This document shows, one piece after another, positions 1 through 58,190 of a stretch of DNA of 58,190 bases. The stretch spans positions 1-58,190 of the forward strand of contig MWYY01000018.1 in NCBI GenBank assembly GCA_002050355.1, given 5' to 3'. Source of the DNA: Acidobacteria bacterium 28-9. Lineage in GTDB: Bacteria > Acidobacteriota > Blastocatellia > Pyrinomonadales > Pyrinomonadaceae. How positions within the stretch are numbered: the first letter of the stretch is position 1; every line of letters starts with the position of its first letter. The translations under genes were made by a program, and so were the position numbers. The notes beneath the pieces were generated by a model. That model searched no databases and had not been told where the DNA came from. It saw only the letters and a list, made by a program, of their open reading frames with translations.

Positions 1-80
1 CGCTGCAATTCATTGGAAATTTTAGCGCCGCGAACGTTAAGAGTTGAGCCGAGTAATCCTTTACGCGCTAGTTCCAAATG
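1..80. repeat. 80-bp exact direct repeat of 388-467 at the window edge
   Basis: Bases 1-80 are identical to 388-467, inside the GH3 gene, and the identity stops abruptly at 81/468. Copy 1 touches the sequence edge. Because it returns the reading frame to an earlier part of the same protein, it could be a real tandem duplication in progress or, more simply, a false join at a contig end. Confidence 0.9.
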
Positions 81-686
81 ATCCGTTCCTTGAAAACCAC
101 GCACACGCGCCTTCGCCATTTCGCTCCCCAAAAACGTATCTTCGCCCGCGCCTTCCATTACTCTGCCCCAACGCGGGTCGCGCGCAATATCAACCATCGG
201 CGCAAAAGTCCAATGAACACCGGCGCTGCGCGCTTCCTGTGCCGCGATGTGTGCGGATTTTTCCGCCGCCTGCAAATCCCAACTTGCCGTCTCGCCAAGT
301 GGTATCGGAAATAGTGTGCGATAGCCGTGAATCACGTCAAAACCAAACAGAATCGGGATTTTAAGCCGCGATTGTTCGATTGCCACACGCTGCAATTCAT
401 TGGAAATTTTAGCGCCGCGAACGTTAAGAGTTGAGCCGAGTAATCCTTTACGCGCTAGTTCCAAATGTTCGGGACGAAAACGCCCGTCGCCTTCGCCGTC
501 AAGCTGCTGAAGCTGTCCGAGCTTTTCCGCCAAAGTCATTTTTGCCAGCAAAGCATTGATTCGCTGCTCGACATTTCTTGTCTGCCGAGCCGCACGAGTG
601 TTTCGCTGAGCTGACGAGAACGACGGGTTAAAGAAAATCAGACAGAATAACAGACAGAAGAGATTGCCTTTGATTGCTAACCTCAT
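1..686 (-). CDS. Glycoside hydrolase family 3 beta-glucosidase, N-terminal part (partial)
   Basis: The minus strand opens at an ATG (686-684) with a Sec signal peptide ending near SSAQ, then the GH3 N-terminal domain: MTLAEKLGQLQQLDGEG, a FGFDVIHGYRTLFPIPLGE block, HWTFAPMVDIARDPRWGR, and EGAGEDTFLGS. These are diagnostic of BglX-like exo-beta-glucosidases, secreted enzymes that cut terminal glucose from beta-linked oligosaccharides. About 202 residues are normal. At position 80 the frame jumps from VRGFQGTD back into a second copy of an earlier stretch (residues about 74-100), still in frame, and the window ends. The nucleophile domain is therefore not seen. It lies 91 bp downstream of the TonB receptor on the same strand, so the two probably form one sugar-uptake and hydrolysis operon. 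Confidence 0.85.
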   Translation of the reverse strand, partial: MRLAIKGNLFCLLFCLIFFNPSFSSAQRNTRAARQTRNVEQRINALLAKMTLAEKLGQLQQLDGEGDGRFRPEHLELARKGLLGSTLNVRGAKISNELQRVAIEQSRLKIPILFGFDVIHGYRTLFPIPLGETASWDLQAAEKSAHIAAQEARSAGVHWTFAPMVDIARDPRWGRVMEGAGEDTFLGSEMAKARVRGFQGTDHLELARKGLLGSTLNVRGAKISNELQ

Positions 687-777
687 AGAAATTGACTCCA
701 CCGAATTAACGAATGAAAAGTTTGAAAAAATTAAGGCAAGTTGCAAGAAGCCGACTTGCCTTAAAATTATTTTACGC

Positions 778-3700
778 TTAAAACCTGAATCTCGCCTGTA
801 GTTCGATGGTTCGCCCGGCGAGTGCGCCGTCGGGTTCGCCGAAATTCGGATTGTTGACGAATACGCCACTGCTGGTAAAGCGGAACGGCGCTAAGTTTAA
901 GGTGTTGAAAACATTGAAAACATTCATTTTCAATTCAATATTTGGACTTTCTCCCAAAAAGCCTAGACCCGGCAAGCCGAAGCGTTTGGCAATGCTCATA
1001 TCAACGTCGAAATAGTTCGGACCGCGGAAAGTATTGCGCCCGATGCCCGGCGTGTTTTGTGCAAACGTCGGACGAAGATCGTCGTTCGGATTGCCGTTCG
1101 GGTCGTTCAGGGTCGTTTGAAAGTATCGCGCGCCGCCGCCTGTAAAATATCCGTTCGGACGCAGGAAACTGCTGTTTGAAGTATCCTGCTGGACGCCGCC
1201 GAAATAAGCGACCGGGCGAACGACGCAAAGCTGTGTAAAAGCATTGTCGGCAATCGTTCGCAGACAATCTTGCGGCGCGTTGTTCGGCGCGATTTTCGGC
1301 GTCCAGGGAAAGCCCGTGTGTTTGGATAAAATTCCGCTGATTTCCAAACCGCCGAGCAGTTTGCCCGCCAGAGTTTTTTGGTTGCGGAAAAACGGCAGTT
1401 CATACACACCGGAAATTACCAGATTGTGCCTGACATCGTAATCGGACGGTCCGCGCTCCTGCCGCTGGTCAACCGGAAAAGTTTGATTGGCTTCGCCGCC
1501 CGGACCTTCGGTCGAAAGCGTGTCAAGACTTTTGCTGAAACGATAATTGGCGGCGATTTGAAAGCCCTGAGCGAAACGCCGCTCGGCGCGTAAATTTAAG
1601 CCGTTATAATCGGCTGAAACGTCGGCGACCGGATTATACACGGCAAAAAGCTGGCTGTTTGGCGTAAACAAGTAATTCTGGTTGGCGAGCCGAACGAGTT
1701 TTCTGCTCTGATTACCTTCGTAGCCGACGGAAGCGACGATGTTGAGCGGCAGTTCATACTGCATTTCGAGTGAATATTTATAAACTTCCGCGTTCGGAAT
1801 ATTACTTTGACTGCCGTAAAATTCGACCGCGCCGCCGATGGGCAAGCCGGTCGCCGGATTGATTCCGCCGCCGAGAACCGGATTGGTTGGAAAACTGGTA
1901 ACCGAATTGCTCGAACCGATACCATACAAAATTTGTCCGTCTCTGAACGGATTTCCAAAATCATCGATTCCCGGAGTGCCGGATGTTCCGCAGCAGATGT
2001 TAAACCGCCCGAAATACGGCGGATTGCCGCGCGAGTTGCTGAAAACGACGTTCTGCACGCGGTTGTAATAAACGCCGAAGCCGCCGCGCAAAACCATTTT
2101 GTTTTCGCCTAATAAATTCGTGCCTAGAAAGCGTTTAAAGTTCGGGCTGTAAGCGAATCCGAAGCGCGGCGCGAAATTGTTGCGGTCAGGGTCGCTCAAG
2201 CGGTCGACGCTGACGACGCGCGCGCCCGTTAACGTCTGCGCGCCCGAGCCGAGCGCGAGATTGGTCAGACGATTTCCTTTTTCCGTTACTGGCGAAAAAT
2301 ACTCGTAGCGCAATCCGAGATTTAACGTTAAATTCGGGCGGACTTTCCAGTCATCCTGGATAAAACCGGCATAGTTGCTCGTGCGGAAAAGCCGCTCGGC
2401 ATTTGCCGGTGCGCCGGTGCGCGGGTCGAGATTAACTTCCTCGAAAATCGGCGTGTCGTTGGCTAGATTAAACAATCCGACGAACGAATAGCCGGGACGC
2501 GCGCCGCCGCTTAAATCGTTGTTATCTAATTCTTTGCGATATTCGCCTCCGTATTTCAAAACGTGATTACCGAAAACCTGCGTCAGAGAGTCGCGGAATT
2601 CAAGCGTATTCTGCGAGAAAATTGCCGGCGTCGCTTCCGAGCGAACCGCGCCGAAACGAATACGGTCAAACGGCAAGCCTTCGACTTCGACGCGCGGAAT
2701 ACCGAAATTCGTTTCTTCCGACGCTTTTACCTGGTCAGAGTGAAAGCGCGTGAAATTCGTGCGAAACTCGTTGACTAAATTCGACGACAGATTGCTGATT
2801 AAAATTCCCGTAACGATATAATTTAGCGGCTTGTCGCGGATGTCGCTGCTCAAACGACTTCTTGAACTACCGTCTGCCGCCAAATCGCTGCGTCTGGTCA
2901 TATAGGTGCTTAAGGCGAGCTGATTTCCGGAGTTGACGTTGTAATCGATGCGGGCGTTGTATTGATTGCCGCGCGTCTGCTGCGGATTGACGAACGAGCC
3001 GAACAGAATGTCCGGCACTCCGTCGAAACCGCCGCCGATGTTGGCGTTGCCGACGCCGTTGCCAAGCGGCAGATAAACGTTTCGTGTACCGGTAACCGAG
3101 CCTAAATCCAAACCGCCGGCAACGTCGCGGCAGCGATCAGCGGCGCCGCCGCCGAATACGTCGGCACAAGTTCGCGGAATTACTCCGATAAGACGCGGTT
3201 CAATACCTGGCGATTGAAAAATTCGTGCCGTCGTACCGTTCGGTCGCGCGTTGATAACCTGCTGGCGATACTGCGCGGTTTCGACAAACGCCTGGTAAGT
3301 ATTTTCCGTGTTATTTCGCAGTCCTTCATACGAGAAAAAGAAAAACAATTTATCTTTGCCGCTGTAAAAAAGCGGCGTGTCTTCGCCGAAACGCGGCAGG
3401 ATTACCGGACCGCCAAAGCTCGCGCCGTATTGTTTGTCGCGGTTTTCGACGCGCGCGGGCGACGAACGTCGAACCGAGTTTCCGAAATACCGGTTAAAAG
3501 CGTTAAATCCCGGGTCGTTATATTTGAAAAACGCGCTGCCGTGAAATTGATTCGTGCCGTTTTGCGAAACCACTTTGACCTGCGCACCGGAGTTGCGTCC
3601 GTCTTCGGCGGAAAAGCTCGAACTCGAAATGACGATTTCTTTGACCGATTCCTGATTCGGCGTCAGCACCGCCGCGCCGCCGTATTGCAAGCTGTTGACA

Positions 3701-4368
3701 CTTACGCCGTCAACTTGAAAATTGTTGGCGCTGACGCGCTGCCCGCTGGCGCTCACGGGAACTTGATTTTCCGATTGAAAAACCGAAACGATCGAACCGC
3801 CCGGTCCGGTCTGATTCGGCAAATTCAAAGCCTGTCCGTTACCGCCGCGCGCGCTGTCGCCGAAGACGCCCGGCGTCAGGCGCAGCAGTTCATACGGATT
3901 GCGCCCCGACTGCGGCAGATTGCGAACTTCTTCCGTGCCGATGGCTCTTTGAACCGTGGCGTTTTCCGTCTCGAGCGTTGTCGCTTCGTCATTAACCGTA
4001 ACGACTTCGCTGATTCCGCCCGCTTCGAGCGTAACGTCAACGCCCTGCACGTTCTCGCCGGCAACCGCCAGGTTTTCAATCGTCTGTTTCTTGAAATTTG
4101 CCTGTTCGACCGTCAGGCTGTAGCTTCCCGGCGCAAGACTGGAAAAACGGTAAAAGCCGTTATCGCCGGTTGTCTGTGTCTGTGTGCGTCCTGTTTCGTT
4201 GTTGGTTAGATTAACAGTCGCGCCCGTAACGATTGCACCGGTCGAATCGGTTACGACTCCTTGCACGGCAGCGCGAAACTGCGCGTTTGCTGTCAGGCTC
4301 GTGCCGAATAGACACGCACAGAAAAACAGCCCGGTAAAAAATTTTGCAATTCCTCTTCTTCTCTGCAT
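778..4368 (-). CDS. TonB-dependent receptor, Oar-like, with carboxypeptidase regulatory domain
   Basis: This 1196-residue outer-membrane transporter starts at an ATG preceded by GGAGG 7 bases upstream. A signal peptide (residues 1-29, ending ANAQ) is followed by a carboxypeptidase-regulatory-like beta-sandwich (GVVTDSTGAIVTGATVNLTN, about 36-115). A TonB plug comes next (NLPQSGRNPYELLRLTPGV, about 150-260), then a large beta-barrel ending in an aromatic FRF, the usual C-terminal outer-membrane signal. Receptors of this build are very abundant in Acidobacteriota and import oligosaccharides or other large substrates using TonB energy. It is divergent from the LacI gene and upstream of the GH3 glucosidase, so a beta-glucoside or glucan substrate is the natural inference. 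No frame defects are seen. Confidence 0.93.
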   Translation of the reverse strand: MQRRRGIAKFFTGLFFCACLFGTSLTANAQFRAAVQGVVTDSTGAIVTGATVNLTNNETGRTQTQTTGDNGFYRFSSLAPGSYSLTVEQANFKKQTIENLAVAGENVQGVDVTLEAGGISEVVTVNDEATTLETENATVQRAIGTEEVRNLPQSGRNPYELLRLTPGVFGDSARGGNGQALNLPNQTGPGGSIVSVFQSENQVPVSASGQRVSANNFQVDGVSVNSLQYGGAAVLTPNQESVKEIVISSSSFSAEDGRNSGAQVKVVSQNGTNQFHGSAFFKYNDPGFNAFNRYFGNSVRRSSPARVENRDKQYGASFGGPVILPRFGEDTPLFYSGKDKLFFFFSYEGLRNNTENTYQAFVETAQYRQQVINARPNGTTARIFQSPGIEPRLIGVIPRTCADVFGGGAADRCRDVAGGLDLGSVTGTRNVYLPLGNGVGNANIGGGFDGVPDILFGSFVNPQQTRGNQYNARIDYNVNSGNQLALSTYMTRRSDLAADGSSRSRLSSDIRDKPLNYIVTGILISNLSSNLVNEFRTNFTRFHSDQVKASEETNFGIPRVEVEGLPFDRIRFGAVRSEATPAIFSQNTLEFRDSLTQVFGNHVLKYGGEYRKELDNNDLSGGARPGYSFVGLFNLANDTPIFEEVNLDPRTGAPANAERLFRTSNYAGFIQDDWKVRPNLTLNLGLRYEYFSPVTEKGNRLTNLALGSGAQTLTGARVVSVDRLSDPDRNNFAPRFGFAYSPNFKRFLGTNLLGENKMVLRGGFGVYYNRVQNVVFSNSRGNPPYFGRFNICCGTSGTPGIDDFGNPFRDGQILYGIGSSNSVTSFPTNPVLGGGINPATGLPIGGAVEFYGSQSNIPNAEVYKYSLEMQYELPLNIVASVGYEGNQSRKLVRLANQNYLFTPNSQLFAVYNPVADVSADYNGLNLRAERRFAQGFQIAANYRFSKSLDTLSTEGPGGEANQTFPVDQRQERGPSDYDVRHNLVISGVYELPFFRNQKTLAGKLLGGLEISGILSKHTGFPWTPKIAPNNAPQDCLRTIADNAFTQLCVVRPVAYFGGVQQDTSNSSFLRPNGYFTGGGARYFQTTLNDPNGNPNDDLRPTFAQNTPGIGRNTFRGPNYFDVDMSIAKRFGLPGLGFLGESPNIELKMNVFNVFNTLNLAPFRFTSSGVFVNNPNFGEPDGALAGRTIELQARFRF

Positions 4369-4514
4369 TTTGGAAACCTCCGAAACTTGAATTAAATTAT
4401 AAAATTGCGTTGAAAGACGGCTTTAGAAAGACAAATCGAAACGGTTTTGAAATACTTTTTTATTACGTATGGTTTACTGTTTACGAGCGAAATTTATGTT
4501 TTGAATGCGACTTA

Positions 4515-4541
4515 GTGAATCGTTTTACTAAATCGTTTTAG
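4515..4541. promoter_or_regulatory. Two adjacent LacI-type operator-like palindromes
   Basis: In the 300-bp gap between the divergent TonB and lacI-type genes, CTAAATCGTTTTAG (4528-4541) is a 14-bp palindrome with one mismatched pair and a central CG, the signature of LacI/GalR operators. A second version, AGTGAATCGTTTTACT, is centred exactly 13 bp away. The position suits autoregulation plus control of the TonB-GH3 operon. The rest of 4369-4668 is AT-rich and shows nothing else I can name. Confidence 0.5.
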
Positions 4542-4668
4542 CTGATACAGAACTTATAACATTGTTGTAACATTTCGGTCAAGACTTTTTTAAAATTTAT
4601 TTTCGTGCGGGCTGACTTTGGAAAAGAAAATCTTGATTTGCTTTAGGCAGTATGAGAAACTCTCGGCT

Positions 4669-5742
4669 ATGCCGCGACTGCCGAAAGATTCTCTAAAGAA
4701 AAACTCCGAAAAACAAAACGGGCGCAGTGTTAGTTTGAAAGAACTGGCGGCGCATCTCGGTTTATCGGCGACTTCGCTTTCGCTTGTATTGAACGACGCG
4801 CCGGCGGCGAGCGCGATTCCGCAGGAGACAAAAGACAGAATTTTCGAGGCGGCGCAGCGCTTTAATTACCGCCCGAATTATTTTGCACGCTCTTTAAGGG
4901 CGCAGCGCAGTTTTACGTTGGGCGTGATTGTGCCGGAACTCTCGGACGGTTATTCGGCGATGGTTTTAAATGGCGTCGAAGCCGCGTTATCGAAAGAAGG
5001 ATTTTTTTATTTGACGGCGAGCCATCTGCACCGCGAAGACTTGCTCGAACATCACCCGAAAATGCTACTCGAACGCCAGGTAGAAGGCATTATTGCGGTT
5101 GATACGCCGATTCGTTTTCAGACCGATTTGCCTGTCGTCTCTATTTCAGGACACGAAGCGGTTAAAGGCGTAACGAACGTTATCTTAAATCACCAGCACG
5201 CGGCGGAACTCGGCATCGGGCATCTTTTCACTCTCGGACATCGCCGAATCGCTTTTATTAAAGGACAGGATTTCAGTTCTGATACAAACGTGCGCTGGGA
5301 AACCATCGAGCAATCTACTGCAAAGCGCGGCATAAAGATTGATTCGGCTTTGACGGCGCAGCTCGAAGGTGATATTCCGTCGCCGGAAATCGGTTACATA
5401 GCCGCACAAAAGATTCTCACCGTTAAAAAACCTTTTACCGCGCTTTTCGCATTTAATGATATTTCAGCAATCGGCGCGATTCGCGCTCTGCAGGAAGCCG
5501 ATTTGCGCGTTCCCGAAGACGTTTCCGTGCTCGGTTTTGACGACGTTTATGCCGCCGCTTTTCACAACCCTGCTTTGACTACGATTCGTCAGCCGCTTTT
5601 TGAAATGGGACAGATTGCCGCGCAGACACTTCTCAGGCGCATTTCGCAAGGCAGCACAAACGGCGAAATTCCGCCTGTGATTTCCGTCGAACCGAAACTC
5701 GTCGTGCGACAATCGACGGCGGCAGTTGCCGCTGTAAAATAA
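4669..5742 (+). CDS. LacI/GalR-family transcriptional regulator
   Basis: The N-terminal helix-turn-helix with hinge helix (VSLKELAAHLGLSATSLSLVLNDAP, then FNYRPNYFARSLRAQRS) and a periplasmic-binding-protein-like sensor domain (LGVIVPELSDGYSAMV to VEPKLVVRQST) make this a full-length LacI repressor. I chose the ATG at 4669 (MPRLPKDS) rather than the TTG at 4618, because the extra 17 residues are unlike the family. It likely represses the divergent TonB-GH3 genes and its own operon until a sugar binds. The stop codon is followed without any gap by the ATG of the MFS permease, so the two are translationally coupled. Confidence 0.93.
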   Translation: MPRLPKDSLKKNSEKQNGRSVSLKELAAHLGLSATSLSLVLNDAPAASAIPQETKDRIFEAAQRFNYRPNYFARSLRAQRSFTLGVIVPELSDGYSAMVLNGVEAALSKEGFFYLTASHLHREDLLEHHPKMLLERQVEGIIAVDTPIRFQTDLPVVSISGHEAVKGVTNVILNHQHAAELGIGHLFTLGHRRIAFIKGQDFSSDTNVRWETIEQSTAKRGIKIDSALTAQLEGDIPSPEIGYIAAQKILTVKKPFTALFAFNDISAIGAIRALQEADLRVPEDVSVLGFDDVYAAAFHNPALTTIRQPLFEMGQIAAQTLLRRISQGSTNGEIPPVISVEPKLVVRQSTAAVAAVK

Positions 5743-6939
5743 ATGTCGAAAATGTCCGTTCTTCAACCGCACGCTTCTGGAAATCGTTTTACTTTACTGC
5801 TTTTTATTCACTTTACATTTGTGCTTATCGGAATCGTTACGACGCTGCTCGGAGTTATTATGCCTGCGCTTTCAGGCAGATTAAATTTAAATGATGCGCA
5901 AAGCGGCACTTTTTTTACAGTCCAGTTCGGCGGTTCGTTGCTCGGCACATTGGTTTCCGGTTTTTTGTGGAAACGTATCGGTTTTCAGGCTACTTTATCC
6001 ATCGGTTTGACTGCAATGACAATCGGTGTTTTCGGACTCGGTTGGCTGAATTGGCAAGGCACTGCGCTGTGTATTTTTCTGAACGGCATTGGCATCGGCT
6101 TGACAATTCCAACAACCAATTTGCTGGTTGCCGCGCTTAATCACGAAAGGCAAGCCGCCGCATTGAATATACTAAATTTTGCCTGGGGTTTGGGCGCGCT
6201 TTTCAGTCCGACTCTTTTCGGTTTGCTCGGAACTCAGCAGGATATTCGTTTGCCGGTCGGCGTTCTTTCGGTTTTACTATTGGTTGCGGCTTTTTGTTTT
6301 TTGCTGTTCTTATTTGTTTCAATTACAATCACAAACCCGCAAATCCCGGCTCCGCAATCATCTCCGACAAAAATCTGGCGAATGCCTTTTGCTATAATCA
6401 CAGCCGTTTTATTATTTTTTTATGTCGGAACGGAAAGTAGTCTCGGCGGTTGGATAACGGCTTATTCGCTGCGTCTCGAAGCGGCTGAAACGACGCTTTG
6501 GACGCCGACTATCTTCGCTTTCTGGACTTCTTTTCTTTTGGGCAGATTATTTGCTCCGCTCGGGCTAAAACGTATAAAAGCATCCGTTTATGTTTTATTT
6601 TGCCTGGTAATCGCTGCTTTCGGCATATTTCTTCTGCTGGCAACGACGCAGCTCATCTTTGTAACTGTCGGAGTAATCTTCGCCGGTTTCGGATTAGCGC
6701 CTGTTTTCCCGACCGTGCTGGCAGAATTCACGCGGCGTTTTGGTGAAGAAGGAGCGCGGCAGGCAAATTGGCTTTTTATCGGCAGCACACTCGGCGGCGC
6801 TTTTTTAACGTGGTCGGTCGGGTTTCTCTCAAACGCTTTCGGCTCGCTGCAAAGCGGTTTTTTCGCCGTATTTGTTTGTTGCCTTTTGATGATTGCGCTT
6901 CAGGCGTATTTATATTTCAGCGTTCAAAATAAAATTTAA
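5743..6939 (+). CDS. MFS sugar permease, FucP-like
   Basis: This 398-residue protein has about twelve hydrophobic segments and the early MFS pattern of fucose/glucose permeases (LLGVIMPALSGRLNLNDAQSG, followed by GSLLGTLVSGFLWKRIGF). It starts directly after the LacI stop codon. The likely role is inner-membrane import of the mono- or disaccharide released by the neighbouring GH3 enzyme, which completes an uptake route of TonB receptor, periplasmic hydrolase and permease. The exact sugar cannot be read from sequence. Confidence 0.88.
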   Translation: MSKMSVLQPHASGNRFTLLLFIHFTFVLIGIVTTLLGVIMPALSGRLNLNDAQSGTFFTVQFGGSLLGTLVSGFLWKRIGFQATLSIGLTAMTIGVFGLGWLNWQGTALCIFLNGIGIGLTIPTTNLLVAALNHERQAAALNILNFAWGLGALFSPTLFGLLGTQQDIRLPVGVLSVLLLVAAFCFLLFLFVSITITNPQIPAPQSSPTKIWRMPFAIITAVLLFFYVGTESSLGGWITAYSLRLEAAETTLWTPTIFAFWTSFLLGRLFAPLGLKRIKASVYVLFCLVIAAFGIFLLLATTQLIFVTVGVIFAGFGLAPVFPTVLAEFTRRFGEEGARQANWLFIGSTLGGAFLTWSVGFLSNAFGSLQSGFFAVFVCCLLMIALQAYLYFSVQNKI

Positions 6940-7045
6940 CCTTAATGCGTTAAAGACAACATTTCGACAAAAGCTGAAGATAGCTGGGCAAAAATTCTTG
7001 GAATTTCGGAAAAGATTGGTTAAAATTGTTTTGAGGTAACACGAA

Positions 7046-7324
7046 ATGGACTTTTATTTTTTACTGCTCTCGCTGTTCTTTCCGCGGATTATTCTTCTGG
7101 CGTATTTTTTGATGGAAAAGCTGCCGCAAAATACGCTGCCTTTCTGGGGCGACGTGGCTTTAGGCGTATTTATTCCGCGCGCTCTGATACTAATTTTTAT
7201 TTACGAAAATATGGGTTACAACAACATCTGGTTTGCGGCTCATCTGGCGGCGCTGGTTTTGACGTATTTTACGGGCGGAACCAGAGGCGTTCGCTGGCGA
7301 AGGAGGCGAGCGGCGCGAGATTAA
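7046..7324 (+). CDS. Small membrane protein of unknown function
   Basis: A 92-residue product with two hydrophobic stretches (LLLSLFFPRIILLAYFL; IWFAAHLAALVLTYF), a possible amphipathic third (LGVFIPRALILIFIY), and a strongly basic tail (RWRRRRAAR). A GAGGTAA ribosome-binding sequence sits 6 bases before the ATG. I do not recognise a family. It lies 106 bp beyond the permease and is convergent with the ATP-grasp gene. Coding status rests on the good start region and clean membrane topology. Confidence 0.6.
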   Translation: MDFYFLLLSLFFPRIILLAYFLMEKLPQNTLPFWGDVALGVFIPRALILIFIYENMGYNNIWFAAHLAALVLTYFTGGTRGVRWRRRRAARD

Positions 7325-7424
7325 AAATAATTGGTTATTTTGCATCCGGTCTCGAGAATTAAACTTTTATAAAATTTCTCTTTCGGTATAGAAGCCACTT
7401 TAAAAACCGCTTCTTTCACCACAA

Positions 7425-8774
7425 TTAAAAATCTTCTAAAATGATAAGCGCGGTTTGACCGCCGCCCTGCGCGACGTTGACGAGCGATTGCGAAGACAGA
7501 CGCACCAGCCCGCCTTCGGCTTTTCCGAGAAACAAAAACGGGTCGAAATCAATCAACAAACTTTCCATCCTGATTGAATCTGAAAAAGCCGGAACGGTTA
7601 CTTTTCCAACCGGCACGCGCTCTTGAACAACGTAAGAATGCTGCAAAGCCTCGTTCAAAGCCGTTTCCCATTCCGCCCGAGACATTTCCCAGCCGAGCTT
7701 TATTCCTTTGCCGCCATAATCGTCGTTCGGTTTGAGAAGAAATCCTTCGCGCTCGCCACGTAAAAGCTCCAACAAATCAATCGCCCGTCCCTGATGCGTC
7801 GTCCGGCAATCGCGCACGCGCCGTGTCCAGGGAATGTGGCGGCGAATTACTTCAAGCTGTTCGGGCGTGAAAAATTTTTCGTATCGCTCGTCGCTCAAAA
7901 TGGCAAAACCGGCTTTTTTGTGGGCGATTTTACTGCGAAAAGAATTTGCCATACAAATTCGCCCGTCCGCATAAGCGCGCGATAAAGGATGAGTTTCGTC
8001 AAAATTTTCCAAAAATTCGTGGATGAGGATTCGTTTGTAAAAAATATCAATCGCAAAATCCCCGACGCGCAAAATATCTCCGTCGTATTCAAGCTCGCGC
8101 GGGTCGGCAATCAAAGTTGGAAAACCCTCGGATTCAAAATATTCCTGCAAAACATAAAATTCAGTCATCGTCGAAACACCGTGCCAATCGACGATGGCGA
8201 TGTTCGGCTTTTCCTTGTTTCCGCCGAATTCGCGGTAAGTCGCCGCGAGTGATTCGAGAAGCCGTTCGTGCGGCGCGGGTCGCCAATGCTCGTGCTGCGC
8301 GAGAAACTCTTTAACGGGCGGAACCAGCTCAAGAACTTTCTCCATCTGCATCTGGTCGCCGACACCGGCGGGAGTTTCGGCGTTGTATTCGAGAAATTTG
8401 AAATCATCGCCGTCAAAAAAAGCGTCGAACCGGCTCGAAACGCAAAGCCGCTCGTATCGCGGGTCAATCCGCGCCATTCGCTCTTCTCTTTCGCTCAAAT
8501 CAAGTTCAGCGAAAATTTCGTCCGTCTCCAGCGCGGCAGCGGCTAAAAGTTCAAACGCGCCCGAAAGAACTTCGGCGGAGTGCGCGATTGTTTCGTATTG
8601 CGCGCGAGTAACAAAATGGGGGCGCAAAAACGGACAAATCGGACGCTCATCGTGAAGAAGTCCTAACTCGCGCTCTTTGTCGAATAACTTGGCGAAAAGC
8701 TCTCTGTCAAGCCGCTCGTCTCGGCAAATCTGCTCGTCCAACTTTCGGACGATGTCGGAAAATTCTTTTTTCAT
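7425..8774 (-). CDS. ATP-grasp ligase of the circularly permuted / glutathionylspermidine-synthase-like type
   Basis: A 449-residue cytoplasmic protein. FLLKPNDDYGGKGIKLG (about 340-356) is the glycine-rich nucleotide loop of ATP-grasp enzymes, and FKFLEYNAETPAGVGDQMQ (about 123-141) with DPRYERL resembles the substrate lobe of glutathionylspermidine-synthase-like proteins. Such enzymes join a carboxylate to an amine through an acyl-phosphate. The substrate is not evident. The gene stands alone, with no peptide-biosynthesis neighbours, and its C-terminus (SLVNVAQGGGQTALIILEDF) is glycine-rich. It is full length with no frame damage. Confidence 0.7.
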   Translation of the reverse strand: MKKEFSDIVRKLDEQICRDERLDRELFAKLFDKERELGLLHDERPICPFLRPHFVTRAQYETIAHSAEVLSGAFELLAAAALETDEIFAELDLSEREERMARIDPRYERLCVSSRFDAFFDGDDFKFLEYNAETPAGVGDQMQMEKVLELVPPVKEFLAQHEHWRPAPHERLLESLAATYREFGGNKEKPNIAIVDWHGVSTMTEFYVLQEYFESEGFPTLIADPRELEYDGDILRVGDFAIDIFYKRILIHEFLENFDETHPLSRAYADGRICMANSFRSKIAHKKAGFAILSDERYEKFFTPEQLEVIRRHIPWTRRVRDCRTTHQGRAIDLLELLRGEREGFLLKPNDDYGGKGIKLGWEMSRAEWETALNEALQHSYVVQERVPVGKVTVPAFSDSIRMESLLIDFDPFLFLGKAEGGLVRLSSQSLVNVAQGGGQTALIILEDF

Positions 8775-8886
8775 AAATTGTTAAAAAACCCGTTTCCGTA
8801 AATTTAAAATCCCTTTTGTCAGTTTTGCTCAGCAAACTTTTCGATGATTACATATTTATACAGTCAACATTGAATCGGCACAACAA

Positions 8887-9054
8887 TCAAACGATAAAGT
8901 TTTGAGAGTATGACTTCAAAAACGCTTTTGACGCGACGACCTCGGACAAGCGTAATTTTAGCGTTGCGCCGCCGTTTTCCGAAAGAATTCCAAGTTCGGC
9001 TACGGGAAGTTGAATTCGGTTAATGAGTTTTTCGTTATTGCTTGTCTTTTTCAT
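8887..9054 (-). CDS. Small hypothetical protein (55 aa)
   Basis: A short minus-strand frame (MKKTSNNEKLINRIQLPVAE to KSYSQNFIV) with GGAG placed 5 bases before its ATG. The composition (LPVAELGILSENGGATLKLRLSEV) looks like a folded soluble peptide rather than random translation. I do not recognise a family. It lies between the ATP-grasp gene and the MerR promoter, divergent from the latter. The remaining spacer (8775-8886) shows nothing recognisable. Confidence 0.45.
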   Translation of the reverse strand: MKKTSNNEKLINRIQLPVAELGILSENGGATLKLRLSEVVASKAFLKSYSQNFIV

Positions 9055-9101
9055 TTTTCTCCATAGTTAGTCTTGGTAATAAAAAGAAATCAAATTTAGG
9101 C

Positions 9102-9133
9102 TTGACTCTGTATTCAACTACAGAGTTCATAAT
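9102..9133 (+). promoter_or_regulatory. MerR-type promoter/operator
   Basis: TTGACT (9102-9107) and CATAAT (9128-9133) are separated by 20 bp, the abnormally long spacer typical of MerR-controlled promoters. Inside lies a perfect inverted repeat, ACTCTGTA-N6-TACAGAGT (9105-9126). MerR proteins bind such repeats and twist the DNA to realign the promoter elements when metal is bound. It reads toward the MerR gene 68 bp downstream, so the regulator controls its own operon. Confidence 0.85.
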
Positions 9134-9201
9134 CTTCTTATAGTTCGAGAACAGCTGCAAAATTAAAATGTTTTCGTTTTCACTGTTAGAAAATCGAAGA
9201 A

Positions 9202-9714
9202 ATGATAAAACTTGCGAGAAAACAAATTAAATTCGAGAAAACAACCGAAACGCGTTCGTGTCTGAAAATCGGCGAGGTTTCGCAGGCTTCGGGTATCGGT
9301 ATCGAGGCTTTGCGGTTTTACGAGCGAAGCGGATTGCTCGGAAGACCGGCGCGGACGGCAAGCGGTTATCGCGTTTATGACCAAAGCGTGCTTGACCGAC
9401 TAGCATTTATCAAAAAAGCGCAGATGTTCGGATTTTCGCTCGACGAAATCAGGCACATTATCGCCGAGAGCAATGCCGGAGAAAGTCCGTGCGCTGAGGT
9501 GCGCGAGATTGTGCGTCGTCGCCTGTCCGAACTTGATAAACATTTGCAGAATTTGCGCCGTTATCGCAAGGAACTCGCGGCGACGCTCGAAGGGTGGGAC
9601 GAAAAGGGCGCAGCGGACGGCGACGTTTGCGGTTTGATTGAAGGCTCGAAAATGATAGCCGAACCGATTATTACCGAATCTGCTTTAAAACGGAGAAAGA
9701 CAAATAAAATTTAA
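9202..9714 (+). CDS. MerR-family heavy-metal-responsive regulator
   Basis: A 170-residue regulator. The winged helix (CLKIGEVSQASGIGIEALRFYERSGLL, about 21-47, then GYRVYDQSVLDRLAFIKKAQMFGFSLDEI) is followed by a long dimerisation helix and a metal-site region with one Cys in SPCAEVREIV and one in DVCGLIEGS. That spacing resembles the Zn/Cd/Pb branch (ZntR/CadR-like) more than the Hg branch, which has three such cysteines. It is preceded by its own operator and followed 9 bp later by a heavy-metal-associated-domain protein, as in metal-export operons. No efflux ATPase follows. Confidence 0.88.
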   Translation: MIKLARKQIKFEKTTETRSCLKIGEVSQASGIGIEALRFYERSGLLGRPARTASGYRVYDQSVLDRLAFIKKAQMFGFSLDEIRHIIAESNAGESPCAEVREIVRRRLSELDKHLQNLRRYRKELAATLEGWDEKGAADGDVCGLIEGSKMIAEPIITESALKRRKTNKI

Positions 9715-9723
9715 GGTAAAAAT

Positions 9724-10050
9724 ATGGAAACACAAAATACGACGGAAACAATTACTGTAAAAACGCCGGATATAATCTGCGGCGGTTGCGCGGGCAGCAT
9801 TAAAAACGCACTCGGAAAAATGGAAGGCGTCAAAAAAGTCGAGGTCGATGTTAATACCAAAATGGTTTCAATCGAATACGGCAAACAGATCTCGCGCGAG
9901 CAGATTACAGCTCAAGAAGCGAAGGCTAATATTCCACCATTTATTGGAGTTTATAAAGTTTATTGCAGAGCCGTTTATTTATTTTTGTCGATTTTTCAAA
10001 ATTTTTACAAACGAACCGGAACGAAGTTCATCTGGCGAAAGAGTGGTTAA
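9724..10050 (+). CDS. Heavy-metal-associated (HMA) domain protein, 3' end altered
   Basis: The first 60 residues are a CopZ/MerP-like HMA domain with the metal loop GGCAGS (Cys pair reduced to ICGGC) and KKVEVDVNTKMVSIEYGKQIS. Normally the fold ends with a short helix-strand after REQI. Here it turns after ITAQ into unrelated sequence (EAKANIPPFIGVYKVYCRAV), and its last 24 codons run antisense across the 3' end of the convergent DUF6986 gene. This suggests that a deletion near 9915-9930 removed the true end and any downstream metal ATPase. The first part probably still binds metal; the whole may be a decaying gene. Confidence 0.6.
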   Translation: METQNTTETITVKTPDIICGGCAGSIKNALGKMEGVKKVEVDVNTKMVSIEYGKQISREQITAQEAKANIPPFIGVYKVYCRAVYLFLSIFQNFYKRTGTKFIWRKSG

Positions 10051-11313
10051 ATTCTGAGCTTCCTGTTCGGTCAGAGCGCGGCAGTTGATTGCGCGGAGGA
10101 AATAATTGAGCAGCCCTTGTCCGGTTGCCGCATCGTCAAAAACATCACCGACAAGCGTTGCCTGCGCAGCCTTTGCGACAAAATTGCTTAGTCGTTCGGA
10201 AGCCGCGTCCAAGCCTTCGAGAAAGAATGTATAAACCGCCGCATAGCGCGTTGGAAATTGAGCCGGATGTAAATCCCAACCTTGATAGAAGGCGTTGGTG
10301 AGCGAATGTCGGACGTGGTGGTAATGCAGCTTCCAAGCCCGATGCACGACGGCGCGATTTTCCGCTTCCTGTGTCGCAGTTAGCTCCCCACGATGCGGCG
10401 CGACAGGCATAATATTTGTCGCGCCGTCCGACAACCAGATTCCCGTCCCGCCTAAGGAAACCTGCATTATATGACGTGCGAAATCGCAAGCTGGATGCAG
10501 CATATCTTGATACGCGGCGGTGATGCTGCAACTCGCCGTATAATCGTAGGTGCCGAAATGCGCCGCTATGCAGCGTCCGCGGGTGGCATCAAGCAGTTGC
10601 GGGAGATGGGTTTCGCCGCGTTCATTGATGATTGATTGCGTCGTTTCAACCATCATTTCCATTTTGAGTGAGCCTGTCGGCAGACCGAGTTTCGGCTCAA
10701 GCAAATCGAAGATGTCGGCGAGGGTCGCCACTTGCGCTGGATGCACGATTTTCGGCAGCGTAACCACAAAATTTTCTGGTAAGTGTCCGCCGGAAGTTTC
10801 GACAAGCGTTGTCAAAAACAAATCAAGGGTGCGAATGCTGCGAGCGTGTAACTCATCCGAAAATGTTTTGATGCGAATACCGAGAAACGGCGGCAGCGTT
10901 CCTGCTTCAAGACCTTTCGCCGCTTCCTGCGCGGCTGATACAGCGTGTCTGTCCTCTTCGTCATCGGGGCGCGAGCCATAGCCGTCTTCAAAATCAATGC
11001 GAAAATCTTCGACTGCTTCCCGTACAAGTTTTTCCCGAACCCGCTCATAAATTGTATCGGCTAATTTATCCGGCAGTTCGAGTACTTGCGCGAAAGTCTT
11101 CGCATCTGGCGCATACGTATCAAATGAGCGTATCGCAAGTGTGCCAAGACGCGACGCAGTGTCCGATTTGAAAAGGTGCGCACCGCCATACACGGTATGA
11201 ACCGGCTGTCGTCGACCCGATTCGCCCGGATAGCGCGATGCGAACGCGCTGAGAGACGATTGTAGTCCTTTAGTGATTTGCTGCATTGATTTCTGAGAAA
11301 GTGTTGTTGTCAT
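9979..11313 (-). CDS. DUF6986 / HpcH-HpaI aldolase-superfamily protein of the urate cluster
   Basis: A 444-residue protein of the citrate-lyase/malate-synthase-like TIM-barrel group. Visible blocks include FRIDFEDGYGSRPDDEEDRH (an acidic metal-binding stretch), FVVTLPKIVHPAQV, MEMMVETTQSIINERG and HFGTYDYTASCSITAAYQ. It is the last gene of the purine operon, 57 bp after urate oxidase. From the family fold it should do Mg-dependent C-C bond chemistry on a small 2-oxo acid such as glyoxylate, the end product of ureidoglycolate breakdown. That role is inference from context. Its 3' end overlaps the altered HMA gene on the other strand. Confidence 0.75.
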   Translation of the reverse strand: MTTTLSQKSMQQITKGLQSSLSAFASRYPGESGRRQPVHTVYGGAHLFKSDTASRLGTLAIRSFDTYAPDAKTFAQVLELPDKLADTIYERVREKLVREAVEDFRIDFEDGYGSRPDDEEDRHAVSAAQEAAKGLEAGTLPPFLGIRIKTFSDELHARSIRTLDLFLTTLVETSGGHLPENFVVTLPKIVHPAQVATLADIFDLLEPKLGLPTGSLKMEMMVETTQSIINERGETHLPQLLDATRGRCIAAHFGTYDYTASCSITAAYQDMLHPACDFARHIMQVSLGGTGIWLSDGATNIMPVAPHRGELTATQEAENRAVVHRAWKLHYHHVRHSLTNAFYQGWDLHPAQFPTRYAAVYTFFLEGLDAASERLSNFVAKAAQATLVGDVFDDAATGQGLLNYFLRAINCRALTEQEAQNLTTLSPDELRSGSFVKILKNRQK

Positions 11314-11370
11314 AGAAAATTTATAAATGATGATTTTCCTGTTTTTTCAATTCGCGTTTCGGCATTTTCA

Positions 11371-12216
11371 CTAACGCGACAATCGAGCTTCTATCAACCC
11401 GTGTGGCTCGTCCGTCGGCAAGAATATCTGATTGCCGTTCTCCAAGCCTAAACGCGCCAAATCTACCGGCAAATAATGTATATTCGGAAGCGAGAACGAT
11501 ATTTCCGCGATGCCGGGAAATTTCTCCAGCACTGCTTCGCCCATCGCGTAAAGCGTGTGCTGCACCGAAAGGCTTTTGTGTTCGGCAAAAGTTTCGATAA
11601 TCGTTTGCCGTATTCCGTTCCAAGTGCTACCAATAACCGAATCAGCATTGGCATATTGCCAGTTCGCTTTGATGGAAGTGGCAAGGATTCTGTCAGTCAC
11701 TTCCGGCAGTGTTGTGTATTGGTCTTTGATATAGCCGACGAAACCCGATTCGGTTGTTTTCAGGACAATTAAACCTTCAACTCCCGATTCAATGGTTGCG
11801 CCTTCACGCGCAACACTGACCTTTGCAGTGCGCTTTTCGTTGCTGCCTTTGATGAAAGAATGCGGGTGTGATTGCTCGCCTAAAGCCATACGCGCCCAGC
11901 CGTGTTCGGCAATTTCGATAATAACTCGCGTTGCGAGCGGATTGTTTGTCAAAAAATGGTTCGCTAGACGCAGCGCAAATATTTCGATTTCATCAATTTC
12001 CTGTGTCTGCGAGGCTAATGCATAGACCGTGTTTTTCATCGTGTCGGTGGGCAGGACTTTGCTGTTATCGCCAACAGTGTGAACTTCTGTAAATTCGCCT
12101 TCAAATGCTATATGAACGGTAGTTTCTTGTATTTCGTGCCGTTCGCCGCGCCGCGCAACTTTCATCAGCCGCACGCGCGATTTGCCGTATTTGTTGTGGA
12201 GTATTTTGACTGACAT
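11371..12216 (-). CDS. Urate oxidase (uricase)
   Basis: A 281-residue cofactor-free oxidase that converts urate and oxygen to 5-hydroxyisourate and peroxide. The two tunnel-fold repeats are clear: NKYGKSRVRLMKV near the N-terminus (with the charge-relay Lys), VLPTDTMKNTVYALA (with the catalytic Thr), GLIVLKTTESGFVGYIKD, and the C-terminal LPNIHYLPVDLARLGLEN with its active-site His. The length is normal. It follows uraH by 4 bp in the operon, and its product is the substrate of that enzyme. It ends with a TAG stop codon. Confidence 0.95.
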   Translation of the reverse strand: MSVKILHNKYGKSRVRLMKVARRGERHEIQETTVHIAFEGEFTEVHTVGDNSKVLPTDTMKNTVYALASQTQEIDEIEIFALRLANHFLTNNPLATRVIIEIAEHGWARMALGEQSHPHSFIKGSNEKRTAKVSVAREGATIESGVEGLIVLKTTESGFVGYIKDQYTTLPEVTDRILATSIKANWQYANADSVIGSTWNGIRQTIIETFAEHKSLSVQHTLYAMGEAVLEKFPGIAEISFSLPNIHYLPVDLARLGLENGNQIFLPTDEPHGLIEARLSR

Positions 12217-12220
12217 AAAT

Positions 12221-12562
12221 TTAACTTCCGCGATAAGTCGAATAACCGAACGGACTCAGCAACAGAGGAACGTGATAATGCTGCGCCGCATCGCGCACAG
12301 TAAACGCCACCGTTACCTGTGGATAGAATCCTTCGATTTGTTGCTTCGTGAAATAAGTTCCCGTGTCAAAAGTGAGACGATAATTGCCTGACAATAAATC
12401 TGTATCCGGCGCGAGCAAATCGCGCAATCTTCCGTCGTCATCAGTTACACCTTTACCGATGACTTCCCAGTCTGGTGAGGTTTGCCTTTCCAATATGACA
12501 AGAACGCCTCGCGCCGGAAAGCCCGACGAAACATCCAGAATATGGGTAGTGATTGCGCTCAT
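12221..12562 (-). CDS. uraH: 5-hydroxyisourate hydrolase (transthyretin-like)
   Basis: A 113-residue transthyretin-fold enzyme that opens 5-hydroxyisourate to OHCU. It begins with the conserved THILDVSSGFPARG and ends with the invariant C-terminal YRGS signature that separates the hydrolase from animal transthyretin. The active-site His occurs in HYHVPLLLSPFGYSTYRGS. Its ATG follows the stop of uraD without a gap, so both are translated together, matching consecutive reaction steps. Confidence 0.95.
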   Translation of the reverse strand: MSAITTHILDVSSGFPARGVLVILERQTSPDWEVIGKGVTDDDGRLRDLLAPDTDLLSGNYRLTFDTGTYFTKQQIEGFYPQVTVAFTVRDAAQHYHVPLLLSPFGYSTYRGS

Positions 12563-13081
12563 TTAATTTCCCGCTTCTAACAATTTTTTCAACCTGATTT
12601 CCGTTATTTTTCTCTGTTCTTCAGCCGCGATACAAAGTTCAACATCGGCGGTGTTACAGACACGCTTGCAGCAAATTTCAAGCATTTCTTCCGCGCTTTT
12701 ACCGGTAGCGCAAACAATAAATATATAACCGAACTTCTCTTCATACAAACGATTGGCTTCAGCTAATGCGTCCAAAACCGAATCGGCTGCGGTGCGCGTG
12801 CCGGACTGTTCGCCGTGCGACCAGTCGGCAGACTGCGCCTGTTGTTTCGGGGCAGCTTGACGCGCACCAATTTTGGGATGAGCGTCGAACGCTTCCAGCC
12901 AATTCTCAGGCTCAAGATTTTGCCAGATTTGGTTGGCTTGCTTGACCAGCGCTGTGGAATCAGCAAAAGGGCGCATCTCGGTCATTTTGCGCGCCCATGC
13001 TTGCGAACCGCAACAATCAAGAAATCTTGCTTCCGCAGTTTCGTGCGGAGCGTTATTTAGCTTTTCCAATCCTTCGCTCAT
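12563..13081 (-). CDS. uraD: OHCU decarboxylase
   Basis: A 172-residue all-helical enzyme that decarboxylates 2-oxo-4-hydroxy-4-carboxy-5-ureidoimidazoline to S-allantoin. FDAHPKIG carries the family's catalytic His, and the C-terminal part has the usual EEMLEICCKRVCNTADVEL helix. The ATG overlaps the allantoicase stop by 4 bases (ATGA), showing translational coupling. The length fits the short bacterial form, not fused to uraH as in some species. Confidence 0.93.
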   Translation of the reverse strand: MSEGLEKLNNAPHETAEARFLDCCGSQAWARKMTEMRPFADSTALVKQANQIWQNLEPENWLEAFDAHPKIGARQAAPKQQAQSADWSHGEQSGTRTAADSVLDALAEANRLYEEKFGYIFIVCATGKSAEEMLEICCKRVCNTADVELCIAAEEQRKITEIRLKKLLEAGN

Positions 13082-14067
13082 TCCGAGAGTCTACCGTAAA
13101 GACGCAGACGGCTTACGCCGCCGTCTGGATAGATGTTGAATCGTACGTGCGTTACAGTGCCGCAGTTTTCAAGTTCGTCAACAAAAATATGCCGTGCGTG
13201 AGCTTGAAGCCTAGTCTTTGGTAGAAGCTCCTGCCAGACAATCTCATCAAGATTTGTATTGCTGCCCGCTTCAATCGAACAGCTTTCGGGGTAATTTCCT
13301 TTGAAGTGCGACGTATCCACTTCAACACGCTTGATAGTTCCCGCGTTGCCGAGTTTGATAACGCACCAATCAAAACCTTCTCCCCGTCGCCGCTTGGTTT
13401 CCCAACCATCACTCATATCTTGAGCACGTCCGGGCATAATCAAATTATGGCGATGTCCGAAAAACATATCGCTGGCTTCCAATACAGTCCCGCCGTGTTC
13501 CGCCGCCGCTAAATCAATCTCGCTGTTCCGGCGGCGCAAGGCTTCCCAATCCGGCAAAACTTCGCCAAAGATGCGAAGCCGCGCCACGCCCCCGTCGGGA
13601 TAAATTTTCAGCCGCAAATGCGTCACGCGCTCTCGGAAATTTATTGTAAAACGATTTTGCGAATCGCCTTCCAATTCCGCTTGAGGCAGAATTTCAGTCC
13701 ATTCGGTTTCCGCATTAAGCAGTTGCTCAATGTCCGGCTGTCCGTCAATCGCGCACGCTTCAAGCGAGCAATGCGAAGGAAAATTGCCGCGAAAAAAACC
13801 CGTGTCTACGACAACGCCGTGAATAATGCCCGCAAGTCCCAGCCGAATAACGCACCAATCAAATTTTTCGTCCAAGCGCGGCGAGCGGCGGCGGCGCGTT
13901 TCCCATCCGTCCATCCATTTACCAAGGTCGGTGTATTTGCCTTCGATAAAAATCGGCGCGTTCGGCTTGAGCAAATTTTCTTTCGGCGCGAAAAAATCAT
14001 CATTGGCGTATAAAACTGCCCCGCCAAGTTTCTCGGAAGCTAAATCAATCAGTTCGGTAAAATCCAT
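13078..14067 (-). CDS. alc: Allantoicase
   Basis: A 329-residue enzyme that splits allantoate into ureidoglycolate and urea. It shows the two internally repeated jelly-roll halves of the family, each with a WETRRRR-type motif (GWETRRRRSPRLDEKFDWCVI; GWETKRRRGEGFDWCVIKLG) and a YPDGGVARLR / YPDGGVSRLR ending. It lies 18 bp after allantoinase and overlaps uraD by 4 bases. No ureidoglycolate lyase or urease gene is visible in the window, so the pathway's last steps are encoded elsewhere or handled by the DUF6986 protein. Confidence 0.95.
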   Translation of the reverse strand: MDFTELIDLASEKLGGAVLYANDDFFAPKENLLKPNAPIFIEGKYTDLGKWMDGWETRRRRSPRLDEKFDWCVIRLGLAGIIHGVVVDTGFFRGNFPSHCSLEACAIDGQPDIEQLLNAETEWTEILPQAELEGDSQNRFTINFRERVTHLRLKIYPDGGVARLRIFGEVLPDWEALRRRNSEIDLAAAEHGGTVLEASDMFFGHRHNLIMPGRAQDMSDGWETKRRRGEGFDWCVIKLGNAGTIKRVEVDTSHFKGNYPESCSIEAGSNTNLDEIVWQELLPKTRLQAHARHIFVDELENCGTVTHVRFNIYPDGGVSRLRLYGRLSE

Positions 14068-14085
14068 AATTATTTTTGACTGTCG

Positions 14086-15441
14086 TTATTTTGCCAGCAA
14101 AACGCCAATCGGGTCGGCGGGAAATTGTCCACTCTCATAGACTTTTGTGCCGCGCACGTAAGTCGCTTCCACAACGCCGCGCAAATTCATTCCTGCATAC
14201 GGCGTGAGCTTATTTTTAAATTCAATAATTTCCGGCACGACTTTGAATTCTTTTTCAGGTTGAAAAATTACAATATCCGCATCCCAGCCAACCGCCAGAC
14301 GACCTTTGCGTTTATCTAAACCCGCCAGCTTCGCGGGCGCATCCGACATCCATCGAATTAGCTCGCGCAAACCGAAACCGCGCTTTTGTAACTCAGTCCA
14401 TATTGCGGGCAAGCTGAATTGCAATGCCGCAATGCCGCCCCATGCTTCCAGAAAATCGCCCGTTTCCAGTAATTTCAAATTCGGCGTGCAGGGCGAGTGG
14501 TCGGAAACAACCATATCAATCACGCCGTCCGCCAACGCCGCCCAGAGTTTTTCACGATTCTCGCGCTCGCGCACCGGCGGACAGCATTTGAAATGAGTCG
14601 CGCCGTCGGGAATTTCTTCCGCCGCGAAGGTTAGATAATGCGGGCAAGTTTCCACCGTCAGCGGCAAACCTTCCGCTTTCGCCGCTTTTAATAATGGCAG
14701 AACGTCGGACGAAGAATGATGAACGATGTGAACCCGCGCTCCGGTTTCGCGGCAAAGCCGAATCATCAATTTAACAGCTTCATTTTCCGACGCTCGCGGA
14801 CGCGATTTGAGAAAGGTTTGATAATCTTGCGGATTGCAGTGTTTTAATTTTTCGATAGCGTTTTCAATCGGTTCGGGCAATTCGGCATGAACGAGCAAAA
14901 CCGAGCCGAGCGCGGCTAACTCCGGCATCGCTTCAAGCAAATGTGATTCTATAACGTGCGGGAACTCGTCAACACCGGAATGTATCAAAAAGCATTTGAA
15001 GCCACAAACACCGGCATCTAAAAGCGGCTTTAATTCGTGTGTGTTGCCCGGAATTACGCCGCCCCAGAAAGCAACGTCAATCCAACATTTTCCTTGTGCC
15101 GCCGCGAGTTTTTCATTAAATCCATCCGTCGTGGTGGTCGGCGGAATGCTGTTGAGCGGCATATCAACCAAGGTCGTTATGCCGCCAGCCGCCGCCGCCC
15201 GCGTCGCCGTCGCAAAGCCTTCCCATTCGGTGCGTCCCGGTTCGTTGACGTGAACGTGCGCATCGACCAGTCCCGGCATCACCACCGCATCTCCAGCATC
15301 TACGAGTAGAGTTTGAGCCGGAACTTCATCCCATTCGCCCAAAGCTGCAATGACGCTATCACGAATATGCACTGAAGCCGAACTTACGGTTTCCGACACT
15401 ACAACTCGACGACTGCGAATAACTAGGTCTAGCTTGTCCAT
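14086..15441 (-). CDS. allB: Allantoinase
   Basis: A 451-residue cyclic amidohydrolase that hydrolyses allantoin to allantoate. VDAHVHVNEPGRTEWEGF supplies the HxH metal pair. GFKCFLIHSGVDEFPHV carries the lysine that is carboxylated to bridge the metals, and later ligands sit in VHIVHHSSS and VSDHSPCT. It is the first gene of a six-gene minus-strand operon whose enzymes act in chemical sequence. The upstream gap (15442-15540) shows only AT-rich DNA suitable for a promoter. Confidence 0.95.
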   Translation of the reverse strand: MDKLDLVIRSRRVVVSETVSSASVHIRDSVIAALGEWDEVPAQTLLVDAGDAVVMPGLVDAHVHVNEPGRTEWEGFATATRAAAAGGITTLVDMPLNSIPPTTTTDGFNEKLAAAQGKCWIDVAFWGGVIPGNTHELKPLLDAGVCGFKCFLIHSGVDEFPHVIESHLLEAMPELAALGSVLLVHAELPEPIENAIEKLKHCNPQDYQTFLKSRPRASENEAVKLMIRLCRETGARVHIVHHSSSDVLPLLKAAKAEGLPLTVETCPHYLTFAAEEIPDGATHFKCCPPVRERENREKLWAALADGVIDMVVSDHSPCTPNLKLLETGDFLEAWGGIAALQFSLPAIWTELQKRGFGLRELIRWMSDAPAKLAGLDKRKGRLAVGWDADIVIFQPEKEFKVVPEIIEFKNKLTPYAGMNLRGVVEATYVRGTKVYESGQFPADPIGVLLAK

Positions 15442-15540
15442 ATACTCGTTCGTACGTGAATGAAAGTAAGCAGATTCTACTTCAATAGTCGCTTCATCTT
15501 TCTGTTTAATTTTTTGCTCATAGCGGGATTGACCCCCTGT

Positions 15541-16272
15541 TCAAGGTTGAAAATCTTGTCTCTTAAACACTAAACAAGTACGCTTTAGAGTAGGCAAAGC
15601 CTTTGCTCCGACCTCACTGTTCTCAAAAAAAACGCCCCGCGAAAGTCCGGAATCTGAGCCATCATCAATGCGATTTTCTTCATTTATTAGAAAGGCAAAC
15701 ATATCGTGATTGCTGGCATATAGACCGGCAGGCGCAGCAGGATCACCAACATTTATTGATAAGAAATCTTTGACAGCCAAAACATCGTCTTCCGTTGCCG
15801 GGCGTGTGCCGGGTTGATCCGGAAATGCTGGGCGTGCCGGCTGCACACGCCAGCCTATTTTGGTGAGGGGCATGTGGCGTGTCGCTCCCAAATTAACTAG
15901 AACTCCAAAATCAAGATAAGCAAGCGTTGTAAGTGTTAGCGCGTTTCTAACCATTCCTTTGTGTAAATTTTTATCAACGTCTTCAGTCATTTTTATAACA
16001 CGCTCAAGACTATTTTTGAATCTGTAAGGGTCAAGAGATGTTGAAAAAATAGCGTCTGAACCGTCTAAAGCCATAAGGATTTTCAGGACATATTCTTTTT
16101 CCTTAGTTGTGAGAGTTTTCGCGTCTGCAAAAACATCGTTAGCGGGCGATGGTACAGGCTTAGATTTTTTCGGGCGTTGTGGTTTTGCCTTACGCTGCCC
16201 AAAGGGCGGCGTGCTTGCCATAGAGCAAAGCAAAAGGACAAGTGCAATTTGCAATAAAAGAATTTTCTTCAT
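15541..16272 (-). CDS. Secreted hypothetical protein next to an attC-like site
   Basis: A 243-residue product with a signal peptide (MKKILLLQIALVLLLCSMAS), a short basic, proline-rich linker (RKAKPQRPKKSKPVPSPAND), and a mainly helical body with no family I recognise. Its 5' end lies just beyond an attC-like site, and on the minus strand it would be the next cassette after the 154-residue membrane protein. No matching attC-like element was found past its own 3' end, so if it arrived as a cassette its downstream site has been lost. Confidence 0.65.
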   Translation of the reverse strand: MKKILLLQIALVLLLCSMASTPPFGQRKAKPQRPKKSKPVPSPANDVFADAKTLTTKEKEYVLKILMALDGSDAIFSTSLDPYRFKNSLERVIKMTEDVDKNLHKGMVRNALTLTTLAYLDFGVLVNLGATRHMPLTKIGWRVQPARPAFPDQPGTRPATEDDVLAVKDFLSINVGDPAAPAGLYASNHDMFAFLINEENRIDDGSDSGLSRGVFFENSEVGAKALPTLKRTCLVFKRQDFQP

Positions 16273-16300
16273 AAAGACTGTTTCGAGTTTAAAAGAAGCA

Positions 16301-16413
16301 ATTCAACGGCTGAGATGACGTGGCGCAAAACCAGCCACACGCAAGTTTAGGTTTAACGGATAACGTAATAACAAAGTCGCTGTTTTGCCCTCACGTCCAT
16401 TGAATTGTTGGGC
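16301..16413 (-). mobile_element. attC-like recombination site A
   Basis: A 113-bp imperfect palindrome. The outer boxes are ATTCAAC (16301-16307, RYYYAAC) and GTTGGGC (16407-16413, GTTRRRY), exactly the integron core-site consensus. The inner arms GATGACGTGGCGCAAAA and TTTTGCCCTCACGTCC pair with one unpaired base, like the extrahelical bases of attC. It follows the 3' end of the 154-residue ORF. It is about 80% identical to site B over roughly 100 bp. Confidence 0.7.
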
Positions 16414-16448
16414 GGCGGCTTCATCAAGGACGCGCCGCTTTTATTTCT

Positions 16449-16913
16449 TCAAGTTTGAATGATACGACTGCTCGCGCCAAGACTTCTCCAACTTGTAACT
16501 GTTCCGATAAGATAAGCTAAACCGATGACCAGCGAAACTAACGAGAACACAATCTCACGCGGCGCAACTTCCGATGATGTAACAATCTGGAAAAATTGCT
16601 GAAAAACTGCGACTCCACGAAGCGTATAAACTGCTCCGATTAGTATCAAAGCAATCTTCAGAAGCGGTAATCGCCGAATTACTCCCGCGCCCGACAAGCC
16701 ATAAAATCCCCAAGTTGCAAAAACGGCTGCCAGAACGAGCGTCAGCACCGCAGGAAAAGCCGAACCTGATTCTGCTGCCTTCGCCATCCCTTCGCCCGCG
16801 CTAAAGTATCTGTAAGCTGATGCACCGACGAAGATAATTATGACGTGGAGAAGCGCGACGGCAAAACTGAGAATGCCGCCTAATTTAAGCCACTGATTTC
16901 CCATACACATCAT
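16449..16913 (-). CDS. Four-helix membrane protein in a gene-cassette setting
   Basis: A 154-residue protein with four hydrophobic segments (GILSFAVALLHVIIIFVGA, AVLTLVLAAVFATWGFYGL, LLKIALILIGAVYTLRGVA, IVFSLVSLVIGLAYLIGTV) and short polar loops. I do not recognise a named family. It fills almost all the space between attC-like sites B and A and reads toward site A, the exact arrangement of an integron gene cassette, about 630 bp in total. Cassette proteins of unknown function with this topology are common. Confidence 0.75.
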   Translation of the reverse strand: MMCMGNQWLKLGGILSFAVALLHVIIIFVGASAYRYFSAGEGMAKAAESGSAFPAVLTLVLAAVFATWGFYGLSGAGVIRRLPLLKIALILIGAVYTLRGVAVFQQFFQIVTSSEVAPREIVFSLVSLVIGLAYLIGTVTSWRSLGASSRIIQT

Positions 16914-16929
16914 TTAATCACAGAAAGCC

Positions 16930-17042
16930 GCCCAATGGCGGAGATGACGTGGGCGGAAACCGCCAGCACACAAGCTAAAGTTTAACGGACAATGTGATAA
17001 CAAAGTCTCTTTTTCGCCCTCACGTCCATTGAATTGTTATGT
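16930..17042 (-). mobile_element. attC-like recombination site B
   Basis: 113 bp, the same length as sites A and C. The outer boxes are GCCCAAT (16930-16936) and GTTATGT (17036-17042); the inner arms are GACGTGGGCGGAAA and TTTCGCCCTCACGTCC. Read on the minus strand, its distal box ATTGGGC begins the next cassette and is complementary (one mismatch) to the first box of site A, as cassette recombination predicts. It lies 8 bp past the TPR pseudogene stop. Confidence 0.7.
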
Positions 17043-17049
17043 TGCGCCG

Positions 17050-17817
17050 TTATTTGTCAAATTTCATACGTTTCATTATATCAATAAAACGCGGCTCATT
17101 TCGCAGATTTTTCCATTTCGGTTCGACTTTCAAAAAAACCATCAGCACGTTTTTTTCGGCAAAGGCTTTTTCCAGATAATCGAGCGCCTTGTCGCTCTCG
17201 CCAAGCCCGTTATAAATGAGCGCAAAATAATACGGCGGAACATAACGCTCTTTCGACAGTTCAAACAATCCGTCAAGCACGGCTCGCGCTTCGGTCTGTT
17301 TTCCCCATCTCGCCAGAGCGTAACCGCGATAAGCCTCCGATTGATAGTTGCCGGAAAGTTCTTCGGCTTTTTTGAGGGCGGCGACAGCTTCGGCGTGCAT
17401 TCCTTTTTCGGTATAAACGCCGGAAATGAACAAATATGGAAACTAGAAGTTCGGGTTTAAATCAATCGTCTTGTTTAATCGGTCAAGGGCTTCGTCCGAT
17501 TTTCCGGCGAAAAAAAGAATTTGTCCTTCGACCGCATTAGTCGGCAAAGATACCGGGTTGAATTCTCTTGAAAGTTTTATTTCGGCGAGTGCCTGTTCGT
17601 GCCGTGCGGTATTTGAAAGCAGATGCGCGTAGACAAAGTGCGCTTCCGCGCTGTTCGGATTAAGTTCTAACGCCCGCCGATATTCTTTTTCCGCGGCTTG
17701 CCAATCCTAGTCATACCAAAAAATTATTAAACCCAAAATAGCGTGAGCTTCGGGAAGCGTTTCGTCTATCTCGACTGCTCGTTGTGCCGCCGCTTTCGCC
17801 TTAAAAGGCAGACACAG
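17050..17817 (-). pseudogene. TPR-domain protein C-terminus with two in-frame TAG codons
   Basis: One continuous minus-strand frame encodes several tetratricopeptide units (YRRALELNPNSAEAHFVYAHL; EALDRLNKTIDLNPNF; LDYLEKAFAEKNVLMVFLKVEP) and ends like the C-terminus of the winged-helix/TolB/TPR regulators of Acidobacteriota. It is broken by TAG at 17707-17709 (after IIFWYD) and at 17443-17445 (after DLNPNF). Both positions are where the family commonly has Trp, so each could be a single TGG-to-TAG change. Similarity stops near 17805, leaving no 5' half. I take it as a truncated pseudogene fixed against site B. Confidence 0.75.
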
Positions 17818-17827
17818 ACGAAAGAAA

Positions 17828-18206
17828 AGCCATAATCAAGCAAATTGATTCTTTCCTTTCGGTTGTTTCCAAAGATGGTATAGTCTTTTGGCTAAAATTT
17901 CGACGGAAACTAAAAACTCTAAATGAAAAATCAGATGTCTTGTTTCCACTTGGTGAAGTTTATCTAACCATTGGAGCGCAAGAAGCATTAGAAGATTCTA
18001 ATCAAACGGCAAATGAGTTTCTAGCAAAATATCAGTTAGGAAATTGGGGTTTGGTCTGCGATGATGACAGACGAGAAAATGAGCTATCAGTTAGAGAAGG
18101 TTTTAGAATACTGTCGGCATACAGGACAGCTAGAGATGAGAAACTTTGGGTGATAACAGAGGCAGATAGAAGTTCTACGACAATTCTTTTACCTGAAGAG
18201 TATTGA
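17828..18206 (+). CDS. Small hypothetical protein, possibly with lost start
   Basis: From 17940 (TTG) the frame gives an 88-residue product (MFPLGEVYLTIGAQEALEDS to STTILLPEEY). It resembles a small family of plasmid- and island-borne proteins with the core FPLGxxxxTxGAxEAL, RRENELSVREGFRILSAY and EKLWVITEADRSSTTILLPEEY. The frame is open further upstream (SFLSVVSKDGIVFWLKFRRK) back to about 17828, with no ATG there. It may therefore be the tail of a longer gene cut at the junction with the TPR pseudogene. I know of no function. Confidence 0.55.
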
Positions 18207-18781
18207 GGGTAGAATTTGGATAAAATAGTAGGGTTGAAGTGTAGCGACCGTTGGAGCAACATAAACCCTTTTGGAAATCAGGTTTTTTAGAATTAAAGCA
18301 CATTGAAAACATATTAAAAATCGGTGAATGTGGAAGTGAATGTGGAATTAAATAGTAAAATCAGCTTTTACATCGGCTGTAAATGCACCTATTACGGTGT
18401 ATTAACATTTAACCATATTTTATGCGGGCTGCAGCCGATTTCCTTAGCATCTGTTACAACCTATTTTCACTGCTTCGCACTTATTCCTGTCCCAAGTTTT
18501 ATTTCTACTCAAAATCAATTTTCAATTTCACTTGCGCCAAAAAGTTTCGTTGAAACAATCTCCGTGGCTATCTCAATCTCTAAAATACGATGAAGCTTAC
18601 TTAATTTGTTATTTATATTACAAATCTTTATGTTGGGGAAAAACGAAACCGAAGATTGACAGTTTTTTCTATCATTCATTTGAGATTGTGTCGCTAGCCG
18701 ATGACGGAAAGCTATTCGCCATATGACTGAACAGAGACGGAAGCTAATAAAACTGTCCAGCCTCTAAACCCAATCATTGTA
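18207..18781. other. AT-rich spacer without a convincing gene
   Basis: This 575-bp stretch is poorer in G+C than the rest of the window and has only short frames. The longest (18532-18726 plus) gives an aromatic-rich peptide around WLSQSLKYDEAYLICYLYYKSL that I cannot place. A 12-bp unit GTGAATGTGGAA occurs twice in tandem near 18323-18346. It may be the residue of an insertion that also truncated both flanking genes. Confidence 0.4.
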
Positions 18782-19172
18782 ATGGTTTTGCTCAAAAAGA
18801 TTTGAAAAACCGACGTTTGTTTTTGTTTATAACGCCGACAGCGGATTGTTTAATCTGCTGACCGACATCGCGCATAAAATTTTTTCGCCGCAAACTTATA
18901 GTTGTAACTTGTGCGCCGTAACGCACGACAAGTTCGGAATTAAAGACGAATGGCGGCAGTATTTAAAGACGCTCGCCGCGCCCGTCGAGCTTCTGCACGC
19001 GGATGAATTCAAAGCTAAATATCGAACCGGCGACACTGAAAAATTGCCCGCGGTTTTCAAAAAAGAAGACGGTCAGTTAAATCTGGCAATCAATTCAAAC
19101 GCAATCAACGCCTGCCGCAATATTGACGACCTGAAACGAATTATAAACGCGCAAATAAGCGAAGGCGTGTGA
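18782..19172 (+). pseudogene. Conserved hypothetical protein with a 5' frame problem
   Basis: From codon TTT GTT at about 18812 the frame gives a cohesive product (FVFVYNADSGLFNLLTDIAH, then KIFSPQTYSCNLCAVTHDKFG, ending AQISEGV), a widespread uncharacterised cytoplasmic family with a Cys-x2-Cys. The homologous start region is present, but no start codon lies in that frame. An ATG at 18782 (MVLLKK) would join it if the run of five A at about 18794-18798 had one base fewer. Either this is a single-base insertion (real or sequencing) or translation begins at the internal TTG 18846. It converges tail to tail on the VKOR-like gene with no gap. Confidence 0.55.
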
Positions 19173-19709
19173 TTATCTTTTTGCGGCGAGCGATTCAATC
19201 GCCTTTTTCGCTTCCGGCAAAACAAGCGCGGCGATGCCGAAATTGCAGAGCGCGCCCGCGATGCAGTAGCCGCACCAAGCCTTTTCTTTGGTCGGCATTT
19301 GATAAAAATACCAACCGGCAACCGCCGCTTCGACGACCGCCTTGCCCGCCGCGAGAATCGGAACAAACGGCTGTTCTTCGTGGCGGTTTTCGCCGCCGAA
19401 AGCCGCCAGTGGAATGTTTGCGGCGAGACTCGCTAATGAAAGCGTTCCGTCCGGCACGCCGAGCGCGTAAGCTGTGTCCGACGAATTAACTTTGTCCGAA
19501 TCAAAACCGTCAATCGGCGGGTCGGGCAGATGCTTGACGACTCCGGTTTGAAACAGCGACACGGCGGTCATAGCCGCCATTCCGATTAGCGAAAGCCCGA
19601 TGACCGCGCGCCGCCTGCCGAGATTTTCGGATTTGCCGCGTTGTAATTCTCGGCGTAATTTTTGCGGTTCTAATCCACCCGTCAATGTTTCGGTCAACCC
19701 GTTTTTCAT
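19173..19709 (-). CDS. Vitamin-K-epoxide-reductase-like membrane protein
   Basis: A 178-residue protein with hydrophobic segments at about 34-53, 95-112 and 150-172, and the motif KAWCGYCIAGALCNFG. This resembles the redox WCxYC active site of VKOR-family proteins, which reoxidise periplasmic disulfide-forming thioredoxins using quinone. A conserved Ser in VNSSDTAYALG precedes it. The family match is moderate because the protein is shorter at its N-terminus than typical VKORs. It sits near the redox island, which fits thiol chemistry, but it is separated from it by a pseudogene. Confidence 0.55.
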   Translation of the reverse strand: MKNGLTETLTGGLEPQKLRRELQRGKSENLGRRRAVIGLSLIGMAAMTAVSLFQTGVVKHLPDPPIDGFDSDKVNSSDTAYALGVPDGTLSLASLAANIPLAAFGGENRHEEQPFVPILAAGKAVVEAAVAGWYFYQMPTKEKAWCGYCIAGALCNFGIAALVLPEAKKAIESLAAKR

Positions 19710-19818
19710 TCTTTCTCCTTAAAATTTAGTTTATCTGTTCATTAAAAATTACATGCTAAGCCGAAAATTTCTCCGTTTGCGCGGCGCAGTTTGCCTTAAC
19801 TTAAGTTCTCGATTTCCG

Positions 19819-20089
19819 CTAGCGGCGACGCGCCAACGCCCGAATGCCGAGCGCGACCAGTGCGCCCGCGCCAATTGCCAGCCCGAATTTAACCGGAACG
19901 GGCACCCTCCCTTGTTCGATAAAAACACCGGCGAAACTGTCCGTTTTTTGAACAGATTGAAATGTTTTTAGAATGGCGGAGCAATTTTCGCGCCGCTTTT
20001 CGGATAATTGATAACGACGCGGAGACCCGCGTTGTTTTCATCTCGCGTAAACTGTAATTCGCCTGTTTGCTGTCCAATTTCCCTAATTA
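19819..20089 (-). pseudogene. Frameshifted remnant of a secreted or membrane hypothetical protein
   Basis: Two minus-strand segments in different frames appear to belong together. QQTGELQFTRDENNAGLRVV (to about 19974) ends at TAA, and a -1 shift continues as SVQKTDSFAGVFIEQGRVP, then a transmembrane tail KFGLAIGAGALVALGIRAL and a basic end RRR, stopping at TAG 19819-19821. No start codon is visible before the peroxiredoxin stop at 20090, so the 5' part is also missing. I do not recognise the family. Confidence 0.45.
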
Positions 20090-20770
20090 TTACTTTTTAA
20101 TGGAAGGTTGTTTGATTTTTGATAATGTTTCAATGATTACTTGGGGATCGGCGCGTTTTTTGTAGTCGGTTTCGAGAAACGCATAGACGATTTCGCCTTT
20201 TTGATTGACGATGTAAGTTGCCGACAGCGGCAGTTCGGCTTTTTCCATTTGGTTGTGTTCGGCGACGTTCAAACCGCGCGATTTATAAAGCTCGTCGGTT
20301 TCTTTCGGCATTTGATAAACAATGCCGAATTTTCGGGCGACCGTCAGATTCGGGTCGCTTAAAACCGTAAAAGCGAGTTCGTTTTTCTTGGCGACGCTCA
20401 AGCTGTTGTCGGGATTTTCGACCGAAACGGCGACGAGATTTCCGCCCGCCGCTTTAATCTGCGCGAGATTTTTTTGCAAATTCCGCAGGTAAAGATTGCA
20501 GAACGGACACCACGAGCCGCGATAAAAAACGACGACGAGATTTGCTCGTTTGAGCAAATCAACGCTTTCGATTGTTTTGCCGCTTAAGTCCTTCAAGCTG
20601 AACGAAGGCATCTTCGCTCCCACGTTTAAAGCATTCTTAGCCGCGTCTTTTGCCGACACAATTTTATTATCGTCAAGCGTTTTCGCGCCGTTCGTGACGG
20701 TTTCCTGCGAACGGACGTTAAAAGATAAGGCGCAAACGAGCAGTGCTAAAGCAAAAATTTTAGTGAACAT
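20090..20770 (-). CDS. Exported AhpC/TSA-family peroxiredoxin-like thiol protein
   Basis: A 226-residue product with a Sec signal (MFTKIFALALLVCALSFNVRS), then a thioredoxin-fold redoxin domain: MPSFSLKDLSGKTIESVDLL, VVVFYRGSWCPFCNLYLRNL with a CxxC pair, TVLSDPNLTVARKFGIVYQ, and ATYIVNQKGEIVYAFLETDY. The GSWCPFC pattern marks the PRX-like/AhpC-TSA branch that reduces peroxides or acts as a thiol reductase, here in the periplasm. It is the last gene of the redox-repair series, 5 bp after MsrA. Confidence 0.88.
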   Translation of the reverse strand: MFTKIFALALLVCALSFNVRSQETVTNGAKTLDDNKIVSAKDAAKNALNVGAKMPSFSLKDLSGKTIESVDLLKRANLVVVFYRGSWCPFCNLYLRNLQKNLAQIKAAGGNLVAVSVENPDNSLSVAKKNELAFTVLSDPNLTVARKFGIVYQMPKETDELYKSRGLNVAEHNQMEKAELPLSATYIVNQKGEIVYAFLETDYKKRADPQVIIETLSKIKQPSIKK

Positions 20771-20775
20771 ATTTT

Positions 20776-21489
20776 TTATTTCGAGACATATAAATCGGGA
20801 AATTGCTTACGCAGATTTTCCACTTTCGGCTGGTCGTTGATGACAATATACGGCTCATTCGGATGACGAACCAGATAATCCTGATGATAATCTTCCGCTT
20901 GATAAAACGCTTCGAGCGGGGCGATTTGCGTCACAATCGGTTTGGAAAAAGTTTTCTTTTTTGCTAATTCGGCAACATAGCTTTCGGCAAGACGTTTTTG
21001 CTCCGCGTCGGCGTAAAAGATTGCCGAACGGTATTGTGTGCCGGTGTCGGGTCCCTGACGGTTGAGTTCGGTCGGGTCGTGCGCGACGGCAAAAAAGACT
21101 TTCAGCAGTTGTTCGTATGAAATTTGCGACGGGTCGTAAGTGATTTTCACGGCTTCGGCGTGTCCGGTTTCGCCGCCGCTCACGGTTTCGTAATCAGCCG
21201 TTTTTGCCGCGCCGCCCGAATAGCCGCTCGTCACAACGCGGACTCCTTTGATATGTTCAAACACGGCTTCCACGCCCCAGAAACAGCCGCCCGCAAAAAC
21301 GGCGGTTTGCTCGCCTTTGGCAGTTTTGACAGGTGTATTTGAGACGATTGGCTGCGTGTTCGCTGGATTGTCTTTGGTTTCCGCCGCAACGGTTTCAATC
21401 GAATTGCCGACTCGACTGCACGAAATTGCCGTCAGCAATACGGTTGCAAATAAAAGACCGGTGAAAATTTTAGAACAGTAAATTGACAT
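20776..21489 (-). CDS. msrA: Peptide-methionine (S)-S-oxide reductase, lipoprotein form
   Basis: A 237-residue enzyme with a lipoprotein signal (lipobox LTAISC near residue 24), then the MsrA domain [20 protein letters not shown] with catalytic Cys, [25 protein letters not shown] and QYRSAIFY. It reduces the S-epimer of methionine sulfoxide in exported proteins. Lipidation and position between MsrB and the peroxiredoxin show that the set acts outside the cytoplasm. The C-terminal [19 protein letters not shown] is typical of the family. Confidence 0.95.
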
Positions 21490-21574
21490 AAAACTATTTT
21501 TCCTTTTGAATAAGAGCCTTACCGCGTCTTGATTTCAAAATTTACCCGATTCGCCTTTCGACAACCGTTTCAAG

Positions 21575-22678
21575 TTATTTCCGCTTTTCAAATTTGAGCG
21601 CGACCGAGTTCATACAGTACCGTAAGCCGGTCGGTTTCGGACCGTCGTCGAAAACGTGACCGAGATGCGATTGACAACGACTGCACAAAACTTCAGTGCG
21701 CGACGAGCCGAAACTGTTATCCGTTTCTTCCGTGACGTTTAGGGCGGCAATCGGCTGGTAAAAACTAGGCCAGCCCGTGCCGGATTCAAATTTGGCGTCC
21801 GAGCTGAATAATTTCAAACCGCACGCCGCGCAAACGTAATCGCCGTGTTCGTGATTGTCGGTGAGTTTGCCGGTAAAGGCGCGTTCCGTGCCTTTTTCGC
21901 GCAAAACGTAAAATTCTTCTTTGGTCAATTGTTTGCGCCATTCGGCTTCGGTTTTCACGATTTTTTCTCCTTTATATTCTTCCGTTTTCAAATCGGCTGT
22001 TTTGATTTCGCTCTCATTGAGCAGCGTCTTGATAACTTTTTCCTGCATATCGTATGCGCCTTCGCCGATGTGCGTGTAGCGGATGCGCCCTTGTTTGTCC
22101 AGAATTACCACGGTAGGCCACGCTTCGATGCCGAATGCGCGCCACGTATCGCCGTCCGTGTCTGTGACGACAGGATATTTAATCGCGTTGCGCTTTACTG
22201 CGTCTTGAATTTTATCGAGTTTCTTTTCGTAATCCGATTCGGGCGTGTGAACGCCGACGATGGTTAAGCCCTTATCACGATAAGCCGCGTCAAACCGTTT
22301 GAGCGTCGGCAGAGTGTTGCGGCAGTTGTAACAGCCGAACGTCCAGAAATCCACCAGCACGACGCGCCCGCGCAGGTTTTCAAGCGTCGTCGTCTCGGAA
22401 TTTATCCACTGCCCGTTTGAAAGCGCAGGCGCGGTTTTCGCCTTGCCCGCCGCAATCAGCACGTCTCTGGCATTCGCGTCAGCCTTGTCGTCGGCGACCA
22501 GCGGCACAAACGAGTCTGCTTCGCCGTTCGACACGGATTTACTAACACCGGAATCATTAGTTACGGCAAGCGGCGGCTCGCTCGTTTGTCTGGACGCGAT
22601 TGAGCGCGTGCAGCCGAGAACGATTAAAGCCGATGTGATTAAAAGAGCGATTAAAACGAACGTAATTTTGTAATTCAT
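21575..22678 (-). CDS. msrB: Fusion of a TlpA-type thioredoxin domain with MsrB
   Basis: A 367-residue lipoprotein (lipobox IVLGC). Residues about 85-220 are a TlpA/DipZ-like thioredoxin fold ([20 protein letters not shown] with CxxC, VVGVHTPE-type strand, [16 protein letters not shown]). Residues about 240-365 are Msr[21 protein letters not shown], Zn-binding CAAC and [16 protein letters not shown], and catalytic Cys in RYCMNSVAL. MsrB reduces the R-epimer of methionine sulfoxide. Placing its own thiol reductant on the same chain resembles the PilB-type arrangement of Neisseria, but here without MsrA, which is encoded separately 85 bp downstream. Confidence 0.93.
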
Positions 22679-22774
22679 AATACTTTTCCCGACAGTTATC
22701 TATAAATTTCATTCCTGCCTTCAATTAAAGAATGCTGAAAAGACGCGCGTTTATTCCCGCTTAACCAAAAATCC

Positions 22775-23710
22775 TCAATGTCCCGAATACCAATCGTAAC
22801 CGCGTTCCGCCCAGTAATCCGCCGGTCGCTCGTCGGTAAACTCGATGCGTCCGATGCGCTTGATTTGTTTGATGCCGTATTTCGTCGCCGTTGCCAGACG
22901 AAGCGGCGCGCCGTGTTCCATTGTCAACGGCTGACCGTTCATCTTATACGCCAGAAGCGTTTGCGGATGCAGAATGCTCGGCATATCCCAGCCGACGTAA
23001 TAGGCTTCGTCGGGCGTTGCGAGTGAAACATAAGGCAGTAAATTTTCCGGCTGATTGTTCACATCGGGCGCGGAACCGCTCCGCGTTTTCGGTTGATATT
23101 TTGCAATAAAATCGGAAAACCTCGCGCCCGTCCAATTACAAATCACGCTCCAGCCTTCGATACATTTCAGCTCGGTCGTCATCTCGACGCGCGGCAACGC
23201 TTTTATATCGTCCAAAGTTAAAATCAAATCTTCGTTTCGATTCATCAAACCGCCGACGCGAAGCCGCCAATCCGCCAAATTAAAATCGCCGCTCAAACCT
23301 TCCGCGCCGTTGACCCGCGCTCCGGCGAGTTCTGGCGGAAATTCCGGCGCGAGTCTTTGCGGGCGATAAAAGACTTGACTGACTCGCTCGTTAAATTCAA
23401 ACGTGCGCCGCAAAAGATTTTGCTTGGTTTCATCTGGCAGCAGGCGCCAGCCGAAAATCCCGACGAGCGCGGTTGCCCCGCCAATCAAAAAACCGCGCCG
23501 CGAACGCTTGGACATTTCGCTTTTCGCTTCGTCGTCGCTCAAAGGCTCGCTCAAATCGCGCTTTTCATTCAAGATTACAGCCGTATTGTCGCGGTCGAGA
23601 TTTTGCGCGTCGGAATGTTCGGCTTTCTCTTTTGCCGCTTCAATTTCACGAACTTTTTCGAGTAAAATTTCGGATTCGATTTCAGTAGATTTTTTTTCCT
23701 GTTCGCTCAT
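22775..23710 (-). CDS. MsrP/YedY-like molybdopterin-dependent oxidoreductase (catalytic subunit)
   Basis: A 311-residue protein. After an unusually long acidic, helical N-terminal extension (residues 1-67, EIESEILLEKVREIEAAKEK) comes a twin-arginine signal KRSRRGFLIGGATALVGIFG. The sulfite-oxidase-fold domain follows, with the molybdenum-ligating Cys in LKCIEGWSVICNWTG, WDMPSILHPQTLLAYKMNG and HGAPLRLATATKYGIKQIK. MsrP enzymes repair periplasmic methionine sulfoxides of both epimers. The start overlaps the cytochrome b gene's stop by 4 bases, marking a two-subunit MsrPQ-like pair. The cytoplasmic-type extension before the Tat signal is odd. Confidence 0.88.
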   Translation of the reverse strand: MSEQEKKSTEIESEILLEKVREIEAAKEKAEHSDAQNLDRDNTAVILNEKRDLSEPLSDDEAKSEMSKRSRRGFLIGGATALVGIFGWRLLPDETKQNLLRRTFEFNERVSQVFYRPQRLAPEFPPELAGARVNGAEGLSGDFNLADWRLRVGGLMNRNEDLILTLDDIKALPRVEMTTELKCIEGWSVICNWTGARFSDFIAKYQPKTRSGSAPDVNNQPENLLPYVSLATPDEAYYVGWDMPSILHPQTLLAYKMNGQPLTMEHGAPLRLATATKYGIKQIKRIGRIEFTDERPADYWAERGYDWYSGH

Positions 23711-24414
23711 ACTGCTACTCCTTCTTTTTCGTTTAGCGATGATTCGGGAATTTTCGTCTCAATATCAACGGCTTCATAACCCGTTATCATCGAGCGAAAA
23801 TTGCTCCAACCGGCAATAGCAACCTGCGCGACGTGAACGATAAAAAACCCGACGAACAAAATCATCAGCCAGAAATGTTCCCACCGCGCCCATTCGTAAC
23901 CGCCCAAAAGATTAGTCAGCCACGATAATTGCAAAGGTTTATAAATCGCCAAACCCGTAACGACCGAAGCCGCGCCCATCAAAATTACGCCCGTGTAAGC
24001 GATGCGCTGCGCGTCGTTGTATTTTCCCTGCGCGGGAAGTTTTTTGACGATGTGCAAATCGTGAAGCGTAACTAAAACGGCGCGTTTCACCGAACCGGGA
24101 ACAGGCAGAATCGCCCGCCATTCGCCCGAAAAAGCTAAGTAAAGCACATAGATTATTCCGTTGACGAGAAAAAACCACATAAAGAAAAAATGCAGTTGAA
24201 GCCCTTCGGCGAGACGAAACGGAATGCCCAGAGTTTCATAAAACCACGCGGGGAAAAAATGAAACAATTCGTTTCCGAAAATTTTCACGCCGTAAATCGC
24301 GTTCGCCCAGTAAATTAAAATTCCGCTCCAAATCATCAACGTCAAAAGCGGAAAACTTATCCAGTGCAGCCAGCGAATCGCCAGCGGATGTTTTTTTTCT
24401 AATTGTTTCGCCAT
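23707..24414 (-). CDS. Cytochrome b561-type membrane subunit, electron donor to the MsrP-like enzyme
   Basis: A 235-residue protein with four or five membrane helices carrying His residues suited to two b hemes (PLAIRWLHWISFPLLTLMIW; HFFFMWFFLVNGIIYVLY; HFWLMILFVGFFIVHVAQVA). It fits the thiosulfate-reductase/cytochrome b561 family rather than the smaller MsrQ. It would pass quinol electrons across the membrane to the exported molybdoenzyme, whose gene overlaps its 3' end by 4 bases. It is the first enzyme gene after the sigma/anti-sigma pair. Confidence 0.88.
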   Translation of the reverse strand: MAKQLEKKHPLAIRWLHWISFPLLTLMIWSGILIYWANAIYGVKIFGNELFHFFPAWFYETLGIPFRLAEGLQLHFFFMWFFLVNGIIYVLYLAFSGEWRAILPVPGSVKRAVLVTLHDLHIVKKLPAQGKYNDAQRIAYTGVILMGAASVVTGLAIYKPLQLSWLTNLLGGYEWARWEHFWLMILFVGFFIVHVAQVAIAGWSNFRSMITGYEAVDIETKIPESSLNEKEGVAV

Positions 24415-24467
24415 ATCAGTTTCCTTTCAATGTTCGCGTTCGATGTCGGGTTTAATAATTTGCTTGA

Positions 24468-24785
24468 TTATATGCCCGATTCGGCGCGCTCGATGTGGCG
24501 GCGAATGGCGGGTGACAGCTTTTGCGCGATATGGACGTTTTCCGTCGCCGATAAATCGGAGACGACGAAAACCGCGTGGCGAGCCGTGCGGAAACGCGCC
24601 ACCAACATTCCTCCGTTCGCCTCGCTGAAAATTTCTTCCTCGCCCGCGTCCGGCAAATTCGCTTCCGTAACCAGCACGGAAATTCGGCGATTTCGATAAA
24701 TTAAGATGACGTGCGCGAATCGCTTTCCTTGAAAAACACACGAATGCGCTTCGTAAAATTGAACTTTGTCGGCTGCCTTGACGGT
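24468..24785 (-). pseudogene. C-terminal anti-sigma extension cut off by an in-frame TAG
   Basis: Directly after the anti-sigma stop codon (TAG, 24786-24788), the same frame stays open for 105 codons with protein-like sequence: ADKVQFYEAHSCVFQGKRFA, HVILIYRNRRISVLVTEANL, FRTARHAVFVVSDLSATENV, LSPAIRRHIERAESGI. This matches the C-terminal part of longer acidobacterial zinc-finger anti-sigma proteins as I remember them. The simplest reading is one 321-residue anti-sigma factor interrupted by a nonsense change or base error at 24786. No ribosome-binding site suggests separate translation. Confidence 0.6.
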
Positions 24786-25433
24786 CTATTTTTCGGCGAA
24801 AATTTCGTTTAAAGACGTGGCGACGGTTTTGTCCAAATCTTTATTGAATCGCCCGTATTTTTCGGCAGCTTGCTTTAAGGTTATCGGTTCTTCCTCAAGC
24901 CGAAAATGAAGGGCGCAGTTTTTGTGATCGCCGATGGCTTCGCGCGTTAATTGCTGCCACGCGGCGCGGACAATTTCGGCAATCGGCGATTCGGCGGGAC
25001 TCGGAATTTCGCCTGCTCGATTCGATTGATTATTTTCCGCAATCGTCGTTTCGTTCGACAAAGAACGACTCAGCCAAATCGCGCCGACGAGCGCAACGAC
25101 TAAAAGAGAAGCGGCGAACGCTAAGACTTTCGGATTAAAAAATTCGGCAACTTTAATCTTTTCCCAAACGGTCGGACGCTCTAGAGCCGCCGCGCGCAAA
25201 TTCGTCTGCAAGCGCGCGGCGAAGGCGGAATTGATTTGCGTTTCCGGCGAATTTTTAACTGCCGAACGAACACGCGCCCGCAGCTCGCGCCTGGCGGCGA
25301 ATTCGCTGCGGCAAGCCGCGCAGTTTTCCAGATGCCGCAGAACTTCGTGATTCGTTTCGACGAGCAGTTCGTCGCTCAAATACGAATCCGTCATTTCTCT
25401 AAATTCCTGACAACGCATAACAATTCCTGACAA
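24786..25433 (-). CDS. Zinc-finger (ZAS) anti-sigma factor
   Basis: A 215-residue protein. The N-terminal anti-sigma domain has the zinc-binding H34-x3-C38-x2-C41 (HLENCAAC) preceded by a further Cys8. One transmembrane helix follows ([20 protein letters not shown], about 114-133), then a periplasmic portion. ZAS proteins hold an ECF sigma factor until a signal, often thiol oxidation, releases it. It is complete only in the downstream copy of a 555-bp tandem duplication. The original protein probably continued past its TAG stop. It is co-directional with the sigma factor upstream and the Msr genes downstream, so it probably senses oxidative damage. Confidence 0.88.
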   Translation of the reverse strand: MSGIVMRCQEFREMTDSYLSDELLVETNHEVLRHLENCAACRSEFAARRELRARVRSAVKNSPETQINSAFAARLQTNLRAAALERPTVWEKIKVAEFFNPKVLAFAASLLVVALVGAIWLSRSLSNETTIAENNQSNRAGEIPSPAESPIAEIVRAAWQQLTREAIGDHKNCALHFRLEEEPITLKQAAEKYGRFNKDLDKTVATSLNEIFAEK

Positions 25434-25558
25434 CTTATAATTCTTCCTTTAACCATCGGCGGCAATCCCGAAACTGCGGGCGTATTCGGTCAACTGCTGC
25501 CGCAGCAACTTTCGCCCACGATGCAAACGCGACATCACCGTTCCAATCGGGACTTGCA
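25004..25558 (-). repeat. Tandem duplication, copy 1 (555 bp)
   Basis: Copy 1 (25004-25558) and copy 2 (25559-26113) appear identical. The unit spans the last 36 codons of the sigma factor, the intergenic spacer, and the first 143 codons or so of the anti-sigma gene. Its length is 185 codons. The flanks differ at once outside the unit. A 7-bp microhomology, CGGGACT, lies just outside the left breakpoint and just inside the right one. Confidence 0.92.
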
Positions 25559-25988
25559 GAATTTCGCCTGCTCGATTCGATTGATTATTTTCCGCAATCG
25601 TCGTTTCGTTCGACAAAGAACGACTCAGCCAAATCGCGCCGACGAGCGCAACGACTAAAAGAGAAGCGGCGAACGCTAAGACTTTCGGATTAAAAAATTC
25701 GGCAACTTTAATCTTTTCCCAAACGGTCGGACGCTCTAGAGCCGCCGCGCGCAAATTCGTCTGCAAGCGCGCGGCGAAGGCGGAATTGATTTGCGTTTCC
25801 GGCGAATTTTTAACTGCCGAACGAACACGCGCCCGCAGCTCGCGCCTGGCGGCGAATTCGCTGCGGCAAGCCGCGCAGTTTTCCAGATGCCGCAGAACTT
25901 CGTGATTCGTTTCGACGAGCAGTTCGTCGCTCAAATACGAATCCGTCATTTCTCTAAATTCCTGACAACGCATAACAATTCCTGACAA
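25449..25988 (-). CDS. Chimeric anti-sigma / sigma protein created by the tandem duplication
   Basis: A 179-residue frame whose first 143 residues equal the anti-sigma N-terminus, including the zinc site and membrane helix. After NRAGEI it runs into the sigma factor's C-terminal recognition helix region ([19 protein letters not shown] to FGIAADG). The result is an anti-sigma domain in the cytoplasm and an sigma4 fragment on the far side of the membrane. It is most likely a by-product of duplication or a misassembly. If expressed it could still bind the sigma factor. Confidence 0.6.
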
Positions 25989-26113
25989 CTTATAATTCTT
26001 CCTTTAACCATCGGCGGCAATCCCGAAACTGCGGGCGTATTCGGTCAACTGCTGCCGCAGCAACTTTCGCCCACGATGCAAACGCGACATCACCGTTCCA
26101 ATCGGGACTTGCA
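25559..26113 (-). repeat. Tandem duplication, copy 2 (555 bp)
   Basis: This is the second, directly abutting copy of 25004-25558. It overlaps the 3' end of the full-length sigma gene on its high-coordinate side. Because the two copies look identical, either the event is very recent or the assembly has inserted an extra unit. Confidence 0.92.
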
Positions 26114-26561
26114 AAAGCGCGGCAACCTCTTTATAAGAAAATTCTTCGACATCGGTTAAAACGACGACATCGCGGAACGCCGGCGGTATTTTTTCAAGAG
26201 CCTGCAAAATTTCTTCGTCCTGCAAATTTTCCGGTATCGGCGGCACGAAGGCGACGGTTTGGGCGATTTGTTCTTCCGCGTCTTCAACGAGCTTTAGCTG
26301 TCCTAATTTATGCCGCCGCTTGCTGTTCAAATGATATAGAATCGTTACCAGCCAAGCGCGGCAATTCGTGTCGGGCGTGTAGCGATGAAAAGATTTCAAC
26401 GCCTCGGCGAAAGTTTCCTGCGTCAAATCTTCGGCAGTCTCGCGGTCTCGCGCCAGATAATTCGCCACGCGAAAAACATCCGGCATCAAAGGCAGTACCT
26501 CCGCCTCAAATGCCGCCCATTCCTTTTCCCGCTGCTCTCTACTGCCGCCGATGCCGAACAT
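26004..26561 (-). CDS. ECF (sigma-70 family) sigma factor
   Basis: From the ATG at 26561 (MFGIGGSREQREKEW) the product is 185 residues. Region 2 is FEAEVLPLMPDVFRVANYLA with DRETAEDLTQETFAEALKSF and NCRAWLVTILYHLNSKRRH. Region 4 is [50 protein letters not shown] longer frame begins at 26669, but the added 36 residues (MQIGFSQKIYC...) are unlike the family. It resembles the SigR/RpoE-like ECF groups paired with ZAS anti-sigma factors. Likely targets are the redox-repair genes that follow on the same strand. Confidence 0.9.
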   Translation of the reverse strand: MFGIGGSREQREKEWAAFEAEVLPLMPDVFRVANYLARDRETAEDLTQETFAEALKSFHRYTPDTNCRAWLVTILYHLNSKRRHKLGQLKLVEDAEEQIAQTVAFVPPIPENLQDEEILQALEKIPPAFRDVVVLTDVEEFSYKEVAALLQVPIGTVMSRLHRGRKLLRQQLTEYARSFGIAADG

Positions 26562-26670
26562 ATTTAATTTTCGTCTCGAAACCCCGCGCCCGACATCAAT
26601 GTAATGTTTCGCACTCCGCATTTTATTCCTTGACCCGCAATAAATCTTTTGCGAAAAACCGATTTGCAAA

Positions 26671-28068
26671 TCAGTTTTCTTCGGATTTTCCGGCGACTTT
26701 TTCGATTAATTTTCCCAACGCGAAAACGCCAGCCACGGCGAGTCCGGCGGCGACGAGCGGTTTGGCAACGGTCAAAACCTGACGCGCCCGCGTGCCGTAT
26801 TTGAGGTTGTGCTGTCCCCAACGCTGAAGCCGCTCGTAAGCCATAATCGCCTGTCCGCCGACGTTGGCATCCGCGCCCAAACCTTTCAATAATCCGGTCA
26901 TCGCGTCGCGCAAAACCGGATGACCTTTGATAAAATGAACCCGCGAATCGTTTTTATATTCCGGTCGCGCCGCGTCGTCGAAAACCAGATACGGACCTTC
27001 CTTTAAATGCTCTTCAAACTGCGAATCTTCCGTGTTGCCGATCATAATGGTCGGCGTTCCCTTGAGCCAGATGAGATTGTTCAAATCGTTGCGCCGCAAC
27101 ATCGAATCAATCGCGCTTTTCACATGTCCGATTGTTCCGGCGAGCGACACGCCCGTGCCGACCAGAAAGTTTATCGGCAGATAATCGAAGCCTTCGTGTC
27201 CGCCCCACGCCGGAATTTTTACTTCGTCAATCGGTCGTCCGACGTATTCGATATTCGTGCGCGTGCCGAGTCCCTGTCGTTCCGCTTCGGCGGCGTATTT
27301 AAAACTGATTTTCGATTTTTCCTGACTCAAAAGACGCGCCATCGAAACGTCGATTGCCACCGGGTCGGTTGACGCGAGAATACACCCGCACCAATGCGGT
27401 TGATTGGCAATCGGTCCGTCGCCTTCGCCCGCAATCAGCGCGTCTACGACGTTCAAATCCGGTTTTCGATGCCGCATAATTTCGACAAACCTCTGAATCG
27501 AATCGTCGTCGCCGTGATGAATTTGTCGCCAATTTTGATTGCACGTTCCCATCCAATTCTTGAGCGCGCCGGAAACCGGCTCGTAATGATGCGTTTTCGC
27601 TTTCGGAACATTGATAATCACGTCCGCGTCAAGCAACGGCGCGGGACGCGGAACAATCTCGCCGCTTGCAAGTTTTACGTCGCAGTTCAGTGTCGAATCA
27701 CTGCCCAAATCAATCGTCTCCGCGCCTTCGCGCTCAGCAACCGCCGCCACGCCCGTTATTTTCATACATTGAATCGAATCGAAAAACTCGCCGCTCGATT
27801 CGCCGACAATCACGCGCTCCGCGCCCGCTTCTTTCGCCAATCGAATCAATGCGCCGACGACGAGCGGGTCGGTTGTGCAGCCTTCTTCCGCTCCGTAAAA
27901 CATGGTCAAATTCGGCTTGAGCAAAACCGTATCGCCCGGTTTTACAAAACGCGACATTCCGCCCAACAGGTCAACGGCTTCGCGGACAACCGTTAAAACT
28001 CTTTCCTGTGAACGGTGTTTTTCACTTGTATGAGCGATGGCGACGACTGATTTTTCTGAATTTTCCAT
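26671..28068 (-). CDS. DUF362-domain protein
   Basis: A 465-residue protein with the DUF362 hallmarks VLLKPNLTMFYGAEEGCTTD, VIVGESSGEFFDS, DVIINVPKAKTHHYEPVSGA, KNWMGTCNQNWRQIHHGDDD and ALIAGEGDGP. The function of the family is uncertain; members are often near iron-sulfur or metabolic genes. The C-terminal VAAGLAVAGVFALGKLIEKV is hydrophobic and could anchor it to the membrane. It sits between the sigma operon and a DUF1360 gene, 9 bp from the latter, on the same strand. Confidence 0.85.
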   Translation of the reverse strand: MENSEKSVVAIAHTSEKHRSQERVLTVVREAVDLLGGMSRFVKPGDTVLLKPNLTMFYGAEEGCTTDPLVVGALIRLAKEAGAERVIVGESSGEFFDSIQCMKITGVAAVAEREGAETIDLGSDSTLNCDVKLASGEIVPRPAPLLDADVIINVPKAKTHHYEPVSGALKNWMGTCNQNWRQIHHGDDDSIQRFVEIMRHRKPDLNVVDALIAGEGDGPIANQPHWCGCILASTDPVAIDVSMARLLSQEKSKISFKYAAEAERQGLGTRTNIEYVGRPIDEVKIPAWGGHEGFDYLPINFLVGTGVSLAGTIGHVKSAIDSMLRRNDLNNLIWLKGTPTIMIGNTEDSQFEEHLKEGPYLVFDDAARPEYKNDSRVHFIKGHPVLRDAMTGLLKGLGADANVGGQAIMAYERLQRWGQHNLKYGTRARQVLTVAKPLVAAGLAVAGVFALGKLIEKVAGKSEEN

Positions 28069-28077
28069 CTTTGTTTT

Positions 28078-28611
28078 CTACTCGCTTTTTTCTTTCACGG
28101 CATCGGCGGCGTGATGCAGAAAATCGGAAACCGTCGCAGCGGCGAAAACTCCGGCGACGATTCTGGTCGCTCGCGGCTGAAAGACCAAACCGAAAGCTAA
28201 ACCGGCGGCAACCCACGGACTCAGGCACCACGGGCAAGTCAGCAAATCGCCGACGGCACGCCGCATTCCCGCCCCGCGCACTTTTTCCTTTATTTCGCTC
28301 TGTCCAGCCGGTTCGACGTATTCGGTGAACGGCGCGCGCAGCGGACTCGTTACGCGGTCTTTAGCAATAATGCGGCTCAATTTGTGCGTCGCCACGCCCA
28401 GCAAAAGCAAATCGGCGAGATTGAATTTACCGCTCCGTTCGTTTTCGGATTTTTGCGCCGCCGCCAGCAGCGCGCCGAACGCCGCGTTATAAATGACGAG
28501 CAAAACCCCGTAAGAGGCGAGCGGCATTTCTTCGCCGCCTTGGTAGCCCGCAAAAATTTCTTTAACCGATTGCCGTTTTTCGATTGATTGTTCGCTTTCC
28601 TGTTTCGTCAT
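28078..28611 (-). CDS. DUF1360-domain membrane protein
   Basis: A 177-residue protein. DLLLLGVATHKLSRIIAKDR, VTSPLRAPFTEYVEPAG and LLTCPWCLSPWVAAGLAFGL are the conserved DUF1360 blocks, with a CxxC pair in a CPWC motif. There are two or three hydrophobic segments. Such proteins resemble sporulation protein YkvQ-like families, but no role is established. It overlaps the alpha/beta hydrolase frame by 50 bp and precedes DUF362 by 9 bp, so the three are probably co-transcribed. Confidence 0.8.
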   Translation of the reverse strand: MTKQESEQSIEKRQSVKEIFAGYQGGEEMPLASYGVLLVIYNAAFGALLAAAQKSENERSGKFNLADLLLLGVATHKLSRIIAKDRVTSPLRAPFTEYVEPAGQSEIKEKVRGAGMRRAVGDLLTCPWCLSPWVAAGLAFGLVFQPRATRIVAGVFAAATVSDFLHHAADAVKEKSE

Positions 28612-29449
28612 AAAATTTACTCTCCCCTAGTTTGTTTTTCTCAGAAGATTGTTGGTCATCAGCGCGGTTTTCGCAATGTCGCCGAATCAAATCCGCAATC
28701 TTTTCGGGAGCTTCGAGCGGCAGCAGATGTTTGACTTCGGGGATGACAATCAGGCTGGCATTTTTGATGCGGCGAACGATTTCTGCTTTGAGAAGTTGCG
28801 GTGTCATCGCTTCGTCCCGCTCGCCCGCCGCGACGAGAACCGGAACGTTAATTTTTCCGACTTCAGATGAAATATCTTCGCGGCTGCCCTTCTCTAACCA
28901 CCATTTCCACGCCGCTTCCGACGTTCGCAGATTGTCATCTATCGCGCGGGCGAAAATCTCGCCGGGTAATTTTCCGCCCGCCGCTTGGCAAACAGTCTCC
29001 GTTGCCACGCAGCGATTGCCGTGCGAGGCGAGCAATTTTTCCCGTTCATCTTCTTTTATCGGCTCGGGCGTGGGCGGCGACGGCGCGAGCAAAATTAGAG
29101 ACTGCAAACCACGCGGTTTTCTTGCAGCGAGCGCGAGCGCGAATTTGCCGCCCATCGAATGACCAATCAAAACGTAATTTTCAATTGTCAGCGTCGAAAT
29201 CAAATCCGCAACATCATCGGCGTAATCTTTAACCGAAAAATCTTCCGGCAAAACGTCCGACGCGCCGAAGCCGCGCAACTCCGGCGCGACGCAGTGATAA
29301 TCGTTTGAAAGTTTTTCGATAACTTCCGTCCACGCTCCCGAAGAGCCGCCGAAATAATGCAGAAAAACAAGCGACGGGCGCGACTTATTATAATTTTCAA
29401 CGCCCGCTTCCATAATATTTAAAACCGTTTCGTTTATTTTGTATTTCAT
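28562..29449 (-). CDS. Alpha/beta-hydrolase
   Basis: A 295-residue hydrolase with HYFGGSSGAWTEVI (oxyanion region), nucleophile elbow GHSMGGKFALALAARKP (Ser), an acidic residue in VPVLVAAGERDEAMTP and the catalytic His in EVKHLLPLEAPE. The substrate is not defined by sequence; esters and C-C bonds are usual for such small lipase-like enzymes. The last 30 residues (KLGESKFYDETGKRT) extend past the usual end and overlap the start of the DUF1360 gene, so a base error near the 3' end is possible. Confidence 0.85.
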   Translation of the reverse strand: MKYKINETVLNIMEAGVENYNKSRPSLVFLHYFGGSSGAWTEVIEKLSNDYHCVAPELRGFGASDVLPEDFSVKDYADDVADLISTLTIENYVLIGHSMGGKFALALAARKPRGLQSLILLAPSPPTPEPIKEDEREKLLASHGNRCVATETVCQAAGGKLPGEIFARAIDDNLRTSEAAWKWWLEKGSREDISSEVGKINVPVLVAAGERDEAMTPQLLKAEIVRRIKNASLIVIPEVKHLLPLEAPEKIADLIRRHCENRADDQQSSEKNKLGESKFYDETGKRTINRKTAIG

Positions 29450-29521
29450 TTGACCTAACTCAACACGCGCAGTTTCACAAAAAACTCTCGAAAAAAGATT
29501 TCAACATATGGGCGGTTCGGG

Positions 29522-29783
29522 TTACGCGGCTAATTCGGCTGCTTGACGGCGGATTTTTTCACGAATCATCGCCCAGAAATTCGCCCGCGCGTGCCGGTAA
29601 TCAGGCGGCGACAAGTCCCGCAGCTCGTTCGGCGTTTTATCGAGCGCGCCCGACCGTTTCCTTAATCTGTTTTAGCCGCACATCGGTTATCTTTTTCGGG
29701 CGGAAACTTCTGTGAATTTCGTCCGTGAAATGATTCCAATACTGCGATTTTTTTTCTTCGTTAACCATCCTAATCATTGTCAT
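29522..29783 (-). pseudogene. Frameshifted small hypothetical gene
   Basis: An ATG at 29783 with AGAGG upstream opens MTMIRMVNEEKKSQYWNHFT, DEIHRSFRPKKITDVRLKQI, KETV, then hits TAA. A shift of one base at about 29650-29658 (GTCGGGCGCGCTCG) restores ALDKTPNELRDLSPPDYRHA and FWAMIREKIRRQAAELAA, ending at TAA 29522-29524. The two halves make sense only together, as a charged helical protein of about 86 residues. I do not recognise it. Either it is a recent pseudogene or a base error in a GC run. Confidence 0.55.
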
Positions 29784-29856
29784 AATCAACCTCTTTTTCC
29801 GAAAGCCCTGAAAAATCCCGTGTAACCTTCGTCTTCGCTCACGGTTAAATCTCCTG

Positions 29857-31191
29857 CTAGACTTCGACTTTCAGTTTTGCCGCCTCGTTTGTAACTTCAA
29901 ACATCTCGCCGTGCGGCACGATTGTAATTTGCCCGTATTCTTCCAAAAGCATTTTATACGCATCAGCGACGGGACGCGGTTTGCGGTTCAAATCATACAA
30001 GCCGCATTCGTTGACCTTCCCTTTTTTCTCGGCAAGCGCGATGTCCCAATCAATCTGGTCAATCAGGCTATACCACGTAAAACCCAGCACCGGAACTCCG
30101 TCCGAACGCATCCGCAAGATATTTATCCATTGTTTCCAAAGCCACGTCGGAGCATTCTCCGCGTCCATAATATTTGTCTCGGTGTGCATCACCGGCTTTT
30201 TATAGCGCAGGTAATATTCTTTAGTGATTTGATACCAGCCGAAAACGTCTTCCGCCGTGCAAGTCGAGCCGTCGGGCTTTAAGATTTTCTCGTTCTGCCC
30301 GTAGTAATCGTTGCCCATCACCTGGTATCCGGGCGGCTCGCCGACCATAAACCAATCGTATTCCTCGCGCGTCAAACCGTTGTCCATCAAATAGTGAATA
30401 ATATCCGCGTCCGGCGGATAAGCGTAAAGCAAATCGAGCGAAATCAATCGCTGCTTGTTCGTTAGTTTGGTTTTTTGAGAAACGGCGGCGCAGGTTTCGT
30501 GTAGGTATTCGGCTGATTCGGATTGAATAATAATGCAGTCGTTCCGGTGTTTGGCGATTTCCTGCGTTCCCAGAATGCTCGCGGCGACAATATGCTTCAT
30601 CGCGGTAACAAACGCTTTGTCGGATTTCAACTGCTCGTTCCAAATGCCGTCTTTCGCGCTCAATTTCGCCGTAACGTAAATCTCGTTGACCGGCGTGTAA
30701 TAACGCACCCACGGATAACGCCGCGCGACCGCCGCGCAGTAATTGGCGAAATGAACGGGCAGTTCCGGGTTTTGATAATCGCCAATCCAGTCGGGAACGC
30801 CGAAGTGCATCAAATCCAAAATCGGCGTGAGTTCCAATTTTTGAATCAGCTTCATCGCTTTATCTGCAAACTCCCAATCGTATCGCCCTTCCGTCCGGTT
30901 CATTTTGTAATACGGCAAACCGTAGCGCACGACTTTCAGACCCAAGTCTTTTATAAGATGTAAATCTTCTTCAAAACGCTCGTAATGCCCGCATTCTTCA
31001 AGCAGGTCGCGCCGGATTTTGCCGTTTCCAATGGTCGGGTAAGAACATTCGATTCCCGTCGCAAACATAAAATTTCCGGGCTTTCCGGTCGGCATTCCGC
31101 TGCCGTCCGTCCCGCGCCCGCCGCCGAACTCGTCGCCCGAATAACTGCCGTCGCCCTTTTCTTTCTTGATAATGTCTAAAAAATTTGCCAT
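29857..31191 (-). CDS. Family 1-like glycoside hydrolase (beta-glucosidase-type TIM barrel)
   Basis: A 444-residue enzyme, well started (AGAGGAG 7 bases before ATG). Clan GH-A features are HYERFEEDLHLIKDLGLKVV, RYGLPYYKMNRTEGRYDWEF, the acid/base Glu in YYTPVNEIYVTAKL and a nucleophile-type Glu in PVMHTETNIMDAEN, followed by GFTWYSLIDQIDWDIAL. The N-terminal 35 residues are Gly-rich (GGGRGTDGSGMPTGKPG), with no signal peptide, so it is cytoplasmic. It is more like dTDP-4-dehydrorhamnose-associated GH1 homologues than digestive glucosidases. It leads a run of same-strand genes with unrelated metabolism. Confidence 0.8.
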   Translation of the reverse strand: MANFLDIIKKEKGDGSYSGDEFGGGRGTDGSGMPTGKPGNFMFATGIECSYPTIGNGKIRRDLLEECGHYERFEEDLHLIKDLGLKVVRYGLPYYKMNRTEGRYDWEFADKAMKLIQKLELTPILDLMHFGVPDWIGDYQNPELPVHFANYCAAVARRYPWVRYYTPVNEIYVTAKLSAKDGIWNEQLKSDKAFVTAMKHIVAASILGTQEIAKHRNDCIIIQSESAEYLHETCAAVSQKTKLTNKQRLISLDLLYAYPPDADIIHYLMDNGLTREEYDWFMVGEPPGYQVMGNDYYGQNEKILKPDGSTCTAEDVFGWYQITKEYYLRYKKPVMHTETNIMDAENAPTWLWKQWINILRMRSDGVPVLGFTWYSLIDQIDWDIALAEKKGKVNECGLYDLNRKPRPVADAYKMLLEEYGQITIVPHGEMFEVTNEAAKLKVEV

Positions 31192-31246
31192 ATAATTTCT
31201 CCTCTCGCTTTTAACAAAAATAAAAGAAAAACAATTTCGGCTTCGA

Positions 31247-32611
31247 TTACCGATTTTTCAAAATCTCGCCGTTTTTCATCACGAACACGACGCGCTTGAG
31301 CGCGGCAAAATTGGCGAGCGGGTCGCCTTCGACCGCGATTAAATCAGCGAATTTGTTCGTTTCAATCGCGCCGATATTGTCGCTCTGACCGAGCAGTTCG
31401 GCGGCGTTGACGGTTGCCGCGCGAATAACGTCGAGCGGCGACATTCCGGCTTGCCGGAAAGCGTCGAGAATGAGCAAACTCGCCGTGCCGCGCGTTCTGC
31501 CCGTCCAAATCCATTCGACATCCGAGCCGGCGGCGAGACGCACTTTCATCGCAATTGCCCGTTTTAACCGCTCCGGCGCGGATTCGACTTGTTCCTTTCG
31601 ATATTTTTTAATGCCGGGACGCGGCTCGAAACCCGGCGGCAGCATTCTGGCGAAAAGCTCGTTGACGGCGGCGATTGATAAATCCGTCGGCACGAGAAAA
31701 ATGCCGCGCTCGCGCATCTGCCGCAAGGTTGCGTCGCGCACTTGAAAGGCGTGTTCGACCGAATCCACGCCGCCTTCGACCGCAATCTGCGCCGCTTCCG
31801 CCGTGTGCGCGTGCGCCGCGACTTTTAAGTTTGCCTCGTGCGCCGCCGCGACAATCGCCCGCACCTGCGGCACGGTCAGCATCCGCTCTTCGGCGGCGAC
31901 GATGACTTTGATAAGGTCTGCTCCTGCTTGCACGTTTTCGCCGACGGCGCGGCGAGCGACGTCTTCGCTTCCAATCTCGAAATATTCATTGCGAATCATT
32001 TCTTCGGCATATTCGGACGCGGGACGCAGCAGCAGACCGCCGGGCGGCGTGAGCAGCTTGCAGGCGACAAACATCCGCGGTCCGACAGCTTGCCCGGCGT
32101 TTATCCGGTCGCGCAGTTTTAGAGCGTCGCAGTCTTTCGCCATTCCGACGTCGCGCACGGTCGTCCAACCGGCTTCGACCATCTCACGGGCGTTGCGCTC
32201 GCCGAGAGCCATCCGTTCTTCGGGACTGCGCTGCGTGATTCGCACCGCGTTATTGTCGTAAAATTCCTGCACCAGAAGACGCTCGTCGAGCAGATGCGTA
32301 TGCGCGTCAATCAATCCGGGCAAAAGCGTCGCGTTCGGCGGCAGATTGACGATTTTCGCGCCGCGCGGAGCGTTTCGCGCCAATTCCGCTCGCGGCGCGA
32401 TTTGCCTGACGCGCCCGTCCACGACTAAAACGGCGTAATTATTTAAATATTTGCCGGATTTAACGTCTAAAATCCGCGCTGCGTTGATAATCGTAGTCGG
32501 GTTTGCTTGTTGCGCGTTTGCCGTCGCCGGCGAAAAGACGAAAATCAACAGTAAAGCCAGGGTTCGCGCCGTTTTTTTTCTGCTTAAATCGTTAAATTTT
32601 TGCATAAACAT
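31247..32611 (-). CDS. Secreted amidohydrolase (imidazolonepropionase/prolidase-like)
   Basis: A 454-residue protein with a signal peptide (ALLLIFVFSPATANAQ) and the metal-dependent hydrolase fold: LPGLIDAHTHLLDERLL (HxH pair), VKVAAHAHTAEAAQIAVEGG with histidine ligands, VDSVEHAFQVRD, AAGSDVEWIWTGRTRG with the catalytic Asp. Such enzymes hydrolyse peptides or cyclic amides in the periplasm. It lies 19 bp from the end of the GMC gene on the same strand. It is a paralogue in type of the amidohydrolase at 43-44 kb. Confidence 0.87.
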   Translation of the reverse strand: MFMQKFNDLSRKKTARTLALLLIFVFSPATANAQQANPTTIINAARILDVKSGKYLNNYAVLVVDGRVRQIAPRAELARNAPRGAKIVNLPPNATLLPGLIDAHTHLLDERLLVQEFYDNNAVRITQRSPEERMALGERNAREMVEAGWTTVRDVGMAKDCDALKLRDRINAGQAVGPRMFVACKLLTPPGGLLLRPASEYAEEMIRNEYFEIGSEDVARRAVGENVQAGADLIKVIVAAEERMLTVPQVRAIVAAAHEANLKVAAHAHTAEAAQIAVEGGVDSVEHAFQVRDATLRQMRERGIFLVPTDLSIAAVNELFARMLPPGFEPRPGIKKYRKEQVESAPERLKRAIAMKVRLAAGSDVEWIWTGRTRGTASLLILDAFRQAGMSPLDVIRAATVNAAELLGQSDNIGAIETNKFADLIAVEGDPLANFAALKRVVFVMKNGEILKNR

Positions 32612-32630
32612 TTTACGTTCCGTCTCGCGT

Positions 32631-34820
32631 TTAATTAATCTCGCCGCGGCGTTCCCGTTCGAGAAACTTGTCCGCCGTCCGCAGTGCCAGCGCCATAATC
32701 GTCAACGCCGGATTGACCGAGAGCGCCGACGGGAAAACCGAGTTGTCGCAGACGTATAAATTCGGAATATCAAAACTTTGACCGTTTTTGTTGACTACCG
32801 AATCGCCTCCGTCATCGCCCATCACGCACGTCCCGATAATGTGCGCGTTGCGTTGAAACGTCCACATTTTCTTCGCGCCCGCTTCCGTCCAGATTTCTTT
32901 CATCAATTTTTCGGCGTGTCGCGTCATCTGATTTTCGTTGTCGCCGTGCGAAAAATAAACGCGCGGTTTCGGCAATCCGCGAGCGTCTTTTTCATCCGAC
33001 AATTCGAGAAAATTATTCGCGTGCGGCAGGCAGTCGCCCAAAATGTTGATGCCCGCCGTGTGATTGTAATCGTGCATCCGTTCGTTTAATTCCGCGCCGA
33101 AAACCTTTTCGCCGCGAGCGAGCTGCGACGCATAAGTAACGGGCATCACGCCGATTGATTGCAGCAGATAACCGCTTGCAAAATCGGCGTCTTTCGGGCG
33201 ATGTGTGTCTTCGCTAATCAAACCGCCGGGAATGCCTTTGTGCGGAAAAATTTCTTCGTCAAAAACGCCCCAGATTTGAACGCCCGTGTGCGCCATAAAA
33301 TTTCTGCCGACTTGACCGCTTCGATTTGCCAGATTATTTATTAAAAGCAGTCGCGGAGTTTCGATTCCACCCGCGCACAGAAAGACGTTTTTGCACAATT
33401 GTTTTTTTGTTTCGCCGTTTTGCGAATAAACGACGGCTTTGATTTCGCCGGTTGAATCGAATTCAAAATCAGTGACGAAACATTCCGAACGAATTTCCGC
33501 GCCGTGATGAATTGCAAGCGGCAAAAAAGTTACGTCCATCGAGCCTTTCGCGCCTGTCGAGCAACCCGCCTGACAAAATCCGCGATTCGTGCAACGGAGT
33601 CGCCAGCCGATTTTTTCCTCGAAATAATCCTGCGACAAAGCCGCATTCGGGGCGGGCGCGGTTTTAATATTTAATTTTTCGCAAGCCGTCTGCATTAATC
33701 GCGCCGCCGCGTTTAACGGAAGCGGCGGAAGCGGATAACCGCGCTTTCGAGGCGTTCCCCACGGATACGGCGACGCGCCTGAAATTCCTAGAAACCATTC
33801 AAGCTCGTCAAAATACTGCTCTAAATCTTCATAACTCAAACACCAATCGCGCCCGACTCCGAAATCCGAAAAAATCCGAAAATCATCGTCTCGCGGGCGC
33901 GGCGTGTAAGCCGTAAAATGCAAAGTCGAACCGCCCACGCCGCAGCCCGAATTATTATTGCCAAATGCTAACGGATTTTCGCCCGCGCTCAATCTTTCAT
34001 CCGTCCAAAACAATTTGCTTTGTTCACGTTCGTCGGTGGCGAAATTTTTGTAATCGAAACTTTTCCCCGCTTCCAAAGCGACGACTTTCAAACCGGCTTG
34101 CGCTAATCTTGCGAGAATCGGCGCGCCGCCCGCACCTGTTCCAATCACAACAGCATCAACATCATTTGGGATTTTGGATTTTGGATTTTGGATTTTACTT
34201 TCTCGTAATTCGTAATTTGTAATTCGTAATTCATTTTCTTGACTTTGAACCTTGAACTTTGAACCTTGAACTCCTAAATCCCAGCCGTGTTTGTCGGCGA
34301 AACCGATGTAGCCGATTTCTGCTTGCGCGAGCGGATGCGAATAAAAAATCTCGGCGTATTCGGCGCAGAGTTCTTCGAGAAAACGCGCGGACTCAAAATT
34401 TATTTGCGCTGTTCGTTCGGCAGAGGCGAATGAACAGCGTTTGAGAATGTCGCGGCGTTTTTCCGTCTCAAGCGTGGTGAAATCCGCCTGAAAAATCTCT
34501 TTTGCCAAATCGTCTAAAAATTTCAAACCCGTTTTATAAGCGTCCTCATCGGGCGGCATTTCCGCATAACGCCAGCCGTTTCCTGCGTTTTCCGACAGGC
34601 GTTTGTCAATTTCCTGCGCGACGAACCAGCCAGGCACAACACTCGAAGGCACGAGCGCGTCGCAGACGGCTTTCAAAATCTCGAATTCGCGCTCGCCGAA
34701 AAATCGCGGCGCGGTTTCCTCGGCGTTTAATCTTTCCCGCAAAACGCGGCGCGTTTCGTCGGTCACGAAATCGCTTTCGAGCAGTTCGAGGAATTCTTTT
34801 TTCGGTGAATCTTTCATCAA
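32631..34820 (-). CDS. GMC-family oxidoreductase with N-terminal gluconate-dehydrogenase-subunit-3-like domain
   Basis: A 729-residue fusion. Residues 1-175 resemble gluconate 2-dehydrogenase subunit 3 (REFEILKAVCDALVPSSVVP). Residues about 222-725 are the FAD catalytic part with VDAVVIGTGAGGAPILARLA and the C-terminal NLYVCDNSVFPSALSVNPAL GMC signature. It oxidises alcohol groups, probably of sugars, in or on the cell. Between the two domains (about 183-219) an in-frame insertion of heptanucleotide arrays gives SKFKVQSQENELRITNYELR and SKIQNPKSKIP, clearly not part of either fold. It overlaps the aquaporin start by 4 bases. Confidence 0.9.
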   Translation of the reverse strand: MMKDSPKKEFLELLESDFVTDETRRVLRERLNAEETAPRFFGEREFEILKAVCDALVPSSVVPGWFVAQEIDKRLSENAGNGWRYAEMPPDEDAYKTGLKFLDDLAKEIFQADFTTLETEKRRDILKRCSFASAERTAQINFESARFLEELCAEYAEIFYSHPLAQAEIGYIGFADKHGWDLGVQGSKFKVQSQENELRITNYELRESKIQNPKSKIPNDVDAVVIGTGAGGAPILARLAQAGLKVVALEAGKSFDYKNFATDEREQSKLFWTDERLSAGENPLAFGNNNSGCGVGGSTLHFTAYTPRPRDDDFRIFSDFGVGRDWCLSYEDLEQYFDELEWFLGISGASPYPWGTPRKRGYPLPPLPLNAAARLMQTACEKLNIKTAPAPNAALSQDYFEEKIGWRLRCTNRGFCQAGCSTGAKGSMDVTFLPLAIHHGAEIRSECFVTDFEFDSTGEIKAVVYSQNGETKKQLCKNVFLCAGGIETPRLLLINNLANRSGQVGRNFMAHTGVQIWGVFDEEIFPHKGIPGGLISEDTHRPKDADFASGYLLQSIGVMPVTYASQLARGEKVFGAELNERMHDYNHTAGINILGDCLPHANNFLELSDEKDARGLPKPRVYFSHGDNENQMTRHAEKLMKEIWTEAGAKKMWTFQRNAHIIGTCVMGDDGGDSVVNKNGQSFDIPNLYVCDNSVFPSALSVNPALTIMALALRTADKFLERERRGEIN
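34171..34270. repeat. Three arrays of 7-bp tandem repeats inside a coding region
   Basis: Three different heptamers are each repeated about four times: ATTTTGG (34171-34197), GTAATTC/GTAATTT (34205-34232) and CTTTGAA/CCTTGAA (34243-34270), with short linkers. The whole lies in frame in the linker of the GMC oxidoreductase. Similar short tandemly repeated heptamers are known in cyanobacteria and several other phyla, mostly between genes. Confidence 0.93.
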
Positions 34821-35590
34821 TCTTCTTTTGGATAATTCGGCAATTCTTTATCAACAACACCTGCCAAAGCTGACTTTTTTGTTCGCTCGAAAATCTCCGC
34901 CGCGAGCAGCATCGCCACGGGCGGCGCGACGAAATAAATCCATAAATGCTCCCATTTGTTCGCCGCGAAAGCCGCCGCAAACGAACGCGCCGGATTAAGA
35001 CTCATACCGGAAAACGGCATCTCAAAAATCAGGTAAAGCGCAATCAAAACGCCGGTGACAATCGCTGCATATTTCTCCAATCGTTTGGAACTGATGAAAA
35101 TTAAAACGACAAACATCAACACAAACGAGATGATAAATTCCGCCACGAACGCCGACATCGAGCCGTGCGGCGGCATCGGTTTGGTAACTGCGAAATCAAT
35201 CAACGGGTGCGCGAACCAGCCGCCCAACGCAAACTTCAAAACCAAAGCCGCCGCAACCGCTCCGGCAAACTGCGCCAGCGTGTAAAAAACCGAGTTCGTG
35301 AAATTGATTTTCCCCAACCTGAAAAACGCCCAAGTCGTCGCCGGATTAATGTGCGCTCCAGATTTTTCGCCAAACAAATAAATAACGACGGCAATATACG
35401 CGCCCATAATTATACCGAGCGGAACGCGCCGCCAAATCGCGTCTGCTTCGCCGCCGAACGCACCTTTCATCGCGGGAAAATCGGGATGTTCGAGAAAAAC
35501 CGCCAAACAGCCCGCGCCGAGAACGAATCCCACAAGCCCAAAGGCTTCCATCAGATACTCGCGCCAGTGCCGTTTGAAAGTTTCAAGCAT
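34817..35590 (-). CDS. Aquaporin / MIP-family channel
   Basis: A 257-residue protein with six membrane helices and both channel motifs: HINPATTWAFF (first NPA) and SLNPARSFAAAFA (second NPA), each facing a half-helix. The Arg after the second NPA belongs to the selectivity filter. It conducts water or small neutral solutes such as glycerol across the inner membrane. It overlaps the SDR stop by 8 bases and the GMC start by 4, so the three form one operon. A polyol uptake and oxidation route is possible but not shown. Confidence 0.92.
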   Translation of the reverse strand: MLETFKRHWREYLMEAFGLVGFVLGAGCLAVFLEHPDFPAMKGAFGGEADAIWRRVPLGIIMGAYIAVVIYLFGEKSGAHINPATTWAFFRLGKINFTNSVFYTLAQFAGAVAAALVLKFALGGWFAHPLIDFAVTKPMPPHGSMSAFVAEFIISFVLMFVVLIFISSKRLEKYAAIVTGVLIALYLIFEMPFSGMSLNPARSFAAAFAANKWEHLWIYFVAPPVAMLLAAEIFERTKKSALAGVVDKELPNYPKED

Positions 35591-36455
35591 CGCTCGACAA
35601 TTTTCCGCCCGTCACGTCAACGATACTGCCGGTCATAAAACTGCCGTCGCTAGACCCGAGCAGAACATACGCCGGAGCTAATTCTTCCGGTTGTCCGGGA
35701 CGTTTTAAGGCGACTTCGTGACCGAAATTTTCGACTTCTTCAATCGGCATCGTGCCGGGAATATTCGGCGTCCACACGGGACCGGGAACAACGCAGTTGA
35801 CGCGGATTCCCTTTTCGCCCAAATTCAGCGCGAGCGATTTGGTGAACGAATGAATTGCGCCTTTTGACGAGGAATAATCAATCAAAAGCGGAATTCCGGT
35901 TTTGCCGACGATACTGCCCGTGTTGATAATCGCGTCGCCTTTTTCGAGATGCGGGAGCGCGGCTTGCGCCATAAAGAAATAGCCGAAAATGTTCGTTTCA
36001 AAAGTTCGTCGAAGCTGTTCTTCCGTGATGTCTTCAAATTTCTTCTGCGCCATTTGAAACGCGGCGTTGTTGACCAGAATGTTCAAACCGCCGAATTCCG
36101 AAACGCATTTTTCAACCGCGTCGAAACACATTTGCCGGTAACGCACGTCGGATTTTATGACCAGACATTCGCCGCCTTTTGCTTCGCACAAACGCTTTGT
36201 TTCCGCCGCGTCGTCGTCGTTTTCGTTATAAACAATCGCTATCTTCGCGCCTTCCATCGCAAACGCAACCGCCACCGCTCGCCCGATTCCCGAATCCGCG
36301 CCCGTAATAATCGCAACTTTGTCTTTTAATTTTCCCGCTGGTTTGTAATTCGATAAATCGCTGTCGGGCTGCCGCTTCATCTCCGACTGTTTCGCCGGAT
36401 ACGGTAATTTTTCTCCTTCGATTTCATCCGCCATCGGACGTTTTTCTTCGCTCAT
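35583..36455 (-). CDS. Short-chain dehydrogenase/reductase, general-stress-protein type
   Basis: I place the start at 36455 (MSEEKRPMADE), where AAGGAG lies 8 bases upstream; an upstream frame to 36626 has no such signal. The 290-residue product has an N-terminal lead (YPAKQSEMKRQPDSDLSNYK) typical of YhdF/GsiB-neighbour SDRs, cofactor loop ITGADSGIGRAVAVAFA, NNAAFQM, and the catalytic Tyr-x3-Lys in LIDYSSSKGAIHSFTKSLAL. It uses NAD(P)H on an unknown carbonyl or alcohol. The gene is the first of an operon with aquaporin and GMC oxidoreductase. Confidence 0.92.
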   Translation of the reverse strand: MSEEKRPMADEIEGEKLPYPAKQSEMKRQPDSDLSNYKPAGKLKDKVAIITGADSGIGRAVAVAFAMEGAKIAIVYNENDDDAAETKRLCEAKGGECLVIKSDVRYRQMCFDAVEKCVSEFGGLNILVNNAAFQMAQKKFEDITEEQLRRTFETNIFGYFFMAQAALPHLEKGDAIINTGSIVGKTGIPLLIDYSSSKGAIHSFTKSLALNLGEKGIRVNCVVPGPVWTPNIPGTMPIEEVENFGHEVALKRPGQPEELAPAYVLLGSSDGSFMTGSIVDVTGGKLSSDA

Positions 36456-36504
36456 TGTTTTGCTCCTTATGATGTATTTATTTTTGTTCGACTTTCTTAT
36501 TTTG

Positions 36505-37842
36505 TCATTGATTTCGAGCAATGTCTTGGGCGATTGCCGAATGCAGCGGGTCAAATTGCGGATTGAGTTTGATCGCGCGCTGCAAATAATCACGCGCCGC
36601 CGTTTCATCGCCCGAAGCGCGGGCAATCATCGCGGCGTGATAGAAAATTTTTGCGTCCTGTGTGCCGAGCCGCAGAGCGTCTTTTATCGCCGCTTGCGCT
36701 TCCGTTAATTTGCCTGCCTTCAATGCCGTCCACGCGAGCGCGTCCGCGCCGTAAATATCCTTTCGCGTTTCGTATTCCTTTGCAGCGAGCCGGTAAGCCT
36801 CATCAATTTTGATGTCGTGGTCGGCGTAGAAAAGCGCAAGTTGACGGTTGTAAAGTGCGCCGTTCAATTCGCTCAAGCGTCCGATTTGTTCGACTAATTC
36901 GTATTGTTTTTGCGCGTCCGTTTCGCGCCCCGCGAGCTTGTATAAATCGCCGAGCGCGGCGATAAACTGCGGGTCGGGCAAAAGGCGGACGACTTTTTCG
37001 TAGTGTTCGATTGCGCCCGGCAAATCATTGTTGGCGTGGCGTGTTTTTCCCGTTGACGCGACGGCGCGGTAATAATCGGGAAAAGTTACGAGCGCATCCC
37101 GGAAATGCTTTTCCGCCGTTTCGTAATCGCCGACTGAAAAAGCAGTTTCGCCCAACTGCCAGCGCAGCCAGGCGACGGTTTCACGCGGCGGCGCGGGCTG
37201 GTTGAGCGCGAGCGTCAAAGCCGTCGCATAATGTTTTTGCACCGCCGAATTATCGCCTTTAAGCTGTGCCAGCCGCGCCAATCTGATTTCGCCGTTATAC
37301 GTTAAGCCGCCGTCGCGCGCGACGGCTTTTTTATAGGCAATTTCGGCTCGTTCGTATTCGCCCAATTCAACGAGGGCATCGCCGAGCATCGTTTGCGGAT
37401 AACTTTTTCCGGGTTCGAGTTCGGCTAGTCTAATAGCGTGGTCGCGGGCGTTAGTAAATTCGTGCGCGGCAAATTCGGCTCCGACAAGCGCGGCGAGTCC
37501 GCCCGCGTTTCTGACTTCCGGCACGGAATCAAGCGAAGCACGGGCGGCGCGAAAGGCTAATTCGAGATACTGCGCGTTGCCGGTTTCGCGCAGTTTTTGC
37601 AAATAAAGCCCGGCGAGCTTGCCGTTCGCGCTCGAATCTTCCGGGTCGTTTTTGATTTTATTTTCGAGAAAGCGGACGGTTTTTTCAATCGAGTTTTCGT
37701 CCGCTGAAATCTTTGCGGCAGGCGGAACGGAAACGCTCGACGGTTCATTCGTCGCCGACTGCACTCCGCCGCAGGCATTCGCCAGCAGCCCGGCGCACAC
37801 TAAAAGAACAAAATAAACAAATTTCATTTTCGATTTCTGCAT
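36505..37842 (-). CDS. TPR-repeat lipoprotein
   Basis: The likely start is MQKSKMKFVYFV (37842) or the next Met (37827), since the segment after it is a lipoprotein signal with lipobox LLANAC. A longer frame to 37896 adds a non-signal leader. The mature part, of about 420 residues, consists of around nine tetratricopeptide units (LGDALVELGEYERAEIAYKKA; NDLPGAIEHYEKVVRLLPD; SGDETAARDYLQRAIKLNP). It should be an envelope scaffold for protein-protein contacts. The family has no fixed function; it lies upstream of DUF4331 genes on the same strand. Confidence 0.85.
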   Translation of the reverse strand: MQKSKMKFVYFVLLVCAGLLANACGGVQSATNEPSSVSVPPAAKISADENSIEKTVRFLENKIKNDPEDSSANGKLAGLYLQKLRETGNAQYLELAFRAARASLDSVPEVRNAGGLAALVGAEFAAHEFTNARDHAIRLAELEPGKSYPQTMLGDALVELGEYERAEIAYKKAVARDGGLTYNGEIRLARLAQLKGDNSAVQKHYATALTLALNQPAPPRETVAWLRWQLGETAFSVGDYETAEKHFRDALVTFPDYYRAVASTGKTRHANNDLPGAIEHYEKVVRLLPDPQFIAALGDLYKLAGRETDAQKQYELVEQIGRLSELNGALYNRQLALFYADHDIKIDEAYRLAAKEYETRKDIYGADALAWTALKAGKLTEAQAAIKDALRLGTQDAKIFYHAAMIARASGDETAARDYLQRAIKLNPQFDPLHSAIAQDIARNQ

Positions 37843-37972
37843 AATCGCAAAAGATAAGGAACGAGCGCGAAAATGAAATATTTCCAGTCTCATCATTTTT
37901 TGCGCCCCGCTCCTTACCGGCTATTGTCCACGCCGGAAGACTCTAATTTTCCGACACTGACAAAGTTTGAAA

Positions 37973-39448
37973 CTAGAGACGTAATCTGGTATCCCGGCTA
38001 TTGATGCCGTTCGGATTTGGCATAATCTGCGGGGCAACGAACGGAAATGTATTGCCGAACAAAAATTCGTTGCGGTCAACAAAATCGCCGAGCGGCTGCC
38101 CGTTATTGATCAGCGTAAACGTTGCGTCAGCCACGTCGTCCTGAAGTCTGCGTCCGCCCATATTTGCCGCGCCGCCGCCCGGGTTGTTGCCGCCGCCGGG
38201 ACCGTTGTTCGGAACTCTTAAGTTGAGACGGAGGATGTCGCCCCTCTCTTGAATCATATTCAGGATTCTTCCGGTAAATTCGTCGTTAGTACCAAAATTC
38301 CGAAGTGCAATAATAAGGTCGGTTCTAAACCTGCCGCTTTCATCATCAACCGTTCTGGCACCGTTGTATTCGTCTTTGCGCGGAGGCGGGATGAGTCCGT
38401 TGACGACGAGCGGGTTGCCCTCACGGTCAACCGTTACCCAGTCGCCGGAGCCGCTGACCTGCCCGTCCTCTCTAACCGTTTGTAAGCGCTGACGCTGCGT
38501 TACTCCATTTAGACCGATTTCATTGCCAAACCGATTTCTAAAAGTTCTTGGCAGACCGCGTAACAACACTGCCGGTACGCTGACGGCGATCGTTAAAGTA
38601 TTGAAGCCCGCGTAAGTATCGCGTCCCGCCCCTTGATTTACGCCTTGATTTCGAGCCTGAAGCGGAGCCGGACCTTGGCTGTCGGCATTAGGATCCGAGC
38701 CGTCCGGTGCATTAAACCCGGCACGATTTCTAAATACCTCGCGGTTAGGATTTCCCGGATTGCGCACCGATGATAGGACAAAGCGATTTGCGGCGGTGTT
38801 ATCAAGGAAAAACGGGTCTTCCGTAATGCCGGCAAAGAAGCTGACTCTGCTGGCTGCATCGTTAGTTACAGGCAATTCGGGCGGCTCAATATCATTTGTG
38901 TCATCGCCCTGAGACGGAACATTGGTCATTGCAATGAAATTTTCTCCGTTGACCAACGCGGAGATATCGAAACGGGAAGTATCAACATTTAGAATATCGA
39001 CACTCGGAAGCACAACATTCGGAATCGAGGTGTTCACCGGCGCGTCGAAACTTTGCCCGTCGGGAAGCGTAACGAGCGCTGTCTGCGGTGCTGTTTCACG
39101 ACCGAGTCCTCGCGTGAATCTGACATCAATGAACCGATCCGGTCGCGCGTCGCCGGTGTTTTCGATTTCAAATCTATATCGCAGATTGTGGTCGAAGATA
39201 GCCTGTCCGATAATTTCGGACGAAATCAGAAACGGGTTGATGGTCATAACCATCACAACTCTTGAATTATCGTTCGGGTCAACAAAGAAATACATATCGT
39301 TGATGTCCGAAGCGTGGTCGTTGGCTAGCTGCGGTCCGTCAATGTGGTCGGATGCTTTTGTCGGCGCGGGCATAGTTAATTGAAACGCAAACGCCGTCAG
39401 CGCGATGATGACGGCGAGTAAAGGTATTTTGAATTTTACATATAACAT
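37973..39448 (-). CDS. DUF4331-domain exported protein, copy 1
   Basis: A 491-residue protein with GGGAG before its ATG and a signal peptide ending near ASDHIDGPQ, the invariant DUF4331 start. Conserved blocks are DINDMYFFVDPNDNSRVVMV, AIFDHNLRYRFEIENTGDAR, PFFLDNTAANRFV, AGFNTLTIAVSVPAVLLRG and GGRRLQDDVADATFTLINNG. The family is exported, common in Acidobacteriota and Actinobacteria, and of unknown function. Compared with copy 2 it has about 80 extra residues, including an Asn/Pro/Gly-rich insert (RNPGNPNREVFRNRAGFNAP). It uses a TAG stop codon. Confidence 0.88.
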   Translation of the reverse strand: MLYVKFKIPLLAVIIALTAFAFQLTMPAPTKASDHIDGPQLANDHASDINDMYFFVDPNDNSRVVMVMTINPFLISSEIIGQAIFDHNLRYRFEIENTGDARPDRFIDVRFTRGLGRETAPQTALVTLPDGQSFDAPVNTSIPNVVLPSVDILNVDTSRFDISALVNGENFIAMTNVPSQGDDTNDIEPPELPVTNDAASRVSFFAGITEDPFFLDNTAANRFVLSSVRNPGNPNREVFRNRAGFNAPDGSDPNADSQGPAPLQARNQGVNQGAGRDTYAGFNTLTIAVSVPAVLLRGLPRTFRNRFGNEIGLNGVTQRQRLQTVREDGQVSGSGDWVTVDREGNPLVVNGLIPPPRKDEYNGARTVDDESGRFRTDLIIALRNFGTNDEFTGRILNMIQERGDILRLNLRVPNNGPGGGNNPGGGAANMGGRRLQDDVADATFTLINNGQPLGDFVDRNEFLFGNTFPFVAPQIMPNPNGINSRDTRLRL

Positions 39449-39625
39449 AAATTTTCTCCCTGGTTTTTAATTTATCTAAACAGTAAGTAAAAATTATCAG
39501 CCATCACGCCGTTTCGTTTTTGACAGCCATAAACAATAATGTTTCCGTGCATACAAACCTATAAAATGTAGGCGTAATAAAATTATTTTCAGTGTCTGCA
39601 TAAACTCCGAAAAATTCCGTGGAAA

Positions 39626-40240
39626 TCAAAAACTAATGCCGGAATGGACGGCGAATTGGACTGAAGCAAATCTGGTGCGGTTAGGACGACGTTCCCAGCG
39701 CACCGGAAAATCCGCTTCAATAAAATAGTTGGTTTTCTTCGTGAGTTTGAAGCTGCGCGCGACCAGCGGAGTAAATCCGTAGCTTCCCGTTCCAAATTCA
39801 TACGCTCCGCGCAATCCAACCGTATTCTTTTTCTTAAAAGTGTAAGTCACGCCCGGATGGACGAGAAATCTGAAATCCTGATTTGACGGCGTGTTTATTA
39901 TGGGGACAAACTCAAAATCGAAAGCCGCCGGACTGTTCGTTCTGACGACGAGAGCGAAAGGAAAGCCGATGATGAAATTATCCGCAATCGTCGTGGTCGT
40001 GCCGTTGCCGCGCGTCACAATCGGAATCACGATGCCGACGTGACCGCCGAATCGCGGCGGTTTTTCAGGTTGTGCCGCCTTCGTAACTTTCGTTATTTTA
40101 CTATCTTCGGTTTCCTCGATTTTTTGTGATTCGTCGGTATCTTCGACAATAGTTTGCGCCGACAAAGTTGTCGTCATTAACAGGACTGCAAAAAATAAAA
40201 ATAGGTGTCGAATGTATAAACAGCTCGCAAAATATCTCAT
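39626..40240 (-). CDS. Small exported beta-rich protein between the DUF4331 genes
   Basis: A roughly 204-residue product from the ATG at 40240 (MRYFASCLYIRHLFLFFAVL), with GGGA upstream and a signal ending LSAQT. A charged linker (EDTDESQKIEETEDSKITKV) precedes strands of alternating polarity (FALVVRTNSPAAFDFEFVPI; AYEFGTGSYGFTPLVARSFK; YFIEADFPVRW) that look like an outer-membrane beta-barrel. It ends VHSGISF, an aromatic terminus fitting that view. No family is recognised. Its place between two DUF4331 genes suggests a shared envelope function. Confidence 0.65.
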   Translation of the reverse strand: MRYFASCLYIRHLFLFFAVLLMTTTLSAQTIVEDTDESQKIEETEDSKITKVTKAAQPEKPPRFGGHVGIVIPIVTRGNGTTTTIADNFIIGFPFALVVRTNSPAAFDFEFVPIINTPSNQDFRFLVHPGVTYTFKKKNTVGLRGAYEFGTGSYGFTPLVARSFKLTKKTNYFIEADFPVRWERRPNRTRFASVQFAVHSGISF

Positions 40241-40436
40241 AGTATTTTTCCCAAACAGTTCCAGCAAATCTGACGGCTCGCTTTAATTAAACCGTTTTCC
40301 CGTAGCTGATATTTCAAAAAGATAAGGAACAAGTGATAAAGATGACGGAGTTTAAAAGCAATCACCTTTTCGCTTTATTCCTTATCCGATTATGCCCGGT
40401 AACGGAGGTGAACCTGCAACGGGCAATTTTCAGAGA

Positions 40437-41666
40437 CTACTGCCGCGTTCTGTCGTCCGGTCCGCTCCCCGGCGGGAACGGCTGCGTCGGTTTGGCGACG
40501 AACGGAAATTGATTGTTAAATGCCACGTCGTTGCGGTCAACTTTATCGCCGAGCGGCTTACCGTTATTGATAATCGTGAAAACACCGTCAACCACGTCGT
40601 CCTGCAAACGCCGTCCGCCCATTTTGCCGAAACCGCCGTCTTTGTTGTTGCCGCCGCCCGCGCCTCTGTTCGGCACGGTCAAATCGAGCCGCAAAATATC
40701 GCCTGTTTCAACCGCGGCTTTCGCCAGCATCGCAATATGCGCGTCATTTGTTCCCAAACCTTTCAGCGATTTCACGAGGTCGTCTTTGAATCTGCCTTTC
40801 GCGTCGTCTTCGGTCGAAGCGGCGTTGTATTCGTCTTTGCGCGGCGGCGGAATCAGACCGTTATTGACGAGCGGTCCGCCGTCGCGGTCAACCGTTACCC
40901 AATCGCCATCGCCTTCGACTTTATTATTTTTACCGATTTTTTGACGTTCCCGACGCTGCGTCACGGCGTTGATGCCGATGACGTTTCCTCTGCCTTTGAG
41001 CATCGAAGCCGGAACGCTGATGGCGGTAATCAAAGTGTTAAAGCCCGCGTAAGTATCGCGCCCGCCGCGCTCGCTTAATAATGATTTATTCGGTCGTCCC
41101 GGATTCATAATCGAAGATGCGACGAAGCGATTTGCGCCCGTGTCGTCCAGAAAAAACGGGTCGTCGGCAACCCCGGCGTAAAACGCGGCGTTGTTTTCGC
41201 TGTTGTTCGTGATGACGAATTCCGGCGCTTTATATTCCTGGTCGGAAACGGTCGTCGGCGCGGTAAAACTTTTGCCGTTCGTCAGTTTTATCGTCGCCGT
41301 CTGCGCCGTTACTCGCCCCAAGCCGGGCGAATAATTGACATCAATAAACTGGTCGGGTTTGGCATCGCCCGTGTTTTCAATCTCGAAACGATAACGAATG
41401 TTGTGGTCGAAAATCGCCATCCCGAAATGCTCGCCCGATACGACGAAGCCTTGCGTTGACATAATTAAAACGACTTTTGAGTTATCATTCGGGTCTAAAA
41501 AGGCAAACGTATCGGCTAAATCCGAGCCTCTGTCCTGCGTGATAATCGGCGAATCAATGTGGTCGGACGCATTCGTTGTTTGCGTCGGCGGTATCGTTTG
41601 AAATGCCAGAACGAACGACAGCGCGAGCGCGCCGAACGCGAGTTTTTTGTTTCTTTTATGAATCAT
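40437..41666 (-). CDS. DUF4331-domain exported protein, copy 2
   Basis: A 409-residue paralogue of copy 1 with a strong ribosome-binding site (AAGGAGG) and signal peptide. It keeps ASDHIDSPIITQDRGSDLAD, TFAFLDPNDNSKVVLIMSTQ, AIFDHNIRYRFEIENTGDAK, DTYAGFNTLITAISVPASML and GGRRLQDDVVDGVFTIINNG. The 374-bp upstream region holds one CRP-type and one FNR-format palindrome, the same pair found before the Crp/Fnr gene at 50.2 kb, so this gene is probably under that regulator. Molecular function is unknown. Confidence 0.88.
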   Translation of the reverse strand: MIHKRNKKLAFGALALSFVLAFQTIPPTQTTNASDHIDSPIITQDRGSDLADTFAFLDPNDNSKVVLIMSTQGFVVSGEHFGMAIFDHNIRYRFEIENTGDAKPDQFIDVNYSPGLGRVTAQTATIKLTNGKSFTAPTTVSDQEYKAPEFVITNNSENNAAFYAGVADDPFFLDDTGANRFVASSIMNPGRPNKSLLSERGGRDTYAGFNTLITAISVPASMLKGRGNVIGINAVTQRRERQKIGKNNKVEGDGDWVTVDRDGGPLVNNGLIPPPRKDEYNAASTEDDAKGRFKDDLVKSLKGLGTNDAHIAMLAKAAVETGDILRLDLTVPNRGAGGGNNKDGGFGKMGGRRLQDDVVDGVFTIINNGKPLGDKVDRNDVAFNNQFPFVAKPTQPFPPGSGPDDRTRQ

Positions 41667-41817
41667 ATTTTTTCCTCCTTGCCTGAAACCGCCGAAGCGG
41701 TTTCGGTCACAAAATGTAAAATCCTTAGTCGCGTTTAATTGAGCGACGGGTCATCCATTTTTGAAATTTTTTATTTCCCGATAAATATCAGCATAAACAT
41801 TTGAGAATTTTCTTATC

Positions 41818-41833
41818 TGTGCGCGATTACACA
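41818..41833 (+). promoter_or_regulatory. CRP-format site upstream of DUF4331 copy 2
   Basis: TGTGCGCGATTACACA (TGTG-N8-CACA), with flanks TTATC before and TAG after. The same 22-base context, differing at two central bases, recurs at 50078-50093. It lies 152 bp from the DUF4331 start codon in the intergenic region 41667-42040. Confidence 0.5.
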
Positions 41834-41984
41834 TAGAGATTTTTATTTTCCGATTCGCGCCGATTTAATTTTTTAATCAGCAAATCGCTCTTCGTTACCG
41901 GAAAGTTTGTTTTACTCGATTGAAATATGCTCGAACAAACAGTTTCTATTCCCGAGGGTTGCGGAAAAAAAGAAATGTTTATAT

Positions 41985-41998
41985 GTTAGCGGGCTAAC
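41985..41998. promoter_or_regulatory. FNR-format palindrome GTTAG-N4-CTAAC (site 1)
   Basis: GTTAGCGGGCTAAC, two five-base arms separated by four bases. This is the layout of FNR boxes (TTGAT-N4-ATCAA) with a different half-site. It recurs at 50174-50187 and 54454-54467. Here it sits in the intergenic region between DUF4331 copy 2 and the end of the DUF1990 gene. Confidence 0.55.
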
Positions 41999-42040
41999 GT
42001 ATGGAATATTATTTTTATATTTAAGAGTGTCGGCGGGTTA

Positions 42041-42625
42041 TTATCGGCAGACGGCTTCGAGCATCGCGCGTCCCGAATCACGAGCGAATTTTCGTTGAAA
42101 TAATCCGACGAAAGGAAAACCGATGCGGGCTAAAATGTGATGCGGGCGGGCGAAGGCGAGCAGTTCATACCAAACCGAATCGTCGGCGCGATTCCATTCG
42201 ACGCGGAATCTTTCTTCGCCTTCCTCGGAATGTCCGGGCAAAGTTCCGAACGCGAAACCGTATCGCTCGATTTCGCCGCCGCTTTCTTCGATAAGATAAA
42301 TGATGCGGCACGGATTCAGCGACCAGCACAAGCGATGATTGACAACGACGCAGACGACCGCGCCGACGGCAATCGGCGCGTAGGCAGGAAAAAGCCGCGT
42401 CCATTCGAGGCGATACATCGTCCAATTTTGAATCGCGTTTTTAGCCAGGGCGAAAGCATCCGCTCCGTTTCCGATTTGAACGCGGTAGTGATTGATTGGA
42501 TAACCGGACGGAATTTTATCTTTCGACGCACCGACTTCCTCGTATGAAAACGGCAAATCGCGCTGTGCCGCGAGAAAATTTTCGATTTCTTTTTCAAACG
42601 GTTCAAATATGGTAAACATAACCAT
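42041..42625 (-). CDS. DUF1990-domain protein
   Basis: A 194-residue protein with the DUF1990 pattern YRVQIGNGADAFALAKNAIQ, MYRLEWTRLFP, GAVVCVVVNHRLCWSLNPCR, YGFAFGTLPGHSEEGEERFR and FARPHHILARIGFPFVGLFQ. The family is of unknown function. The first codons ATG GTT ATG include the GTTATGT end box of attC-like site E, so the real start may be the second ATG (42619) and the gene itself may have entered behind that site. Confidence 0.85.
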   Translation of the reverse strand: MVMFTIFEPFEKEIENFLAAQRDLPFSYEEVGASKDKIPSGYPINHYRVQIGNGADAFALAKNAIQNWTMYRLEWTRLFPAYAPIAVGAVVCVVVNHRLCWSLNPCRIIYLIEESGGEIERYGFAFGTLPGHSEEGEERFRVEWNRADDSVWYELLAFARPHHILARIGFPFVGLFQRKFARDSGRAMLEAVCR

Positions 42626-42696
42626 CCAATGGCGGAATAAACGCGAGCCGGGGTATAACGAAACTGCCCGCGCCTCACATTCAATGATTTAATATA
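42616..42696 (-). mobile_element. attC-like recombination site E (short, partly degenerate)
   Basis: ACATAAC (42616-42622) and a degenerate AATATAT (42690-42696) flank a dyad whose right part, CCTCACATTCAATGATTT, closely matches CCTCACGTTCAATGATTT in site C. The element is 81 bp, shorter than the 113-bp sites. It follows the PhyH fragment on the minus strand, closing a cassette of about 390 bp that begins at site C. Confidence 0.5.
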
Positions 42697-42722
42697 TGGC
42701 GCGGCATCTTTAGTTCAACAGC

Positions 42723-42983
42723 TTAACCAATGGTTAAGTTCTGAAAAGTTTTTTCCAACTGCTCCCAAAACGCCGGATTTTTGCTTCTTGGCTTTAAGCC
42801 TTGGTATGGAAAGCGAATTGCCGACGTGGGTAAGACATCTGCGCCAGCCCAACCTGTCAAAATGGTTCGCCGCGAGTAATCGGAACGGTTATGACTTGTG
42901 TCGTGAATGACTTTTGAATTGAAAAAGATTCCCGAACCAGCCGGACAACAGGCTTTTCTCCATATTTCCGCTTCGCTTTTCAT
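42723..42983 (-). pseudogene. C-terminal fragment of a phytanoyl-CoA dioxygenase-type oxygenase
   Basis: The 86 residues (EIWRKACCPAGSGIFFNSKV, IHDTSHNRSDYSRRTILTGW, AGADVLPTSAIRF) match the last third of Fe(II)/2-oxoglutarate PhyH-family dioxygenases. They include the distal His in VIHDTSHN and the Arg that binds 2-oxoglutarate, but the first HxD iron pair is absent, so it cannot be an active enzyme alone. The fragment fills the space between attC-like sites C and E, as if captured as a partial gene cassette. An ATG is present at 42983, but no ribosome-binding site stands out. Confidence 0.65.
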
Positions 42984-43009
42984 TTCTTCAACTTAGCACA
43001 ATATTAGTT

Positions 43010-43122
43010 ACATAACGATTTAATTGACGTGGGGCGAAACCAATTACACGCAACTCTGAATTAAAGAAAGACCGCCATAAGAAAGTCGCTGTTTCGCCCT
43101 CACGTTCAATGATTTGTTATGT
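43010..43122 (-). mobile_element. attC-like recombination site C
   Basis: 113 bp bounded by ACATAAC (43010-43016) and GTTATGT (43116-43122), exact complements. The inner arms GACGTGGGGCGAAAC and GTTTCGCCCTCACGTTC pair over about 28 bases to the ends, with one extra base in one arm, the hallmark of attC hairpins. The amidohydrolase stop codon lies inside the end box on the minus strand. Confidence 0.75.
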
Positions 43123-44496
43123 TGCGGGCATTATAACTTTCTCCCGCTTATGCACTTTTCCGCCTTTAATGACATACGCGATTTTAGTTGTGTTTCGGAT
43201 GTCTGCGCTTGGGTCAGCACTCAAGATTACCAAATCGGCAACTTTGCCTTTGGCAATCGTCCCGTATGAATTTTGTATGCCGAGAACCGTTGCTCCGTTG
43301 CGTGTCGCTGCTGTAATCGCTTCAAGAGGAGTTAAGCCGCAGTTTGTAACAAGTAGCTCTAGTTCGGTGTGAATATTGGGAAAATCCTGCGATTCCGGGT
43401 GTTCCGAAAAATCAGTTCCAGCAACCAGCCGGATGCCGAGTCGGTGCGCCCGTCGGGTGATGCCGTATGTCCAACTCTCGACATAATTGGCGTATCCCGG
43501 AAGACGTTTTTCTTCCGCGAGCGCCGCTTCATCTTTGACAATTTTTGGAACTTGCCGCAGAGCGGTGTGGATTATCGTGTCGTCCAGCATTGTCCCATTC
43601 TTACGCATTTGCCGCAGTAAAGCCGTAATCGCCGGTGAATCAACCGAAGCGTTCTTCCAATCGACATAGCGATAAGAAAACTTATCGGAAACTTCGGGCA
43701 GTTTATTTTCCAATTCAAAAACCATCATCACGCTGTGAGAAATGACATCGACGCCCGCCGCAACCGCGTCGCTCGGCTTGCTGGGAAAGATGGTCGCGTG
43801 GCTCCACATTTTAAGACCCTGACGATGCGCTTCTTTCGTTATTTTCTTAACGACCTCGGGCGGCAAGTCGGCGTATAACTTGATGCCTGTCGCGCCCGTA
43901 GCTTTAGCTTCGGTTACAACCTTTACAATATCGGTATCGGGTTTAACGGCTCGCGCCCACGGCGCTTCTCCCGCCGGCAAACCGTGCATCATCGCGGCGA
44001 CACGGGCGTCAACGAACCACGTCGAGCCAGCCATCAAAGCCGAGAAATAAATGCGCGGCGACTGCAAATTGTTATCATCGGCGGCTTTCGCTAATTCGGC
44101 AAGCGCGATGCCGTCGCCCGCCATATCGCGCACGCCGGTAATGCCGCCGAGCAGGGCGAAGCGTGCAATCAACGCTTCCTTTTCTTTGCTGTAAGGAATC
44201 AGATGGTAATGTGAATCAATCAAACCGGGCATAACGTATTGCCCGTTTAAATCCATCACGGTCGCTCCGGCAGTCGGCTTCTTTTTCCCCGCTCGATACA
44301 TATCAAAGATGCGCCCGTTAGACAAAACCAGCGTCATATTAGGCTTAGGTCGCCCGCCATTGCCGTCAATCACTGTTACATTTGCCAACACTAGGTTTTC
44401 ACTTACCTCGCTGGTTGACTGAGCTTTGAGTAACGGCGGGAAAAGCAGCGCCAAAACGATAACAATGACCGATAATCGAAACAGATAATTTTTCAT
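43117..44496 (-). CDS. Secreted amidohydrolase, cassette-associated
   Basis: A 459-residue protein with a signal peptide (LSVIVIVLALLFPPLLKAQ) and amidohydrolase blocks: NVTVIDGNGGRPKPNMTLVL, VMPGLIDSHYHLIPYSKEKE (metal HxH in SHYH), MWSHATIFPSKPSDAVAAG, DVISHSVMMVFE and RLVAGTDFSEHPESQDFPN with a catalytic Asp. The last two codons and stop lie within attC-like site C, so the gene ends as a cassette gene does. A short remnant of a related gene start lies 1.1 kb upstream, beyond the AraC regulator. The substrate is unknown. Confidence 0.87.
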   Translation of the reverse strand: MKNYLFRLSVIVIVLALLFPPLLKAQSTSEVSENLVLANVTVIDGNGGRPKPNMTLVLSNGRIFDMYRAGKKKPTAGATVMDLNGQYVMPGLIDSHYHLIPYSKEKEALIARFALLGGITGVRDMAGDGIALAELAKAADDNNLQSPRIYFSALMAGSTWFVDARVAAMMHGLPAGEAPWARAVKPDTDIVKVVTEAKATGATGIKLYADLPPEVVKKITKEAHRQGLKMWSHATIFPSKPSDAVAAGVDVISHSVMMVFELENKLPEVSDKFSYRYVDWKNASVDSPAITALLRQMRKNGTMLDDTIIHTALRQVPKIVKDEAALAEEKRLPGYANYVESWTYGITRRAHRLGIRLVAGTDFSEHPESQDFPNIHTELELLVTNCGLTPLEAITAATRNGATVLGIQNSYGTIAKGKVADLVILSADPSADIRNTTKIAYVIKGGKVHKREKVIMPAT

Positions 44497-44642
44497 AGCT
44501 ATTCTTCTTGATAAAATTTGTGAAGTCGCTTAACGACAACAAACCGCTCGAATTTTGTCGCCGCGTGAATTGATATATTTACGGCGATTTAACCCCTGCC
44601 AAGCTGCACTGAATTCGGCGGATAATAATTGTTTTATCAAGA

Positions 44643-45488
44643 TTATCTGATTGTGTCTTGCACGATATTGCTATGTGATAAATAAAATCCTGGAGTCATT
44701 CCCGTAATTCGTCTGAAGTTACGGGACAAATGGCTTTGGTCGAAAAACCCCGTTTCATGAGCCGAATCTAAAATCGAATATCCTTTTCGCAGCAGCCTTC
44801 CGGCTTGAATGACGCGGACTTGAGTTTGGTATTCGTGCGGCGGAACGCCGACTTGACCGCGGAAAACACGGAGCAGATGAAAGGGACTTAAATTTGTTAA
44901 GGACGCGAGTTTAGAGAGCGATACGTTTTCGGCGTAGTTGGAGCGGAGATAATCTCGAACCAATTCAATATAGCGCGGTTCTTTTCCTAAAGGTCTGAGA
45001 CTAAAATGAAACTTTTCCTGCTGCTTGATTAGAAAACTTATAGCCGAGAGATATTCCGCCTCTTGTTCAAGCGGCGAAACTTTCTGTTCGAGTTTCAGAT
45101 GCAAATTGAGCAGCAGTTGGAAAGTCGAAGAATCTTCGATTACAGGGTTGGAAAAGTAGAGAGGTTCAAAATTGCGAACGGAAACTTCTAAAGCAATCCG
45201 TCGGAGTTCTTTCGGGGAAATATGAAATGCCCTGAATTCTACTCCGGCGGAGCGCGTCAAATGAGCTTCGTATGCGTTAATCAGCATTAAGTTTCCTGCC
45301 GATGCCTCATAGCTTTTGCCTCGACAGATGTGCGTTTCCGTGCCTCGAAGAATTACCGCAATACAATAATCTTCGTGAATATGACGCGGGTAATGGTGCG
45401 TAAGATTTGTGACGCGCATCAATTCGATGCCTTCCAAATGCGGCACACGCCAAAATTTTAACTCCAATAAATTATCGCCTGGTTTCAT
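44643..45488 (-). CDS. AraC-family transcriptional regulator
   Basis: A 281-residue regulator. The N-terminal cupin-like sensor (HYPRHIHEDYCIAVILRGTE; GNLMLINAYEAH) is followed by two C-terminal helix-turn-helix units (NVSLKLASLTNLSPFHLLRV-type region; ILDSAHETGFFDQSHLSRNF, RRITGMTPGFY). It belongs to the AraC-binding plus HTH_18 group that responds to small molecules. It is transcribed toward the secreted amidohydrolase, 146 bp away, and may regulate it. Both lie between attC-like sites D and C. Confidence 0.9.
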   Translation of the reverse strand: MKPGDNLLELKFWRVPHLEGIELMRVTNLTHHYPRHIHEDYCIAVILRGTETHICRGKSYEASAGNLMLINAYEAHLTRSAGVEFRAFHISPKELRRIALEVSVRNFEPLYFSNPVIEDSSTFQLLLNLHLKLEQKVSPLEQEAEYLSAISFLIKQQEKFHFSLRPLGKEPRYIELVRDYLRSNYAENVSLSKLASLTNLSPFHLLRVFRGQVGVPPHEYQTQVRVIQAGRLLRKGYSILDSAHETGFFDQSHLSRNFRRITGMTPGFYLSHSNIVQDTIR

Positions 45489-45569
45489 ATTGATAATTAT
45501 CGCAGTCTTCTACGACAACAAACAAACGGTTGATTTTAAATCTCACAATATGTTTGTTTTCAAAAATAA

Positions 45570-45706
45570 TTATTCTGCAATCACTGTCGCGTTCGACAAC
45601 ACGAGCGTTTTGCTTGCAACGGCACTCGTCTGAGCTTTGAATGTTGTAGCGGCGAGCAGTATCAAAACTAAGGCTGTGGTAATAATCGGGAAGGGCAAAT
45701 TTTCAT
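45570..45706 (-). pseudogene. Remnant of an amidohydrolase signal peptide and first strand
   Basis: The minus strand encodes ITTALVLILLAATTFKAQTS then KTLVLSNATVIAE and a stop. This parallels the mature start of the 43-44 kb amidohydrolase (SENLVLANVTVIDGNGG). An ATG at 45706 is one base out of frame with it, so the remnant has both a frameshift and a premature end. It sits between the AraC gene and attC-like site D. Confidence 0.55.
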
Positions 45707-45746
45707 AATTATTAAACTATTTTTTAGAGCAGACATTCAACAAGCA

Positions 45747-45868
45747 ACATAACGATTGAATTGACGTGGGGCGAAACCGACATCATGCAAAGTAAAATTG
45801 GCGGACGACGTTTTAAGGAATCCGCTGTTTCGCTTTGTGTTCATTGACCTACACGGCGGCGCGTTGTC
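45747..45868 (-). mobile_element. attC-like recombination site D (one arm degraded)
   Basis: The left half, ACATAACGATTGAATTGACG then TGGGGCGAAACC, is nearly identical to site C. The right arm GTTTCGCTTTGTGTTCATTG has diverged, and the end box is uncertain (GTTGTCA near 45862). On the minus strand the intact box reads GTTATGT and begins the segment that ends at site C with ACATAAC, the expected complementary pair. Confidence 0.55.
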
Positions 45869-45940
45869 ATGGCGAGCCGTTTTTGGATTTTTTCACTTGG
45901 CTTAATTTCAATTTAATTCTCGAACGAAACCAGCGGAATT

Positions 45941-47365
45941 CTATTTTTGTTTTAAAACCCTCCGCGCCGCGTAATAGCCGCACATTCCGTGAACGCCGCC
46001 GCCGGGCGGAGTCGAAGCCGAGCAGAGATATAAATTTTCCAAAGGCGTTGAATACATCTGCCGCGTCGGGCGCAGAAAAAGCTGCGCGATGTCCTGTGAA
46101 CCGCCGCTGATGTTGCCGCCGACGAGATTGGCGTTGTGCCGTTCGAGTTCGGCGGGCGCGGTAATTTTTTTTGTAATAATGCAATCTCGAAAGCCGGGCG
46201 CGAAGCGTTCGATTTGATTTTCGATGCGCTCCGTCATATCGAAAGTCGAACCGTTCGGAACGTGGCAATAACCCCAAGCCGTGTGCTTGCCTTCGGGAGC
46301 GCGAGACGAATCGAACAAGCTCGGCTGCGCGACGAGAACGTATGGCTTTTCCGGATTTTTCCCTTTCGACGGCGCGCGTTCGGATTCGGCAATTTCCTCA
46401 AAAGTTCCGCCGAGATGAACGGTTCCGGCGCGGGCGCATTCTTTGGCTTTCCAGGGAATCGGCGCGTTTAATGCCCAATCAATTTTGAAAGCGGCGTTGC
46501 CGACGCGAAAATTTTCGAGCTTGCGCCGGTAATCTTTTGGCAATTTATGTCCGGCGATTTTCAATAATCCCCGCGTGGACAAATCGCACAACACGGCTCG
46601 TTCGGGCGAGAGCAAATCGTCAATCGTTTCGACGGGCGAATCGGCGATGACTTCGCCGCCGAGGACGCGCAGATATGAAACGAGCGCGTCGGCGATTTTC
46701 TGCGAGCCGCCGCGCGGAAAACCCCAGCCGACGGCGTGTCCCGTCAATCCGAGCATCAGCCCGAACGCAGCAGTCGCCCGCTCATCGAGCGACAAAAGCG
46801 AATGAGCCGCCATTCCCGCAAACAGAGCGCGGGCGCGCGTCCCCTTGAAAAAACTTTTTGCCAAGCCTTCCGCCGAGCGCAGTCCGCGCAAACCGAAACG
46901 CGCGGCGGTTAGCGGATGACGCGGAATGCCGATGGGCGCGAGCAAATCCGCAACGAGATTTTCCCAATCGTCAACCAGCGGCTTCATCAATTTGCGATAT
47001 GCTTTTACGTCGCTTTTATCGAGCGTCTCGCCGGTTTCATCAATCGAGCGTTCGAGCAACACCGCCGTTCCATCATCCAACGGATGCGCGAGCGGCGCGG
47101 GCGGCTGAATCCATTCCAAACCGTGCGCGGCAAGCGGCAGCTCCCGAAAAAACGGCGACGCGACACCGAGCGGATGAACAGCCGAACAGATGTCGTGAAC
47201 GAAACCCGGCAGCGTCAACTCGCCCGAACGAGTTCCGCCGCCGATTGTTTTCTGCGCTTCCAGCACGCGCACCGAAATGCCGTTCCGCGCCAATTCGATG
47301 GCGGCGGCAAGCCCGTTCGGACCCGAACCGATTACGATTGCTTGTTTGAAGTGAGAACGCCCCAT
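45941..47365 (-). CDS. FAD-dependent oxidoreductase of the phytoene-desaturase type
   Basis: A 474-residue flavoprotein. The N-terminal dinucleotide fold AIVIGSGPNGLAAAIELARN and VRVLEAQKTIGGGTRSGE, together with the C-terminal YLCSASTPPGGGVHGMCGYY AARRVL signature, place it with carotenoid/phytoene dehydrogenase-like NAD(P)/FAD proteins (NGG-type COG1233). Middle parts read GWGFPRGGSQKIADALVSYL. The family acts on isoprenoids or retinoids, but many members have no known substrate. No carotenoid genes are near. A 30-codon remnant of a near relative's start lies at 48328-48420. Confidence 0.88.
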   Translation of the reverse strand: MGRSHFKQAIVIGSGPNGLAAAIELARNGISVRVLEAQKTIGGGTRSGELTLPGFVHDICSAVHPLGVASPFFRELPLAAHGLEWIQPPAPLAHPLDDGTAVLLERSIDETGETLDKSDVKAYRKLMKPLVDDWENLVADLLAPIGIPRHPLTAARFGLRGLRSAEGLAKSFFKGTRARALFAGMAAHSLLSLDERATAAFGLMLGLTGHAVGWGFPRGGSQKIADALVSYLRVLGGEVIADSPVETIDDLLSPERAVLCDLSTRGLLKIAGHKLPKDYRRKLENFRVGNAAFKIDWALNAPIPWKAKECARAGTVHLGGTFEEIAESERAPSKGKNPEKPYVLVAQPSLFDSSRAPEGKHTAWGYCHVPNGSTFDMTERIENQIERFAPGFRDCIITKKITAPAELERHNANLVGGNISGGSQDIAQLFLRPTRQMYSTPLENLYLCSASTPPGGGVHGMCGYYAARRVLKQK

Positions 47366-47543
47366 ATTCCGTGTCAGAATCGCTTGCGGCAGCAGATGGT
47401 TAAACGCCGAACGGCTAAACTTCCGGTTTTTAAATGAAAACGTCGCTTACATTCTGCTAATTTTGATATACCGCCTGATGTCCGGCAGAATTCATAATTT
47501 TATAAACGTCGAAATATATACAATGACCGAACCGGCTCTAGAC

Positions 47544-48044
47544 CTAATTTATCTTCGCCTCGCGCGCTGTCTTCGGTTCGGGTTTTATGTTTCCGCCGCG
47601 CACCGTCGCTCCGACTACGATGCCCGCGCCGAGCAGTATCAAGTTCTTGATAATGTATTGACCTTCCAGCGTCGGTTCATATGGAATGTGCGTCCACGTT
47701 TCGGCAGGAAAGAAAACGAGCGGCAGAAAAGTTCCCGTCATTTGCAGCAGCAGAAGCAGCAGCGTTAAGCGCAAAAACTTGCCAAAAACCAAACCTAAAC
47801 CGATAGCGCACTCCCACGCCGCCAGTACCGGCAGGCTGACCGAGGGCGATACATAACCGAGCGACAGCACGGAAATCGTTCGAACGGCTAAATCATCCGA
47901 CACGCTCAGACCGGGAAAAAACTTCAGCGCGCCAAACCACAAAAATACGATGCCGAGCGCGACGCGCATCAATGTAATGCCGTATCGCGCCATCCACGCG
48001 ATAATCCGCTTATCAGCCAAATTGTATTGTTCCTTGATGTTCAT
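47544..48044 (-). CDS. DoxX-family membrane protein
   Basis: Starting at the ATG at 48044 (MNIKEQYNLADKRIIAWM), the 166-residue product has four membrane helices with the DoxX pattern GITLMRVALGIVFLWFGALK, AAWECAIGLGLVFGKFLRLT, LLLLLLQMTGTFLPLVFFP and EGQYIIKNLILLGAGIVVGA. An upstream frame to 48161 comes from a decayed gene and is not part of it. DoxX relatives support membrane redox or thiol stress functions. It lies between the FAD enzyme and its duplicated remnant. Confidence 0.85.
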   Translation of the reverse strand: MNIKEQYNLADKRIIAWMARYGITLMRVALGIVFLWFGALKFFPGLSVSDDLAVRTISVLSLGYVSPSVSLPVLAAWECAIGLGLVFGKFLRLTLLLLLLQMTGTFLPLVFFPAETWTHIPYEPTLEGQYIIKNLILLGAGIVVGATVRGGNIKPEPKTAREAKIN

Positions 48045-48327
48045 CTGCTCATAACTCGCAATGTCGCCGGAAATCGCCCGACTTCGTATAATGCGAAGAA
48101 GTTTCCGTCCAATTAAATAGCGACGTTTCTTTCGTTCGGCGTGCTGTCGAAAAGAAAGCAAGTTGAATCGAAATCCGCAAATCGTCCCACTGCGCTTCCG
48201 TCAGACGAAAATCCGCAAAATAATGAATGCGGCGCGGAACGCTTTTTGTATTTTGCATCAATCGGATTGTCAAAAAAAATGGCGCACGGCTGACACGCAC
48301 AGATTAGGTTGCGGCTTGCTGGTTCAA
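48045..48327 (-). pseudogene. Decayed DUF5947 gene (hydrogenase-associated family)
   Basis: Pieces in alternating frames line up with DUF5947: PASRNLICACQPCAIFFDNP (CxCxxC motif), then SVPRRIHYFADFRLTEAQWD with DLRISIQLAFF, then FLFDSTPNERNVAI. At least two frameshifts and a TAA separate them, and the C-terminal two thirds are missing. DUF5947 genes typically stand in high-affinity NiFe-hydrogenase loci (from memory). The 5' edge joins directly to an unrelated flavoprotein remnant, showing a rearrangement. Confidence 0.65.
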
Positions 48328-48420
48328 TCAAATGCCGTTCCGCGCCAGTTCGACAGCGGCAGCAAGTCCGTTCGGACCCGAACCGACGACGGTTGCCTGA
48401 TTAAAAGAGGAACGATTCAT
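48328..48420 (-). pseudogene. Thirty-codon remnant of a phytoene-desaturase-like gene
   Basis: MNRSSFNQATVVGSGPNGLA AAVELARNGI followed by TGA. It matches the first 29 residues of the intact enzyme at 45941-47365 (MGRSHFKQAIVIGSGPNGLA), with high DNA similarity, then stops where the DUF5947 remnant begins. It represents a broken second copy of that gene. Confidence 0.75.
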
Positions 48421-48664
48421 ATTCGTTTTTGCAAATCAAACCTAAATCTGTAAGGCATAATGCTGCTGTTCGGCGGCGAGTTTCACGTAAAAACCGTGCT
48501 GTTCGACAACACGCGGAGACGCAAACCGTCGAAGGGCGACAAAAGAAGATTGGCAATTGTCGCCCCCGGTTCAATCGCGGCTACTAAAATTCGGCGAGCG
48601 CGATTCTTCCGATTACCAACGCGGTTAATAAAATTGTTTTTTCGCTTTATCGCGTCGGAAAAAT
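48421..48664. other. Non-coding spacer with a possible signal-peptide remnant
   Basis: About 240 bp between a remnant and the DUF417 gene. On the minus strand, LSPFDGLRLRVLSNSTVFT weakly recalls the TLVLSNATVIA segment of the amidohydrolase remnant at 45.6 kb; both share the 13-mer CGTGTTGTCGAAC. Stops interrupt every frame. I see no RNA gene or site here. Confidence 0.3.
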
Positions 48665-49192
48665 TTAATCTACCGCGGTTCGGTTTGAAACGACTTCTTC
48701 GCGCCGCGCCGCCCGCAGAGCTTCGCCCGCCGACCAGACGGCGATGCCGAGCAGCGCCAAATCTTTCGCAATAAATTGTCCGGGCATCGGCGACGGAAAC
48801 GGAAAACCGTAACCCGGCTGCCACACGCCGGGCGTTGTAAGGAGAAAGTGCAGCGTGATGAGAAAAATTCCAATCGCAATGAAACTGCCGACGGCTGAAA
48901 TTTTCGGCGCGAACGGGCGCATAGCAATCAGCAGTCCGGCGATAATTTCGACCGTGCCAATCAGCATCGAAGCCCCGCGCACGCTCATCACGCTATACAT
49001 CCAAGACATCAGCGGCGAGTTGGCGATTAAACCTTGAACGCCTTCGGCTTCGTAGGCGGTAAATTTCAACGCGCCGACCCACAGCAAAATTACGACCAGA
49101 CCATAGCGAATGATGTTCGCTCCGAGATTCTCCAGCGTCAATCCCCAATCGGATTGTTTCGCCGTATTCATTCGTTCTACATTCGTTACCAT
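48665..49192 (-). CDS. DUF417 / YkgB (RclC-like) membrane protein
   Basis: The start is the ATG at 49192 (MVTNVERMN), with AAAGGAG 9 bases upstream; a longer frame to 49234 lacks a signal. The 175-residue protein has four membrane helices: IIRYGLVVILLWVGALKFTA, YEAEGVQGLIANSPLMSWMY, MLIGTVEIIAGLLIAMRPFA and AVGSFIAIGIFLITLHFLLT, then FPFPSPMPGQFIAKDLALLG. These are DUF417 blocks. In E. coli the relative RclC belongs to the reactive-chlorine response. It forms a pair with the DoxX gene in this region. Confidence 0.9.
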   Translation of the reverse strand: MVTNVERMNTAKQSDWGLTLENLGANIIRYGLVVILLWVGALKFTAYEAEGVQGLIANSPLMSWMYSVMSVRGASMLIGTVEIIAGLLIAMRPFAPKISAVGSFIAIGIFLITLHFLLTTPGVWQPGYGFPFPSPMPGQFIAKDLALLGIAVWSAGEALRAARREEVVSNRTAVD

Positions 49193-49294
49193 TTTGTTTT
49201 CTCCTTTGACTGCCGCAAAAAAAACGAGCGGCAAGTCTGTTTATTTTATTCGTCGCCTCTTTGGACAAAGCATTCGATAAAAGTTTTTTCGCAT

Positions 49295-49909
49295 TTATGT
49301 TTTCATCTTCACGCCCATTTTTCCCGCCATCGCTTTAATCATTTCCAAATGCATTTTTAAAGTCGGCAGAGTTTTCGCCGCAAACGCTTTTACGTCCGCG
49401 TCGGCGGCGGTTTTCGAGACGTTCTCAAAAGCCGCGACATCTTTTTCGTGGTCGGCAACCATCGCCGCGACGTATTCTTTATCGAAATCCGCGCCGGAGA
49501 GTTTCGACAACTTTTCCATCAATTGTTTATGCGCGGGCATTACATCCGGCGGCAACATAACTTTTTTCTGCGCCGCAATTTGTTTTAATTCGTCGTTCGC
49601 CTTCGAGTGGTCTTCGACCATTTTTTGCCCGAACGCTTTGACTTCGGCGTTCTGCGCTTTGCTCGCCGCCATTTTTCCGAGTTCGACTTCCGCCATTCCG
49701 CCCGGCGCGGCATCGTTCATAAAAGCGAGGTCGCCGCCCGTTACCACCGAGTCGCCTTTGTCGCTCGCCGGTTTCGCCGGCTCAGATTTGATTATCGGCG
49801 CGCTGTTGGCGGTTTCCTTGCCCGGCTCGTTTGAACAAGCCGCTCCGAATGCCGCTAAAATGCCGATTGCCGCATATAAAACACCGACTTTCATTCGTTC
49901 ATTTATCAT
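49295..49909 (-). CDS. DUF4142 lipoprotein (ferritin-like helical bundle)
   Basis: A 204-residue lipoprotein with AGGAG before the start and lipobox AFGAAC near residue 25. After a polar linker, the DUF4142 four-helix bundle reads AEVELGKMAASKAQNAEVKA, FGQKMVEDHSKANDELKQIA, DFDKEYVAAMVADHEKDVAA and FAAKTLPTLKMHLEMIKAMA. His and Glu residues on facing helices (EDHSKAND, ADHEKD) resemble a metal-binding bundle. The function is unproven; the family is often found with stress genes. It is divergent from the Crp/Fnr gene and shares its control region. Confidence 0.9.
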   Translation of the reverse strand: MINERMKVGVLYAAIGILAAFGAACSNEPGKETANSAPIIKSEPAKPASDKGDSVVTGGDLAFMNDAAPGGMAEVELGKMAASKAQNAEVKAFGQKMVEDHSKANDELKQIAAQKKVMLPPDVMPAHKQLMEKLSKLSGADFDKEYVAAMVADHEKDVAAFENVSKTAADADVKAFAAKTLPTLKMHLEMIKAMAGKMGVKMKT

Positions 49910-50077
49910 TATTTTCTCCTGCTGTTCATCACGGATAGTTTTTTAACTTTGAACGGATTTTAATTACAACTCCGCAACGATTTTGATTTGACTATAAACT
50001 CAAGCGGTTTAAGTTATTCGCCGGAGTTTTTGTTCCCTGTTAAACCGCGAGCATAGCCGTTTGATAGGCGGTTTATC

Positions 50078-50093
50078 TGTGCGCTTTTACACA
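50078..50093 (+). promoter_or_regulatory. CRP-format site before the Crp/Fnr gene
   Basis: TGTGCGCTTTTACACA (TGTG-N8-CACA). The block TTATCTGTGCGC and TTACACAT around it is shared with the site at 41818. It lies between divergent DUF4142 and Crp/Fnr genes, 165 bp before the latter's ATG. Confidence 0.5.
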
Positions 50094-50170
50094 TTTAAAA
50101 AATCTCTTAATCTATACAATAGCCGAATACTTATTTTTATTCCCTAATTTTATCGAAAAAATAATTCTTC

Positions 50171-50190
50171 TACGTTAGCAAACTAACGTA
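50171..50190. promoter_or_regulatory. FNR-format palindrome TACGTTAG-N4-CTAACGTA (site 2)
   Basis: A perfect inverted repeat with eight-base arms and a four-base spacer (CAAA), containing GTTAG-N4-CTAAC. It is centred 78 bp before the ATG of the Crp/Fnr gene. It is the strongest of three copies in the window and is well placed for autoregulation. Confidence 0.65.
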
Positions 50191-50257
50191 ATGCGATTTA
50201 TAATTAGTGTTATTTTTTATATTTGGCGTTTCTACCGTCAAAAAATCCAGAAAATTT

Positions 50258-50974
50258 ATGTCTGCTGTTTTAAATCCGCGCGACGCGCTTTCCAACCGAT
50301 TGCTTGAAAAACTGCCTGAGAAAGATTACCGGCTGCTACTGCCGTCGCTGGAATTCGTTGATTTAACCGTCGGAGAATTTCTTTACAATTCGGGCGACGA
50401 AATAAAGTATCTTTATTTTCCGACGAGCGCGATTGTTTCTCTTCTTTACACGACCGAAAACGGTTCGACCGCCGAGATGGGTATGGCGGGCAGATGCGGA
50501 GCGGTCGGAATCGCTTCGTTTATGGGCGGCAATACCACGCCCAACCAAGCCGTCGTGCAGATTGCGGGCGGCGCGTTCCGCATCAAAGCGCAAATTTTGC
50601 GCGACGAATTTAATCGCGGCGGCGCGGTGCAAATGCTGCTGCTTCGCTACACGCAGTCGCTGCTTACGCACGTTTCGCAAACCGCCGTCTGCAATCGTCT
50701 GCATTCGTTTGAGCAGCGACTTTGCCGCTGGCTTCTGTTCAGCCACGACTGTCTGCAAACCAATGAGATGATTCTGACGCAGGAAATTATTTCTCACCTG
50801 CTCGGCGTGCGGCGCGAAGGCGTGACGGTCGCCGCCGGACGGCTTCAGGATGCGGGAATCATCAGCTACGCGCGCGGGCATATTCACGTCCTCGACCGAC
50901 AGAAACTCGAATCCTGCTCCTGCGAATGTTACGCGGTCGTCAGAGACGAATACGAGCGCCTGCTGACGTTGTAA
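50258..50974 (+). CDS. Crp/Fnr-family transcriptional regulator 1
   Basis: I start at the ATG at 50258 (MSAVLNPRDALSNRLLEKLP). The 238-residue product has a cyclic-nucleotide-binding-type domain (LPSLEFVDLTVGEFLYNSGD, EIKYLYFPTSAIVSLLYTTE), a dimer helix, and a winged HTH whose recognition part is TQEIISHLLGVRREGVTVAA GRLQ. It belongs to the group often annotated 'Crp/Fnr, HTH_Crp_2' that lacks Fe-S cysteines at the N-terminus. Cysteines occur only near the C-terminus (SCSCECYA), which is unusual and might sense redox state. Its promoter carries both palindrome types described here. Confidence 0.9.
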   Translation: MSAVLNPRDALSNRLLEKLPEKDYRLLLPSLEFVDLTVGEFLYNSGDEIKYLYFPTSAIVSLLYTTENGSTAEMGMAGRCGAVGIASFMGGNTTPNQAVVQIAGGAFRIKAQILRDEFNRGGAVQMLLLRYTQSLLTHVSQTAVCNRLHSFEQRLCRWLLFSHDCLQTNEMILTQEIISHLLGVRREGVTVAAGRLQDAGIISYARGHIHVLDRQKLESCSCECYAVVRDEYERLLTL

Positions 50975-51406
50975 TCAATGCGGATTGTTTAAGAGCGCGT
51001 TGCCGCCGCTTTGAGACGGCACTATTTTTCGCGCGTCGAGCAAACGGCTGATAAAGTCTCTCAACTGATTGAAATTGTCCGGGTGCGCCAGATAAATGTT
51101 CGGCTCGACAGAAACTTCATAACCTTCTTTTAATTCGCCGACGCAAAAAATAATAATCGGTAAATCGTCTTTTAATCCGGCGAGCGAGCGAATGCGCTTC
51201 GCGGCGACGACAATATCGCCGACTTCTCCGTCAAGACTGACGAGCATTAAATCGGGCGAACTCAAACGCGCTTTCTCAGCAGCTTCACGCTCTTCGCTCG
51301 CCGCCTCGACGCGGTAACCGTCGCGCGTGAGCAACTCCTCGATGCCGTCAAGCGTCGCTTCGACATCGTTCACCACCAAAATCTTTCGATTGACGTTTTT
51401 AATCAT
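50975..51406 (-). CDS. Single-domain response-regulator receiver protein
   Basis: A 143-residue protein with a receiver-like fold: KILVVNDVEATLDGIEELLT, ARLSSPDLMLVSLDGEVGDI, DDLPIIIFCVGELKEGYEV and EPNIYLAHPDNFNQLRDFIS. The usual phospho-accepting Asp lies in the PDLMLVSLD segment (Leu-Val-Ser-Leu-Asp rather than the common DxxMPxMDG), and the switch Lys is replaced by His in LAHPD. It may be a degenerate receiver that works without phosphorylation. It abuts the Crp/Fnr gene tail to tail with no gap. Confidence 0.78.
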   Translation of the reverse strand: MIKNVNRKILVVNDVEATLDGIEELLTRDGYRVEAASEEREAAEKARLSSPDLMLVSLDGEVGDIVVAAKRIRSLAGLKDDLPIIIFCVGELKEGYEVSVEPNIYLAHPDNFNQLRDFISRLLDARKIVPSQSGGNALLNNPH

Positions 51407-51480
51407 CGGATTTACAACTCCCGTGTTTTTCAGATTTCAACGCGAATTATAAATTTATGGCAGAGGAAAATTACGCGGTC

Positions 51481-51496
51481 TGTGCGCGAATCAACA
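51481..51496 (+). promoter_or_regulatory. CRP-format-like site before the receiver gene
   Basis: TGTGCGCGAATCAACA resembles the sites at 41818 and 50078 (first nine bases identical to the first) but its second half is imperfect. It lies 75 bp before the receiver gene and 37 bp past the end of the nitrilase gene. Support is weaker than for the other two. Confidence 0.35.
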
Positions 51497-51532
51497 TAGA
51501 GCAATCTCAAGTGCGGACTTCTGCAAGAAAAA

Positions 51533-52471
51533 TTAAGTCCGGCGCGATTTGCGATTGACCGCGAAATCAAAAACGTCCGGGCGCGAGTAATGACCGGAAA
51601 CGTCGAGCGTCATTTTCTCTTTATCAATCTCAGTTAAATCGAGTTCGGCAGTGATGATTGTGTCTGCGTCAAAAACCGGCTCGACGACAAAACTTCCGCC
51701 AGGCGCGATAATGCAGCTTCCGCCGCGTAAGACATTTTCCGGCAATTTCGACAAATCCGTTTCAGATAAAAGCTCCGCCGGCAAATCCGCCGCTTTCATC
51801 ATCAAGCCCGCCGCGAGAACGAAACATCTGCCCTCAAAAGCGTAATGACGGCTCGCAATTTGGTGCGTTTCGTGAACGGTCGGGAAAACCGCGACGTGAA
51901 TATCTTCGCCGTCGTTGTGTAAGGCTTGCCGCGCCATCGGCATCCAATGTTCCCAGCAAATAAGCCCGCCGACGCGACCGAAATCGGTTTTGACGGCTTC
52001 GAGTCCCGCCGCGTCGCCTTGTCCCCAAACTAATCTTTCGGTGTAAGTCGGAACGAGTTTGCGATGATGATTGACGAGTTTTCCGTCCGCGCCGAAAGTC
52101 AGCAAAGAATTGTAAAGCGTCCCGTTGCCCGCGCCCTGCTCGACGCGCTCGTTGATTCCGATTATCAAAACAATTTTGTGTTTGGCAGCGATTTCGCTAA
52201 GCGTTTCTGTTTCCTTGCCCGGCACGACGACGCTATTTCGGCGCAGACGGGCGAAAACTCGTTTCGTCGGCTCATGATTCCAGAGCGCGGCATTCGGGCA
52301 GAAATCGAGCCACGCCGGATAACCCGCCAGCCACGTTTCGCCGAACGCGACGAGCTTTGCGCCGAGTCTCGCGGCTTCTTCGATTTTCGAGACGGCTTTC
52401 TCGACGCTCGCCGCCAAATTGTTAAAAACCGGACTCGCCTGCACGATTCCGACGATGATTTTGTCCGCCAT
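51533..52471 (-). CDS. Nitrilase-superfamily carbon-nitrogen hydrolase
   Basis: A 312-residue cytoplasmic enzyme of the true nitrilase branch. The catalytic triad is in place: Glu45 (FGETWLAGYPAW), Lys138 (NHHRKLVPTYTERLVWGQGD) and Cys172 (GGLICWEHWMPMARQAL). CWEHWMP is typical of nitrilases and cyanide-converting enzymes rather than amidases. It hydrolyses an organic nitrile or cyanide to an acid or amide plus ammonia. It follows the probable selenoprotein by 4 bp and so is co-translated with it. The C-terminus HYSRPDVFDF is also nitrilase-like. Confidence 0.93.
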   Translation of the reverse strand: MADKIIVGIVQASPVFNNLAASVEKAVSKIEEAARLGAKLVAFGETWLAGYPAWLDFCPNAALWNHEPTKRVFARLRRNSVVVPGKETETLSEIAAKHKIVLIIGINERVEQGAGNGTLYNSLLTFGADGKLVNHHRKLVPTYTERLVWGQGDAAGLEAVKTDFGRVGGLICWEHWMPMARQALHNDGEDIHVAVFPTVHETHQIASRHYAFEGRCFVLAAGLMMKAADLPAELLSETDLSKLPENVLRGGSCIIAPGGSFVVEPVFDADTIITAELDLTEIDKEKMTLDVSGHYSRPDVFDFAVNRKSRRT

Positions 52472-52475
52472 AAAA

Positions 52476-53288
52476 TTACCCGTTCGCGCTCAATCGGCTC
52501 TCGATTTCCTTGCCTTCTTTTCGCGCCTGCGCCCAGATTTTCGGAAAATAAAAAACGTCGCCGCTCTCTTCGGCTCGTTCGATTCTCTCAAGCGCGGTCA
52601 AAATAATTTCTCTTTGCAATCGCGTGTGAAACGGCACGCCGAAATGATGTCCCATCATAAACGGCAAAAACACCGCTCGCGGCGGTTTGATGTGTTCGGT
52701 TACGTCCAAAGCGACGGAGATTGAGACGGTCGGGATCCCTCTTTTTTCAATGGCGCGCTGAACCAGCGCGATGCTCTGATGGCAAATCGGTCACGCCGGG
52801 GCGAGCAGCGCGGCATCCGGTTTTTCCGCTTCAACCGCATCGGCAATTTCTTCGGCAAGCGTTTGCTCCAATCTTTCGGCATTCATATTGTAGCCGATAA
52901 ACGAAAAGAAATTCGCTGTCAGCCCGCCGATAATTTTCGCTTTTGCAAATTCCTGTAATCGTTCAATCGGAAAGATAACATTCAAATCGCGCTTTGCGCC
53001 GGCGGTCGGATATTTGAGTTGATGAATTTCCAAATCCGAAGGTTTTGAATCGGAAGGAACACGCCTGAAAGTATAGTCGCCGACGGGATGAACCGTATCG
53101 AAAGGCAAAGAATTTTTCGGCTGAACTCCGGCGGTGCTGACAAATGTTAAGCGCGATTCCGGTAAAGGTTTTTTCAACTTCGCCAACGGAATGAAATCGC
53201 TTTTCGTAATCATCGCGCCCGGATAGCGTTCGTTAACCGTCGCCCATAAACCGGGACGCAGTTGATTTGTTTCCTTAAAGTTCTCCAT
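52476..53288 (-). CDS. Probable selenoprotein, GrdB/PrdB-type reductase family (UGA read as selenocysteine)
   Basis: From ATG 53288 (MENFKETNQLRPGLWATVNE) the frame runs 165 codons to a TGA at 52793-52791 and continues open for 104 more codons to a proper stop at 52476. It reads ALLAPA-U-PICHQSIALVQRA, that is U166-x-x-C169, where the glycine/sarcosine/betaine/proline reductase selenoprotein B family has its redox-active Sec or Cys. Both sides are family-like (LTFVSTAGVQP, FDTVHPVGDYTFR; FLPFMMGHHFG, RLQREIILTALERI). A 7-bp hairpin starts 20 bases after the TGA. The start overlaps a small gene by 14 bp; nitrilase follows 4 bp later. Role in this aerobe unknown. Confidence 0.8.
52754..52793 (-). 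promoter_or_regulatory. UGA codon with SECIS-like hairpin
   Basis: On the minus strand, TGA (52793-52791) is followed after 20 bases by CGCGCTG-GTT-CAGCGCG (52770-52754), a perfect 7-bp stem with a G-first three-base loop. Bacterial SECIS elements lie directly 3' of the UGA with the apical loop some 16-37 bases away; here it is 27. The hairpin sits inside coding sequence, as expected in bacteria. Confidence 0.7.
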
Positions 53289-53565
53289 CGTGAATCCATT
53301 CTCCCGAACGCCGGACAAAATAAAAATGCAGGTGAAAGAAAAGATGCGCGAGCGTCGCCGCGTCTTTTTCAGCCAGAGTTTCGAGGATAAATTCGCGCTT
53401 CGTTTCAGGAACATCGAGCAATAATTTCAACGCTTCAATCCACGCCTTGTCAATTTCTTTCGCGCCCGCCGCTTCGTCGCCGTCGCCGAAATGGAGACGC
53501 ACGTAACGAATCAGTTTTTCCGTATCACCATCGGCAACGGCTTTTTTCAAATAATCTAATGACAC
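53275..53565 (-). CDS. Small helical protein upstream of the selenoprotein
   Basis: A 96-residue product from a GTG start with AAGGAA 10 bases upstream: MSLDYLKKAVADGDTEKLIR, YVRLHFGDGDEAAGAKEIDK, and FILETLAEKDAATLAHLFFH, LHFYFVRRSGEWIHDGEL. It is acidic and helical with several His near the end. I do not recognise a family. Its 3' end overlaps the selenoprotein start by 14 bases and it heads the three-gene operon, so it likely works with the reductase or nitrilase. Confidence 0.7.
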   Translation of the reverse strand: MSLDYLKKAVADGDTEKLIRYVRLHFGDGDEAAGAKEIDKAWIEALKLLLDVPETKREFILETLAEKDAATLAHLFFHLHFYFVRRSGEWIHDGEL

Positions 53566-53582
53566 AAATGATAAATTCCTTT

Positions 53583-54305
53583 TTAGGTCGAACTTATTCC
53601 CGTTAAGTAAAGGCTGAGGGCTTCCGTGTTAACCGTCAGAGGTTTATTCCGTTCATACTGCACGAGACCGCGACGGCGCAGTTTGCCCATCGTCACAGTT
53701 ACGTGCGGACGGCTCATCGCCGCCATCTGCGCGAGTTCGTCGTGGCTGACCGGCAGAACGGTTTGACCTTCAAGCGCGTCGCTCAGCTTTCCGCGAGTGG
53801 CTGCAATGTGCAACAGAACGCGCCCCAGGCGTTCTTCCGCGCCGCGATAAGCGAGAAATTCCACGCGCCGCTGGCAATCGCTCAAACGACAGCAAAACGT
53901 AAAAGTGAAAGCTTGAATCAATTCGCGGCTCGTTTGCAGAAAAGCCATAAAATCGTCGAGCTTGATTTCGAGAACTTCGCTTTCGGCGACGGCGCGGGCG
54001 TAAGTTCCCCGCAGGAAATGTTTTTTCGGAGCGCAGAAACATAATTCGCCGAACGGCTCGCCGGGTTTGATAACGCCGAACGCGATTTCGCGCCCGTCGC
54101 GGTCGCTGGAGACGATGGCGACTTGCCCGCTTTGCAAAAAGAAAATGCCGTCCGAGCGGTCGTCCGGTTTCCAAATATTGCCGCCTTTTCGATGACGGCG
54201 AGCGCGTCCGAGCGAATTGTCGCGCGGAACATTATCAACGGTCAGTCCGGTCAAAATCTCGCAATCGTGATGATCCCGCAGCGGCGGTATATTATTTTGC
54301 GGCAT
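53583..54305 (-). CDS. Crp/Fnr-family transcriptional regulator 2
   Basis: A 240-residue regulator: cyclic-nucleotide-binding-like fold (FFLQSGQVAIVSSDRDGREI, AFGVIKPGEPFGELCFC), dimer helix, and winged HTH (LPVSHDELAQMAAMSRPHVT, VTMGKLRRRGLVQYERNKPL). The sensor retains a GEPFGELC-type phosphate-binding cassette, though its usual Arg is not obvious. It lies 17 bp upstream of the small gene, selenoprotein and nitrilase on the same strand and may lead that operon. It is divergent from the hydrogenase protease gene; an FNR-format palindrome lies between. Confidence 0.9.
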   Translation of the reverse strand: MPQNNIPPLRDHHDCEILTGLTVDNVPRDNSLGRARRHRKGGNIWKPDDRSDGIFFLQSGQVAIVSSDRDGREIAFGVIKPGEPFGELCFCAPKKHFLRGTYARAVAESEVLEIKLDDFMAFLQTSRELIQAFTFTFCCRLSDCQRRVEFLAYRGAEERLGRVLLHIAATRGKLSDALEGQTVLPVSHDELAQMAAMSRPHVTVTMGKLRRRGLVQYERNKPLTVNTEALSLYLTGISST

Positions 54306-54453
54306 ATTCGGTGTTTATATAAAAATGTTTCTCAGGCAGTCAGGATGCGAATTCTACTAAAGCAAATGTTGTTTCGCTTGTTCAAAGCAGAAACTCACCA
54401 CCGAGACAAATTTGTATTTCCTTTATACTATCATTCGTCGGCTTGTTTTTTGT

Positions 54454-54467
54454 GTTAGCGCGCTAAC
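54454..54467. promoter_or_regulatory. FNR-format palindrome GTTAG-N4-CTAAC (site 3)
   Basis: GTTAGCGCGCTAAC, a fully self-complementary 14-mer between the divergent Crp/Fnr 2 gene (start 54305) and the hydrogenase protease gene (start 54580). It can serve either direction. The remainder of 54306-54579 shows no other recognisable feature. Confidence 0.6.
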
Positions 54468-54579
54468 GCGATTAGTCGTGACACCTAAAATAGCGCAGAT
54501 GTTTCCGGTGAGTGAAATACTCGGGGAAATTTTTAGAGTTTTTGCCGTCAGTTTTTACCGAAAGTTTTCTGTGATTTAT

Positions 54580-55068
54580 ATGAAGATTCTAGTAGCGGGA
54601 ATGGGCAATGTTTTGCGCGGCGACGACGGCTTTGGAATTAGAGTCATCGAAGAACTGTCTGTAAATCATCAATTTCCCGAAGGAATTGATTTGTATGAAG
54701 CGGGTATCGGCGGCATCGGATTCGTGCAGGAGTTAATGAAGGGTTATGACGCGCTGATTATTATTGATGCGATAGACAAAGGCGCGGCAGCCGGAACGCT
54801 TTTTGTTGTCGAACCGCTTGAAAGCGAATCCGCAATAGAAAATCTGGAACTTCATCAATCAATGGTTGATATGCACTACGCCGACCCGTCGAAGGTTTTG
54901 CTGATGGCGAAAGCATTGAACGTCTGTCCGCCGAAAGTATTTCTTGTCGGCTGTCAGCCGGAATATGTTGACGATGCAATCGAAGGCTTGCGTCCGCCCG
55001 TAGAACGCGCAGTGCCGCAAGCCGTCAAAGAAGTTTTGTCTTTGATAGATGAATTGTATGAAACTTAA
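54580..55068 (+). CDS. NiFe-hydrogenase maturation protease (HyaD/HupD family)
   Basis: From ATG 54580 (MKILVAGMGNVLRGDDGFGI) the 162-residue product carries the family signature GMGNVLRGDDGFG with the nickel-contacting Asp, then DLYEAGIGGIGFVQEL with the second Glu/Asp position, IIDAIDKGAAAGTLFVVEPL and LHQSMVDMHYADPSKVLLMA with the His. These endopeptidases trim the C-terminus of the hydrogenase large subunit after nickel insertion. A longer upstream frame to 54412 is not part of it. No hydrogenase structural gene is in the window; it must lie elsewhere or have been lost. Confidence 0.92.
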   Translation: MKILVAGMGNVLRGDDGFGIRVIEELSVNHQFPEGIDLYEAGIGGIGFVQELMKGYDALIIIDAIDKGAAAGTLFVVEPLESESAIENLELHQSMVDMHYADPSKVLLMAKALNVCPPKVFLVGCQPEYVDDAIEGLRPPVERAVPQAVKEVLSLIDELYET

Positions 55069-56162
55069 TTCGCCTCTAATTTAGAAATTTTTTCTTCCAG
55101 AGTAACGACAATCTTGTCTTGTTTGAGATTTTTCCATAACGCAAGCGATTGCTTGTAAAAATTCAAAGCCTCATTTTTGTTGCCGACCGTTGCCTGAGCA
55201 TTTCCGCATTCGCTCAGAACATACGCCTGAATGGATTTGCGTTCGAGACGACGGCTGTTTTCAAGGGCTTGTTCAAAATATTTGAGAGCTTCGGCGTTGT
55301 TTTGCAGCTTAATGTAATCGTTTCCGATTCGCACCAGGTTTTGCGTGTATTCGGGCATATCATTCGCTTTTTCCCAGAGCGGTTGGGCTTTGAGGTCTTC
55401 TTGTAAACCTTTTTCCAGATCGTTTTGTTTTTTAGCAATAACGCCGAATATGATATGCGTAAAAGCCGCTGAACGAGAATCGCCGGTTTTCTCCCAAATT
55501 TCTAACCCTTTGCCGAAATGTTCTTTGGCTTTTTCGAGTTCGCCCATTCTTTGAAATGCAAAACCCATCGCCCGCAAAGTGTTTCCTTCGTCGGAAGTTT
55601 CGCCGAGTTCGCGCCAAATCTGTAGAGCATTTTCATAAACGGGAACGGATTCACGGCGGGTTTCGGGTTTAGCACGCAAAATATCGGCTTGCTGATGAAG
55701 TTTCACGGCGGAAATAATTTTTTGGTCACGTTCTGTAATCGGGCGAAAAGCGGCTATCTCTAATTTGTATTCGCCAGGTTCGGCGCGTTCCGAGAGAGTA
55801 TAAATATCAATGCGATATTCGCCAGCCGCGTCCGTGCCGATTCTGACAGCTTCGGTTCCGCGCCCGCTTGTCGGCGTGTCAAATTCGCCAATAAGTTCGC
55901 CCGTCGGCGTGAATACTTTGGTGATTACATCAACATCGCGCTGCTCGACCGACAAATTAACAAACTGACCTTTTTCAAGTTCGGCGGTATAAGTGTGAAC
56001 TTCATCGTTCATTATTTTATTCGTTACCGGATTTCCCATTGTGAGATGGTTTTTATCAGGCGACGAATTCCGTGAGCAATTTGCTCCGACAAAAACCAGA
56101 AGCGAAACGAAAGCCGATAGCCAAAGTTTATTTACGAGAAAGCGATTTCGATTATTATTCAT
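55065..56162 (-). CDS. Exported PPC/TPR lipoprotein
   Basis: A 365-residue product with lipobox VFVGANC, a bacterial pre-peptidase-like beta domain (YTAELEKGQFVNLSVEQRDV, TKVFTPTGELIGEFDTPTSG, AGEYRIDIYTLSERAEPGEY), then five TPR units (FQRMGELEKAKEHFGKGLEI; NAEALKYFEQALENSRRLER; KNEALNFYKQSLALWKNLKQ). In Acidobacteriota this layout usually continues into a CHAT protease domain. Here it ends right after the TPRs (SKLEAN), so it is a short form or a truncated one. It ends tail to tail with the protease gene, overlapping by 4 bases. Confidence 0.85.
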   Translation of the reverse strand: MNNNRNRFLVNKLWLSAFVSLLVFVGANCSRNSSPDKNHLTMGNPVTNKIMNDEVHTYTAELEKGQFVNLSVEQRDVDVITKVFTPTGELIGEFDTPTSGRGTEAVRIGTDAAGEYRIDIYTLSERAEPGEYKLEIAAFRPITERDQKIISAVKLHQQADILRAKPETRRESVPVYENALQIWRELGETSDEGNTLRAMGFAFQRMGELEKAKEHFGKGLEIWEKTGDSRSAAFTHIIFGVIAKKQNDLEKGLQEDLKAQPLWEKANDMPEYTQNLVRIGNDYIKLQNNAEALKYFEQALENSRRLERKSIQAYVLSECGNAQATVGNKNEALNFYKQSLALWKNLKQDKIVVTLEEKISKLEAN

Positions 56163-56212
56163 TTTTAATATCTCCGAAAGAATGAGAAAATGTTACTCCT
56201 TCAACAATTTCA

Positions 56213-57928
56213 ATGCAAAAACAGATTTTAAGAAAAACGATTTTTTCAATTGCCGCGCTTTTTTTCGCGGCGATATTATTTTCCGCCGCCAGCGGCAATG
56301 AACCGAAATACGGCGGCAGTGTGGTTGTGGCAGTGACGGCTGACCCAGGCGGACTAAATCCGGCGGTTACCACGCAAGGCGGCGTTCATCTCGTCTGCGG
56401 CTCGATTTTCAGCGGGCTGGTCGCGCAGGATTTTGAGTTAAATCCCGTGCCTGACCTTGCCGAGCAATGGGAAGTCTCAAAAGACGGACGAATTTACACT
56501 TTTTATCTTGCGCCAAACGCCGAATTTCACGACGGCGTGCCGGTCACGTCCGCAGATGTGAAATTTACCTTTGAAGAATTGCTCTTGAAATATCACTCGC
56601 GGACACGGGCTTCAATCGGCGACAAACTGCGGCAGATTCTCACGCCCGACGCGCACACGGTAGTTTTTGAATTCAGCCGTCCTTACGCCGCATTTCTGCA
56701 ATTAATTGACGTGACCAACGCGCCCGTAATGCCCAAACATCTTTACGAAAATACAGATCCGCTGACCAATCCTTATAACGTCAAACCCGTCGGCAGCGGC
56801 TCGTTCAGATTTCAGGAATGGGCAAAAGGCGACCATATCACGCTCGCCCGCAACGAGAAGTATTTCAAAACGGGCAAGCCGTATTTAGACCGCGTGGTTT
56901 ATAAAGTGATGCCGAGCAGCGCGACCGCCGCGATTGCCTTTGAAAACGGCGAGGCGGATTATTTTCTGAACCCGACACCGCTCGACATCGAGCGTTTGAG
57001 CAAAATGCCGAACGTCGTCGTTACCGACAAAGGACGCGAAGGCTTTGCCGGTGTCGAAACGGTTGTGCTAAATCTGAATAATGCGCCGCTTTCGGATGTG
57101 CGCGTCAGACGGGCGATGGCTTACGCGATTGATAAAAATTATATCGTCGAAAAAGTCGCCTTCGGCAAAGGAACGGCGGCGACGGGTCCGATTTCGAGTC
57201 TGCTCAAATGGGCGCATAATCCGAATGTTTTTAGATATGAAAGAAATTTGCCGCTCGCCAATCAAATGCTTGACGAAGCCGGATACAAACCGGGCGGCGA
57301 TGGCGCGAGGTTTCATCTGAAATATGTTTACGCGCCGAGTTACGCGAAAGTCATCGAAGGGTTGCGCGACCAACTGCGCGAAGTCGGCATCGCCGTTGAT
57401 TTGGAGCAGATGGAATTCAGCGCGGCGGTTGACCGGGTTTATATCAAAAAAGATTTTGACCTCGGATTCGCTTCTTTCGAGAACGGACCCGACCCGGACA
57501 TCGGCGTTAAACGAACGGTGGTTTCAAGCAACATCGGCGCGATTCCGTTTTCAAACGGCGCGGGTTATCGCAACCCGCGAATTGACGAGCTTTTTGAACT
57601 CGCCGCCTCTGAAACGGACAGGCAAAAACGCGCCGCGTATTATTTTGAAGCGCAGGAAATTCTCGCCCGTGATGTCCCGTATTTGTGGCTCTACGAACCG
57701 CAATCGGGCGCGGCTTACAAAAGCGGGCTGCAAGCAATGTATGCGTGGAGCGCGAAATCAAACGTCTATTTCGCGCAGGATGCCTGGTGGATTGACGGTA
57801 AAAATTCAAACGGAAATTCGTCCGGCGCATTCGGTCAGCGCAGGCTTTATTTTTTTCTGATTATCGGAGCGATTATTTTGATTGCGGTTATCGCTATTTT
57901 AGCTAAGCGCAAAAAGCGTCGGAGTTAA
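56213..57928 (+). CDS. ABC transporter solute-binding protein, family 5 (peptide type), membrane-anchored
   Basis: A 571-residue protein with a signal peptide (TIFSIAALFFAAILFSAAS) and the SBP_bac_5 fold: KYGGSVVVAVTADPGGLNPA, DLAEQWEVSKDGRIYTFYLA, VRRAMAYAIDKNYIVEKVAF, GKGTAATGPISSLLKWAHNP and LEQMEFSAAVDRVYIKKDFD. It binds oligopeptides, nickel chelates or similar ligands for an ABC importer. It ends in a transmembrane helix (YFFLIIGAIILIAVIAILA) and basic tail, which is unusual and would tether it to the inner membrane. No permease genes follow within the window. Confidence 0.92.
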   Translation: MQKQILRKTIFSIAALFFAAILFSAASGNEPKYGGSVVVAVTADPGGLNPAVTTQGGVHLVCGSIFSGLVAQDFELNPVPDLAEQWEVSKDGRIYTFYLAPNAEFHDGVPVTSADVKFTFEELLLKYHSRTRASIGDKLRQILTPDAHTVVFEFSRPYAAFLQLIDVTNAPVMPKHLYENTDPLTNPYNVKPVGSGSFRFQEWAKGDHITLARNEKYFKTGKPYLDRVVYKVMPSSATAAIAFENGEADYFLNPTPLDIERLSKMPNVVVTDKGREGFAGVETVVLNLNNAPLSDVRVRRAMAYAIDKNYIVEKVAFGKGTAATGPISSLLKWAHNPNVFRYERNLPLANQMLDEAGYKPGGDGARFHLKYVYAPSYAKVIEGLRDQLREVGIAVDLEQMEFSAAVDRVYIKKDFDLGFASFENGPDPDIGVKRTVVSSNIGAIPFSNGAGYRNPRIDELFELAASETDRQKRAAYYFEAQEILARDVPYLWLYEPQSGAAYKSGLQAMYAWSAKSNVYFAQDAWWIDGKNSNGNSSGAFGQRRLYFFLIIGAIILIAVIAILAKRKKRRS

Positions 57929-58190
57929 AACTCAGTTTTTAATAATGAAAAGCTGCCGGGCTGATAATCTGGATTTTCCAGTCATAGCTGCCTGAGAAGG
58001 CTCACCAGTTATTGCCAAACTTTTAAATGCCAAATTACGCGAATTATCAATACAAACTTTTTCGGTCGTGTAACAGAAAAGATGTTTGAAAGAAAGGACA
58101 AGCTAAAATTCAAGTGTGCAATTTGAATCAATAACTTGTCCCGCTTGTTCAAGCCTGAACATCAAGAAGAATGGCACAAACAAGCAGACA
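57929..58190. other. Right-edge spacer with nothing recognised
   Basis: The last 262 bp contain no frame with family-like sequence and no clear hairpin terminator. A short open stretch on the minus strand at the very edge could be the end of a gene outside the window, but it is too short to assign. Confidence 0.4.

Follow-up and report, generated by a model that had tools for sequence, protein, structure and literature searches.

A predicted PrdB-like selenoprotein and its helical partner in Acidobacteria bacterium 28-9 and related loci

We analysed a 58,190-nt stretch of DNA from Acidobacteria bacterium 28-9 (contig MWYY01000018.1; "the window" below always means this whole stretch). It contains a gene that, judging from its reading frame and its relatives, almost certainly encodes a selenoprotein. 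By sequence comparison this protein is a new subfamily of the known PrdB-type family, and alignments across many genomes indicate that it very probably forms a functional two-protein unit with the 96-aa product of the adjoining gene. An earlier sequence-only reading had proposed a probable new selenoprotein. This stands at the level of the subfamily and goes too far at the level of the family, because PrdB-type selenoproteins with a UxxC motif were described in excerpts of reports from 2005 and 2008 (PMC1088965, PMC2398784).

The reading frame and its TGA codon

The gene lies at 52476..53288 on the minus strand and has 270 codons from an ATG start to a TAA stop. Its sole in-frame TGA, at 52791..52793, is codon 166 and sits in the context LLAPA-U-PICHQS. 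Codon 169 (52782..52784) is TGC for Cys, and the motif of this GrdB/PrdB-like protein is U166-P-I-C169. The sequence-only reading had described this frame with one TGA at U-P-I-C, and both the coordinates and the protein-like sequence on either side, which is conserved, are correct; it gave no strand, and the gene runs from 53288 to 52476. Frame translation of the plus strand over 52476-53288 meets several stops in the matching frame. The two neighbours had also been placed correctly: a short upstream gene of 96 codons (53565-53275) shares 14 nt with the start of the selenoprotein gene, and a nitrilase with its ATG at 52471 follows 4 bp after the stop. The expectation that gene callers would split the gene in two held for the 5' part, a 207-aa ORF ending at the TGA, and failed for the 3' part, which yields no minus-strand ORF of at least 80 aa. 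The Sec codon TGA is kept in relatives, which indicates that the frame is more than chance.

We collected 55 related loci in one scan of an 84,980-species genome collection, using six 8-residue segments of the window's protein as exact seeds, none spanning residue 166. Since the seeds avoid this residue and match exact stretches only, far-off Cys forms may have been missed. Phyla were assigned from record names or ranks, and most of the loci come from metagenome-assembled genomes (MAGs). They belong to Acidobacteriota, Bacillota, Actinomycetota, Gemmatimonadota, Planctomycetota, Armatimonadota, Verrucomicrobiota, Chloroflexota/Thermomicrobiota, and Eremiobacterota. A search of homologues for Cys or Sec at residue 166, suggested earlier as a check, found the Sec codon in every relative covering the position: TGA in 52 of 52 that span it in one frame, and Cys in none of the 52. 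Three of the 55 lack such coverage, and one of these (L104) has the TGA in a second frame. Seven relatives are Bacillota strains, all seven of whose genomes contain a tRNA-Sec above the cut-off. Sampling 397 genomes from the order that includes Bacillus fonticola gave matches at E <= 1e-40 in 48 genomes, with TGA in all 56 matches listed. Thirty loci fetched from this sample comprised five close orthologs, with TGA in each, and 25 paralogues, with Sec at the aligned site.

The source genome is a 3.65-Mb draft in 117 contigs that is 86.6% complete. All four genes for selenocysteine that had been named for a search (selA, selB, selC, and selD) are present in it above their own cut-offs. The tRNA-Sec (selC) scored 72.9 bits against a cut-off of 47 and has the anticodon tca; selB scored 404 bits and selA 544 bits. 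There are two selD matches above the cut-off (L018 and L019, the second on a 5.8-kb contig), and both carry a single in-frame TGA, suggesting that SelD itself is probably a selenoprotein in this genome.

The TGA could instead reflect a mutation in a pseudogene or a mistake in sequencing or assembly: the genome is a draft of 117 contigs, and a second copy of the gene in it (G000:C2) carries a premature TAG. Against this, the codon is TGA in 52 of 52 relatives, including a Bacillus fonticola record titled complete genome, the frame is intact on either side, and the hairpin described below is constrained. We therefore consider an error or a decayed gene extremely unlikely. The second copy belongs to another set of small gene, selenoprotein, and nitrilase in the source genome (L132, contig C2, 1-3258). 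A Crp-type gene upstream of it reads like that of the window, the contig end cuts the nitrilase, and in the selenoprotein frame the Sec site is TGA and the premature TAG comes further on.

Family membership and the 96-aa partner

Residues 27-163 of the selenoprotein match Pfam GRDB (PF07355) at 27.9 bits, above the gathering score of 22. The best NCBIfam match is PrdB (TIGR04483, 1.2e-37), a model matched by all 37 aligned members. The window's protein scores 129.7 bits against TIGR04483, below its cut-off of 300, and 14.3 bits against the UGSC family (NF041046), below its cut-off of 125. PF09338, which represents the PrdA/GrdE-type pyruvoyl subunit, had no match in eight genomes (the source and the seven Bacillota), in a search that did match the Terrisporobacter prd plasmid (record W01) used as a positive control. 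With the source genome at 86.6% completeness its absence there is weak evidence, to which the seven Bacillota genomes add weight. A match to GRDB, a PrdB score below cut-off, and no PF09338 together suggest that the protein probably works in a GrdB/PrdB-like manner while falling outside the tests for D-proline and glycine reductases. This bears out the earlier proposal of a GrdB/PrdB-like yet different reductase. The selenoprotein model (pLDDT 89) had no Foldseek match in the PDB at E <= 0.001 (best E 0.017), and the sequence matched no PDB chain at E <= 1. No clostridium is named in the record titles of the 55 relatives. Among 72,556 plasmid records there was no close ortholog; 24 match, all under 60% identity.

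Could the gene simply encode the usual catalytic subunit of D-proline reductase, PrdB, in a setting not recognised before? TIGR04483 is its best NCBIfam match, and it resembles a plasmid-encoded PrdB (P0003) in length, in 33% identity, in the aligned Sec with a UxxC motif, and in the VQRAIE-GIPTV stretch that follows. However, it reaches less than half of the curated PrdB score, and its motif is UPIC (UPIU in some relatives) where PrdB has UGTC. In addition, no PrdA-type gene was found in the source and Bacillota genomes, in contrast to the control, and the small neighbour differs, the small gene of the plasmid appearing by eye unrelated to the 96-aa protein. These differences make an ordinary PrdB very unlikely, and a distinct PrdB-type subfamily is the reading that we prefer. 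The GrdB proteins of glycine, sarcosine, and betaine reductase (PF07355, TIGR01918) share the GRDB match and, by analogy, a Sec nucleophile. The window's protein is, however, much shorter than the GrdB models of 431-435 positions and scores below all of their NCBIfam cut-offs, and no GrdE-type match was found in the eight genomes searched.

Related selenoproteins have been described from other settings. Excerpts of two ocean metagenome surveys report PrdB-type proteins with UxxC, one with 42 Sec sequences (PMC1088965) and the other with 235 Sec and 110 Cys sequences (PMC2398784). These belong to the same broad family and, likened here by description only, have Sec in UxxC. They include Cys forms (PMC2398784), whereas the window's clade showed none, and the excerpts do not mention the partner, a nitrilase, or UxxU for PrdB. 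FarB, as outlined in part of PMC10838667, is a GrdB-like protein proposed to cleave the C-F bond of monofluoroacetate. It is likewise a GrdB relative thought to attack an electrophilic small molecule through Sec, with a use in detoxification, suggesting that a GrdB/PrdB-like scaffold may serve this purpose. It differs in coming from anaerobic Synergistota and from an operon with the GrdE-like FarE and a radical SAM protein. In titles and the openings of abstracts we found no account of the partner, the nitrilase link, or a GrdB/PrdB protein with two Sec residues.

The partner gene (53275..53565, minus strand, GTG start) lies beside the selenoprotein gene in 48 of the 51 loci with enough upstream DNA; it is absent from L067, L102, and L105. 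Among 195 relative genomes, source genome included, 14 had a partner match at E <= 0.001, and 13 of these are exactly the 13 genomes with a close selenoprotein ortholog. The fourteenth (G035) has only a marginal partner fragment (E 9e-4) near a nitrilase. This decayed-looking fragment (L129, G035:C4, 1172-1255) is just upstream of a nitrilase 69% identical to that of the window; the contig carries no selenoprotein and may hold a remnant of a partner-selenoprotein-nitrilase unit. The partner adjoins all five orthologs in the Bacillus fonticola order sample, occurs in two of 396 genomes sampled from the window's own phylum, and was not found within about 1.5 kb on each side of 42 paralogue loci that encode other PrdB-like proteins.

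The predicted structure of the partner has five helices (pLDDT 91). Over 28 sequences the mean column identity is 80%, with R20, R23, H25, D28, W42, H80, W90, H92, and D93 invariant. No Pfam or NCBIfam family reached its cut-off for the window's partner. Across the 28 members the best Pfam match was HAAS (E 0.00066; 10 members match at E <= 0.1), and NCBIfam gave only matches at E >= 0.015. The model had no Foldseek match in the PDB at E <= 10, and its sequence matched only four PDB chains at E 0.45-0.8, which we take as chance. The small gene beside prdB on the Terrisporobacter plasmid, annotated as CBO2463-type, was considered as the same gene and set aside by eye because the sequences read as unrelated.

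We propose that the selenoprotein would be the catalytic subunit of a two-subunit reductase and the helical protein its second subunit. The partner would occupy the place expected for PrdA/GrdE-type pyruvoyl subunits, because its linkage is near-invariant and no PF09338 genes were found. A small, all-helical protein that contains no Cys in the window's version and belongs to no family above cut-off might instead be a translational or assembly helper, such as a chaperone or inhibitor. Yet 80% identity with invariant residues seems high for a helper, and none of the 42 other PrdB-like loci examined was found to have it. We thus regard a helper as unlikely, if a serious contender, and favor a subunit of the enzyme.

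The SECIS-type hairpin and a second Sec codon

A SECIS-type hairpin, H1, is present at 52754..52770 on the minus strand (CGCGCUG-GUU-CAGCGCG). It begins 20 nt 3' of the TGA and is the perfect 7-bp hairpin with a GTT loop noted in the sequence-only reading. It can also be described as a stem of 6-7 bp with the loop GGUUC starting at nt 27 after the TGA. The bacterial SECIS model, in the passages of PMC13188914 that set out its limits, has a loop of 3-9 nt with G in the first two positions, a stem of 4-16 bp, a distance of 16-37 nt from the UGA, and an energy <= -7.5. Compared by hand, H1 falls within these limits (loop GGUUC, 6-7 bp, 26 nt from UGA to loop, -12.9 kcal/mol for the 48-nt stretch); scanning the window against Rfam at gathering scores gave no match. 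The folding energy is ordinary for the composition (z = -0.56; 60 of 200 shuffles fold as well), so energy was left out as evidence and the case for the hairpin is comparative.

Synonymous constraint among 52 members is strongest, of all 10-codon stretches in the gene, at codons 170-179 (excess 0.257 versus a gene mean of 0.041, sd 0.043). The seven Bacillota peak at codons 171-180 (0.639 versus 0.105, sd 0.116). Pairing distinguishes two hairpins: H1, with a 5-nt loop from nt 27, is better paired in 42 of 53 sequences, including the window, and H2, with its loop from nt 18 after the TGA, in the other 11. Nine of the 42 H1 sequences can form five of the six H2 pairs too. In a nine-member H2 subset the constraint peaks away from the hairpin, at codons 125-134 (0.283), and codons 165-175 reach 0.218. 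Loop positions 2-3 of the chosen hairpin are G-U in 53 of 53. Standard pairs fill 99.5% of cells in the H1 stem and 100% in the H2 stem, with one double-changed pair in each; most stem pairs are invariant, so covariation rests on one pair per hairpin. As a control, H1 slid by +3 gave a covariation of 0.083 versus 0.078 for H1, yet only 33.8% of its cells pair. Judged by these alignments, the hairpin is under selection.

Of 53 members, 18 also have TGA at codon 169, giving the motif UPIU; one of them is Bacillus fonticola, whose record is titled complete genome. Planococcus halotolerans has UPIC. We consider it likely that both codons are decoded as Sec in the UPIU members and infer that a single hairpin decodes the two. 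Candidate diselenide motifs (UxxU) are known in Prx-like, metal-binding mercuric-reductase-like, and FmdB families, and tables in parts of two reviews give only UxxC for GrdB and PrdB (PMC9312934, PMC13188914). Those UxxU proteins share with UPIU two Sec residues two residues apart and differ from GrdB/PrdB in family.

H1 is found in 18 of 18 UPIU members. The two TGA codons of UPIU are 9 nt apart, as are H1 and H2. With these equal spacings the loop in UPIU members starts at nt 18 from the second TGA, which is the place of H2 relative to a single TGA. Single-Sec paralogues of three motif classes (UPVCNQ, 2 sequences; UPMC, 8; UYIC, 14) have a 5-nt loop at nt 18, or an equivalent 3-nt loop at nt 19, in 24 of 24. 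In the UPVCQQ class (11 sequences), unlike these, the best loop is at nt 22-23. The plasmid PrdB has only 4-bp hairpins. Other PrdB-like subfamilies (L035-L052 and L139-L163) contain the Sec forms UPMC, UPVCNQ, UYIC, and UPVCQQ, and also Ser forms (ASRLC/ASLLC) in place of Sec.

In a tree of 52 of 56 rows (residue 166 present, at least 200 aa) with six paralogues, the H1/H2 label switches once and UPIU/UPIC switches six times; 11 of 55 inner branches are open and long branches are present. Under equal-cost parsimony a UPIU ancestor of the H1 members takes five steps and a UPIC ancestor seven; when losses cost double the two tie. A UPIU ancestor implies that the second Sec was gained once early on, then lost twice and later regained three times within H1. 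We propose that the clade gained the second Sec and that the hairpin slid by 9 nt, which would have restored its loop to nt 18, counted from the second UGA. In the lineage of the window the second Sec would then have been lost, leaving Cys169, and the shifted hairpin kept. That the UPIC of the window reflects such a later loss has moderate support from the tree.

The linked nitrilase and a proposed function

The downstream gene (51533..52471, minus strand) matches CN_hydrolase (PF00795) at 168.5 bits against a cut-off of 23.2. Against the nearest NCBIfam model, Nit6803 (TIGR04048), it scores 239.4 bits, below the cut-off of 502.6. Among solved structures, the nearest to it are nitrilases, NIT4, and cyanide dihydratases. 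We found a nitrilase match within 1.5 kb of the selenoprotein in 22 of 55 loci versus none of the 42 paralogue loci, for which about 1.5 kb on each side was covered. Thirteen of the 22 are downstream and nine upstream, and two of these nine are encoded on the opposite strand. Five of the matches cover only part of the nitrilase (L058, L061, L077, L084, L101), and in four the identity is only 37-41% (L061, L068, L091, L105). These differing arrangements suggest repeated association. Two further loci have a nitrilase at 2.5-4.6 kb, and the flanking DNA examined contained none in the remaining 31, including all seven Bacillota isolates. The nitrilase is adjacent in 9 of 13 relative genomes that bear the selenoprotein, and in 48 of 195 relatives a nitrilase (E <= 1e-60) occurs where the selenoprotein is missing. 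Thus, the nitrilase operon claimed earlier is a real link that is not universal, and with all seven Bacillota loci lacking a nearby copy the nitrilase is an optional companion. Where it is linked, a place in the same pathway seems reasonably likely.

A Crp/Fnr-type gene lies at 53583..54305 on the minus strand, upstream of the partner and selenoprotein genes. L053 has a counterpart in the upstream position (85% identity), and inspection by eye shows one preceding the second copy in the source genome; it is possible that the product of this gene regulates the unit. A plus-strand ORF divergent from it (54412-55068) is probably what had been called a hydrogenase protease. Among 20 ORFs scanned against Pfam, namely the window's Crp gene and 19 neighbours of the selenoprotein from 14 loci, no recurring function emerged. 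Two neighbourhoods of UPIU members have features of their own. Downstream of one (L081:7075-9235) are a nitronate monooxygenase and then a nitrilase, a hint at nitro or nitrile chemistry, and in the other (L070:5789-6778) an ornithine cyclodeaminase/mu-crystallin-type gene overlaps the stop of the selenoprotein gene.

We suggest the following mechanism. SelA, SelB, SelC, and SelD, with the hairpin starting 20 nt downstream, would decode UGA166 as Sec, as the comparative evidence indicates. Sec166 would attack a small substrate at an electrophilic centre. Cys169 (Sec169 in UPIU) would resolve the intermediate, and the resulting selenylsulfide or diselenide would then be reduced by a thiol reductant. 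These steps are suggested by the conserved UxxC/UxxU motif and by glycine-reductase chemistry. The linked nitrilase would probably, and we say so tentatively, act on that substrate, as a nitrogen-containing compound, or on the product formed from it, as part of detoxification or scavenging.

UxxC/UxxU is also a typical redox motif, and it could act as a dithiol switch in a redox or repair protein with no single metabolite as substrate, such as a thiol/selenol peroxidase-like or methionine-sulfoxide-type reductase. The partner is the only neighbour that recurs across the seven Bacillota loci, and an Mn-catalase-like ORF, a partial model match, adjoins the selenoprotein in Bacillus fonticola, both of which would suit such a role. 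It is less easily reconciled with the GrdB/PrdB family match, the nitrilase linkage, and the 56 invariant columns among 37 aligned selenoprotein sequences from many phyla, which include His, Asp, and Arg and suggest a specific substrate pocket. A redox or repair role therefore appears rather improbable, and we return to a reductase of a small substrate. Taken as a whole, the account of Sec decoding, a two-subunit reductase, attack by Sec, the nitrilase role, and hairpin evolution is in our view probably right. Detoxification of a nitrogen-containing electrophile is a possible but doubtful part of it. Somewhat more likely to hold than to fail, taken jointly, are a family with only Sec at the nucleophile in the members examined, an obligate helical subunit replacing the pyruvoyl subunit, a UPIU diselenide in a third of the members served by one hairpin, a shift of that hairpin by exactly the spacing of the two UGAs when the second Sec arose, and reversion of the window's gene to one Sec with the shifted hairpin kept.

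The analysis points to a selenoenzyme of PrdB/GrdB-like type whose partner is new and tightly linked, and for which no pyruvoyl subunit was found. A clade without Cys forms is awkward for selenoprotein searches that rely on Cys/Sec pairs, as these are described in parts of PMC13188914 and PMC12013277. Some carriers are named Bacillota strains (Planococcus, Bacillus, Paenisporosarcina, Cytobacillus) rather than MAGs, which makes the function accessible to experiment. Members with UPIU offer a natural test of why such an enzyme would use a diselenide, and of whether one bacterial SECIS recodes two nearby UGAs.
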